Source: a virus. From it: a stretch of DNA of 30,688 bases. The DNA is taken from positions 1 through 30,688 of the IMG/VR virus record IMGVR_UViG_3300005253_000119. One strand, given 5' to 3'. The notes under the pieces were generated by a model. That model made no database searches and was not told where the DNA came from. It saw only the letters and a program-made list of their open reading frames with translations. Below are positions 1 to 30,688 of this stretch, piece by piece (the stretch's first letter is position 1; each line of letters opens with the position of its first letter). A program made the position numbers and the translations under genes.

Positions 1-835
1 GCATATCACTTCGGTTGATTCGCCCTATTCCAATAGTTGAGACTTGATGAAAGTGTGTTTTTGTACCATCTCTAAAGCACGTTCCTATAAGGATATGGTC
101 TTGTTTGAATCCATGAGTCAAGATGGAAGTAGATACTACCAACTGAGGTGTACCACCATTATAGTCTACGTATACATAATTGGTAGTTACATCTGTTAAA
201 GCTGCCGTGTTCCCACCGGCAAAGTCAAAGAACTTGCCTACTGCCGTATCAGAGTCCGTCTCTTTGCACCATCCAGTCAGAGAGTCTATAGCAACAGTAC
301 CATTTCCATTATCTGTTATACCGCCACCTGACAGTAGTGTTCTGTCCCCAAAGAAGTTTATATAATCCTGGACATTATCGTAGGTGGCCGAAGATAATTC
401 AGAGACTCCAACATCAGTGGCCAGAATAGCAAGCAGGGTCTTGATTTCGGCGGTCGTAGCGGCCACAATATTACCGGAAGCTAACCTTGCTACTATCCGA
501 CTGGCTGCTATCGTTAGGGCTTCAGGCCTTCCACTCTGATTAGCTGCGAGTATAGAGTTCTGGCTGTAGTGTTCCTGCATAACCGCGTAGCCAATAAACT
601 CTTCCCAGTCAATATCACTTAAATCAACATTTTCCCAATCTACACTCTGCCAGAGAGAAGACAATATAGACCTAACTACCTGGCTAGTTATAAAGTTCAA
701 CTCTTCCTGCTCGGCAAGAGTGGCTGTGTGATTAGCAACAGAAGTAGACAATGCGGAAAGTCGCCCTCTTATTGCAGGTGTCAAGTCAGAAACAATAAGC
801 CCTCTGGTTTTCGGGTCAATTCTCGGAGAAACCAT
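1..835 (-). CDS. Tail fibre/adsorption appendage-like protein, partial (cut at window edge)
   Basis: An open frame runs from an ATG at 835 down to base 1 without a stop; 278 residues are visible and the C-terminus lies outside the window. A Shine-Dalgarno-like GAGAGG lies just upstream of the ATG, so this start is credible. The N-terminus (MVSPRIDPKTRGL) precedes a helical, Ala/Ser-rich segment. It is followed by a Gly/Asp/Thr-rich beta-type region containing DYINFFGDRTLLSGGGITDN and a Trp-Cys pair near residue 190, a style typical of phage adsorption appendages and tail fibres. It is the last of a co-directional set with the propeller-like and tail proteins just upstream, which supports a role at the tail tip. 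The family assignment is by appearance and position only; another virion protein is possible. Confidence 0.6.
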   Translation of the reverse strand, partial: MVSPRIDPKTRGLIVSDLTPAIRGRLSALSTSVANHTATLAEQEELNFITSQVVRSILSSLWQSVDWENVDLSDIDWEEFIGYAVMQEHYSQNSILAANQSGRPEALTIAASRIVARLASGNIVAATTAEIKTLLAILATDVGVSELSSATYDNVQDYINFFGDRTLLSGGGITDNGNGTVAIDSLTGWCKETDSDTAVGKFFDFAGGNTAALTDVTTNYVYVDYNGGTPQLVVSTSILTHGFKQDHILIGTCFRDGTKTHFHQVSTIGIGRINRSDM

Positions 836-851
836 TTATAAACCTCTCATC

Positions 852-2390
852 CTAAAGTAAGTTAAAGTAATCTAAACCATCTGGAGGAGTAGGTGCCGGC
901 TTGGGTGCTGGCTTGGGTGGAGTAGCTTCACTAGATAGAATATCCCTTTGGAACTGGTTCAAGTCAGGGGTAGCCTCAGCGGCAGAAATGGAGGCAGGTG
1001 TAGTACCATAGATTCCAGCCAGCGCATCGGTCCTTGCTTTCTTGTATGCCTCCAACTCTGAACCTGATAACTCACCTTTGAGTGCTCGTTCCCTAAGGGC
1101 TTTGTAATCCTCTAATGACATAACTGAGGAGGGCACAGCTCCTGAAGGTTGTCTACTACCGATAGGTAAGACAAAGGTAGTTGAGAATCCACCCAGTGTT
1201 AAGGTAGCTTGATAAACAGCCTGCCCCCCAATGCCCGCAAAGAAGGTCCTAACTATTCCAGAGGCACGGAGGAGGGCATCAGAAGGAAATACCACAGGTA
1301 CTGTTATACCCACAGACCTGATATTTCCAACCACGCCTGCTTGGTAACCAATTAAGAGAATTGAGGAGTAAAAAGCCACTATACTAGGGCTATATGAATT
1401 GCCTGTATCGTACTCAAAAGAACTTACTACAGACGAGGATATAATCCCGCTCGTAGAAATAGTCATACTTGCTATATAACCATCATTATCTGCACCTGTA
1501 TAGCCAACCACATAAACATTTCCTTTTACATGTATAATATCAGGTGTGAGAAACAAAACAGCAGCGGTATCAATTACCAAAGAATCAGTCACTGTGGCTG
1601 GTATGACTCCCGCGGCACTAATCTCAACAGTAAATACACTCAAGTTGGTCGTTCCCTGGGATGCTATAGCAAAGAAATCTCCTGAGACGTGTATGAATGA
1701 AACGTCCTGACTATCCGTACTAAACGTGAGACTATCTATCTTAGACTTGGTAATTGTCCCATCGTTAGCTATAGTAAAGGAGAATACCTCCCCATCTATA
1801 TCATTATTACTGTAAGCTATAGCGTATGTTGTACCACTTACCTTGATGATAACAGGGTGGTATCCTTTAACAGTGTCAAATTCCCAACTGTCTACTACAG
1901 GGTCGGTTATAACTCCCACTGTACTAATATCCACAGTCACCACAAAACCGTCACTATTATTTCCTAAGTAAGAGATGGCATATATGTCTCCAGAAACCTT
2001 GATGATAATAGGGTGAGCACAGTTAAGGCCGTCAAACTCCAGTGAATCTACTACTGCATTCCCTATAACCCCCGCAGGGGTAATGGTAACAGTAAAAAGC
2101 CATCCATCAAAGCCAGCACCACGACAAGCTATGGCATAGTAATCCCCAGAGATATGCAGAATGCAAGGACCATTACAAAAGGTTGTCTCAAATTCCAGAG
2201 TATCTATTAGTGTGTCTCCAATAACCCCATCAGAATCCATAGTAAATGTGCTTATAAAACCATCTATACCAGTTCCTGAGTAGGCAATCGCATGGACATC
2301 TCCACTTATATGAATAACATAGGGAGCATCACCTTGTGCAGTATAGTTTGCAAAAGTATCTAGGATACTGCCAAAATCCCCGTTGCCCAT
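852..2390 (-). CDS. Virion protein with seven ~47-50-residue repeats (predicted beta-propeller)
   Basis: A 512-aa protein. Residues about 22-370 consist of seven consecutive repeats of 45-50 residues. Each has the pattern (I/V)IxxSGDxYAIAYxGxxxDG, then a strand such as FTVxIS, then GVI, then a closing strand like VVDSLEFDT. The seventh copy is degenerate. Seven short all-beta repeats with alternating strands suggest a seven-bladed propeller. A following Gly/Thr-rich domain leads to a helical segment (EDYKALRERALKGELSG) and a Pro/Ala-rich tail ending in GLDYFNLL. The start ATG shares one base with the stop of the upstream gene (TAATG), implying translational coupling. By position it is a tail or adsorption component, perhaps binding host-surface glycans, but that function is inferred. 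Confidence 0.65.
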   Translation of the reverse strand: MGNGDFGSILDTFANYTAQGDAPYVIHISGDVHAIAYSGTGIDGFISTFTMDSDGVIGDTLIDTLEFETTFCNGPCILHISGDYYAIACRGAGFDGWLFTVTITPAGVIGNAVVDSLEFDGLNCAHPIIIKVSGDIYAISYLGNNSDGFVVTVDISTVGVITDPVVDSWEFDTVKGYHPVIIKVSGTTYAIAYSNNDIDGEVFSFTIANDGTITKSKIDSLTFSTDSQDVSFIHVSGDFFAIASQGTTNLSVFTVEISAAGVIPATVTDSLVIDTAAVLFLTPDIIHVKGNVYVVGYTGADNDGYIASMTISTSGIISSSVVSSFEYDTGNSYSPSIVAFYSSILLIGYQAGVVGNIRSVGITVPVVFPSDALLRASGIVRTFFAGIGGQAVYQATLTLGGFSTTFVLPIGSRQPSGAVPSSVMSLEDYKALRERALKGELSGSELEAYKKARTDALAGIYGTTPASISAAEATPDLNQFQRDILSSEATPPKPAPKPAPTPPDGLDYFNLL

Positions 2391-3616
2391 TACAAACCCC
2401 TCGCATCATTTACTTCTACCCTATCATACAGTTCTACTCTAGCATCCATCGGGATTATTACCCTTGTGCCTCTTATCTGGTCTTTTAATTGCCAGCCCAA
2501 CTCAGCAGCTTTATTTCTACATTTCTCTGCGGTATCTAATCCTGTTTCCCACAACATCCTATCCGTACTCCCCGATGCTTTAACTTCCATGAACGGCCCA
2601 TCATAAGTTGCAAGAGTAGCAGGAGATACCCAGCCCGAAAAATGGTCGGTATCATACCAGTGACCTGTTACAGTGGGGTATCCTGTGATAGCATCCTCAC
2701 CCCCATATACTTCAATGTGATTTGGAATCATATTTAACCTTCTATTCTCTGCCTCGTAAAAAGGATGCCCGTCAGCATTACTGGAATAGTATGTCACATC
2801 TGCCGTATCTGATGACTGGGGATACATAATTCTGAAAGCTAAATCTGCCCTTGGAACAAGAATGCAATTAGTTAGTTCCAAGAGGCTTCTGATTACATCA
2901 CCATAAGTCTCAAAGTACCAAGGGGAACCATCGTTAATTGTACGTAGTAACTTAGTATTGTCGGAAGGGAATGGGATAATAGAACTGATTTCCCCATCAT
3001 CTTGAGCCCCTAAATCATCTAAAGTAAAGGCTAACCCAGTCTGAGCAAATAATAAGACTTCAATAATATATTCTAGTACCCCATAAATAGTTTTACCTGT
3101 TAAGGCAGATATGGTATTGAGTTCGTCATACTTGTATAAGGGTATATCAGAAAAAGGTGTGCTTTCAACAAGGAAGGGTTGTTTATTAAGCACTGCACCC
3201 CATACCCCTTGTAATTGAAACAGCGTATAGAGTTGAGGTAGAGAGCCTTTCGGAGCTCCTGAAATGTCCGATTGCCGCATTATCCACATTCTAGGAGCTA
3301 CGGCCCCTGCTGCTGTGTCCCACAAGATACCTGAAGAGGTATTAAGTCCCCATCCTAAGTCTACATAGTATCCTGTCAGGTCAGTAGGAACAGCCCTGTC
3401 ATAATTGGAGAGAAGTATTATACCTGAATCGTTTTCTCTCTCTTCTATCTGTTGAACATGCTCTAAGCGGTTAGTGGTTACAGTTGGATCAAAAGAATAG
3501 TCATGTGTAGTTCCACCATCTTTTGAGGTGAAGATGCAACGCACAGCCGGCGCATAGCTTCCTACAGGATATCCCGAAGTTTGTGCGGTAAGAAGTGCTG
3601 CCGTTAATGTCCGCAT
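2390..3616 (-). CDS. Tail/baseplate-hub-like structural protein
   Basis: A 408-aa protein without a signal peptide or membrane segment. The N-terminal ~120 residues are beta-rich, with 'ERENDSGIILLSNYD', wording I associate with phage tail-tip proteins that decorate or cap the tail. The middle contains LLELTNCILVPRADLAFRIM and a beta-rich C-terminal part rich in Tyr and Trp. This resembles in style the baseplate-hub or tail-associated proteins of siphoviruses and podoviruses, but I cannot name a family. It lies between an adaptor-like protein and the propeller protein, and its stop overlaps the next start by one base, so the two are probably made together. The start at 3616 is preceded by a purine-rich GAGAGAG. 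Confidence 0.5.
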   Translation of the reverse strand: MRTLTAALLTAQTSGYPVGSYAPAVRCIFTSKDGGTTHDYSFDPTVTTNRLEHVQQIEERENDSGIILLSNYDRAVPTDLTGYYVDLGWGLNTSSGILWDTAAGAVAPRMWIMRQSDISGAPKGSLPQLYTLFQLQGVWGAVLNKQPFLVESTPFSDIPLYKYDELNTISALTGKTIYGVLEYIIEVLLFAQTGLAFTLDDLGAQDDGEISSIIPFPSDNTKLLRTINDGSPWYFETYGDVIRSLLELTNCILVPRADLAFRIMYPQSSDTADVTYYSSNADGHPFYEAENRRLNMIPNHIEVYGGEDAITGYPTVTGHWYDTDHFSGWVSPATLATYDGPFMEVKASGSTDRMLWETGLDTAEKCRNKAAELGWQLKDQIRGTRVIIPMDARVELYDRVEVNDARGL

Positions 3617-3630
3617 ATATATATCTCTCT

Positions 3631-5349
3631 CTAATCACGTGGGAATCTCTGAGATGTGGGATACCCACCATAAGCCCTAAGTTCTGCTTCTACCTGGGCT
3701 AGTTCTCTTCTGCCCCATTCCTCGTATCTTAATCCGCCCTGAGAAACTTGAAGTCTACTACTGACAAGTCTCATATTAACGATAGCCTCTTCCACTTTAT
3801 TACTTCCTGCCCTTAGTTCACCGCTTGCTGACTGAAGATAAGAGGCATTAGTAGACAGTCTGGTATTAGCCTCCATAACATAGCCTTGACTCTCCTGGAA
3901 GTAACCCTGAGCCACTCTTAGCTGGGCTACAGTCTGGTCAATGTAAGTTCTGTTTGCCCCCATATCAGTATTAGCTTGCTCAAGACTTGCCTGTGCCTCT
4001 CGGGTTTTCGCCATACCAGCATCTACTTCTCTAGCTGCTGTCCCTAAATCTACATTGGCATTATTAAAGTCGGCTGACGATTTCTGGAGAAGTCCCTGTC
4101 CTGAAAGGACAAACCCCTGCGCAACACCCACATCGGAGGCAGCTTGTCCCATATATTCCGCTGCGCCACCACCTACGGGTATGGTATTGATAAGTGGACT
4201 ACCAGAAGCTAGAGCAGTTTTCCCCAATGTCACCTCAGTAACAGCCAAGTCGATGTCCGTCTTGGCTTCGCTTATAGCCGTAACCCCTAAAGCAATGGCA
4301 GTCCTGGCAGATGCAATATCGGTTAAAGCCTGAGTTACCCGTGCAGCCACAGTAGCGATTGCTGTTTGGGCTAAGGTAATGATTGCAGGAATCTTATCAG
4401 CTTCGGTTCGACCAGCAGCCACATCGGTAGTAGCTTGAGTAAGCCTTGCTCCAATTTTATCTATTTCTACATTAGCGGTATCAAGTATAGCCGAGATTTT
4501 AGCAGACTCAACTCTTCCCGAAGCTATATCAGCTATCCCTTGTGTAATACGGGCAGCCACAGCAGCAATAGCCGTAACCCCTAGAGCTATCGTAGCTATC
4601 GCTGTATTAACCTGAGCATAAGACTTTGTAGCTTTAGAGATACACGCCTTAGCTGCTAACCACCTTGCCAGATAATCCTCTAATGGAATATCTAAGGTAG
4701 AACCTGTTAAGGAAAGAGTTACTACTGCACCAAGAGCATTAACTTGAGTTATGGGTGGCCATATACTCAAGGTTGCCTTGTTAGTAGCGATGGTTGCCAA
4801 AGCGGTCACATAGTAGACTGTAGAGTCTCCTGTAATAGCTACTGTAGTCATCTCCTCAATAGTCAGAGTCCCTAGAGCCTCAACGTCAATGGTAACATCC
4901 CCAACCGCAGTCGCCACCTCAAGAGTTCCTCCAGTATCAGCAGTGGTTAATACTTTCTGTAATAGATGGACCTTATTCCAAAAGAAGTAAATATCGGCTA
5001 CCGCTGGAGGGCGGATATCAATCTTAATACTTATTACATCACCGAACCGAGTATAATTGCGATATACAGGAGGGTCTTGAGCTGTCAGATATTCCAGCTT
5101 CAAAATACCTAGAAGTCTCCACTTATCACCTGTTGTTAAAGTAATATCTCTGGTATCAGCGACAGTTGATTTGGTTGTTTTAATCTGCCAGGGCTTGAAC
5201 TGAGAAATTCTGGACAAAGCAGAGGGCATTAAAGAGTCTAGTTCAGCAGTGGCAAAGACTGAGTTAGCTGATGGAGGTGAAGGGTCCACTCCGGCATCCT
5301 GTAAGAGGGTCTCACAGTCGTCAATTATTTCCGAATACGTTTTACCCAT
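3631..5349 (-). CDS. Head-tail adaptor/neck-like protein with long coiled-coil repeats
   Basis: A 572-aa protein. Residues 1-60 (TYSEIIDDCETLLQDAG ... SALSRISQFKPW) look like the short helical bundle that opens many phage head-tail adaptor proteins. Residues ~65-225 are beta-rich. From ~226 to ~545 the chain is nearly continuous helix rich in Ala, Thr, Ile and Gln. It includes 35-residue tandem repeats at 266-300, 301-335 and partly 336-370 (each beginning AR[ILV]TQ); 35 is five heptads, as expected for a coiled coil. The C-terminus (residues 545-572) is basic and Tyr-rich. Its position between capsid and tail genes fits a neck or tail-fibre-anchoring protein. The exact role is inferred. Confidence 0.55.
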   Translation of the reverse strand: MGKTYSEIIDDCETLLQDAGVDPSPPSANSVFATAELDSLMPSALSRISQFKPWQIKTTKSTVADTRDITLTTGDKWRLLGILKLEYLTAQDPPVYRNYTRFGDVISIKIDIRPPAVADIYFFWNKVHLLQKVLTTADTGGTLEVATAVGDVTIDVEALGTLTIEEMTTVAITGDSTVYYVTALATIATNKATLSIWPPITQVNALGAVVTLSLTGSTLDIPLEDYLARWLAAKACISKATKSYAQVNTAIATIALGVTAIAAVAARITQGIADIASGRVESAKISAILDTANVEIDKIGARLTQATTDVAAGRTEADKIPAIITLAQTAIATVAARVTQALTDIASARTAIALGVTAISEAKTDIDLAVTEVTLGKTALASGSPLINTIPVGGGAAEYMGQAASDVGVAQGFVLSGQGLLQKSSADFNNANVDLGTAAREVDAGMAKTREAQASLEQANTDMGANRTYIDQTVAQLRVAQGYFQESQGYVMEANTRLSTNASYLQSASGELRAGSNKVEEAIVNMRLVSSRLQVSQGGLRYEEWGRRELAQVEAELRAYGGYPTSQRFPRD

Positions 5350-5383
5350 AACATATACCTTTTAGATTACTGATTAGATGGCA

Positions 5384-5602
5384 TTAACTTAAAAGCTCAT
5401 CTAAGTCTACTTCGATATCAAGACTAATCCCTGTCTTAATCTTCTTTAGTTCCAGATTTGTCTCATCCACTTTTGATGCCACTGTTGATGCCACATTATC
5501 CACCGATGTTATGACACCTGCAAAGTTCTGAACTTCAACAGGTCGTGTTAAATTCCTGGTTGTAGGTATTCCGATGTCTAAATCACGGCCTTTATCTACC
5601 AT
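5384..5602 (-). CDS. Small protein of unknown function (72 aa)
   Basis: A 72-residue acidic protein (MVDKGRDLDIGIPTTRNLTR ... DIEVDLDELLS). Residues 25-60 are predicted amphipathic helix (VDNVASTVASKVDETNLELKK). The start at 5602 is supported by a strong GGGAGG ribosome-binding site formed by the last codons of the preceding 49-aa gene. It lies in the virion block just before the coiled-coil adaptor-like protein, so a minor structural role is plausible. I do not recognise the family. Confidence 0.6.
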   Translation of the reverse strand: MVDKGRDLDIGIPTTRNLTRPVEVQNFAGVITSVDNVASTVASKVDETNLELKKIKTGISLDIEVDLDELLS

Positions 5603-5605
5603 TAG

Positions 5606-5755
5606 TTACCTCCCTGGGCTTATTTGCCGCCAAGTCTTATCTAAAATATCTCTTATCTCCAAGAGTAGTTTATTAGTCAGCTTTACTTCCTTGAGCAGTT
5701 TAGCTTCATGGCTTAGTGTTTTACGAGTCTTTTTTGGAGTTTTTTTCTTTTCCAT
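5606..5755 (-). CDS. Small basic helical protein (49 aa)
   Basis: A short ORF beginning MEKKKTPKKTRKTLSHEAK and ending RDILDKTWRQISPGR. The first 12 residues are very Lys/Thr-rich; the rest is a Leu/Glu/Lys amphipathic helix. The start follows a GAGG site at good distance and is one base after the stop of the upstream zinc-ribbon gene. Its own end supplies the ribosome-binding site of the next gene, so it is tightly embedded in an operon. Function is unknown; the basic N-terminus could bind nucleic acid. Confidence 0.6.
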   Translation of the reverse strand: MEKKKTPKKTRKTLSHEAKLLKEVKLTNKLLLEIRDILDKTWRQISPGR

Positions 5756-5756
5756 C

Positions 5757-5975
5757 TTATCCTCGCATCACTGGAGCGTAATCATCATGCTCTCTCCTGC
5801 TACCGTCAGGTCTATATGCTTCACCTGCCCATACCCATTCAAGACTTGAGTAGATACGCTGTGCTGCTTCACCACATTGAGGACAGTCAGCTTTATGTTC
5901 GGAAAACATCGGCTGGCTAACCTCAAAGTGTATTGGATTTTCGCCATGCTTTTCGCACTTGAATTGATATTGCAT
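5757..5975 (-). CDS. FmdB-like zinc-ribbon protein
   Basis: A 72-aa protein with the FmdB-type layout: MQYQFKCEKHG at the N-terminus (first Cys/His metal-binding knuckle, C7 and H10), then CPQCGEAAQRIYSS (second knuckle, C36 and C39). The tail is charged (RPDGSRREHDDYAP). Zinc-ribbon proteins of this style are common in both bacterial and phage genomes, often annotated as putative regulatory proteins; the function in phages is unknown. An AGGGG site precedes the ATG. The stop is followed after one base by the next ATG. Confidence 0.7.
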   Translation of the reverse strand: MQYQFKCEKHGENPIHFEVSQPMFSEHKADCPQCGEAAQRIYSSLEWVWAGEAYRPDGSRREHDDYAPVMRG

Positions 5976-5996
5976 TTATAATTACCCCTATTTGCA

Positions 5997-6019
5997 GGTG
6001 GGGGAGTTTCACCCCCACC
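5997..6019 (-). promoter_or_regulatory. GC-rich 8-bp hairpin between genes
   Basis: A perfect inverted repeat GGTGGGGG / CCCCCACC with a seven-base loop lies between the 212-aa gene and the zinc-ribbon gene. No T-run follows it on either strand, so it is not a standard intrinsic terminator. It could protect the 3' end of the upstream transcript or attenuate transcription into the downstream genes. Confidence 0.5.
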
Positions 6020-6059
6020 CACTATCACTCTATTCGCTTTAGGTATTGCTACCTATGTT

Positions 6060-6698
6060 TTAGGACTCCACAGTTGCGTTCACCCAATCGAAGGTCACGC
6101 CGCAGTGGAAGGCAGAAGCGGTGTTCACGGAAGAACCTATCGCGAGACACAGTGAACATCCCGGTGGGATTATCAGTTTGCCATCTATCGGAATGTTAAC
6201 ACCAGCCCCTGGAGTGGCGGCAGCCAAGTAACCAGTACCCACACCGTAAGGCATCCAGCCATCAGCAACCACTGTAGTATCAATACCAGTGACCATTTCG
6301 CTGGTTACGGTTGGGGTGACGGAAGCCTTCCCACTCATGCTGTACAGAACCAGGGCGCCAAGGGTAGGAATTGCTTTGGTGGTAACCATGGCCCACAGGC
6401 AATCACCCACACCGACAGCGGTGCCAAGCAAGCGCCACAGGTGCAGGTCGCTTACTATAGCCAGTCTTGAACCATTGTTATGCATTTCCAGGTGAGCGAG
6501 CGTGGTCGCTGGTACGACTAAAGCTTCCGATGCCGTAGCAAGGATGACAGTCCAGCCATCATTCCGGCGCCTGGTTTCAGCGTAGCCAGGGTTACCCTGA
6601 GCTACCAACAGATTCTTTTGCGCGTCTAAGCTCTGACCAACCTCATCACTCCCACCATTGAAGCGCTGAATTGCTTTTGCTAAAAATTGCATACCCAT
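6060..6698 (-). CDS. Putative virion surface or structural protein (212 aa)
   Basis: A 212-aa protein with no recognised catalytic motif. After a short helical N-terminus (MGMQFLAKAIQRFNGG) it is beta-rich, with many Val, Thr, Ala and Gly residues (TVILATASEALVVPATT, VGVGDCLWAMVTT, IDGKLIIPPGCSLCLAIG). This suggests a beta-sandwich decoration or spike-like domain. Its DNA looks more GC-rich than its neighbours. It has its own 150-base leader with a hairpin (see 6735-6794) and an AGGAGA site before the ATG, as expected for a separately tuned, abundant protein. Located downstream of capsid genes, it is probably part of the particle. No firm family assignment. Confidence 0.5.
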   Translation of the reverse strand: MGMQFLAKAIQRFNGGSDEVGQSLDAQKNLLVAQGNPGYAETRRRNDGWTVILATASEALVVPATTLAHLEMHNNGSRLAIVSDLHLWRLLGTAVGVGDCLWAMVTTKAIPTLGALVLYSMSGKASVTPTVTSEMVTGIDTTVVADGWMPYGVGTGYLAAATPGAGVNIPIDGKLIIPPGCSLCLAIGSSVNTASAFHCGVTFDWVNATVES

Positions 6699-6734
6699 TG
6701 TATTTTGTCTCCTTTTATCTTATTTTTGTTGAAT

Positions 6735-6794
6735 GGATAAGCCTTACGGCTTGGAGCTATCCAGACCTTTCATAGTTCGACTCTTTGAACTCCA
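6735..6794 (-). promoter_or_regulatory. Structured leader with GUAA-capped hairpin
   Basis: In the 150-base gap upstream of the 212-aa gene, the minus-strand transcript can form GGAU ... AUCC plus AAGCC-GUAA-GGCUU, a bulged hairpin capped by a GNRA-type tetraloop. A nearby UGGAG/CUCCA pair offers an alternative fold. The same gap also holds a possible 23-codon ORF (6744-6815, MVSLDFLWSSKSRTMKGLDS...) and a strong AGGAGG followed by a four-codon frame; I do not call either as a gene. The element may regulate or stabilise the 212-aa message. Confidence 0.4.
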
Positions 6795-6848
6795 CAAAAA
6801 GTCCAAACTAACCATTCCCCATAGGCAACGTACCTCCTAGAAAATTAT

Positions 6849-7157
6849 TCAACTAACAGTCAAATCAGGATTGATATAGTCTCCGCCCATATCCTCGATG
6901 GTCTGGACAATGGCAGGTAAGTCATATTCACCATCTTCAAGAAATTGCTCGTCTAACACGCCCCTATCTATAAGAGTCCTTATAAGGACAACTACAAGGT
7001 TAGAAAGAGTAGTGATAGCCCCAACCTGAGTATAAGTAAGCCCTGTTGGTATATCCTCTACTCTCAGGCCATCTGCCACCGCATAGCGAGTTCTTCTGCC
7101 ATTTGTCTCGACATACGTTATAAATCCTAGCTCTCTTATTACCTCACTAATCGCCAT
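6849..7157 (-). CDS. Small protein of unknown function in capsid block (102 aa)
   Basis: A 102-residue protein opening MAISEVIRELGFITYVETNG. It has two parts: an N-terminal beta/alpha region to about residue 40 and a hydrophobic helix (TTLSNLVVVLIRTLIDRGVLD), then an acidic helical tail (YDLPAIVQTIEDMGGDY). The strong AGGAGG site before the ATG and the position directly after the cement-like protein suggest a head component or assembly factor. I do not recognise the family. Confidence 0.6.
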   Translation of the reverse strand: MAISEVIRELGFITYVETNGRRTRYAVADGLRVEDIPTGLTYTQVGAITTLSNLVVVLIRTLIDRGVLDEQFLEDGEYDLPAIVQTIEDMGGDYINPDLTVS

Positions 7158-7169
7158 CGCTAACCTCCT

Positions 7170-7616
7170 TTACAGCACCGGGAACGCATACGGAGTGAGG
7201 AAACACTTGGCGGTAGAAACCCCCAAGTCACCGGCACCCACAGTAAGGTTTAACCTGACATAGCGTTTTCTCGTAGCAAACTTCACCAAGGCTACAGCAG
7301 GTGTCTCAGAACCAAGAATAACCCCTTGGGCAGCACTGGCTACACCAAATGAACCGAGTCTTAAAACATCAGCCGCAGTTCCGGTCATATCCACATGGTC
7401 AGCAGCCTCTATGTAAGCTGTCACTGTGTCGCCACCAGTAGCGTTAGTCGGGAGTAATAGAACGGCAGTTAATCCAGTCTCCGGCGTTCCACCAGCCCCC
7501 AGGTCAATCACAGCAGCCCCCGTAGCAGCATCCCTTGTAACAGAGATGGGAGGAGTATCAAGGGCATCCGTAAGAGCTATTGTCCCATCCAGTAAAATCA
7601 AATCCGCATCAAACAT
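7170..7616 (-). CDS. Bbp16-like capsid cement protein
   Basis: A 148-aa, almost entirely beta protein rich in Ala, Thr, Val and Gly (AVIDLGAGGTPETG near residue 35, then TAVLLLPTNATG and RYVRLNLTVGAGDLG near the C-terminus). The order is helix-free N-terminus, VIDLG, a long strand, a Gly-rich loop, and a KRYVRLNLTV strand. This matches the pattern I know for the Bbp16-family cement or decoration proteins that sit on HK97-type capsids. It directly follows the major capsid gene, the usual place for such proteins. A good AGGAGG site precedes the ATG. Identification rests on pattern and synteny. Confidence 0.65.
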   Translation of the reverse strand: MFDADLILLDGTIALTDALDTPPISVTRDAATGAAVIDLGAGGTPETGLTAVLLLPTNATGGDTVTAYIEAADHVDMTGTAADVLRLGSFGVASAAQGVILGSETPAVALVKFATRKRYVRLNLTVGAGDLGVSTAKCFLTPYAFPVL

Positions 7617-7646
7617 TTATTTGCCTCCTGTAATTACTTTATTAAC

Positions 7647-8618
7647 TTAGCTTGCCTGATTAGTGGCAACGAAACCGTAAGCCCTTGCTATTGCCCTTGG
7701 ATTAGCAACGGCGAGCCCCACAACCCACTGCACCCTGTCCCTGAATACCGGGGCATCAGAAACCTCACCCAAGTCGTTTACGGTCATCGGTTCTTGCTGT
7801 ATTCCCCACAGATACATCTTCTCTCCAAACCTGGCAGAGTAGATACTTGTCTCGTCACTTCCACCACTAAGGTCCTCGCTATTGGTGATGACCTCCGTTG
7901 TCTGGTCAACCTTGACTCCTATTCTAAGCAGGGGAGTATCCTGATATATGTTGATTATCCGGCCAAACATATCCTTGTCCTGCCTCAACACATTCTCCCG
8001 CCTAAAACAGGCTTCAAAGGCCAGGTACATCTTTGAGTTCATAAACAGGGCGCTTGATCTATGTCCCACAGTAACATCTATGAGTTTGGAGATATTGTCC
8101 ATGAAGAATTGACGGTCTGTGGTGTCGTAGAGCATTCCCCTGTTCGGAGTGGCACTGCCGGCATCAATGTACTGGTCGGTGAAACCATCGGAATTGACGT
8201 CATCCACACGCATTGACAACCCCTTAAACTCGTCACTTGCCGGGTCTCCGTTGATATACATATCGTTGAACTTAAATGCCATAGCATGAGCTGACATCTG
8301 CCTTTGTGTCTGCCTTTCCGTTGGGTCAGCTTTTACCAGGACGGTATCCACATCTATCTCGTGCCCGAAGATGTATTTACCTTCGATTTTCTGTGCAAAC
8401 GTGCCGGTAGATTCACCGAATGACGCATTTACTTTCCTGGTGCCAACCGTGGGCAAAGTCTCCATGTTAGTTATCTGTAGTGCTAACTGAAGGTTACTTG
8501 CCAATGGCAGTATTTGAGCCAAATTAGATTCCTCAAGAAACCAGTAGGCTATTTCTGCCTGAACTTCCTTACCTTGATTGGCTGATTGGTTTGCATGGTC
8601 TACTAAAGTTACGGCCAT
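7647..8618 (-). CDS. Major capsid protein (HK97 fold)
   Basis: A 323-aa protein. The N-terminal arm is helical (ANQSANQGKEVQAEIAYWF), followed by an E-loop-like beta stretch (VGTRKVNASFGESTG and EGKYIFGHEIDVDTVLV). A spine-helix region follows (QTQRQMSAHAMAFKFNDMYI, then NGDP). Next is a P-domain-like part with DVTVGHRSSALFMNSKMYLA, and the final beta strands contain RVQWVVGLAVANPRAIAR. This arrangement and length are characteristic of phage HK97-fold coat proteins. The gene lies between a coiled-coil scaffold-like protein and a cement-like protein, the standard order. A GGGAGG site precedes the ATG. It forms the capsid shell. Confidence 0.88.
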   Translation of the reverse strand: MAVTLVDHANQSANQGKEVQAEIAYWFLEESNLAQILPLASNLQLALQITNMETLPTVGTRKVNASFGESTGTFAQKIEGKYIFGHEIDVDTVLVKADPTERQTQRQMSAHAMAFKFNDMYINGDPASDEFKGLSMRVDDVNSDGFTDQYIDAGSATPNRGMLYDTTDRQFFMDNISKLIDVTVGHRSSALFMNSKMYLAFEACFRRENVLRQDKDMFGRIINIYQDTPLLRIGVKVDQTTEVITNSEDLSGGSDETSIYSARFGEKMYLWGIQQEPMTVNDLGEVSDAPVFRDRVQWVVGLAVANPRAIARAYGFVATNQAS

Positions 8619-8636
8619 GGTAAAAATCCTCCCTTG

Positions 8637-9398
8637 TTAAACTTTCTGTTTTGCTAGTACCCGTTTGTTTAGTTCTTCCATTCGTTCTTTCATAGGTAAA
8701 TTACTTAAAAAATCCTTTCCCCCACTGTTTGCACCGGAGTCATTAAGTACGTCAGGCTCTTCAGCCTTCTTTACCAGGAAAGTCTCAGCTATAGCTTCGG
8801 CCCCTTCTTTAGTCTTGATGCCGGCTTTATCACAGGCTGCCTTGAGCTTGGTGAAGTTGGTAGTTACATCTCCCTCGTATTCGTCAACAACTCTGGCCAA
8901 TTCTCCATCCAACTTGAAAGCCTGCGCCTCAGCTACCGTTCCAGCCCACTCTAACCTTTCGGCTTCAGCGGTTTTCTTTAGTTCGGCGATGGCGCCTCTT
9001 TCGTCCCTAGCTTCCTGCCTGGACTTGTCCCTCTCGGCCCTCAGGTCTGTCTTGAGTTTCTTAATGTCAAGAAGGTCGGCGTCTTCACCAATAGCCTGTT
9101 CCAGGTCGGCTTCAAGGTCAGCAATGCGTCCTTTCGTTGCTTCGTGGGCATCTATAGCATCCTTAGCGTCTTTAGTAGCCTGCTCTGCCTGAGACTTAAA
9201 GGTGTCACGCTCTTTGGCAATAGGCTCAAGCGCTTCCTTGTGCTTCCTCCCTTGTTCGGCTAGGGCATCTGAGATAGCCTTCTTTTGTGTGGCTTCGGTG
9301 TAAGTCTGGGGTTTTGAAGTACTCTCCTTTTCACTGACTAAAGCCTGGTCAGTTGCCTGAGCAGAGTTCTTCTCAGCTACAGCGATTTCGTCCGGCAT
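8637..9398 (-). CDS. Scaffold-like protein
   Basis: I start this gene at the ATG at 9398 (MPDEIAVAEKNSAQ) because a strong AGGAGG lies at ideal distance; an ATG at 9443 would add 15 residues with no such support. The 253-aa product is highly charged. Residues ~40-190 form a nearly continuous heptad-rich helix (KDAKDAIDAHEATKGRIADL, ELKKTAEAERLEWAG), and the C-terminus is basic (MKERMEELNKRVLAKQKV). A long coiled coil ending in a basic coat-binding segment, immediately upstream of the major capsid gene, is the classic layout of a phage scaffolding protein. No protease motif is visible in it. Confidence 0.78.
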   Translation of the reverse strand: MPDEIAVAEKNSAQATDQALVSEKESTSKPQTYTEATQKKAISDALAEQGRKHKEALEPIAKERDTFKSQAEQATKDAKDAIDAHEATKGRIADLEADLEQAIGEDADLLDIKKLKTDLRAERDKSRQEARDERGAIAELKKTAEAERLEWAGTVAEAQAFKLDGELARVVDEYEGDVTTNFTKLKAACDKAGIKTKEGAEAIAETFLVKKAEEPDVLNDSGANSGGKDFLSNLPMKERMEELNKRVLAKQKV

Positions 9399-9499
9399 TT
9401 GATTTTTCCTCCTGTTTTTTAATAACAAAAAAGGGCTAGACAATTAAGTCCAACCCTTCTAAGTTTTCCTTCTAGGGTATTTCTATTCTATTGTTAAAT

Positions 9500-9653
9500 C
9501 ATATCTTACTAGCTAGGGATTAAGTAGCGTGCCGACCATCCAGTCACTTTGGCGGGTTAAGGGTTTTAGCCCATCCAGAGATTACTCTCTAGCTTTCCCG
9601 TCACATCGGAATCGAACCTTGCCTTCTACCTATTCCGACACTAATAAGATATG
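9500..9653 (-). ncRNA. Candidate structured RNA leader of the scaffold/capsid operon
   Basis: Bases 9641-9653 and 9500-9512 form a 13-bp closing stem; the single non-Watson-Crick pair is G-U only if the minus strand is transcribed. Inside it are a 7-bp stem (9632-9638 with 9606-9612) enclosing a 19-nt loop with GGUUCG, a CGGG/CCCG stem (9597-9600 with 9553-9556) and an AGAGA-GUAA-UCUCU hairpin (9590-9577) with a GNRA-type tetraloop. UGGAUG occurs twice (near 9575 and 9541). It lies ~100 bases upstream of the scaffold start. I recognise no known riboswitch or ribozyme. The rest of 9399-9673 holds no gene. Confidence 0.55.
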
Positions 9654-9673
9654 TTAATGTACTCAAATTTACT

Positions 9674-9847
9674 TTATATCTTTTTGCCATTCCTGTCAAG
9701 CAAGTCTTTATCCACATCTATTGTAGGAGATGGTTTAACAGTTTTAACCCGCCCATTCACAATAGATATAGTAACATTCCCGAAGCCCGGGTCCATCTCT
9801 ATCTTCTCGCACTCTTCCTGAATAAGTAATAGGACTTCTTGCTTCAT
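9674..9847 (-). CDS. DUF2292-like small protein (57 aa)
   Basis: A 57-residue ORF: MKQEVLLLIQEECEKIE, then GFGNVTISIVNGRVKTVKPS, ending DRNGKKI. The helix followed by 'G(F/S)VTIxIxxGRVxxxxxx' resembles the small DUF2292 (YezD-like) family, whose function is unknown. Its ATG overlaps the stop of the upstream gene (ATGA), which supports it as a real coupled gene. It ends 21 bases before the structured RNA. Confidence 0.55.
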   Translation of the reverse strand: MKQEVLLLIQEECEKIEMDPGFGNVTISIVNGRVKTVKPSPTIDVDKDLLDRNGKKI

Positions 9848-9987
9848 TTCTTACCCTTAGATTCCTTCACTTCACTCGCATGAGATTTTCCATCAAGGTA
9901 GCAAATTCTCATATACCTATCACCTTTAAGGGTTATTGTTCGTATTCTTCCCCCGGCTTTCTGGCAATTATCAAACGCCTGCGGCAT
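9844..9987 (-). CDS. Small basic protein of unknown function (47 aa)
   Basis: A 47-residue ORF, MPQAFDNCQKAGGRIRTITL ... SHASEVKESKGKK. It is basic, with a short beta hairpin (RIRTITLKGDRYMRICYLDG) and a Lys-rich tail. It begins five bases after the stop of the metalloprotease-like gene and ends in an ATGA overlap with the next gene. The operon spacing is the main support. The family is not recognised. Confidence 0.5.
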   Translation of the reverse strand: MPQAFDNCQKAGGRIRTITLKGDRYMRICYLDGKSHASEVKESKGKK

Positions 9988-9991
9988 TTCT

Positions 9992-10339
9992 TCAATCCTT
10001 AATCAATTCCTCTAGCTTATTAGTTAGATTTTCAGTAGCTACGGTAAATTCTTCAGGTTGTACATATCGGCATTTTCCTATAAATTCTAACTGCCCTAGT
10101 AATAAATGGATTGCTTCATGCTTGGCAGCTAATTTAATATCCTTGAAAGGTTCATTATCTTTAGGAAGTTCACTATTAAGGCTGACCGTTGCGACTTGTT
10201 GGTCAAAATCAACACCAATTTGTGCAAACCGTGTCCCTATTGGTTCATACTTGAAGTACACAGTGTAGCCAGTAAGCCCAAACCTCCGTTGCCACTTCTT
10301 ATACTCTTTCTGGAATAAATCAAAATCTTTATTCATCAT
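9992..10339 (-). CDS. Small HExxH metalloprotease-like protein
   Basis: A 115-aa protein with KHEAIHLLLGQLE near residues 77-89: the HEAIH motif is a zinc-metalloprotease HExxH site. An acidic helix follows (VQPEEFTVATENLTNKLEE), containing Glu residues that could provide a third ligand. The N-terminus is a helix (FDLFQKEYKKWQRRFGL) followed by strands (YTVYFKYEP, ATVSLNSEL), the SprT-like order of helix, sheet, HExxH helix. The start overlaps the stop of the giant upstream gene (ATGA). In a phage head-gene block it might process a virion protein or act on host proteins. Family is probable; role is unknown. Confidence 0.6.
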   Translation of the reverse strand: MMNKDFDLFQKEYKKWQRRFGLTGYTVYFKYEPIGTRFAQIGVDFDQQVATVSLNSELPKDNEPFKDIKLAAKHEAIHLLLGQLEFIGKCRYVQPEEFTVATENLTNKLEELIKD

Positions 10340-13300
10340 ACTCCTGGCGCACTCGGGGCTCTAATACTTATTCCCCTTGATATTCGTGGTCTCTTGAACT
10401 TGGGAAAGGATACTCTAGTTCTGCGCGGCCTTGCTCTACCACCTGCGCTACTGAATACACCCGGTAGAGTAATCCTACCCCTAGCAGTCCTGCTAATAGC
10501 TTTCTTTGGTAATGGTTTGTTATACTCCTGGTCTACGAGCCACTGGTCAAACTCAGCATTAGCCCTTCTGAAGTCCACTCTCCACTTTGAATACGCTGCT
10601 TCCCTGTGAGCTTTCCTATAAAACCCTTTAGCTGTATCTGTCTTGAGTTTCTGATAGGCTTCCCATTCGCTACGATATTTCTCTGGGAGTTGACCTGCAT
10701 CTACCTGAGCTTGTGTCATATTGAGGTAAGAAGTACCTGGTAAGTCATAATAATCAAAGTATGTCCTCCATAGATTACGATTGGACGGGATTCGTTCATT
10801 GCCTTTATCTGTAAGTTGGAATGCGGGTATCATATTAAGGGGGATATTATACTTCTGGGCTTGCACTACTAGAGCCTCGGCAGTTTTTAAGTCAGAGATA
10901 GTAGTTAGTTCTCCCCAGAACAACCTGTTAGTCATATATTCAGGGTTATCCTCGATATATTGCTCTTGCTCTTTATCACCCAGTAGTTCGTATGCTTTGT
11001 CTTGTGCTTTGAACTCCACATAATTACCGGCAATAGGTTCTAACTCCGCTATATCGTCTTCATCTAAGTTTCTAGTGGCATCCCCAATGTCTCTCCGTAG
11101 TGAAGTAATATCATAAGTCCAATCCTTGGCGTTAATCTCCTTTAATTTAGCCTTCGATGCTCCTGCTTCCGTTGCTATTGCTATAGCCTCCTCACGACTC
11201 ACATCATCCTGTTGACCAAGCTTAGAGATGGATTCAGTTATGGCTGTTTCTGCCTTTTTGAGTCCTGATTCCTCTATAGGGAAGCCGTAATCTGGAATAT
11301 GGAGCGGCGGTCCTTCTTCCTCTCTGCCGTAGAATAAGGCTTGCCATATTGGCATCTCCCCAGTCCATAGTTTTTGTATTTCATCAGCAGCCATTGCACC
11401 AGGAACCATCGCTTTCCATGAGGATTGCATATCCCATTTAGCTTGTGCTCTCGTCCAATCGCTAGTCGCACTCACATACTTAAAAAGACCAATAGCAAAT
11501 TGAGCAAAGGGTGATTCATTATGGGGTAATACTTTTATTAGATATGATGCAGTATATCCCATGCTTGTTAGGATAGCCCCACCTAAAAGCAGGTATTTTA
11601 GCCAATTAACCCTACTTGACCAAGGGAGTGGATAGCCACTCATTGTCTCCCCATAAGCGAAACGGTGGAATGCCTCTCTGTGAAACATTGTAAAGTGATT
11701 CATCCACCAACTCTGTAGCCTTGTAAAAGGGATGAGAGTCTTATGTCTAAAAATTTCGGGCATACCCATACCGATATATTGATACTGAGTAGCCCTTGTT
11801 GCGAGTTCCATTTCCTCTAATAGTATTTTCTGTTCTTCAGGATAGAGAAACCCCTTTTCTTCTGTATAAGTACGCTTTTCAGAAGCCCATCGTTTGCCAG
11901 TTCTTCCAACCATATCTTTGTATTTCTTATCGGTGATGAATTTACCATAATCATGGTAAGCAGTGCTCATTCCCCTATCGGCATTTAGTGTTGCGGTGAA
12001 CTGATAAGGAGCGAGTGGGATTTTACCAAGTTTCCCCAGTAAATCCGTAGGCCATTCTTCAATACCTGTATAGCTCTTTAGATACCGGCTTTTACTCTTT
12101 AATTCTTTAAGTGCCTTTGGGTCTGGCAGAAAACTTTTTAGTGTCGGGACAACACCGTGTAACGCTAGTTCCTGTGTTCTCTGAAACACATTTCTAATCA
12201 TCAGCCGGATAAGGCGAGGTCGAGGTAATCCTAACACAGAATAAATAGTCATATTACCAATAGTCTGTGCCAACCGTGTAACAGGGCGTTGCCCTAAAGT
12301 CCGATTAAATGGTTTCAGAAACGTATCAATTACCCCACCGATTCCACTTTCTGTAACTATGGCATTTATACTCTCATCCCACTCTGTTTGCTGTCCTTTG
12401 ATAACCTGATTGATATAGTCCGTAACCCACTTTCTAGTTGAGGCTGGCATAATATCGGTTAAAGCCCCCATTCGTTCAGTAAAAGCTCGTAATGGTTGGG
12501 CTAGATGTATCTCCTTTAACCCAGTATAAACCATATTCTTTGTGGCAAAAGCCAAATCCTTAGAATATAATTTAGCTAAATCGTCAGACAGTTGGCGGTG
12601 TAATTCCATCGGGTTAAATACCTTTTTACTGACTAACTTCTTAGCCCAGTATTGGAGACTCGGAGGTATAGGGTGAGTACCTTCTATAATATTCCTCGCC
12701 ATTTCATCGGGAACATGACGAACATAGGCTTGTCTGTAAGATATTTCCTCAACACCCATAGCCCTGCGAACTTCGTTTTCTCCATTTATGATGCTGCGGT
12801 TCAGGTTCCTAAACCAGGTAAATAATTCCTCTTGCTTGGGTGTTAAACCTGCCGGAGGTTCTTCCGTTTTATCCAGTAAATCCCTTAAAGCAGAACTGCC
12901 TTTTGTCGGGATATTCTTTGCTTTACTCTCTATTATTTCCTTAGAACTTACACCCCAAGCCTTATTAACTTCCCTCAACTTTGCATCAACAGCATTGGAC
13001 ATAGCACGATAGGCAAGGTCAAAGTCCACCTTTGCCAACTCAAGTGGATTAGTTAATGGCTTCAATCCCAATACTTGTGCATAATAAACCTGAGATGTTA
13101 AAAATTTGACGGCTGTCGGCTTCCCGAACTTCAACTCACCAAGAGGATTGAGGATCGCTATATTCCTCATATTACGGATAATATCACCACCCTGTGAATT
13201 AGTTATAAAGTTCTGGGAATCTACATATTTATCCGTGGATAACTTTAATGACTCTAAGATATCTTTGTAGGTTGCCTCAGTAAGAATACCCTGGTCAATT

Positions 13301-15972
13301 AAATCCTTCTTTGCCGACTGAATCAAAGCCTCATTCTTTGGAGTAATGACTAACTTCCCTTTAATTCTAATCGGTCTAGCTCTCTGGACTGCCTTTAGGA
13401 CCTTCTCCAACTGGGTGAACTCCAAATTAGTGAGATATCTTGAACCACCAACCTCCCTGAATATGTTCCGGGACTGTGTGGTACCCAAAGACTTCCCCTT
13501 AACAGTAGCCATTATCTGACTTCTAAGTTTCTTTTCCTGTGGAATAAGAGCCTTGTTTATCTGAGCTAACTCTTTTCTTAATTCTATCTTAGTCGTGCCT
13601 TTTGGTAGGTTCTTGGCTGGCTCTTTTAATAGACTTTGTATCTCAGTCCGCCTCTCAACAGGAGACTTAGGTTTGGGAGGTTCTGCTGGAAGTTTAGCCT
13701 TAACCTGTTCGGCTAGTTTAGCTATCTCAGCCCTTGTAGGTTCCGCAGGTACTACTTCCTCAGTAACAGGCTTTGTTATGGCTTGTGGGGCTTCTGGGGC
13801 TACTTCTACTGGAGGTTTAGTAACTGTAGGGGGCTTCGTTACCGCTTTTGACAATTCAGCAAAGGGCCCAGTAACCCATCTATTCCCACTCTTAGTAGTG
13901 AGTAGCAGTTGGGGCTCAGTAATGTCAGGAACAATACGTGTATCTAAAACTTTGTGAGGGAATCCTACATCAACCTTTTCACCGACCAGGCGAACACTAT
14001 CCCCCACTTTAACCAAAGATGGCTCGTATCCCTTTGCTACATCCGTCACATCAACCTGAAACCCAACCTTAGCTTCAGGAACAGCAGGTACTTTAGGAAC
14101 TAAAGCCTTTATCTCATCTTCAAGTGCTTCCATCTGAATTAGAGCCTGCCTTTGAGCCTCTGGAGTAGTTGCCTCTTTTGCCTGATTAACCAACTCCCTG
14201 AACTTAATTACAGAAGCGTTAGTAGGGGCTAAGGCTTCTGCTTGGGCAATTAAAGATTCACCCTCTGCTACAAGAGCTCCGGTCAAGGGTGCTTTAGTAA
14301 CTGTGGGTGTTGGAGGTGTAGTAATAGCTTTAGCCTTTGTGAATAATGCTTCTAATTCCTTACGAAGTTCAACAATCTGCCTACGGTCACTTTCAGATGG
14401 TCTACCCTTTTGGAAAAACTTAATAGTATCTTGTATCTTTTCTATATCTGCGTTGATTGTCTTTAAGCTTCTAGTAGCACCAACCTCACTCACAACAGGT
14501 ACTTCAGGTGTTACCGCAGTAGGAGGAACTGTAGGGGGTACGGCAGGGGGTACGGCAGTGGGTTCAGGTGTTACTTCCGTTGGAACTTGTGCTTGTAGTG
14601 CCTGTTCTACTGCCTGAGACTCAGAAGCATAAAACTGTCTCTCCGCAGCAGTAAGAGGTTGATTAGCTGCTATCTTGGCAACTACTGATTGAATAGTAGG
14701 TCCTTCCCCTGCTGCTAATCCACCTTGAGCTAAAGCGCCAGTCTGTGTTGCCCGGGGGATTAAACCACCAAATCTAGTTTCAAAATCCCTTATAGTATCC
14801 TGAACTGCCTGGTTAGCGGCTTGGGGTTGGTTAATACCACGTCCCATATTCCGCAACATATTTTCGGTGGCTTTCTGTTGTAACCATATCCTGTCTCTTG
14901 CAATCACATTATACAAACTATTCTGAGCATCCTTAAAGTGCTGCGGGGGGATACCCCTTGACATTCTAGCTATCCACCTATCAAGCCCAGTATTGAGTGC
15001 AGTTTGTAAGGCTTTATCTTTAACTTTATTAAAGAGTGGAATAAGAGACCTAACCCCCGCATAAACACCGTAACCTAATAAAGCGAGTGCGACTATATCT
15101 CCAGCAGATACGGGAACGCCAGCAACTGTAAACAATGGTGCTCCTGCTGCTGCTATAGCCCCCTTACCAACCTTACCCAAAGTCCTAACTGGTTCTGGTA
15201 ATGCTTCTACTGGTAAATCCCCGGTCTGAAACCTGAATATCTTTTCAAAGAGAGACAAACCCTTACCAGCGTCTTCTATCCTTACACGCCGTTCACCTTC
15301 AGGCGTCTCAAAACCCTCAAGCCTTTCCCCAGGTTGTGAAATTCGTTCTACTCGCCCCTCAAGAAGAGCGACACTGTATTCCTGTAATGTCATACCCGCC
15401 AAGGACTCAAATTCCTGCGATGATATGCCCTCTTCCGACCTTAATTGCTTCTGTATGGGGCTGATTTCGGTCTGTCCAGCCCGCTTTGTTTCTAAATCTA
15501 TCAGCCGGAGTCCGAGTTCAATTCTATCCCCGGTAAAGTTGGGGTCTGCTATCTTAGCCCGAATTGCCTCACTTTCATTAAGTTCAGGTTCTCTTTGTTT
15601 GAGAGAAGGCTCGACTCGGGGAGCGAATGGTCGTAATGACGGTAATGGCGCTATACCCTTAAACTCAGGTTCAACGGGTGGTTCAGGCGGTGGTTCTACG
15701 GGCGCTATAGGTTGTGGCAGTCTAACGGGCCTATCACCGCGAAAGACTTGGAAGTCGGTTATCTTCCCACCTTCAAGTTTAATGTCGCTGAAGGTTAAGC
15801 CTCTTGGAGAAACAAGGGAGTCACCAAAGGGAGTTTGCCTTACAGACCAACCCGGAGGTAGGTTCCTAAATTCTGGGGCAACCTCCACTTTAAGTTCCTC
15901 TACCTCTGGAACTTTCGGCTCCTTAACCCTCTTTAATAATTCATCAAATGTTGGTATCCTGGGTAATGGCAT
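10336..15972 (-). CDS. Giant virion protein, candidate DNA-ejection protein (1,878 aa)
   Basis: The longest gene in the window. The N-terminal ~125 residues are Pro-rich. Residues ~261-307 contain a hydrophobic Ala/Gly/Leu stretch (IVALALLGYGVYAG). Residues ~463-490 are a Pro/Thr/Val linker (VPPAVPPTVPP), and further Pro/Lys/Glu linkers lie around 710-790. A second hydrophobic stretch occurs at ~1457-1482 (YLLLGGAILTSMGYTASYLI). The middle and C-terminal parts are helical, and the last ~60 residues are strongly basic (GGRARPRRTRVSFPKFKRPR). It lies between portal genes and scaffold, not where a tape measure usually lies. Size, membrane-active segments and basic tail suggest an internal virion protein injected with the DNA, or a polyvalent protein. 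No peptidoglycan-hydrolase motif is obvious. Confidence 0.6.
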   Translation of the reverse strand: MPLPRIPTFDELLKRVKEPKVPEVEELKVEVAPEFRNLPPGWSVRQTPFGDSLVSPRGLTFSDIKLEGGKITDFQVFRGDRPVRLPQPIAPVEPPPEPPVEPEFKGIAPLPSLRPFAPRVEPSLKQREPELNESEAIRAKIADPNFTGDRIELGLRLIDLETKRAGQTEISPIQKQLRSEEGISSQEFESLAGMTLQEYSVALLEGRVERISQPGERLEGFETPEGERRVRIEDAGKGLSLFEKIFRFQTGDLPVEALPEPVRTLGKVGKGAIAAAGAPLFTVAGVPVSAGDIVALALLGYGVYAGVRSLIPLFNKVKDKALQTALNTGLDRWIARMSRGIPPQHFKDAQNSLYNVIARDRIWLQQKATENMLRNMGRGINQPQAANQAVQDTIRDFETRFGGLIPRATQTGALAQGGLAAGEGPTIQSVVAKIAANQPLTAAERQFYASESQAVEQALQAQVPTEVTPEPTAVPPAVPPTVPPTAVTPEVPVVSEVGATRSLKTINADIEKIQDTIKFFQKGRPSESDRRQIVELRKELEALFTKAKAITTPPTPTVTKAPLTGALVAEGESLIAQAEALAPTNASVIKFRELVNQAKEATTPEAQRQALIQMEALEDEIKALVPKVPAVPEAKVGFQVDVTDVAKGYEPSLVKVGDSVRLVGEKVDVGFPHKVLDTRIVPDITEPQLLLTTKSGNRWVTGPFAELSKAVTKPPTVTKPPVEVAPEAPQAITKPVTEEVVPAEPTRAEIAKLAEQVKAKLPAEPPKPKSPVERRTEIQSLLKEPAKNLPKGTTKIELRKELAQINKALIPQEKKLRSQIMATVKGKSLGTTQSRNIFREVGGSRYLTNLEFTQLEKVLKAVQRARPIRIKGKLVITPKNEALIQSAKKDLIDQGILTEATYKDILESLKLSTDKYVDSQNFITNSQGGDIIRNMRNIAILNPLGELKFGKPTAVKFLTSQVYYAQVLGLKPLTNPLELAKVDFDLAYRAMSNAVDAKLREVNKAWGVSSKEIIESKAKNIPTKGSSALRDLLDKTEEPPAGLTPKQEELFTWFRNLNRSIINGENEVRRAMGVEEISYRQAYVRHVPDEMARNIIEGTHPIPPSLQYWAKKLVSKKVFNPMELHRQLSDDLAKLYSKDLAFATKNMVYTGLKEIHLAQPLRAFTERMGALTDIMPASTRKWVTDYINQVIKGQQTEWDESINAIVTESGIGGVIDTFLKPFNRTLGQRPVTRLAQTIGNMTIYSVLGLPRPRLIRLMIRNVFQRTQELALHGVVPTLKSFLPDPKALKELKSKSRYLKSYTGIEEWPTDLLGKLGKIPLAPYQFTATLNADRGMSTAYHDYGKFITDKKYKDMVGRTGKRWASEKRTYTEEKGFLYPEEQKILLEEMELATRATQYQYIGMGMPEIFRHKTLIPFTRLQSWWMNHFTMFHREAFHRFAYGETMSGYPLPWSSRVNWLKYLLLGGAILTSMGYTASYLIKVLPHNESPFAQFAIGLFKYVSATSDWTRAQAKWDMQSSWKAMVPGAMAADEIQKLWTGEMPIWQALFYGREEEGPPLHIPDYGFPIEESGLKKAETAITESISKLGQQDDVSREEAIAIATEAGASKAKLKEINAKDWTYDITSLRRDIGDATRNLDEDDIAELEPIAGNYVEFKAQDKAYELLGDKEQEQYIEDNPEYMTNRLFWGELTTISDLKTAEALVVQAQKYNIPLNMIPAFQLTDKGNERIPSNRNLWRTYFDYYDLPGTSYLNMTQAQVDAGQLPEKYRSEWEAYQKLKTDTAKGFYRKAHREAAYSKWRVDFRRANAEFDQWLVDQEYNKPLPKKAISRTARGRITLPGVFSSAGGRARPRRTRVSFPKFKRPRISRGISIRAPSAPGV

Positions 15973-16209
15973 TTAGGACTCCTCTGGGATAAAGATATAT
16001 GTCCCTGCTTTATGAGGTATGTCATTAAATAAATCATAGGCTTTTCTATACTCCCCCTCCTTCTTTAATCCCTCAAGCATAGCATCTGCTCCAGCTTCAA
16101 AAGCGTCATAGCAATACTTGTCCTCTCCTATTAAACCCTTTGGAGAGTCATCTGCTCTTTGTTCTGGTGTTCCATGAGGATTCTTCCATCCTTTAGGTCT
16201 ATGATTCAT
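15973..16209 (-). CDS. Small protein of unknown function (78 aa)
   Basis: A 78-aa hydrophilic protein starting MNHRPKGWKNPHGTPEQ, with a helix around residues 32-60 (CYDAFEAGADAMLEGLKKEG) and a short beta end (GTYIFIPEES). A GAGGAG site precedes the ATG. It ends directly before the giant gene's start region, so the two are probably co-translated. Phage genes of this style (a helix with YDAFEAGADAMLEGL) are often annotated only as hypothetical; function unknown. Confidence 0.6.
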   Translation of the reverse strand: MNHRPKGWKNPHGTPEQRADDSPKGLIGEDKYCYDAFEAGADAMLEGLKKEGEYRKAYDLFNDIPHKAGTYIFIPEES

Positions 16210-16221
16210 TGTCTTTCTCCT

Positions 16222-16596
16222 CTAGCTCAATAAGGGATTTTTCATATTGCCTATCCGCCGTCTTTCTGCCCTGTTTGGTTGAGGAAGTTCAAGAGACTTC
16301 CTCACCTTACCTATCTCAAGATGGGTGGAAACTATCATCCCACAGCCACAGCAAATATCCCATGCTCTGACAAAAGATGGAATCTCAGAACCAAAAGGTA
16401 ACTGAGCTATTTTTTGCTCTGGTAAAGTTATCCCCTGTTGCATCTGGAAGTCAAAGCAAGTTACCTTTTCATCTATCAATCCCCTAGCTTTCACTTCATC
16501 CAGTATGCCCTTGAAGAACATCTCTGTACTACTGCATCCGGGACATTTGTCAAAATCTTTAACAAAACTGTTTTCTTTGTGTCCATTATCATCCAT
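16222..16596 (-). CDS. Zinc-ribbon protein of unknown function (124 aa)
   Basis: A 124-aa protein with two Cys knuckles, CPGC (18-21) and CCGCG (about 82-86), spaced as in zinc ribbons. Between them are a helix (FFKGILDEVKARGLID) and strands (TCFDFQMQQG). The C-terminal 30 residues are basic and helical (PNRAERRRIGNMKNPLL). The GGAGG site of this gene is formed by the end of the preceding 63-aa gene. It is conserved in style with several other Cys-rich proteins here but has no known function. Confidence 0.62.
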   Translation of the reverse strand: MDDNGHKENSFVKDFDKCPGCSSTEMFFKGILDEVKARGLIDEKVTCFDFQMQQGITLPEQKIAQLPFGSEIPSFVRAWDICCGCGMIVSTHLEIGKVRKSLELPQPNRAERRRIGNMKNPLLS

Positions 16597-16599
16597 TAC

Positions 16600-16791
16600 T
16601 TAACCTCCTTCAAACCCCGTCTGTGGTAATTGCTCTTCAGGACTACCAAGCATATCTACCTTAATCAGTTCCTTCAGGTCGTAGTTTATATTATGCTGAT
16701 CAAAATATTCATCTATTATATCGTTTATTATGCGGTCGTAATCCTTGACTGTGAATTTGCCATCTTTTACAGGTAACTCATTGTCTGGCAT
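16600..16791 (-). CDS. Small acidic protein of unknown function (63 aa)
   Basis: A 63-residue acidic protein (MPDNELPVKDGKFTVKDYDR ... LPQTGFEGG). The middle is amphipathic helix (IINDIIDEYFDQHNINYDLK). Its start overlaps the end of the upstream Cys-rich gene by 14 bases, with a GGAGG site inside that gene, and its own last codons provide the next gene's GGAGG. The tight packing supports it as real. The family is not recognised. Confidence 0.6.
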   Translation of the reverse strand: MPDNELPVKDGKFTVKDYDRIINDIIDEYFDQHNINYDLKELIKVDMLGSPEEQLPQTGFEGG

Positions 16792-16966
16792 CTTGACCTC
16801 CGCTTATCTCTTCTCTACGAATTAACATCTCTTGCCTCTCCATTTCCCCTGGTTTATAATCACAATTAGTACATACTGCCTTATGACAGGTTATACCTTG
16901 CTTGTGAGGGCAAGGATATGGCTTCTCAGCATAGGCTTCTGGTGTTATCTCTACTTGCTTAGTCAT
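16778..16966 (-). CDS. Cys/His-rich small protein (62 aa)
   Basis: A 62-aa protein with a cluster of metal ligands: C19, H21, C27, H28, C32 and C35 in the segment CPHKQGITCHKAVCTNC. This is likely a small zinc-binding knuckle. The C-terminal half is a charged helix (EMERQEMLIRREEISGG). The start overlaps the stop of the upstream 20-aa ORF as ATGA. Function unknown. Confidence 0.6.
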   Translation of the reverse strand: MTKQVEITPEAYAEKPYPCPHKQGITCHKAVCTNCDYKPGEMERQEMLIRREEISGGQDARQ

Positions 16967-17025
16967 TTCTTCTTCGGGTGTTTCTTGGTAGACTTGTAAT
17001 CACCTTTACCTGACTTGTGTGGCAT
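16963..17025 (-). CDS. Putative 20-residue basic microprotein
   Basis: The ORF encodes MPHKSGKGDYKSTKKHPKKK, with 8 Lys in 20 residues. Its start is preceded by GAGGAGATAAAAG, a very good ribosome-binding site, which lies in the coding region of the upstream gene. Its stop overlaps the next start as ATGA. The arrangement repeats at 19905-19976 (see findings). At this length it could instead serve only to couple translation. Confidence 0.45.
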   Translation of the reverse strand: MPHKSGKGDYKSTKKHPKKK

Positions 17026-17224
17026 CTTTTATCTCCTCTAATAGGGATTGCCAATCTAACCCACTAAACTTTTTATCCATACCCGTAGACCTTAACCATT
17101 CCACCACCTTCTTTAACTGGGCCTCAGCTACGAATTTACATCCATGCGTGCAATCGGAACAATCGCTACTCAGGCATTTGCCACGAAATATATTTTTTAT
17201 CTCTTCCTCAGTTAGTAGTATCAT
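17006..17224 (-). CDS. Small Cys-rich protein, paralogue of the gene at 19973-20188
   Basis: A 72-aa protein beginning MILLTEEEIKNIF. It has four Cys (C17, C22, C25, C29), then a helix with AEAQLKKVVEWLR and a C-terminal segment DWQSLLEEIKDATQ. The N-terminus (MILLxEEEI), AxAQLKKVV and LLEEIK segments are shared with the 71-aa protein at 19973-20188, which lacks the Cys cluster. The start overlaps the portal stop (ATGA). Function unknown; the Cys set may bind zinc. Confidence 0.62.
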   Translation of the reverse strand: MILLTEEEIKNIFRGKCLSSDCSDCTHGCKFVAEAQLKKVVEWLRSTGMDKKFSGLDWQSLLEEIKDATQVR

Positions 17225-18918
17225 ACTTGTTGTCCTCCTTGACTCTGAGCACGTTCACTTAATAACGGAATTATTGGTTGCGCCGGCTTTAATTCTTCAG
17301 GTCTGTTGGGTGTTAATAATCCTTCCATAGCCTGTTTCAATGCGGGTATCATTTGAATTATAAGCATCTTGGCTTGGCTTTCAGCACCTGGTTCCCCACG
17401 TTTGGCATCTTCCAATAATGCCCTGATATTCCTGTCTAACTTAACTAAAGGTGATATTCTCTCATCTTCCTCCCACCTTAACTGTCGTTCATCACCCTGC
17501 CAATCTTCTCTTCGTAAAGTGTTTATCCTGATATCTCTATCGGGTACTAAACCCCTTTGTGCCGTAGCTAATGACTGACGGGCTGCGTCCATTCTAGGGT
17601 CATTGAAGTGATACTTAAACTCAATCTCATATTCACCTTTGAGTTTTGATACATCAAATACCTGATTTCCTAGTTTGAACTCTGTTATCTTTGCCTTCTC
17701 ACAAGCGTCAATAGTCTGCTTAATAAACATATAAGCCAGGTCTTGCTTCAAAAGCCCCCGCGTGTTTAGTCTCGGTAAAACGATATTACCTTGCTCTTGG
17801 GCTTCCATCATAATCTGAGTAGCGGTTGGTGGATTTGCTATATTACGGTATATTTGGCTTGTGCCCCTTTGCATCCTTTCTTGAATCATCTGATACAATC
17901 GGTCAAATGCTGCTTGAAGTTGCCCTAATGGCATAAGCTCATACCCACCACCAATAGGCATTTCGTTTACCACCCCTGGAGCATTAAGTTCATCAACTGA
18001 TTCACCAGGGTCTGAGTTAGGTCTCATATGCTCTGGCGGGATTTTCTTTTGCAATGCTTGGTCTACCACTTTAAGGCTGAGACTTTGAATAATAGATGCT
18101 ATCCTCTCAAGTTCCTTAAATAGTAAACGGATTAAAAATATTCCCGACTCACCCTGATATTGGATAGTATTCTCATCCTGAAGCATTGAACCCATTGGCA
18201 CCATGCGATAGACTGCTGGCACATAACCTAACTTATTAGGCAACTCTTTAAGTAATTTCCCACCGATTGCATTTCCACGTACTAAGTTTGCACCAATCCA
18301 TATCTGGTCAGTATCCCTTGATAAAATACGGAGTATCTCATTATTCGTACCAGATGATGTATTCCCCAACGCTTCAGGGTGCTCTGCAAGAACTTTACTT
18401 TCAGACCGATAAAACTTGCCTGCTAAGTAATATAGCCCCTTATTATCGTTTTCAGGGACAACAAACCTGGTATCCCATGGTGTTATATCAGTGATAAGCA
18501 CGCCATCCTTAATAGTGAAGTAACAATAACTGGATGCCCTACCTCTCCTGAATGTCTGCTGGTCAATAAATGGGTCAAAGGGAAACATGCCTTTGGAAGA
18601 TAATACTTTATCCGCTTCTGTAAATCCTACCCCGATAAAGCGTTCAACATAAGCAGTATCGAACCTCTTATCTTCCGATGTTACTTCTACCTGTTCAATG
18701 GCTGAGTTGAGTTCTGTTTCCACTTCCCATGCGAAGGTAGCTATATCATTAAGGAGAACATGAACACTATTGGGTATCTCTTTGTCATCAGCATCCAGTA
18801 ACTTATCGGTTAGACTGATCATGTTGAAGAAATCTGCATCAGTCCGCATCCTCTCAAATAGTAATCCCCACTCCCCATACTTCTTAGTTGCTAGTGCTCT
18901 ATAGTCTACTTCAGCCAT
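17221..18918 (-). CDS. Portal protein
   Basis: A 565-aa protein. The N-terminal half is mixed alpha/beta with ITPWDTRFVVPENDNKGLYY and GKFYRSESKVLAEHPEALG. The C-terminal half is helical (LYQMIQERMQRGTSQIYRNI, LPRLNTRGLLKQDLAYMFI), with a stem-like helix pair and a charged end (RNIRALLEDAKRGE). Length, helical stem with GTSQIYRN and position between terminase and scaffold/capsid fit a phage portal, the dodecameric ring at the packaging vertex. The strong TAGGAGG before the ATG supports the start. It ends in an ATGA overlap with the next small gene. Confidence 0.8.
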   Translation of the reverse strand: MAEVDYRALATKKYGEWGLLFERMRTDADFFNMISLTDKLLDADDKEIPNSVHVLLNDIATFAWEVETELNSAIEQVEVTSEDKRFDTAYVERFIGVGFTEADKVLSSKGMFPFDPFIDQQTFRRGRASSYCYFTIKDGVLITDITPWDTRFVVPENDNKGLYYLAGKFYRSESKVLAEHPEALGNTSSGTNNEILRILSRDTDQIWIGANLVRGNAIGGKLLKELPNKLGYVPAVYRMVPMGSMLQDENTIQYQGESGIFLIRLLFKELERIASIIQSLSLKVVDQALQKKIPPEHMRPNSDPGESVDELNAPGVVNEMPIGGGYELMPLGQLQAAFDRLYQMIQERMQRGTSQIYRNIANPPTATQIMMEAQEQGNIVLPRLNTRGLLKQDLAYMFIKQTIDACEKAKITEFKLGNQVFDVSKLKGEYEIEFKYHFNDPRMDAARQSLATAQRGLVPDRDIRINTLRREDWQGDERQLRWEEDERISPLVKLDRNIRALLEDAKRGEPGAESQAKMLIIQMIPALKQAMEGLLTPNRPEELKPAQPIIPLLSERAQSQGGQQV

Positions 18919-19024
18919 TAAAACCTCCTAAACATGGGAACATAAAGTTGGCATACCAGACCACAGCACAACCGCCTAATATTACCAGTATCATTACGAC
19001 TACCTGTTTTAGAAACCACTTCAT
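18911..19024 (-). CDS. Single-pass membrane microprotein (37 aa)
   Basis: A 37-residue ORF (MKWFLKQVVVMILVILGG followed by CAVVWYANFMFP). One hydrophobic helix of about 20 residues has two basic residues before it, so the N-terminus is probably inside. It starts two bases after the DUF1353-like stop (AGGTAACATG) and its end overlaps the portal start by 8 bases. Holin-like function is conceivable but there is no endolysin nearby. Confidence rests on spacing and the clear membrane segment. Confidence 0.5.
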   Translation of the reverse strand: MKWFLKQVVVMILVILGGCAVVWYANFMFPCLGGFNG

Positions 19025-19025
19025 G

Positions 19026-19430
19026 TTACCTTCTCTTCCAAGCTATCCACCCCCCAAATCGGACAGCCCAATACATTACATAGCGCTTCCACTTTGCCAC
19101 TCCAAGGTCAGCCATAGCGTCAAGGAAAACGAGGTCAGCCATCGAGCGAGTAAAATATACCATCTCGTTCGCGCTCACATGAATTGTGTGCTTCTGATAA
19201 ATGAAGTCGTGAAGAACGCTGGCCTTTGTGTACTTCCCGAGCTTGGGTATAATCAACCTAGCACCCCGGGGGATAGAAGCAAAATCTGTAATGAACCCAG
19301 GCGGAACTAATATGGGAGCTGAGTCTCGTTTCCCCTTGTAGGTAAAACCAGTAGCCAGCTTGAACGTCTTGCCACTTGGCATTACCTCCACGACAAGCGG
19401 TGTCAGGAATGTATTTCGTTGTCTCTTCAT
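19026..19430 (-). CDS. DUF1353-family phage protein
   Basis: A 134-aa protein. The segment VPPGFITDFASIPRGARLII (residues 42-61) and ASVLHDFIYQKH (70-81) match the DUF1353 signature of a TDFASIPR motif followed by a HD(F/Y)xY motif. The family occurs widely in phages; its function is unknown, although the conserved D/H residues suggest a metal or catalytic site. C-terminal residues are aromatic and basic (YVMYWAVRFGGWIAWKRR). Its ATG overlaps the stop of the 59-aa gene upstream (ATGA). Confidence 0.75.
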   Translation of the reverse strand: MKRQRNTFLTPLVVEVMPSGKTFKLATGFTYKGKRDSAPILVPPGFITDFASIPRGARLIIPKLGKYTKASVLHDFIYQKHTIHVSANEMVYFTRSMADLVFLDAMADLGVAKWKRYVMYWAVRFGGWIAWKRR

Positions 19431-19606
19431 TTCTTCACCACTTCAAAATTCGCTTCAATCGCCATATCGACTTTATACTGGCACATCACACAGCCCAAAA
19501 CACCATGCGAGGTCCAACCAGTAGAGTATTTCTCAAGACAATGTAGACATAACGGCGTAGTCTGCCGGTGCCGGAACTGCCGTAGCTTCGTTATCATTGG
19601 CTTCAT
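19427..19606 (-). CDS. Small zinc-ribbon protein (59 aa)
   Basis: A 59-residue ORF: MKPMITKLRQFRHRQTTPLC, LHC, then CVMC at 39-42. The CLHC ... CVMC pair, 15 residues apart, forms a typical small zinc ribbon. Both ends overlap neighbours as ATGA, strong evidence that it is a translated gene. Function unknown; the basic N-terminus could contact nucleic acid. Confidence 0.6.
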   Translation of the reverse strand: MKPMITKLRQFRHRQTTPLCLHCLEKYSTGWTSHGVLGCVMCQYKVDMAIEANFEVVKK

Positions 19607-19908
19607 ATTAAACTCTCTACTGCTACATAGCTAGCCACTATCTTTAAGACCCGCTTCCTGATATATTCGGCAATATCATCACGCATTAAACCGATTGCTA
19701 TATCACTATAACCTAGCTCCACCTTTAGAAATTCGCCAACTTCTTGCTTGGTTATTTCAGGCAATTCCCTAGCTACCTTGAGAACTACACCTTGAGAGTG
19801 GAGATACTGCATCATCTCATCTAATGCTCTGTCTGCTTCCATAACATGATGCCCTTCTTTACGAAGTATCTGCCAAAGTCCTTCCCTTACCTCTTCTTGC
19901 TTTGTCAT
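19603..19908 (-). CDS. Small helical protein of unknown function (101 aa)
   Basis: I place the start at the ATG at 19908 (MTKQEEVREG) because it overlaps the upstream stop as ATGA; an ATG at 19923 would add five residues inside the membrane microprotein gene. The product is mostly amphipathic helix (LWQILRKEGHHVMEADRALD, then ITKQEVGEFLKVELGYSD and AEYIRKRVLKIVASYVA). No catalytic motif seen. It belongs to the coupled microgene chain. Confidence 0.58.
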   Translation of the reverse strand: MTKQEEVREGLWQILRKEGHHVMEADRALDEMMQYLHSQGVVLKVARELPEITKQEVGEFLKVELGYSDIAIGLMRDDIAEYIRKRVLKIVASYVAVESLI

Positions 19909-19976
19909 AACATCCACATCCAAGCTATCACTACAATCGCTATACAGAATAATACATCTATGTAATTAGCTTTCAT
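19905..19976 (-). CDS. Putative 23-residue membrane peptide
   Basis: The ORF MKANYIDVLFCIAIVVIAWM plus WML is one hydrophobic helix. The start follows GAGGAGATAAA, an excellent ribosome-binding site at the end of the upstream gene, and overlaps its stop (ATGA). The stop overlaps the next ATG the same way. It resembles short membrane peptides seen in phage lysis and superinfection-exclusion functions, but nothing shows that here. Confidence 0.45.
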   Translation of the reverse strand: MKANYIDVLFCIAIVVIAWMWML

Positions 19977-20188
19977 TTTATCTCCTCTAATATGGCTTGC
20001 CACATCTTCCTCGAAAGAGTAATATAATTTACACGATGCTTAGAGGTTGTCCGTCTGCACTTGGAGACTTCCTCTATTTTATCCACCACCTTCTTTAACT
20101 GGGCTTTGGCTACTGCTTTGGGGTCTCCTTCATGCCACAACACTGACCCGTAAGCCATTCTTATCTCTTCTTCATTAAGTAGTATCAT
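19973..20188 (-). CDS. Small protein, paralogue of the gene at 17006-17224
   Basis: A 71-aa protein starting MILLNEEEIRMAYG. Shared segments with the paralogue are MILLxEEEI, AxAQLKKVV and LEEIK. It lacks the Cys cluster and instead has a basic middle (KCRRTTSKHRVNYITLSRK). Its start overlaps the stop of the basic 38-aa ORF as ATGA, and its last codons (GAGGAGATAAAATGA) are the ribosome-binding site of the membrane peptide. Function unknown. Confidence 0.6.
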   Translation of the reverse strand: MILLNEEEIRMAYGSVLWHEGDPKAVAKAQLKKVVDKIEEVSKCRRTTSKHRVNYITLSRKMWQAILEEIK

Positions 20189-20301
20189 TGTTTTCTCCCC
20201 CTTCTTCTACTCCCCATATTCCTGTCTATTAGCCTAGCTTGAAGACGTGCCCTCTTTTTAACCACCCTTTTAAAGACATTAGGACTATGCCCATGACTCA
20301 C
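20185..20301 (-). CDS. Small, very basic protein with GTG start (38 aa)
   Basis: A 38-residue ORF from a GTG at 20301: MSHGHSPNVFKRVVKKRARL ... DRNMGSRRRGRKQ. Arg and Lys make up about a third of it, suggesting RNA or DNA binding. A GAGAGGGGGG site lies just upstream of GTG. The stop overlaps the next ATG (ATGA). The GTG start and short length lower confidence. Confidence 0.5.
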   Translation of the reverse strand: MSHGHSPNVFKRVVKKRARLQARLIDRNMGSRRRGRKQ

Positions 20302-20359
20302 TGTTTAATCCCCCCTCTCATTGATTCTAGGGCTTCTCATTAATGTCTATGTGCCTTTC

Positions 20360-20485
20360 TTAGTGTAACTTGCCTAAAGCATCAAATATGGCCCAGAAAA
20401 ATACAACACAACTAATAACAACAATTACCGCTAGTATCTTGAACGTCAGCATCCACGCCTTATTTTCATAAAAAGGGTGTTTCAT
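20360..20485 (-). CDS. Single-pass membrane microprotein (41 aa)
   Basis: A 41-residue ORF: MKHPFYENKAWMLTFK, then the hydrophobic helix ILAVIVVISCVVFFWAIF, then DALGKLH. One membrane span with basic residues before it, so the N-terminus is probably cytoplasmic. Its ATG overlaps the stop of the upstream 75-aa gene as ATGA. It is the third single-span microprotein in this part of the operon, in addition to those at 18911 and 19905. Confidence 0.5.
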   Translation of the reverse strand: MKHPFYENKAWMLTFKILAVIVVISCVVFFWAIFDALGKLH

Positions 20486-20709
20486 CTAGTCATCTCCCTT
20501 AACCTCTCTACTACTAGATTAGCTATCAGGTCTATGTCATATGGGGATAGAGATACATAACTATTTAAAGACCTAGCCCCAATCACTCTCCCTTTCTTAT
20601 CCAATACTGGCTCACTTGTAGGACTCTCGTACAGTTCCTTTAACTTCTCTTCTGCTGTCCCTGGAGGTCCTATTTCTATAGTTCCTTGTTCCATATTGTC
20701 TGCTTTCAT
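20482..20709 (-). CDS. Small protein of unknown function (75 aa)
   Basis: The start is the ATG at 20709 (MKADNMEQGTIEIGPPGT): AAGGAGGT lies directly upstream, whereas an ATG at 20724 would place that site inside the gene. The ATG overlaps the previous stop (ATGA). The product has a flexible N-terminus, a helix (AEEKLKELYESPTSE), a beta hairpin (DKKGRVIGARSLNSY) and a helical end (DLIANLVVERLREMTR). Family not recognised. Confidence 0.58.
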   Translation of the reverse strand: MKADNMEQGTIEIGPPGTAEEKLKELYESPTSEPVLDKKGRVIGARSLNSYVSLSPYDIDLIANLVVERLREMTR

Positions 20710-20879
20710 CCTACCTCCTTCCAAAGTTTCATCAATTCACCTTGCACCCAATCCTCCATTTTACCTAACTCACAGTCATTATCGTGTCCGAGTATAAGTT
20801 TACAGGATGGACAACCCCTTCTATTTCGACCTGAAAGTTGATAGGCAATTATTAGTAATAACTTTTTCTCCACTGTCAT
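20706..20879 (-). CDS. Small Cys-rich protein (57 aa)
   Basis: A 57-aa ORF: MTVEKKLLLIIAYQLSGRNR, then CPSCKLILGH and DNDC. Three Cys and one His (C23, C26, H32, C36) are in zinc-knuckle spacing. The C-terminus is an amphipathic helix (MEDWVQGELMKLWKEVG), and the last codons carry the ribosome-binding site for the next gene. The stop overlaps the next ATG (ATGA). Function unknown. Confidence 0.58.
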   Translation of the reverse strand: MTVEKKLLLIIAYQLSGRNRRGCPSCKLILGHDNDCELGKMEDWVQGELMKLWKEVG

Positions 20880-20880
20880 G

Positions 20881-20982
20881 TTACCTCCTAGCCAGTGAGT
20901 CCATTATCATCTTGTGGAATAAACTAGCAGCTTTGTTGAGTTCCTTTAGGTCAATCGGCGTGTAACCTTTCTTTGTCATCAT
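20881..20982 (-). CDS. Putative 33-residue microprotein
   Basis: The ORF begins MMTKKGYTPIDLKELNKAAS and ends MDSLARR. Either ATG of the ATGATG pair may be used; the first overlaps the upstream stop. Its last codons (AGGAGGTAA) form the next gene's ribosome-binding site. It is a single predicted amphipathic helix of unknown function. Confidence 0.45.
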   Translation of the reverse strand: MMTKKGYTPIDLKELNKAASLFHKMIMDSLARR

Positions 20983-21122
20983 AAACCAAACTCCTTTAGC
21001 TTCTCTTCCTGCCTTTTATTCCATCTATCAATAGCAGTACAAGTTTTTTCAGGAATACCCAATTCCCGTAGCCGGTCAGCAATCTCCGCGACTCGTTTGA
21101 CATCCTCTAATGTTTTTACCAT
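20979..21122 (-). CDS. Small helical protein (47 aa)
   Basis: A 47-aa ORF, MVKTLEDVKRVAEIADRLRE ... WNKRQEEKLKEFGL, predicted to be two charged helices. AAGGAGG precedes the ATG at good distance and overlaps the stop of the previous gene. The stop overlaps the next ATG. Nothing identifies a family. Confidence 0.55.
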   Translation of the reverse strand: MVKTLEDVKRVAEIADRLRELGIPEKTCTAIDRWNKRQEEKLKEFGL

Positions 21123-21131
21123 ATTACCTCC

Positions 21132-21302
21132 TTACGTGCTGGCTTTATGTAATTCCTCAATCTCTTCTTTAGTTATGAGGTATAAATACCCATTGTCAGT
21201 AAAAACCCCATATGTTGGGTCTGATGTATGCCAGTTTTCAACCCTTGTAATTCTACCATCGTCTACTACAATACCCCTATTTCTCCAATCAAGAACTTTC
21301 AT
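21132..21302 (-). CDS. Small protein of unknown function (56 aa)
   Basis: A 56-aa ORF: MKVLDWRNRGIVVDDGRITR, VENWHTSDPTYGVFTDNGYL, then YLITKEEIEELHKAST. The first 45 residues are predicted beta strands (an SH3-like barrel is possible), followed by a short acidic helix. Its AGGAGG site is made by the last TerL codons, and the ATG is three bases after the TerL stop, so it is probably translated with TerL. Confidence 0.55.
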   Translation of the reverse strand: MKVLDWRNRGIVVDDGRITRVENWHTSDPTYGVFTDNGYLYLITKEEIEELHKAST

Positions 21303-21305
21303 TAT

Positions 21306-23390
21306 CTACCTCCTAACTAATACCCTTCTTGGGGTAGTTGTGCGATAGCCGGGATTATCCACTACTGTCTCGGGTGTGAAGTCGCTCAAGATAGACCTTT
21401 CACAGTTATGAACTAGAATACCATTCGCATAATATTCAGGGACATCTTGAACAGAGAGATTATAGACAGATGCCTGACCTCTAGGGCTTACGCCTAAGCA
21501 TCTCACGGCGGTTTGCGGCTTTACATCTTCCCGAACAGAACTTGCTGTGCGATGGCTCAATAGTTGAGTATTCCTGGCTACAATGGAGGCAGACTTTGAG
21601 AACTGGCAGCCTATTTCCCCATAATCTCTTGGCGAGATTAGCTCGCCCTTCATCTGTCCTCGCCCACAATCTATGCCCAACTCTGGCGAGAGGACGAATT
21701 CTGGCAAGGTGCTCAAGGTCATAGACGTGCCCCCCCATATGCTCTGACATATGTAAGCCATTGCCCTTACATTCAAAGTTAGAGAGTTCGTTATGAGATG
21801 AGTCATCGTCCTTATGGTGGATAGTATGCCCAGTAGGTATTTTCCCATAGGCATCTTCCCACATAACTCGGTGGAGAAGTCCCTTTGCTGACCTGAAATA
21901 CATTCTGTCGGTGCGCCGTTTGGCTTGCGGGTATCTGTGATACTTAGTTCCCTTGTAGATAACTGTTTCTCTTTCCATACGTCCATTCTATCATTGTATC
22001 GCAGACAAGTCAATGGAACCCAACCTTTACCCTTAACAAAGACAGGATGGTCAGCAGTTCCTACCAGCTTAGAGCCATCTGAAAATGAAGCCTCAAATAC
22101 TTCAGCATTGCTTTGTGTCAGTCCGCTAGCAACCACTGGCTGATATCCTTGCCTCATAGCAACTAAATCTCCAACCTTAACACTTTCAATTGGCTTCTCC
22201 CCAGTAATTGTTTTTATCATTGTTCCAGCAATAAGGCAAGCCATTAAATGGAATTTAGCCTCTTGATCTATTTTCTCCCCCTTAAAGACAAAACTAAATT
22301 TCTCCCTTACATAATTGCTGAGGTCATTAAAGATATATACTTTGTTAAGCCGGTGCATGCCCTGAACCAGTTTAATCTGTAACGCTTTGTCTAAACTGTG
22401 TTTAGGTTCACTAACCGGCCATCCCTCAGAGGTATATGCTTGTCTCTCCCCTGTCTCCTGATGATTACCACCTACCCGCTTCAATACATTCCGTCCTTCA
22501 GTAATTGTCTTGAAAGCCTGCACATGGTCGTGAATACTCATCTCCGACCCTGGCCAATACTCTTGAAAACCAAAGAAATCACCAGTTGCGGGGCTACCTG
22601 CAAAGAATAATCCCGCTGCATTTACCCTCCCGAAGTCGTGCCCTGAATATATAGGCCAGCTTTTATCAACATCAAACCTTGGAATCAAGCATATCTTATC
22701 ATCAAAGGCACTGTAGACTAAGCCTTCCAGCCCTTTCCATAGTCCGAGAACATACCTATCTTTATAGACTCCCTCAAACTCAGCTAGACGCTGCTTATAG
22801 TCCTCCGGTAATAACGGATTGTCATAACTGGAGGCTTGGAATACATCCCCCTTATGCTCACGAAAGAACATGCGATAAAGATAATGTGTCGGCGGACCAG
22901 GATTAGTCGCTGCAAATATCTGGTGAGGAAAGCCAGGTAATCTTAACCTGCCCTCTAGCATCTGCCAGTCATCCTCTGTAGTTTCTATCGCCTCATCAAT
23001 GCCTACGAAGCCAATACCACCAGCACCAAGGGAACCGAGTTTTAATGGGTCATCCAGCCCACCAAAGAGGATTTGAGAGCCATTAGTCAGTGTAATTAGC
23101 CCATCTGATTTATTGTAGGATGCTATAAGTTCTTTAGGACATACTAACTCCAGAAATGTCTTGAGAGTTGATAGCCCTATGGTAGCTCTAACCTTTCGAC
23201 AGATATAGCCGAAGTTACCCTTGTGGTCCAAAGACAGCTTTAGAGACTTAGCACAGAGAGCTAGGGTTTTGCCGGCGCCAAAGGCACCAGAGAATAAAGA
23301 CCTTGAAGCCTGAGATGCCACGAACTCATCTTGCGGTTTGTTGATTGGCTCCCACACTAATTCAACCTTAGCTTTAGTCGCTGTTACCAT
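21306..23390 (-). CDS. terL: Terminase large subunit (TerL), interrupted by an intein
   Basis: A 694-aa precursor; removing the intein (residues 385-662) leaves 416 residues, the usual TerL size. The ATPase has a Walker A-like SGAFGAGKT (34-42) and a Walker B-like GFVGIDEA (127-134). The ATPase end ATNPGPP lies at 161-167. The RNase H-like nuclease starts at IYSGHDFGRVNAAG (247-260, Asp252 the probable metal ligand). The C-extein is only 32 residues (CERSILSD...). The join FHLMA-CERS corresponds to the last nuclease motif, where other TerLs have DxxDAxRY-like sequence. TerL drives ATP-dependent packaging and cuts DNA at the portal. The start at 23390 lies inside the end of a 52-aa gene, preceded by a GGAG site. 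Confidence 0.9.
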   Translation of the reverse strand: MVTATKAKVELVWEPINKPQDEFVASQASRSLFSGAFGAGKTLALCAKSLKLSLDHKGNFGYICRKVRATIGLSTLKTFLELVCPKELIASYNKSDGLITLTNGSQILFGGLDDPLKLGSLGAGGIGFVGIDEAIETTEDDWQMLEGRLRLPGFPHQIFAATNPGPPTHYLYRMFFREHKGDVFQASSYDNPLLPEDYKQRLAEFEGVYKDRYVLGLWKGLEGLVYSAFDDKICLIPRFDVDKSWPIYSGHDFGRVNAAGLFFAGSPATGDFFGFQEYWPGSEMSIHDHVQAFKTITEGRNVLKRVGGNHQETGERQAYTSEGWPVSEPKHSLDKALQIKLVQGMHRLNKVYIFNDLSNYVREKFSFVFKGEKIDQEAKFHLMACLIAGTMIKTITGEKPIESVKVGDLVAMRQGYQPVVASGLTQSNAEVFEASFSDGSKLVGTADHPVFVKGKGWVPLTCLRYNDRMDVWKEKQLSTRELSITDTRKPNGAPTECISGQQRDFSTELCGKMPMGKYLLGILSTIRTMTHLITNSLTLNVRAMAYICQSIWGGTSMTLSTLPEFVLSPELGIDCGRGQMKGELISPRDYGEIGCQFSKSASIVARNTQLLSHRTASSVREDVKPQTAVRCLGVSPRGQASVYNLSVQDVPEYYANGILVHNCERSILSDFTPETVVDNPGYRTTTPRRVLVRR
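21405..22238 (-). other. Intein within TerL (278 residues)
   Basis: Residues 385-662 of the TerL precursor. Block A is CLIAGTMIKTITGEKPIES with nucleophile Cys385. Block B is GTADHPVFVKGKG (TxxH). Block F/G reads VYNLSVQDVPEYYANGILVHN, ending in the His-Asn dipeptide at 661-662, and the +1 residue is Cys663. All splicing residues are present, so it should be active. The region between the N and C halves of the splicing domain (about residues 471-636) does not look like a LAGLIDADG or in-frame HNH domain; instead it overlaps an out-of-frame HNH gene. It is inserted in the nuclease active-site motif of TerL, a typical place for an intein. Confidence 0.9.
21481..21978 (-). CDS. HNH homing endonuclease nested out of frame inside the TerL intein
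   Basis: A 165-aa protein in the -1 frame relative to TerL. The core HTIHHKDDDSSHNELSNFE (residues ~54-72) has the HNH-nuclease pattern HxxHHxDxDxxNNxxxNL in altered form, preceded by LHRVMWEDAYGKIP and followed by GLHMSEHM. The C-terminus has a probable zinc knuckle, CLHC (128-131) and FCSGRCKAA (~146-154). It starts at the ATG at 21978 (MERETVIYKGTK), just after the intein's N-splicing half, with a stop four codons upstream; only a weak SD precedes it. It ends before the intein's C-splicing half. It would cut inteinless terL genes and spread the intein. Translation could be by internal initiation or a -1 frameshift. Confidence 0.78.
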   Translation of the reverse strand: MERETVIYKGTKYHRYPQAKRRTDRMYFRSAKGLLHRVMWEDAYGKIPTGHTIHHKDDDSSHNELSNFECKGNGLHMSEHMGGHVYDLEHLARIRPLARVGHRLWARTDEGRANLAKRLWGNRLPVLKVCLHCSQEYSTIEPSHSKFCSGRCKAANRREMLRRKP

Positions 23391-23542
23391 CTACTCCACT
23401 CTATTCGGCTTAGTATTTCCCTGGCTTTATCAACATGGAGGGCAGCTACCCTAATAGTTTCTGAACACTGCCTATGCCCTTCTTTCATCATCCTCAACCC
23501 CTTCTCACCATCCTCAATAGCTTTCTTTAATACCTCATTCAT
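23384..23542 (-). CDS. Small helical protein upstream of terL (52 aa)
   Basis: A 52-residue ORF (MNEVLKKAIEDGEKGLRMMK ... AREILSRIEWSRW), predicted to be a single long amphipathic helix pair. AAAGGAGG precedes the ATG. Its last codons overlap the TerL start by 7 bases, so the two are translationally coupled. It could be an accessory packaging protein; no family is recognised. Confidence 0.6.
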   Translation of the reverse strand: MNEVLKKAIEDGEKGLRMMKEGHRQCSETIRVAALHVDKAREILSRIEWSRW

Positions 23543-23627
23543 TCTATTCCTCCTTTACCATAAAGGTACTCTACTATTCGAAGTCGTTTCAATGCCCCTA
23601 GATTTTGATTGTAGTGCGTCTGTATGC

Positions 23628-24044
23628 TTACTCAGTGGCATCTTTGCTCTCTATCAACTGCGGTATCTCTTTATACCCCTTCCCAATTACGAATACTACA
23701 TTGATGTCTCTTATAGCTTCTTTATCCTGCAACTTACCTTCTACCCTGTCCCAGACTTCCTTCAGGTGAGCCGATGTTGGCTCACACGAGATAGCTCCTT
23801 TTAGTGTAGCATAAACAACGTGGTCTCTGGCTGGAGCATCTTCTGCTGGTTCTTTAAGAGGTTCAAGTAGAGCATTAAGCAGAACAGCTTTAAGGCTATT
23901 GCCGGGTTTTGGATTGCCATTAACACCTGGAGGATAGGGTTTAAGGTTTTTGCGTGAGTTAGGGTGTTTACCGGGGGGATACTTCACTGACGCAGAGGGA
24001 GTTTTCTGAGGTAAAGAAACTAGAGAAACCTTGTTGTTATCCAT
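23628..24044 (-). CDS. Terminase small subunit candidate (138 aa)
   Basis: A 138-aa protein. Its N-terminal third is Pro/Gly/Asn/Lys-rich, with two related copies of a PPGxxxN(S/P)(R/K) motif: YPPGKHPNSRKN and YPPGVNGNPKPGN. This resembles the DUF5681-like segment (PGxSGNPxGRP) found in phage small-terminase candidates. The rest is helical with a charged, TerS-like middle (LLNALLEPLKEPAEDAP, HLKEVWDRVEGKLQDKEA) and a beta end (INVVFVIGKGYKEIP). It is the first gene of the leftward operon, directly ahead of the 52-aa gene and TerL, where TerS is expected. The ribosome-binding site is weak. Assignment is by context. Confidence 0.55.
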   Translation of the reverse strand: MDNNKVSLVSLPQKTPSASVKYPPGKHPNSRKNLKPYPPGVNGNPKPGNSLKAVLLNALLEPLKEPAEDAPARDHVVYATLKGAISCEPTSAHLKEVWDRVEGKLQDKEAIRDINVVFVIGKGYKEIPQLIESKDATE

Positions 24045-24297
24045 ATACCTAAAAGGTTAGAGGAAAGGAGTTAATTTGTCAAGCAGGTAAAAACAAACAA
24101 CTGTCTGTTCTGTTCTTCTTCTAATTTATACTTCTTCTTCTACATCTATATAGCAGGGTAACATCTGCGGAGTAAGTGCGAAAGAAACTGTAACTTAGTA
24201 CACAAAGATATTAGAGCAATGTTACACAGAAAACACAATAAAACGCTTGACAAGCTGTAATATATTATGGTAGAGTTGTATTTAAAAGGAGGATACT
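24045..24297 (+). promoter_or_regulatory. Divergent intergenic region with candidate promoters
   Basis: These 253 A/T-rich bases separate the leftward late genes from the rightward early genes. On the plus strand, TTGACA (24247-24252), an 18-base spacer and TAGAGT (24271-24276) form a plausible sigma-70-type promoter 20-odd bases before a strong AAAGGAGG and the ATG at 24298. On the minus strand there is a TTGACA (24082-24077) but only a poor -10, so a late promoter is less clear. Pyrimidine tracts such as TTCTTCTTCT (from about 24114) occur. No gene is seen. Confidence 0.5.
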
Positions 24298-24861
24298 ATG
24301 CCAACAAAAGGATGGAAGCGGACATGGGTAAAGTTTTTTGTTACTGGCTGGTTACATGGAAGTATCAGGTGGCAATTAGAACCAGATGAACGTAGTGTTT
24401 GGGCGGATTTAATCTGTTTAGCCGGGCAATGCGGACATGAAGGGGCTATTTGTGACAATGATGGTGAGGCTTTGCCCCGTGATTTTATGGCTAACCAACT
24501 GAATATTAAACAAACCTTACTTGACAGGACTATTGCGAAATCCATACACGACAACCGTTTGGAAGAGGTTGATGGCTGCTTATCTATTGTAAACTGGTCC
24601 TCATATCAATCAGAGTATGAACGGCAGAAAATATCACGCCAGAAGCCTTACCGCCAAGATAAGAAGGTAGTCAAAGAGAGCTTTGCTGAGATTGTACTAT
24701 CAGGGCGTAAGGCAGAGCTGGAAGAAGTAGCACCCGATGAGTTCGCCATTAAGGATCATGAGTGTGAGAACGATTCAATACACTCCTCACCTGACACCAT
24801 CAAGGTCATAGGTGAGCACCCAGATGGCACCCTGATATTCGACATCAAAGAGGGTGAATAG
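24298..24861 (+). CDS. Phage replisome-organizer-like replication protein
   Basis: A 187-aa protein. Its N-terminal ~110 residues match the pattern of the phage replisome-organizer N-terminal domain: KGWKRTWVKFFVTGWLHG, then RWQLEPDERSVWADLICLAG, then HEGAICDNDGEALPRDFMAN, then the conserved end VNWSSYQSEYERQK. This domain is a winged helix that binds the phage origin; full-length relatives are longer and recruit the host helicase loader. Here the C-terminal part is short and acidic (residues 130-187). It is the first gene rightward of the divergent promoter, with an ideal GGAGG site. The following non-coding, hairpin-rich stretch could be its origin. Confidence 0.72.
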   Translation: MPTKGWKRTWVKFFVTGWLHGSIRWQLEPDERSVWADLICLAGQCGHEGAICDNDGEALPRDFMANQLNIKQTLLDRTIAKSIHDNRLEEVDGCLSIVNWSSYQSEYERQKISRQKPYRQDKKVVKESFAEIVLSGRKAELEEVAPDEFAIKDHECENDSIHSSPDTIKVIGEHPDGTLIFDIKEGE

Positions 24862-25251
24862 TAATAGCCCGGCACCAGGTCGAATCAGCACCGGGCCAGC
24901 TCAAAGGGGGACTGCCCGCGACACCAGAAGTATTTGCGGTACTTCTGAGGCTAACGTGCATCAGTACACCTTCTTGTTAGGATGGGCTCGTAGCTCAATT
25001 GGATAGAGCGGAAGGTTCGCACCCTCGAGGTATCTTTATTGTAAGGGGCGGCTGGGTAGTTGTCAAGTGCTTATAGCCAGTAGTCTAATAATGTGACAGT
25101 TGGGTTTAGATTTAGTCTCAAGTAGAACAACTGTGCGAACCAAAGGTATCAACATTGGGGTAGAAAAACAAAAGTTGATACTCTCCCTCTTGGTGGTTCG
25201 TGCCAGGGTGTGCTATTGTGAGAGTAACGAAGCTAGAAGGGAGGTTAGACA
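24862..25251 (+). other. Hairpin-rich non-coding region downstream of replisome organizer
   Basis: These 390 bases have no gene that I can support but many inverted repeats. Ones seen: GCCCGG/CCGGGC (24867-24872 with 24891-24896); CAGAAGTA/TACTTCTG (24925-24932 with 24940-24947); GGTTCGCAC/GTGCGAACC (25014-25022 with 25133-25141); GTATCAAC/GTTGATAC (25146-25153 with 25174-25181); and GTGCGAACC/GGTTCGTGC (25133-25141 with 25195-25203, two G-T pairs). GTGCGAACC can pair with either partner. GGTATCnnnATTG occurs twice directly (25029, 25145). Candidates are a replication origin, an att-like site or a regulatory RNA; no T-run terminator is present. Confidence 0.5.
24984..25010 (+). other. tRNA 5'-half-like fragment
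   Basis: GGGCTCG-TA-GCTC-AATTGGATA-GAGC-G has the acceptor 5' strand and D-arm of a bacterial tRNA. No matching CGAGCCC acceptor 3' strand follows within tRNA distance, and the next bases (GGTTCGCACCC) resemble a T-arm rather than an anticodon arm. It is therefore a truncated or tRNA-derived piece, perhaps from recombination at a tRNA gene, not a functional tRNA. Confidence 0.55.
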
Positions 25252-25431
25252 ATGGAAAAGGACACGATTAAATTAGTCCACTACTTGAAGGAAGGACGGA
25301 GCGTATCCAGCCAGGACCAGGCTGGCCGGTATATGACACAATGCGGGCTCCGCCGCGCATCTGTAACGATAGAGAAGGCGCGGGTTTCATGCCCGGACTG
25401 CCTTAATACTCGTGAGGTAATAGGGGAATGA
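25252..25431 (+). CDS. Small Cys-containing protein (59 aa)
   Basis: A 59-aa ORF beginning MEKDTIKLVHYLKEGRSVSS. It contains a basic middle (CGLRRASVTIEKARV) and CPDC near the C-terminus, followed by LNTREVIGE. A GGGAGG site lies seven bases before the ATG. Single CxxC motif plus an upstream Cys could bind metal or be a redox pair. Function unknown. It follows the hairpin-rich region and precedes a 164-base gap. Confidence 0.55.
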   Translation: MEKDTIKLVHYLKEGRSVSSQDQAGRYMTQCGLRRASVTIEKARVSCPDCLNTREVIGE

Positions 25432-25523
25432 GTTTCTGCTGGCTGTGGTGTTCGGACTTAGGTCATTATCCACAGAAGCGTTACAAACCAACCGAGCCAG
25501 CATTATAGCTAATACTCGGATCG

Positions 25524-25551
25524 GAGCCGGTCAGCTCAGGTTTACCGGCTC
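25524..25551 (+). promoter_or_regulatory. 8-bp perfect hairpin in leader of the 189-aa gene
   Basis: GAGCCGGT / ACCGGCTC with a 12-base loop, 44 bases upstream of the next ATG. The GGCTCGAGTCC that straddles its 3' side looks like a tRNA T-arm fragment, but no cloverleaf can be drawn. No T-run follows. It may regulate expression of the next gene. The rest of the gap 25432-25595 shows nothing else. Confidence 0.45.
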
Positions 25552-25595
25552 GAGTCCTGGCATCAGCCAGAGAATAATAAAGGGGAGGCAATACA

Positions 25596-26165
25596 ATGGC
25601 AACAGAATACAGCATCAACGTTGACTGGAGTGAGGGCTTTGAGGAGTGGGAAAACACAGGACAAAGCTATATGAGGGAATTTTATGAAGAGCACCCAAAG
25701 GAAGCGGAGAAGGATGGACACGATCTAGAAAACGGAGTAGTAGCATACCTTGATGAAGTGTTGGATAGCTGGCAACCAATGATGAATTATGCCTATCCTC
25801 TTATGTACGACCCAACTCGTGATGGCGGTAAAGAAATCATCAAGGTATGCCGGGAAACCTGTCTAACCGTTATGTATAACGATGATGAGGAGACCTACTA
25901 CCTGGCCTTATGTGGTGGCGGTATGGACTTGAGCCAAAGTATAGCTTATGCTTACCAGATACTAGAAAATTGGATACCCCTAGCTTTATTACGCGGGGTA
26001 TGTAAGCAGCCAGAGTTAAGCGTCAGTGGAAAGCAATGGCTTAAAATGGCCAAGCAAATCAAGAAACAGCTAAGGATAGATATAGCTTCACTACGCCAGG
26101 ATTACAAGGGGTGGAGTAGAGCTATGACTGAATACAAGGCAAGGGCAAAGGCAAGGGTCAGCTAA
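25596..26165 (+). CDS. Protein of unknown function (189 aa)
   Basis: A 189-aa protein, acidic in the first half (EEWENTGQSYMREFYEEHPK) and basic at the end (AMTEYKARAKARVS). The middle has a beta hairpin with CLTVMYNDDEETYYLALCGG, then helices (SQSIAYAYQILENWIPLALL). AGGGGAGG precedes the ATG. No catalytic or DNA-binding motif is apparent. The layout resembles small phage early proteins; no family can be named. Confidence 0.6.
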   Translation: MATEYSINVDWSEGFEEWENTGQSYMREFYEEHPKEAEKDGHDLENGVVAYLDEVLDSWQPMMNYAYPLMYDPTRDGGKEIIKVCRETCLTVMYNDDEETYYLALCGGGMDLSQSIAYAYQILENWIPLALLRGVCKQPELSVSGKQWLKMAKQIKKQLRIDIASLRQDYKGWSRAMTEYKARAKARVS

Positions 26166-26190
26166 CACCTTATTAAACAAAGGAGAGGAA

Positions 26191-26415
26191 ATGAAACTGG
26201 CAGACATTTTGAAATTAGAAATGAGATTACCACTTAACTTGATTGAGTCGAATGAGAAACTACTCAAGGACATTCAAGCCAACGGTATCACTGAGCCTAT
26301 TGAAATCAGGGTCAGGGAAGACGGCTCTCAAATAGTTTGGGATGGGCTTCATAGGCTGGCTATCGCCGTTAAGTTAAACCTTGATTCCGTGCCAGTAATC
26401 TATACGCCAATGTGA
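26191..26415 (+). CDS. ParB/Srx-like small protein (74 aa)
   Basis: A 74-aa protein with the ParB N-terminal nuclease-like core only: LPLNLIESNEKLLKDIQANG, then ITEPIEIRVREDGSQIVWDG, then LHRLAIAVKLN. The GLHR motif (residues ~52-55) matches the G-x-(R/H)-R box that binds the nucleotide in ParB/sulfiredoxin-fold proteins. It lacks the helix-turn-helix of full ParB, so it is a stand-alone domain of the type often found in phages. GGAGAGG precedes the ATG. The role might be DNA modification or regulation. Confidence 0.68.
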   Translation: MKLADILKLEMRLPLNLIESNEKLLKDIQANGITEPIEIRVREDGSQIVWDGLHRLAIAVKLNLDSVPVIYTPM

Positions 26416-26458
26416 ACAACTTCTTTGCCACTGATGAGCTAGAGATAAGGAGAAGGAA

Positions 26459-26629
26459 ATGAAAACAATAGGGGACTTAAAGCGAGACATCGAACACTTA
26501 CCTGATGACACCCCAATATGCGAGAGTTGCAATTATGAGCTTGTTGACCTTCGAATATTGGGTGAGAAAAGCGGATGGTATTGCCCCAATGAAATGTGTC
26601 TTGAGGAAAAAAACCCAGTAACCCGATAA
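26459..26629 (+). CDS. Small zinc-ribbon protein (56 aa)
   Basis: A 56-aa ORF: MKTIGDLKRDIEHLPDDTPI, then CESC and YCPNEMC. Four Cys in two knuckles (C21/C24 and C42/C47) suggest a zinc ribbon. AAGGAGAAGG precedes the ATG. Part of the rightward microgene series. Function unknown. Confidence 0.6.
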   Translation: MKTIGDLKRDIEHLPDDTPICESCNYELVDLRILGEKSGWYCPNEMCLEEKNPVTR

Positions 26630-26656
26630 CCACTAATAAACAGAAGGGGGTTTGAG

Positions 26657-26977
26657 ATGAAAAGAACTAACAAATTGGACGAGATAACCGTAGGGACAAA
26701 AAGCAATTTTACATGGGGTGAGGCAATCAAGATACATTCAATCGGGGAATACCACATTGTTGAACATTATCCCCACGAGTTTGTTGGAAATTGTTCAACG
26801 GGTAGAATCAATTACTCAGAAAAGGAATATAGTTGTTATACAAATGGCAATTCTATCAGTAGAAGTACTATGTCCTTGGACTCGGCTCTAGTTAAATGTA
26901 TCGCCTATAAATACGAAGGTAGCAATAGTCAAGCTGCTCACTTTTTTATGAAAATGATTAATCACACCATCAAATAA
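26657..26977 (+). CDS. Protein of unknown function (106 aa)
   Basis: A 106-aa protein beginning MKRTNKLDEITVGTKSNFTW. It is mostly predicted beta strand in the middle (EAIKIHSIGEYHIVEHYPHE), and ends in a helix (AAHFFMKMINHTIK). The DNA is more A/T-rich than the virion genes. A GGGGG site precedes the ATG, within a recurring intergenic pattern (see findings). No family recognised. Confidence 0.55.
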   Translation: MKRTNKLDEITVGTKSNFTWGEAIKIHSIGEYHIVEHYPHEFVGNCSTGRINYSEKEYSCYTNGNSISRSTMSLDSALVKCIAYKYEGSNSQAAHFFMKMINHTIK

Positions 26978-26987
26978 AGGGGGTACT

Positions 26988-27254
26988 ATGTCACTAAGAA
27001 AAAAAGATGACAGGCCAATAAGACTAACTGGCAGCTCGGCAATATACCAACAAATATGCAAGGAAGGGTGGCGACATAAGGAAGATTATATCTACTGCGA
27101 AGATTGCCAGATGTTTGTCGACTTCTGGAAATATAACAATCTAGCAGATACCGGCCATGCCGGCTGTAATTGGCGATATGTCACAGGAGAGGAGCTAATT
27201 GACTGTCTCGCTGATTGCGAAGAGGCCGGTTGTTTTGAGGAGGCAATATGCTAA
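26988..27254 (+). CDS. Cys-rich protein of unknown function (88 aa)
   Basis: An 88-aa acidic protein with eight Cys in YCEDCQ, GCNW, DCLADCEEAGC and the C-terminal AIC. This density suggests one or two metal sites. Aromatic residues are frequent (DFWKYNN, NWRYVTG). GGGGG precedes the ATG at short spacing. Function unknown. Confidence 0.6.
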   Translation: MSLRKKDDRPIRLTGSSAIYQQICKEGWRHKEDYIYCEDCQMFVDFWKYNNLADTGHAGCNWRYVTGEELIDCLADCEEAGCFEEAIC

Positions 27255-27293
27255 GGGAACGCCTTACCAAATAGTTAAATAAAGGGGGGAGAA

Positions 27294-27554
27294 ATGTATA
27301 CTAAAGGGGAATGGAGAAGATTCGGGGGTATGGTTGATGGGTATGGCATAGTGTCATCTAGCGGTGAGGTTATAATTGAACAGCAAGCGTTAAGTGGACT
27401 AGAGAACGAAGCCAATGCCCACCTAATAGCAGCAGCACCAGATATGTATGAGGCTTTGTATCACTTAACCAAAGCAAAACACCATCAAGGTATAACCTTT
27501 TGGACAAAGAGAGGGGAGCAAGCCTTATCAAAAGCGGAGAGTAAAGGAGGCTAA
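27294..27554 (+). CDS. Conserved phage protein with NAHLIAAAPDMYEAL motif
   Basis: An 86-aa protein: MYTKGEWRRFGGMVDGYGIV, SSSGEVIIEQQALSG, then NEANAHLIAAAPDMYEALYH. The TKGEW opening, short beta sandwich and NAHLIAAAPDMYEAL end are characteristic of a small protein widely found in tailed-phage and prophage genomes, of unknown function. The length matches that family. A GGGGGGAG site precedes the ATG. It is preserved intact here. Confidence 0.75.
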   Translation: MYTKGEWRRFGGMVDGYGIVSSSGEVIIEQQALSGLENEANAHLIAAAPDMYEALYHLTKAKHHQGITFWTKRGEQALSKAESKGG

Positions 27555-27556
27555 TC

Positions 27557-27697
27557 ATGGCACAATCAGAGGAAGAACTACAGCAGGCAATTCAGGAGCG
27601 AGTTATGGAGCTTCTAAGAGCAAATGGGATACCTTGCTATACCGAGAAGGACTTGATAACCCCGGAGCTGGATGGCGTCGTCAAAGGATGGGGATAA
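27557..27697 (+). CDS. Small protein of unknown function (46 aa)
   Basis: A 46-aa ORF, MAQSEEELQQAIQERVMELL ... ELDGVVKGWG, with a charged helix then a short C-terminal part. The ATG is two bases after the upstream stop and follows AAAGGAGG. The bases from GGCTAATCATG are shared with the start region of the 41-aa gene at 28069. Function unknown. Confidence 0.5.
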   Translation: MAQSEEELQQAIQERVMELLRANGIPCYTEKDLITPELDGVVKGWG

Positions 27698-27708
27698 AGG
27701 TGAGGCTT

Positions 27709-27909
27709 ATGATACTTACTGCCCGACAGCTCGAAATCATAAATCTAGTCAAGCTAGGTTACACGAATAAGCAGATAGGATATGAGCTGTTTATCTCTGA
27801 GAAGACTGTGAAAGCATATCTCAGTAGGGCTCTGGCACTTAAAGGTGCACGCAACAGAGCACATTTAGTATATCTGTGTTTGACACTAGGAGAAATCGAA
27901 GGGAGGTAA
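27709..27909 (+). CDS. LuxR-type helix-turn-helix regulator (66 aa)
   Basis: I start at the ATG at 27709 (MILTARQLEIINLVK) because AAGGTGAGG lies just upstream; the longer frame from 27634 would overlap the 46-aa gene. The protein is a single LuxR/GerE-type HTH: LTARQLEIINLVKLGYTNKQ, IGYELFISEKTVKAYLSRAL. The TVKxxLSRAL recognition helix is well conserved. There is no receiver or ligand-binding domain, as in stand-alone phage HTH proteins. It probably binds DNA to regulate phage or host genes. Confidence 0.75.
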   Translation: MILTARQLEIINLVKLGYTNKQIGYELFISEKTVKAYLSRALALKGARNRAHLVYLCLTLGEIEGR

Positions 27910-27914
27910 TGCTT

Positions 27915-28106
27915 ATGGAAACAGCAGACATAGAACGGATGAAAGAATATATTGATAGGATCGGTAGAGCTCCAGACCATACTGTAGAGGTGCTGACACT
28001 AGATGAGCGCCGGGACTTGGGCCACCTTCTATCAACGCGGATAGCTGAGAATGAAAGGGAGGCTAATCATGCCAAAAGTAGCGTGTCCCTTATGTTCCCA
28101 GCCTAG
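27915..28106 (+). CDS. Small acidic helical protein (63 aa)
   Basis: The start is the ATG at 27915 (METADIERMKEYIDRIG) with GGGAGG at 8 bases; an ATG at 27909 is too close. The product has an N-terminal helix and DHTVEVLTLDERRDLGHL, then a Ser/Lys-rich C-terminus (NHAKSSVSLMFPA). It overlaps the next gene by 38 bases, with that gene's ribosome-binding site inside it. Function unknown. Confidence 0.5.
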   Translation: METADIERMKEYIDRIGRAPDHTVEVLTLDERRDLGHLLSTRIAENEREANHAKSSVSLMFPA

Positions 28107-28194
28107 AAGGAAGCCACCTATCAGGCCGATGATTTGCCCAGCGTGTAATAACTTGGTGAAGCCAGAGAATAAAGAGAAGGAGGTAGAGAAATGA
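28069..28194 (+). CDS. Small zinc-ribbon protein (41 aa)
   Basis: A 41-aa ORF: MPKVACPLCSQPRRKPPIRP, then MICPACNNLVKPEN. The two CPxC knuckles, 14 residues apart, form a minimal zinc ribbon. The basic loop between them suggests nucleic-acid contact. GGGAGG precedes the ATG; the stop overlaps the next ATG as ATGA. Confidence 0.6.
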   Translation: MPKVACPLCSQPRRKPPIRPMICPACNNLVKPENKEKEVEK

Positions 28195-28364
28195 AGTGTC
28201 CAAAAATCATAGAGCATAGTAATTATCCGAGTGGAGCGATATCTAGTGACCCTGTAGACTGTCTCAAAGAGGAGTGTGCTTGGTGGGATCAAGAGCATAG
28301 TCAATGCTCAATGAGAACTATATCTAATGCTCTAGTAAAAATCAAGGACAGTATGCCACACTAG
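28191..28364 (+). CDS. Small Cys-rich protein (57 aa)
   Basis: A 57-aa ORF: MKCPKIIEHSNYPSGAISSD, then CLKEECAWWDQEHSQC, then SMRTISNALVKIKD. Four Cys, two Trp. The CxxxxCxWW(x7)C layout looks like a small metal or iron-sulphur-type knuckle common in bacterial and phage hypothetical proteins. The ATG overlaps the previous stop and follows a strong GGAGG. Function unknown. Confidence 0.6.
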   Translation: MKCPKIIEHSNYPSGAISSDPVDCLKEECAWWDQEHSQCSMRTISNALVKIKDSMPH

Positions 28365-28416
28365 AACTATTATGAGGCGCGTTGTATTAAGAATCTAAGG
28401 GGTTAAGGAGGATAAC

Positions 28417-28528
28417 ATGAGGGATTGGTTATTTAATTAAATTAGGTAAGTATCCCTTAGGGGCAAGTATTGACAAGGTTTGGTTCTATTGCATGGTGGT
28501 TGATGATGTAAGCCAGTTGCGAAGCTGA
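28417..28528 (+). pseudogene. Possible frameshifted small gene
   Basis: An excellent AAGGAGG lies five bases before an ATG that opens only seven codons (MRDWLFN, then stop). In the next frame the sequence continues as GIGYLIKLGKYPLGASIDKV then WFYCMVVDDVSQLRS and a stop at 28526-28528. Removing one base of the GGG after ATGA would restore a 36-aa protein. It could be a real frameshift, a read error or chance. The rest of 28365-28693 holds only a possible 15-codon GTG frame (28590-28637), which I do not call. Confidence 0.35.
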
Positions 28529-28624
28529 CAAAACTGAAATGAAAATTGAATCTGTGGGATTAATATGATAGACTAGTCTTAGGAAGAAGGTGAATACTAG
28601 GAAGTGTATGTGGTTTTCCCAAAG

Positions 28625-28653
28625 TTGCAGGGATTGACAGGCCATGGTATAAT
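28625..28653 (+). promoter_or_regulatory. Extended -10 promoter upstream of the 62-aa gene
   Basis: TTGCAG (28625-28630), a 17-base spacer and TATAAT (28648-28653), the latter preceded by TGG, giving an extended -10 (TGnTATAAT). The distance to the GGAGG and ATG at 28694 is typical. This is the best-looking promoter of the window. Confidence 0.6.
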
Positions 28654-28693
28654 TTAGACACTTTGTAAGAAATCAACCAACGGAGGTATTAAT

Positions 28694-28882
28694 ATGGGTG
28701 GTGTAGATTTGTTGGTCAGGCCAAGATCTAATAGATATAAAGCATCCCTCAATGACTGTTTAGCAGACCACATTAAAAGTGACAGCGATTTTATAGATGG
28801 GATTCGTCGTGGTCTAAAGGATTGTAAGGAGGGGAGGGTAAAGCCGTGGTCACAGATCAAGCAGGAGTTAGGTATTGGCTGA
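28694..28882 (+). CDS. Antitoxin-like or small regulatory protein (62 aa)
   Basis: A 62-aa protein: MGGVDLLVRPRSNRYKASLN, then DCLADHIKSDSDFIDGIRRG, then LKDCKEGRVKPWSQIKQELG. The C-terminal pattern (F...I.RGL.D.K.GRV.PW..IK.ELG) resembles antitoxins and small regulators ending in 'GrvipWeevKkeLgl'. No toxin gene is next to it, so it may be an orphan. It has its own promoter and a terminator, so it is an independent transcription unit. Function is inferred. Confidence 0.5.
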   Translation: MGGVDLLVRPRSNRYKASLNDCLADHIKSDSDFIDGIRRGLKDCKEGRVKPWSQIKQELGIG

Positions 28883-28925
28883 GGTATTCCTCTCTAAATT
28901 AGCTGAGGATGAATTTATAGAACTA

Positions 28926-28968
28926 AGCCCGGGTAACCAGCAAGATGCAACCCGGGCTATTTCTTTTC
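28926..28968 (+). terminator. Intrinsic terminator
   Basis: A perfect 9-bp inverted repeat AGCCCGGGT (28926-28934) / ACCCGGGCT (28950-28958), loop of 15 bases, followed by ATTTCTTTTC. This is a strong Rho-independent terminator for the 62-aa gene. Confidence 0.8.
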
Positions 28969-28997
28969 TAGGAGATGACGCATGAAGGGGTGAATAA

Positions 28998-29345
28998 TTG
29001 CAAGAGCTAATTAAAAAAGGGGATAGAATAAAGCACCCTCATGATGGTATTGTTATCGTTACTAAGGTGGAAAGCGGTCGTTATGGGCTACTTGTTCAAG
29101 GTAAGTTTGATGATGATCAGGCCTTTACATCAATGTTTCCTTGGGAGTTTGAAGCGGTAAACAAAGAAAGCTGGTATTGCTTTAGTAGTGTGCGGGTGAT
29201 GGAGTTAGCAAGCGGACTGAAACTTGGAGGGGTGGGTCTTTCAGGTCCTTCAGCTCGGACACTAGAGGTATACGAAGAAGCATGGGAAAGCACAGAAGAA
29301 ACAATCAGATTGGAAGGCTCTCAGGTCAACGAGAAGGTGTCTTAA
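28998..29345 (+). CDS. Protein of unknown function, SH3-like N-terminus (115 aa)
   Basis: A 115-aa protein with a TTG start at 28998; a stop codon precedes the TTG, AAGGGG lies upstream and no better start exists. The first 45 residues (MQELIKKGDRIKHPHDGIVI then TKVESGRYGLLVQGKFDDD) resemble a small SH3- or KOW-like barrel. Later residues are mixed and acidic at the end. It is convergent with the methyltransferase gene; a loose GGGGCA/TGCCCC repeat (29347-29389) lies between them. Function unknown. Confidence 0.55.
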   Translation: MQELIKKGDRIKHPHDGIVIVTKVESGRYGLLVQGKFDDDQAFTSMFPWEFEAVNKESWYCFSSVRVMELASGLKLGGVGLSGPSARTLEVYEEAWESTEETIRLEGSQVNEKVS

Positions 29346-29376
29346 TGGGGCAGGTAATGGTTTACTATAGGGTGAA

Positions 29377-30492
29377 TCATGCTTGCCCCTTCTCTATGGC
29401 TGCAATAGCCTTTAATATTGGGTATATCTGCTGTGGCACCACCGCATTGCCTAAACATCTAAGTCTGTCCACCCTATTGGGAATCCCATGAGCCACTCTA
29501 CCCAGTTCGGGTTCAACTGCCCAGTATTCTTCCCCTCTAATTGCGATACCCTGTCCTCTAACTTCCGGATACCGCCCCCTGGTGTTAGTCTCTCCATCTG
29601 ACCGCCCCCGGTTGGTGTCTTTGGTGTCGGCCACAATACCTGTTTCCTCAGATTCGCACAGCCCCCCTTGTTCGCTTCGGGTGTCCTCTCCTCTGGCTTT
29701 CGTATGTCCATTCTCATATCCATCACGCTTGGAGTAGCCCACAATGAAGATTCTATCTCTCCGGTGCGGGGCATTGACGGCACAAGCTGGAATAAGAAAT
29801 GATGTCGTTTCATAGCCCTGACTCTCCAGGTCAGATATACAATCGTTGAACCCCATATTGAGGAGTCCAAACACATTCTCTGCAACGCACCAAGTGGGCC
29901 TGATTTCTGATATGACCCTAAGCATTTCTGGCCAGAGCCAACGGTCATCATCCTTGCCTTTTCGCTTCCCGGCATTAGATACAGGCTGGCAAGGGAATCC
30001 TCCTGTAATAAGGGTAATTGGGGGGATTGTTCCTGTTGCCTTGGATTGGTCATCTGTATCTGCTGGTTGATTGTCTGGGACTGGAGAACTAGCTTGCCGT
30101 CTGGTTGAAGCCGATATGCTCTCTCGCCCACCTTGGCTGGCTGCCCGTCCTTCGTGTAAAGAGTCTCCACTTTCGCCCCTGCTTCGTTGGCTTGTGGTGT
30201 TCTCCATAGTTTCTTCACCGCCGTTGCTAACCCATCCCCTGCCTTCGGCGATATCCCTTTCCGATTGTTGTTCCCCTCGACCGAAGGCGTTGGCCAAAGC
30301 TTCTTCGATTGTTTCTTTGTTGACATCTTTAATATCTCCTATTATTGGCACCTGAGGCCAATGCTTTTTTAATACCTTCTGACAGTAGGCATTGTTCTCT
30401 ACCATCAAGACTGTTGTAAAGCCAGCCCATTCAGCGGCTAAATCAATCCCACCTATGCCGGTGAAGAGGCTAATGTGGGTTAGCTCTACCAT
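29377..30492 (-). CDS. DNA cytosine-5 methyltransferase (Dcm-like)
   Basis: A 371-aa C5-MTase. Motif I is LFTGIGGIDLAAEWAGF (SAM binding, 9-25). Motif IV is GGFPCQP (164-170) with catalytic Cys168; motif VI is ENV (205-207); motif VIII is PHRRDRIFIVGY (242-253). Motif X is LGNAVVPQ (347-354). It transfers a methyl group to cytosine C5, and with no restriction enzyme here it is probably an orphan that protects phage DNA or alters regulation. Unusual points: a low-complexity insert (about 70-155) between the motif III region and motif IV, and a low-complexity target-recognition region (about 255-320). Both coincide with the nested ORF. A GAGGTAGG site supports the start. Confidence 0.9.
   Translation of the reverse strand: MVELTHISLFTGIGGIDLAAEWAGFTTVLMVENNAYCQKVLKKHWPQVPIIGDIKDVNKETIEEALANAFGRGEQQSERDIAEGRGWVSNGGEETMENTTSQRSRGESGDSLHEGRAASQGGRESISASTRRQASSPVPDNQPADTDDQSKATGTIPPITLITGGFPCQPVSNAGKRKGKDDDRWLWPEMLRVISEIRPTWCVAENVFGLLNMGFNDCISDLESQGYETTSFLIPACAVNAPHRRDRIFIVGYSKRDGYENGHTKARGEDTRSEQGGLCESEETGIVADTKDTNRGRSDGETNTRGRYPEVRGQGIAIRGEEYWAVEPELGRVAHGIPNRVDRLRCLGNAVVPQQIYPILKAIAAIEKGQA
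29451..30326 (-). CDS. ORF nested out of frame in the methyltransferase; candidate overlapping gene
   Basis: A 291-aa ORF in the +1 frame relative to the methyltransferase, wholly inside it. AGGAGA (30335-30340) lies 8 bases before the ATG, an ideal spacing. The product is hydrophilic with four LWxTP motifs (residues 10-14, 40-44, 195-199, 231-235), a KKLWPTPSVEGNNNRKG start and the C-terminus NPNWVEWLMGFPIGWTDL (272-289). I recall similar LWPTP and GFPxGWTDL sequences in phage proteins annotated as hypothetical or methylase-related, but cannot check. The same DNA encodes methyltransferase residues 56-347. Translation has not been shown; the alternative is a chance ORF in a constrained sequence, which the motifs make less likely. 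Confidence 0.65.
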   Translation of the reverse strand: MSTKKQSKKLWPTPSVEGNNNRKGISPKAGDGLATAVKKLWRTPQANEAGAKVETLYTKDGQPAKVGERAYRLQPDGKLVLQSQTINQQIQMTNPRQQEQSPQLPLLQEDSLASLYLMPGSEKARMMTVGSGQKCLGSYQKSGPLGALQRMCLDSSIWGSTIVYLTWRVRAMKRHHFLFQLVPSMPRTGEIESSLWATPSVMDMRMDIRKPEERTPEANKGGCANLRKQVLWPTPKTPTGGGQMERLTPGGGIRKLEDRVSQLEGKNTGQLNPNWVEWLMGFPIGWTDLDV

Positions 30493-30497
30493 ATGTC

Positions 30498-30659
30498 CTA
30501 CCTCTGCTGAATATCCGCAACTTGTACACTGAGCTTCAAGGCGTCCTGCTTCTTATCCCGGTCAGTGCCTAACCTCTCAAGGTAAATCTGACACCCCTTG
30601 CAATCACCTTCCTGGCAGAGTAAGACCTTATAAGGACACATTTGACCTTTGTGATCCAT
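30498..30659 (-). CDS. Small Cys-rich protein upstream of the methyltransferase (53 aa)
   Basis: A 53-aa ORF, MDHKGQMCPYKVLLCQEGDC, then KGCQIYLERLGTDRDKKQ. Four Cys (8, 15, 20, 23) are in metal-binding spacing, followed by a charged helix. AGGAGG precedes the ATG at 11 bases. It ends five bases before the methyltransferase start, so they are likely one operon. Function unknown. Confidence 0.6.
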   Translation of the reverse strand: MDHKGQMCPYKVLLCQEGDCKGCQIYLERLGTDRDKKQDALKLSVQVADIQQR

Positions 30660-30688
30660 AGTTACAGAGCCTCCTCTAAATCTGATAC

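Follow-up and report, generated by a model that had tools for sequence, protein, structure and literature searches.

A folded leader RNA within a putative terminator-gated promoter unit ahead of the scaffold and capsid genes of a phage

The scaffolding protein of phage P22 is under autogenous control, and the packaging RNA of phage phi29 is an RNA with paired ends and a multibranched fold. Antitermination by the put RNA of phage HK022 involves its binding to the beta' zinc-binding domain of RNA polymerase. At lambdoid late promoters, the Q protein makes RNA polymerase resistant to terminators, for which the initial transcript must contain a -10-like element and the promoter a binding element (accessible text of PMC6606751). 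The put RNA of phage HK022, a nascent RNA of ~70 nt with two stem-loops, acts alone at early promoters (accessible text of PMC9378689). A structured leader or a terminator gate before phage scaffold-capsid genes was not found described in the open-licence literature, as far as its accessible text extends. In the accessible part of a survey of 104 motifs (PMC2864571) the word "capsid" is absent, and the phage-associated motifs presented there are others.

The window discussed here is the whole of IMG/VR virus record IMGVR_UViG_3300005253_000119, a stretch of 30,688 bases from an uncultivated phage whose head block is situated on the minus strand (Table 1). The element under study, 9653-9500, is located in the gap that separates a small open reading frame (ORF) from the scaffold-like gene, and searches of the latter against Pfam and PHROG gave no match. 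The first-pass annotation had described this gap as the only sizeable non-coding one in the head operon; the list of ORFs confirms that it is the largest but contains a further gap of 150 nt at 6699-6848. This second gap, on the minus strand of the head block, harbours a hairpin (~-10 kcal/mol) and, behind it, a T run. Elsewhere in the window, the large terminase ORF (21306-23390, minus strand) contains an intein at residues ~385-662, as judged by Hint/intein matches, and the terminase genes of relatives are without the ~0.83 kb insert. A C-5 cytosine DNA methylase gene occupies 29377-30492 (minus strand), and a phage replisome organiser N-terminal domain gives a weak match, just under the Pfam cut-off, at 24298-24861 (plus strand). 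Relatives of a protein of 1878 amino acids were not found with its C-terminal part as the query.

Table 1. Features of the head block around the folded RNA, listed in the direction of the minus strand.
Feature	Position	Strand	Basis or remark
Small ORF, 57 aa	9674..9847	-	Stop codon inside the promoter
Promoter, TTGACA-17-TAAAGT (or TATAAA at 15 nt spacing)	9671..9699	-	10/12 consensus matches
-10 box and initially transcribed region	9640..9679	-	26/32 bases shared with related locus L002 (TATAA...TTAACATAWCT)
Structured RNA domain, 154 nt	9500..9653	-	Folding; minimum free energy (MFE) -55.2 kcal/mol
Closing stem, 14 bp (13 plus terminal G-U)	9653-9640/9513-9500	-	MFE structure
Inner helices GGA/UCC, UAGGUAG/CUACUUA and GGC+GGUU/AACC+GCC	within 9500..9653	-	MFE structure
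Three hairpins, UUCCG/CGGGA, CUAGAGA-GUAA-UCUCUGG and GGG/CCC	within 9500..9653	-	MFE structure
Fourth hairpin, GUG+CUGG/UCGG+CAC	within 9500..9653	-	MFE structure
Linker between structured domain and terminator	9461..9499	-	Could pair with the terminator's 5' arm as a weak alternative hairpin of 5 bp
Intrinsic terminator	9429..9460	-	13-pair hairpin of ~-18 kcal/mol, then run of T
Shine-Dalgarno sequence AGGAGG	9408..9413	-	From sequence; between terminator and scaffold ATG
Scaffold-like gene, 253 aa	8637..9398	-	Named by position and charged, coiled-coil-like sequence
Major capsid protein gene	7647..8618	-	phrog_212; Pfam GP7

The RNA read from the minus strand is predicted to fold far better than chance. 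In a 201-nt context (9480-9680), the folding energy of the minus strand is -56.3 kcal/mol, whereas its shuffles average -41.3; this corresponds to a z of -3.7 with none of 200 shuffles as good, while the plus strand of the same stretch gives a z of -1.4 with 22 of 200 shuffles as good. Among 876 windows of 154 nt taken from both strands, 9500-9653 on the minus strand has the lowest z, -5.1, followed by -4.1, although its coordinates were chosen to fit the closing stem, so that this value is somewhat favoured in the scan. The MFE structure comprises 53 pairs in 10 helices. Seven of these pairs are G-U and the plus strand keeps only 46 of the 53, in agreement with the earlier statement that the wobble favours the minus-strand transcript. 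Thermodynamic folding, a check suggested in the first-pass annotation, places the minus-strand structure exactly at 9653-9500 and upholds the proposal of a large structured leader ahead of the scaffold and capsid genes, the significant fold being situated inside the promoter-to-scaffold leader. The 13-bp closing stem proposed there is present in the MFE structure with one extra terminal G-U pair, and the GUAA-tetraloop hairpin is recovered at 9592-9575. Two other stems that had been proposed, the 7-bp internal hairpin UCGGAAU/AUUCCGA and the CGGG/CCCG stem, fall outside the MFE structure, and forcing them costs 9.1 and 2.6 kcal/mol, respectively; UAGGUAG/CUACUUA, GGC/GGUU-AACC/GCC and UUCCG/CGGGA are used in their place. 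We take the fold predicted at 9653-9500 to be real, which confirms the original observation in part.

Comparison with known RNA families indicates that the folded RNA is an orphan with no recognisable relatives. The Rfam search of the window returned no match at the gathering score. In the leader region, six weak matches at E 0.8-8 are all far under the curated scores and none is convincing (E up to 10), consistent with the earlier remark that the RNA corresponds to no known riboswitch or ribozyme. Matches to Rfam are also absent for seven relatives. In the phage collection, the DNA of the domain matched nothing beyond short chance stretches (7-13% of the query), and plasmids gave no match. 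The covariance model matched only the window itself among 24 sources (23 related loci and the window), and the two matches obtained in 400 Chloroflexota genomes, with E of 0.06 and 0.70 per genome, are at chance level. A tRNA or tmRNA was considered and rejected: GGTTCGATTCC resembles a T-loop without forming the flanking stem, and ARAGORN predicts no tRNA. A classical switching riboswitch was likewise rejected, as pairing of the domain with the terminator is no better than in shuffles.

The sequence matches on either side of the domain place it within a promoter-leader-terminator unit directly before the scaffold gene; neither the promoter nor the terminator had been recorded in the first-pass annotation. 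The promoter, a consensus match from which a start site at about 9664 is projected, overlaps the end of the preceding small ORF, and the 3' part of the initially transcribed region listed in Table 1 overlaps the 5' arm of the closing stem. The intrinsic terminator is the strongest of seven found in the window on both strands (hairpin of -10 kcal/mol or better plus T run), and the scaffold ATG is 31 nt downstream of it. Antiterminator pairing between the domain and the 5' arm of the terminator is equalled in 208 of 500 shuffles and costs 28 kcal/mol to force; the corresponding pairing of the linker is equalled in 42 of 500 shuffles and is 8.3 kcal/mol uphill. This lack of a competing antiterminator pairing suggests a compact and stable domain that is not built for switching by itself.

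Searches with the capsid and terminase proteins provided eight distinct related head loci, namely the window, L002, L017, L016, L021, L047, L036 and L003. Repeat contigs were merged (L015, L022 and L023 into L016; L014 and L020 into L017; L004 into L003; L052 into L047), and L004, which has the same capsid match as L003 and whose start was not set, was left out of the terminator comparison. The large-terminase alignment returned 15 loci in viral contigs, some of them already in the set, and none in genome contigs. An oligo-T-tailed hairpin ends 22-40 nt upstream of the scaffold-like start in six of the eight loci (the window, L002, L017, L016, L021 and L047), with a clean T run directly after the hairpin in all six. 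A count on both strands of the same loci gave 32 such hairpins, the six included, in 179,512 nt, which sets the background at 0.008 per 45 nt. The terminator layout spans two capsid families, phrog_212 and, in L016, phrog_267, and it also spans scaffolds without detectable similarity. In the other two loci, L036 and L003, the terminator is absent and a promoter-like sequence immediately precedes the gene.

L002, with a capsid 66% identical to that of the window, is the nearest relative with a readable leader and is without the structured RNA; its TTGACA-17-TATAAG promoter precedes a leader of ~50 nt, and 40 nt separate the terminator from the scaffold gene. The order of promoter, leader and terminator is the same in L017, in which the terminator is 26 nt before a scaffold-like gene. 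The product of that gene is 31% identical to the scaffold-like protein of the window, and no similarity was detected between the scaffold proteins of the window and L002. The terminator hairpins of L002 (4315-4354) and L017 (2574-2615) have the inner motif UUAUG...CGUGA in common while their outer stems differ, a pattern as if the hairpin itself were conserved; the motif is absent in the window, L016 and L047. In L047, from an Anaerolineales MAG (capsid 31%), a TATAAT box is followed by ~30 nt of leader and then by a perfect hairpin, which ends 28 nt before the start. L021 has a weaker terminator, 32 nt before the start; by eye, the reverse complement of about 2095-2130, upstream of that terminator, resembles the 5' part of a tRNA gene.

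A TTGACA box before the scaffold gene is found in L003 as well as in L002 and L017; the promoters of the latter two are not called by the strict scan, which insists on a T at the last position of the -10 box. Across the -10 box and the first transcribed bases, the window and L002 are 81% identical (26 of 32, the best ungapped 32-mer match in a comparison of upstream regions of 500 by 496 nt), against 68% for the capsid-gene DNA. A degenerate pattern of the initially transcribed region, searched in viral contigs, retrieved the L002 contig and nine unrelated matches that look like coding sequence.

L016 presents a different folded RNA in the same slot, followed by a terminator 22 nt before the start, and no promoter was found in the 500 nt scanned. 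This RNA (1288-1402) has a closing stem of 9-10 bp and is identical in two contigs, with a z of -3.4 when the terminator is included; the phage shares the terminase family. It was rejected as a relative of the window RNA, since the covariance model with filters off scored 6.8 bits at the L016 terminator and ~0 in the RNA. A structured leader as a shared trait was also rejected, with z of +0.4 for the unstructured leader before the terminator of L002, -2.2 for the L016 RNA alone, -1.2 for L051, -2.2 for L049 and -4.6 for L050. The L050 value belongs to a strongly folded gap before a scaffold-like gene of Gordonia phage Meyran (1599-1790), and that of L051 to a long leader, behind a good promoter, before a scaffold-like gene of Erythrobacter phage vB_EliS-L02 (1240-1480). 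Among the traits compared, only the terminator appears to recur across relatives, and the folded domain appears confined to the window.

The terminator was further sought in capsid-homologue loci of Chloroflexota genomes, where it is present in one of 26 (the L047/L052 locus). These are 26 of 30 loci, after removal of L066, L073 and L076, which have no scaffold-like ORF by the rule applied, and of L068, which was read in the wrong orientation. The layout is therefore not general for the capsid family and belongs to this phage group. By the same rule, the annotated phages L048, L049 and L050 have no terminator, and L051 has the hairpin without the clean T run. The capsid alignment gave one distant relative in genome contigs, in an Anaerolineales MAG, which hints weakly at a Chloroflexota host.

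Like lambda pR'-tR', the window presents, by its sequence matches, a promoter, a short leader, an intrinsic terminator and then virion genes, together with a conserved sequence in the initially transcribed region. TTAACATA, ~10 nt into the transcript in both the window and L002, is a candidate counterpart of the -10-like pause element. In contrast to lambda, the gate is located inside the virion gene block, directly before the scaffold-capsid genes, and the leader carries a large folded domain. A PHROGs scan of 10 window proteins, most of which are unmatched, revealed neither a Q-like protein nor any other antitermination protein in this possibly incomplete contig. Terminator-type riboswitches and attenuators resemble the window in the order of structured leader, terminator and ribosome-binding site, but the window RNA has no Rfam match and no competing antiterminator above shuffles. 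Similar size, paired ends and a multibranched fold are common to the window RNA and the phi29 packaging RNA, whereas the former has no match in Rfam and this phage possesses a conventional large terminase.

The explanation we favour, with a probability of roughly one half, is a promoter of the scaffold-capsid cassette that is gated by a terminator, with the element as its leader. The terminator keeps its position while the leader, scaffold and capsid sequences change, which speaks for a gate on transcription into the capsid cassette. The fold, the promoter match, the terminator and its conserved position are observed, and from them we infer transcription itself, its efficiency of termination, a regulated read-through and a part of the domain in it. 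RNA polymerase would start at about 9664, and the nascent 154-nt domain would fold at once into a compact, non-switching structure. The polymerase would then meet the intrinsic terminator, at which much of the transcription would stop by default to leave a stable RNA of ~235 nt, while a terminator-resistant polymerase would continue into the scaffold and capsid genes. The folded domain would most likely be a docking platform for a host or phage factor that sets read-through and whose target is the nascent RNA or the polymerase, or else a stabiliser of the by-product RNA. The conserved design would be the promoter plus terminator, to which the leader of this phage may have gained a compact RNA domain. 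As a finding, the terminator-gated promoter has better support and a wider reach than the orphan RNA.

The main rival to the gated promoter is a discrete, trans-acting phage small RNA of ~235 nt, with the capsid mRNA produced by leak-through or by upstream transcription. The promoter-like and terminator-like ends that the domain has of its own, and a very stable, non-switching fold with no visible coupling to the terminator, give this reading some weight, yet the same promoter-terminator slot in L047, L017 and L002 holds short, largely unstructured leaders and no homologue of the domain was found; we consider it possible but doubtful. The high stability of the fold would equally suit a passive element of the 5' untranslated region, in which a heavily translated capsid mRNA is protected or insulated, but not regulated, by the closing stem and a terminator-like hairpin, and such an element would agree with leaders whose content varies freely in relatives and with hairpins that recur near the start codon. 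We nevertheless judge it decidedly unlikely, as the clean T run after the hairpin in six of six loci fits termination better than protection, and L036 and L003 have no hairpin at all.

Put-like action, in which the nascent domain would bind the elongating polymerase and confer terminator resistance without a protein, as in HK022, is a further and very unlikely alternative. A folded nascent RNA just downstream of a phage promoter and upstream of an intrinsic terminator reproduces the geometry of put as given in the accessible text of PMC9378689. The put RNA described there is, however, ~70 nt long with two stem-loops and belongs to early promoters, whereas the window RNA has 154 nt, 10 helices and a 14-bp closing stem and is situated beside head genes; moreover, a terminator would be pointless if its antiterminator were always on. 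The first-pass annotation had suggested control of the scaffold to coat ratio, for example by the scaffold protein binding its own leader. The regulatory idea is reasonable in kind, and an element directly before the scaffold gene could in principle touch scaffold translation alone. The element and the terminator are upstream of both genes, though, so that transcriptional control would move scaffold and coat together, and more than 85 nt separate the fold from the ribosome-binding site of the scaffold gene downstream. Nothing ties the RNA to scaffold translation alone; the ratio is not a likely target, and this is the least probable of the readings considered.

It is also unlikely, on present evidence, that the folded domain belongs to a novel RNA class, specific to phages, by which passage of the capsid terminator is controlled, either alone or by sensing a signal of the infection stage. 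Several unrelated RNAs, those of the window and L016 among them, would then occupy one promoter-terminator slot and set the timing of capsid synthesis.

Of all genes in the late programme, those for the capsid must be expressed most strongly. A terminator between the capsid promoter and the first gene, in phages with unrelated capsids, implies read-through control, and such control would be new for these phages as far as the accessible open-licence literature goes. The folded RNA in this slot provides a small, testable construct for asking whether phage RNA domains time capsid expression.

Follow-up and report, generated by a model that had tools for sequence, protein, structure and literature searches.

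The question raised by this locus is how an intein can carry a homing endonuclease that lies outside the intein's own reading frame. In the usual description, an intein retains its endonuclease as a domain read in frame. In the window, that is, the whole stretch of 30,688 nucleotides analysed here from the IMG/VR virus record IMGVR_UViG_3300005253_000119, an earlier note had placed an HNH endonuclease gene in the -1 frame of an intein in the terminase large subunit (TerL), with the splicing halves in the TerL frame. ORF calls bear out this layout (Table 1), as do matches of the HNH frame to PF13392 HNH_3 (1.7e-10) and to a PHROG family of HNH endonucleases. The HNH frame is -1 (equivalent to +2) relative to TerL and spans the middle of the intein, and the TerL ORF is uninterrupted over its entire length. 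The lengths given in the note are correct as well, namely 278 aa for the intein and a computed 694-278 = 416 aa for the spliced TerL. The locus is very probably a mobile TerL intein whose homing endonuclease would be made as a separate protein, from the -1 frame over a dispensable linker, as read from the sequence and the structure models.

Table 1. Features of the TerL intein locus, in positions of the window
Feature	Position	Strand	Evidence
TerL precursor ORF, 694 aa, stop in span, intein in frame	21306..23390	-	Terminase_3 8.6e-22; phrog_2 terminase large subunit 9.9e-33
TerL N-extein, 384 aa, C-terminal ...EAKFHLMA	22239..23390	-	Intein-free relatives align across junction
Intein, 278 aa, C1 ... 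HN, then Cys+1	21405..22238	-	Empty site in relatives; invariant residues
Hint N-terminal half, intein residues 1-90	21969..22238	-	pLDDT 90-98; Foldseek hits to solved inteins, gp41-1 first
In-frame linker, intein residues 91-241, open, predicted disordered	21516..21968	-	pLDDT mostly <50
Hint C-terminal half, residues 242-278, ...YYANGILVHN	21405..21515	-	Structure model and Foldseek
TerL C-extein, 32 aa and stop, CERSILSDF...	21306..21404	-	Intein-free relatives
HNH endonuclease ORF, 165 aa, ATG start, -1 frame relative to TerL	21481..21978	-	phrog_15471 1.3e-17; AF2 mean pLDDT 92
HNH_3 domain core (LHR..IHHKD..N..N..H)	21769..21876	-	Profile match and invariant residues
TAG stop closing HNH frame 9 nt upstream of HNH ATG	21988..21990	-	Sequence
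Promoter-like site TTGACT-17-TAGAAT, TG-extended, ends 6 nt before HNH ATG, suggestive	21985..22013	-	

The TerL frame itself matches Hint_2 (5e-6) and Intein_splicing (1e-4) weakly, both below the curated cut-offs. The empty site, the invariant residues and the Hint models support the splicing halves that the note had assigned to this frame. A comparison with intein-free TerL homologues, as the note had suggested, found the junction empty and the sequence uninterrupted: relatives in IMG/VR, 76-88% identical across the N-extein, read EAKFHLMA^CERSILSDF with no insert. The exact empty site HLMA^CERS is present in L114, L117, L118, L120 and L121, and two further intein-free relatives (L116 and L119) have Ala at +1. 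Since these relatives fix the junction, the intein is delimited from Cys1 to Asn278, immediately before Cys+1. C1, T61, H64 and N278 are invariant in an alignment of 46 inteins, and the +1 residue is Cys or Ser in the listed nested loci; two rows from the annotated phage collection were left out of the alignments behind the residue invariance and of the structure models. AlphaFold2 models the first 90 residues and the last 28 (pLDDT 96-97) with high confidence, and residues 91-240 as a low-confidence linker of about 150 aa without secondary structure. The top Foldseek matches of the intein model were solved inteins, the first being gp41-1 (target TM 0.87, rmsd 2.0). The insert combines the C1 nucleophile, the TxxH of block B, the terminal N and Cys+1 of a class 1-type Hint intein with a Hint fold predicted to be built from N and C halves, and it is an in-frame insert with intact intein-free alleles at its exact site. 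It departs from the canonical endonuclease-containing intein, as its in-frame linker is disordered in the model and its HNH lies in the -1 frame. The window copy is also distinct from a split-intein fractured gene, the TerL frame being open between the two halves. A group I intron was considered and rejected, as positions 21200-22500 gave no Rfam hit even with E values up to 1 allowed.

Among 57 relatives of the HNH protein, H54, H55, D57, N63, N67 and H76 are invariant, and the residues predicted to be catalytic and the putative zinc-binding cysteines of the HNH_3 domain fall on the invariant sites of the relatives. AlphaFold2 also gave a confident model of this frame. A fold search with the HNH found no match below E 0.001, the best being I-HmuI at 0.11, so the family assignment rests on sequence profiles. 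The second, C-terminal zinc ribbon of most relatives is absent from the window HNH, which also has no Shine-Dalgarno sequence; on these two features the window enzyme might be impaired.

The same layout was found in over a hundred diverse phages. In the first search, four IMG/VR loci shared the TerL intein with the shifted HNH, and the annotated-phage collection added Tetrasphaera phage TJE1, Acinetobacter phage Highwayman and one Rhodobacteraceae phage, at all three of which the annotation reads terminase alone. Of a first set of 110 loci, 88 had the HNH nested in the frame seen in the window and 2 had it nested in the alternative shifted frame; 7 were split, 10 free and 3 partial, and none was in frame. 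Enlarging the set to 162 distinct HNH matches gave 122 nested in the frame seen in the window, 3 nested in the alternative shifted frame and 7 split; a further 9 had one Hint half (6 of them at contig edges), 21 had no detected intein, and again none was in frame. The cyanophage CL131 intein with its in-frame HNH served as an opposite-layout control, in which the pipeline picked up one Hint half along with the HNH. Inspection of three of the one-half loci showed that they, too, are nested in the alternative shifted frame, bringing that group to about 6, and most of these share the TerL insertion site but carry a Hint of another subfamily; one other-frame locus, L111, apparently lies in a gene other than TerL. 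On these grounds, more than one origin of the architecture is probable. The genes that host the nested elements match terminase families, nearly all of them TerL, with the insertion at the DHxxDAxRY region near the C-terminus, which is presumably the TerL nuclease active site. Furthermore, a scan of genome contigs returned a Berkelbacteria MAG contig as the sole relative, itself nested. The out-of-frame HNH in a TerL intein is a recurrent architecture and not a local oddity.

Several of these loci have peculiarities of their own. Two TerL genes (L001, L124) contain a second, different intein beside the nested one. In L103, L110 and L009, TerL contains a split intein, whose halves lie on either side of the HNH gene; for the C half, a plausible ATG with Shine-Dalgarno is present in L103 and L110, and GTG candidates only in L009. 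In L111 and L112, the HNH is nested in the +1 frame of a Hint insert, within a gene that is un-TerL-like and ends near a CRCRW motif. In the region 1600-3700 of L097, the HNH is free-standing, the last part of a Hint N half is still encoded in its other frame, and a second copy of the TerL C-terminus follows the HNH; this locus looks like a decayed nested intein whose TerL 3' end was regenerated.

Selection on the two frames was assessed by synonymous permutation. Over 71 non-redundant nested copies, 0 host-frame stops were observed against 154.7 expected, a total that is conditioned by the definition of the nested class through its open host frame. Free of that condition, 90 of the 97 loci in the 110-locus set that have the HNH between two Hint halves keep the shifted host frame open, and in the remaining 7 it is closed; the median chance of an open host frame is 0.048 per gene. 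The window copy taken alone is mildly unusual, with P(no stop) = 0.13. No avoidance was observed in split relatives (stops observed/expected 7/7.1, 12/10.9, 5/6.0, 10/9.2 and 6/6.2), and in most free-standing relatives the observed stops were close to expectation; L065 and L097, filed as free, have 1 and 0 stops, respectively. Stop avoidance across the relatives thus upholds the claim of the earlier note that both frames are kept and that the linker must stay open. Conservation of the -1 frame at the protein level, which the note had put forward for testing, was confirmed: HNH amino-acid identity exceeded linker identity in 247 of 247 pairs, which are not independent of each other, and in 8 close pairs the differences at HNH codon positions 1/2/3 numbered 102/87/298. 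Because the third position of an HNH codon coincides with the second position of a host codon, amino-acid changes there are borne by the host frame. Purifying selection acts in the HNH frame, and this frame is the conserved one.

An ATG stands at 65 of 70 assigned HNH starts. A Shine-Dalgarno sequence of >=5 nt precedes 26% of the HNH starts, whereas among control ATGs the share is 3.7% (p about 1e-9). Loci of the window's clade have a promoter-like site with an extended -10 element, placed 6 nt ahead of the HNH start codon. Promoter scores >=10 were reached by 6/70 HNH starts against 0/1025 control ATGs, and in the window itself one promoter-like motif was found against 1.1 expected locally. 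The site would fit a leaderless transcript; it stays suggestive because the scoring loci are related and the Hint motif LRYND is specified by the same bases. Alternatively, ribosomes could undergo programmed -1 frameshifting within the Hint N half and make a Hint-HNH fusion, which would leave the endonuclease in the intein product; the relative frame is mostly -1, the direction of common frameshifting, and slippery heptamers lie near a few loci (5 found in 71). The frameshift signal that the note had suspected near 21978 is unlikely, however, in view of the TAG just upstream of the HNH ATG and of the relatives, in which a stop interrupts the HNH frame no more than 30 nt upstream of the start in 37/71 loci and no more than 60 nt upstream in 55/71. 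With no slippery motif common to the 71 loci, a +1-type class existing as well, and the HNH starting mostly at its own ATG with Shine-Dalgarno enrichment, frameshifting is a highly improbable explanation. Barely conceivable is a further reading, in which an indel has put a once in-frame endonuclease domain out of frame and the HNH is now decaying, or in which the layout comes from a sequencing or assembly error. Known inteins do carry an in-frame HNH, as in the CL131 dCTP deaminase (PMC6293099), and the window HNH is short at its C-terminus. Yet 122 distinct loci, including the TJE1, Highwayman and Rhodobacteraceae phage records, share the same relative frame, the HNH is conserved as a protein, and 0/162 family members are in frame; for the HNH family, this reading is refuted. 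The argument in the note that two open frames by themselves exclude an assembly error is weak on one sequence, given the P value above, but its conclusion holds on comparative data, as the layout is shared by independent contigs and phage genome records.

The HNH could also be a packaging partner of the terminase, located near TerL for that reason and not a homing enzyme, and free-standing members of the family do adjoin terminase genes in several phages. Against this, the close TerL relatives L114-L121 have no HNH within 1.5 kb downstream of the junction and the insert is absent from Acba_21; since these do without it, the HNH is not required. Furthermore, the insert is precisely bounded and its flank is co-conversion-like, which leaves the packaging role very unlikely. 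The flank is seen by comparing Highwayman, with the intein, to Acba_21, without it: their DNA is identical over 394 bp upstream of TerL and about 1.39 kb after TerL, all 8 TerL mismatches upstream of the insert lie no more than 165 bp from the intein, and about 12 further bp are changed just after it, including Leu to Cys at +1. Such a tract resembles what gene conversion beside a homing cut leaves, as judged from one pair. Empty alleles together with this clustered 5' tract in a single allele pair are candidate signs of homing. The HNH proteins are more alike (median 41%) than the TerLs carrying them (24%), and nearest neighbours by HNH and by TerL agree in 18/68 cases. The pairwise distances of the two proteins are weakly correlated (0.31), which fits mobility and is noisy.

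Based on these observations, a mechanism is proposed for the mobile intein with a separately encoded endonuclease. TerL would be translated through the intein; the Hint halves, to go by their residues and fold, would fold together, excise 278 aa and join the TerL nuclease domain, so that the linker need only be stop-free and tolerable to the fold. A second initiation at the HNH's own ATG would produce the HNH protein, aided by a Shine-Dalgarno sequence in many relatives and perhaps by a leaderless transcript in the window's clade. As the allele pair suggests, the HNH would then cleave, at the nuclease motif, a TerL gene that lacks the intein. Intein and HNH together would be copied into the cut gene, with flanking TerL sequence co-converted.

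Elsewhere in the window, a second same-strand nested overlap was noticed, in which a 371-aa DNA methyltransferase ORF (29377-30492, minus strand; phrog_363, 2.3e-76) contains a 291-aa ORF in another frame (29451-30326, minus strand; phrog_1008, labelled DNA methyltransferase, 4.1e-39); Paenibacillus phage homologues have two methyltransferase features at the match. A major head protein is encoded at 7647-8618 on the minus strand (phrog_212, 3.4e-46), and several other long ORFs (852-5349, 17221-18918) had no PHROG family match.

Splicing and endonuclease are predicted here to be separate proteins that share DNA, a single segment serving two unrelated products. The amount of endonuclease could then be tuned without altering TerL synthesis, and either protein could be lost without necessarily disturbing the fold of the other. 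The relatives with, without and with a broken overlap form a natural experiment on overlapping genes that shows the codon-choice constraint. Since a single HNH family occurs in free-standing, split and nested form, ideas on how composite mobile elements originate can be put to the test. Such endonucleases are systematically missed because annotation gives the terminase large subunit alone, as in TJE1 and Highwayman. By a slight preference, the broader reading is that a large and previously undescribed class of phage inteins exists, in which splicing element and homing endonuclease are separately translated from overlapping frames. This class would have arisen at least twice, in both shifted frames and in different Hint subfamilies, would be concentrated at the TerL nuclease motif, and would have a linker of about 150 aa selected only for having no stop codon.

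Among known systems, fractured genes of the gp41-1 type have split inteins with an intervening endonuclease. They resemble the present locus in that Hint halves flank a separately encoded endonuclease; the window Hint model is closest to gp41-1, and the split relatives L009, L103 and L110 show that very layout. In the window, by contrast, both halves form one continuous polypeptide, open across the endonuclease gene. Free-standing HNH genes adjacent to terminase genes in BP10, CL2, PAE1 and PhiSTP1 belong to the same HNH family and differ in being intergenic genes of their own, with no intein except the split one of CL2 and no host-frame stop avoidance. The intein in the dCTP deaminase of cyanophage CL131, for which self-excision was shown, likewise houses an HNH_3 endonuclease within a Hint splicing domain, flanked by its two halves (PMC6293099), whereas that HNH is in frame with the intein and the other two frames hold 43 and 54 stops. 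Inteins are common in the TerL of actinobacteriophages, where they are located in the ATPase domain (PMC5050341) and not at the C-terminal DHxxDAxRY motif as here. In the literature searched, largely outside subscription journals, no account was found of a splicing intein that houses its endonuclease in a shifted frame. The authors of the ShiLan domain study (PMC11855218) refer to a preprint by Gosselin et al. (10.1101/2025.01.02.630785), whose subject is the non-canonical architecture of actinobacteriophage inteins and which may describe similar cases, so that part of this may already be described. The nearest precedent is the ShiLan domain itself, in which a methylase carries an HNH read out of frame and has no splicing domains (PMC11855218). 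Both systems have a homing-type HNH in a shifted frame, within an insert that keeps the host frame open, and a sporadic distribution. The ShiLan insert, having no splicing domain, is thought to stay in the protein, whereas the window intein is predicted to have a Hint splicing domain, with its two halves set in the essential host TerL.

Follow-up and report, generated by a model that had tools for sequence, protein, structure and literature searches.

The C5-cytosine DNA methyltransferase (C5-MTase) locus of the viral record IMGVR_UViG_3300005253_000119 very probably encodes a single enzyme made of two subunits, alpha and beta, that are read from two frames of one strand. The window, i.e., the whole 30,688 nt stretch that was analyzed, carries alpha as a 371 aa C5-MTase gene on the minus strand (29377..30492; PF00145, E 1.7e-42; PHROG 363, E 2.3e-76). 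Beta is a 291 aa gene with an ATG start on the same strand (29451..30326). It begins 166 nt into alpha and lies wholly within it, in alpha's +1 frame. An earlier reading of the DNA by itself (the sequence-only reading) had pointed to this 291-codon gene, out of frame in the C5-MTase, and we found it as described. Its product does resemble database proteins: PHROG 1008, labeled "DNA methyltransferase," is beta's own family (E 4.1e-39), though beta is without any catalytic motif.

Judged by tests of openness, conservation and initiation, the nested ORF is a conserved protein-coding gene. The null for openness was built by shuffling alpha codons among synonyms, which keeps the alpha protein and its codon usage. 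The +1 open run in the window is 295 codons vs. a mean of 91 in the shuffles (p = 0.003, the floor of the test), and the +2 frame is null-like (41 codons vs. 50). In homologs retrieved with alpha as the only query, 53/55 loci have a +1 frame open beyond this null, as do 83/83 of those found via beta; the +2 frame is significantly open in only 2/55 and 1/83 loci, respectively. The two alpha-found exceptions are a contig-end fragment (L138) and a locus (L095) that was considered as a frame-swapped fusion and rejected, as a single-base shift displaces the two frames in concert.

Conservation was tested on homolog pairs with both alpha proteins fixed and the codons shuffled. Inside the overlap, conservation of the nested protein exceeds that imposed by alpha, with a median z of 5.5 and 93% of the pairs, which are not independent, above 2. 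Outside the overlap the median z is 0.1, and the test is therefore calibrated. The +2 frame reaches z 2.9 inside the overlap, presumably as a by-product of the double constraint. Across 75-96 homologs, beta residues G132, T198, P199, P273, M280, G281, P283 and T287 are near-invariant. The sequence-only reading had taken stop codons in the homologs as the mark of a chance ORF; the homologs keep the frame open and the nested protein conserved, and therefore do not bear that mark.

The start of beta is preceded by an AGGAG Shine-Dalgarno sequence (SD; 30336..30340, minus strand) that falls within the I-G-D codons of alpha motif III. The upstream sequence, AATAGGAGATATTAAAG-ATG, places AGGAG 9 nt before the ATG. 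The SD had been noted before, but at an ideal spacing, and the spacing is slightly long. Of 171 loci, 47 have a nested-frame start with an SD of at least 6 bases (11.5 expected), and 3 have one in the third frame (13.8 expected).

Alpha is recognizable as a C5-MTase by its catalytic PC motif IV, its ENV motif VI, its other core motifs and its M.HhaI fold. Motif IV reads GFPCQP and includes the catalytic Cys168 (29983..30000, minus strand), and motif X reads GNAVVP (29434..29451, minus strand). The alpha model made with AF2 (rows from annotated phage records were left out of the input alignments) superimposes on M.HhaI with a Z of 25; the match extends along the full chain, but only 199 of the 327 M.HhaI residues align. 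pLDDT values exceed 90 in the catalytic core and in both motif X helices. Residues 258-334 are mostly below 55, and the stretch that joins motifs VIII and X (29485..29727, minus strand; about residues 256-336) is unfolded in the model and poorly conserved. In ordinary C5-MTases, the recognition region is followed by motif IX, which has the form LTPRECARLQGFP, and then by motif X. The MTase had been credited with all its motifs, but only motifs I, IV, VI, VIII and X were found in the alpha frame, and motif IX is absent from it. Thus, alpha does not have the makings of a one-chain C5-MTase: the chain lacks motif IX and, going by the model, is without a folded target-recognition region.

The missing parts have counterparts in beta. 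The sequence-only reading had listed four LWxTP motifs and a WVEWLMGFPxGWTDL end in the nested frame, and all are present; beta ends with LNPNWVEWLMGFPIGWTDLDV. The first two motifs, LWPTPS (30282-30299) and LWRTPQ (30192-30209), form an N-terminal pair (30192..30299, all minus strand) inside the insert between alpha motifs III and IV, in an extension partly common to one homolog (L049). The second pair (29619..29744, minus strand), LWATPS (29727-29744) and LWPTPK (29619-29636), lies on the C-terminal side, and both are proposed target-recognition modules on account of nested-frame selection in the region. LWxTP modules lie upstream of motif IX in the beta family, with 0 to 6 per protein and a median spacing of 40 residues. 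The proposed motif IX is LNPNWVEWLMGFPIGW (29469..29516, minus strand); the same DNA reads VEPELGRVAHGIPNRVD in the alpha frame. In hhalign comparisons, the beta C-terminus, LNPxWVEWLMGFPxGWTDL, aligns with a profile of motif IX from 37 one-chain C5-MTases with E-values of 1.9e-4 to 3.9e-4 and probabilities of 36-47%, while controls (five other beta segments and a reversed segment) gave 0.33-0.61. A motif IX HMM built from one-chain MTases had no significant match among the nested ORFs, and the motif IX assignment therefore rests on the profile-profile result together with position.

The strength of selection on the two frames differs by region. Between motifs IV and VIII it is strong in both frames. 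Between motifs VIII and X, selection is mainly on beta's frame. In the recognition region, the nested frame given alpha has a z of 6.8, and alpha given the nested frame 2.0; identity there is 0.20 for alpha and 0.38 for beta. In the motif IX stretch the corresponding values are 3.7 and 1.7. These regional values and the extension shared with L049 bear out the earlier suggestion that the III-IV insert and the low-complexity target-recognition region of the MTase were shaped by the second frame.

Beta has no Pfam match, and its profile has no match among PDB sequences. A Pfam scan of 75 beta proteins found no family in more than one member. Modeled alone by AF2, beta has no confident fold (pTM 0.27), and because of this low confidence the Foldseek list for the model was not used.

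Motif IX and the recognition region are missing in alpha and are apparently supplied by the nested frame. We therefore read beta as a subunit of one enzyme, and not as the separate second product implied before. What we infer of the complex, its activity, its DNA target and its biological role is as follows. Alpha would be the catalytic subunit, with AdoMet binding and the catalytic Cys (motifs I-VIII and X) but without the small domain. Beta, translated from its own start inside alpha, would supply that domain. The LWxTP modules would read the DNA target, and motif IX would dock them against alpha. The holoenzyme may then methylate the phage DNA, with protection from host restriction as the simplest role.

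Rearranged loci found in nature have the layouts that two parts of one enzyme would lead one to expect. In Brevibacillus borstelensis (L176), alpha is 176 aa and ends after motif VIII, and beta holds five LWxTP modules, motif IX and then motif X (GNAVVP) in one frame. A viral contig (L028) has a similar layout.

The beta family is widespread. Matches were found in 137 phage records, 212 IMG/VR stretches and 140 stretches from a bacterial and archaeal genome collection. Eighty of these 140 were kept, and their titles list Bacillota, Bacteroidota, Pseudomonadota, Chloroflexota and other phyla, and the two-frame arrangement also occurs in some plasmids. The nested gene had been proposed as an overprinted partner of phage MTases. 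It is a partner of phage and prophage C5-MTases, but the suggested range was too narrow, as bacterial genomes of several phyla and some plasmids carry it too. In total the two-frame arrangement is found in hundreds of phage and bacterial loci, usually with one half annotated. The Roseovarius MAG contains five two-frame MTase loci on one chromosome (L169-L173) with identical match scores; these copies are perhaps related prophages.

Beta and alpha occur together. The alpha frame overlaps beta in all 220 loci with a beta match; 212 of these have only the fixed frame relation, the other 8 have a shift or split, and no standalone beta was found among them. Only two alpha-profile matches were without beta, and both are one-chain controls. 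In a C5-MTase sample drawn with the Pfam model, the +1 frame is significantly open in 1/37 of those that match it from end to end. Where the Pfam match breaks off after motif VIII, it is significantly open in 16/24, six of these 24 loci having been drawn from genomes chosen for carrying beta. Plasmid-borne MTases with motif IX in frame have a mostly closed +1 frame, with one exception (L224). Plasmid-borne MTases of Salmonella (L143) and Acinetobacter (L231) have no in-frame motif IX and have long +1 ORFs, with a motif IX-like sequence at or near the terminus. Three loci (L288-L290) from genomes of the same order as genome G001 hold a more divergent MTase family with an equal layout. The +1 ORFs of these loci end in MLPSEYEKLQGFPVGWTEV or close variants, which look intermediate between beta and ordinary motif IX forms.

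Three other explanations of the nested frame were weighed. That beta is a chance ORF, open through alpha's amino acid composition, is extremely improbable. This composition does lift the null run to about 90 codons, but 295 codons vs. 91, family-wide openness, conservation beyond alpha's constraint and the enriched start and SD led us to reject it. A programmed frameshift could instead fuse the N-terminal part of alpha to the nested frame and yield one chain with motif IX. After motif VIII the nested frame does hold the recognition region and motif IX in one-chain order. We nevertheless regard this as very unlikely. Beta's own start and SD are strongly enriched, and beta is conserved across motifs IV-VIII as well, a segment that a fused chain would take from alpha alone. 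To reach motif X, which is in alpha's frame, the ribosome would have to shift a second time. The two overlapping ORFs of L176 are plainly separate.

Beta could also be a genuine overprinted protein with an independent function, e.g., a regulator, an anti-defense protein or a toxin, that is merely housed in the MTase gene. Its own start and SD and its lack of Pfam and PDB matches fit such a protein. A possible analogy is the prophage C5-MTase M.BatI, whose recognition domain is unusually short and which kills Escherichia coli even without its catalytic Cys (PMC8936443). However, in the 220 loci beta is never found without alpha, its end aligns to motif IX, and it is in MTases without an in-frame motif IX that beta occurs. 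The beta frames of L176 and L028 extend into motif X. A separate function is thus unlikely, though less so than a frameshift, and we retain the two-subunit enzyme as the preferred reading.

Two-polypeptide C5-MTases are known. In M.EcoHK31I, the small-chain gene is nested out of frame in the large-chain gene, as observed here for beta. M.EcoHK31I (target YGGCCR; Lee, Kam and Shaw 1995, cited in PMC3404938) is the closest precedent, and is compared here by its published description. As PMC3404938 describes it, the large chain holds motifs I-VIII and X and the predicted recognition domain, and the small chain only motif IX. By this account, alpha shares with M.EcoHK31I a large chain with motifs I-VIII and X, and beta shares motif IX on the small chain (here with an hhalign E-value of 2e-4 and a negative HMM result). 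Target recognition is predicted on the large chain in that description, whereas here it is apparently on beta, as the regional selection and the unfolded stretch of alpha suggest. A further difference is that M.EcoHK31I belongs to a restriction-modification system, and the very wide spread across phages and bacteria also sets the alpha-beta family apart from it. What is new relative to enzymes of this kind is therefore the apparent placement of recognition on beta and the wide, mostly unannotated spread.

M.AquI (CYCGRG) is also a C5-MTase split into two polypeptides, the larger described as having motifs I-VIII and part of the variable region and the smaller the rest and motifs IX-X (PMC3404938). 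A small chain with both IX and X, as in that description, does not occur in the window, where motif X is in alpha's frame. The Brevibacillus layout is closer to M.AquI than the window is.

In Paenibacillus larvae phages, the beta family appears as a second "DNA cytosine methyltransferase" CDS. An example is BLOOM_57 of Paenibacillus phage Bloom (L001), which is located in the overlap, where the nested match falls, and belongs to the beta family. BLOOM_56 and BLOOM_57 are both annotated as "DNA cytosine methyltransferase," although BLOOM_57 is the nested frame and has no catalytic motifs. We found no statement of a subunit role for PHROG 1008 or BLOOM_57. In our literature search, M.EcoHK31I was named in a few papers, but nothing was found on the nested phage family.

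It is conceivable, at somewhat less than even odds, that these loci represent a large and old class of C5-MTases that has gone unrecognized in phages and several bacterial phyla, with the catalytic and DNA-reading subunits in two frames. The number of nested tandem modules (0 to 6 LWxTP) could then set the number of methylated targets. If so, many phage "orphan" C5-methyltransferases that are treated as single proteins are half-enzymes, and a recoded gene that expresses the annotated chain would destroy the other half. A long same-strand overlap with both products probably belonging to one enzyme would be well suited to studies of how overlapping genes evolve. It also gives a concrete family for gene finders, which usually miss or mislabel beta.

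Out-of-frame genes inside phage methylase genes are also known from ShiLan-type HNH insertions (PMC11855218). These are homing endonuclease insertions confined to the insert, whereas beta overlaps the conserved catalytic domain, and no endonuclease match was found for beta. A second overlapping pair is present in the window. The terminase large subunit (21306-23390, minus strand) has an intein-like insert with weak Hint/Intein_splicing matches (residues 385-662). Out of frame inside it is an HNH_3 endonuclease ORF (21481-21978, minus strand; 1.7e-10), reminiscent of hidden HNH insertions (PMC11855218). In one homologous viral contig (L016:2397-3074), motifs III and IV of alpha are separated by an in-frame insert that contains CxxC and His-rich stretches. 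The insert resembles an HNH endonuclease in appearance, and Pfam gives only a weak treble-clef match. L016 and L028, which are separate viral contigs, have an extra stop inside alpha motif IV, in the contexts GGFP-TAG-CTG-CQP and GFPC-TGA-QPF, respectively. A homing scar, recoding or error are candidate causes. The nested frame stays open in both.
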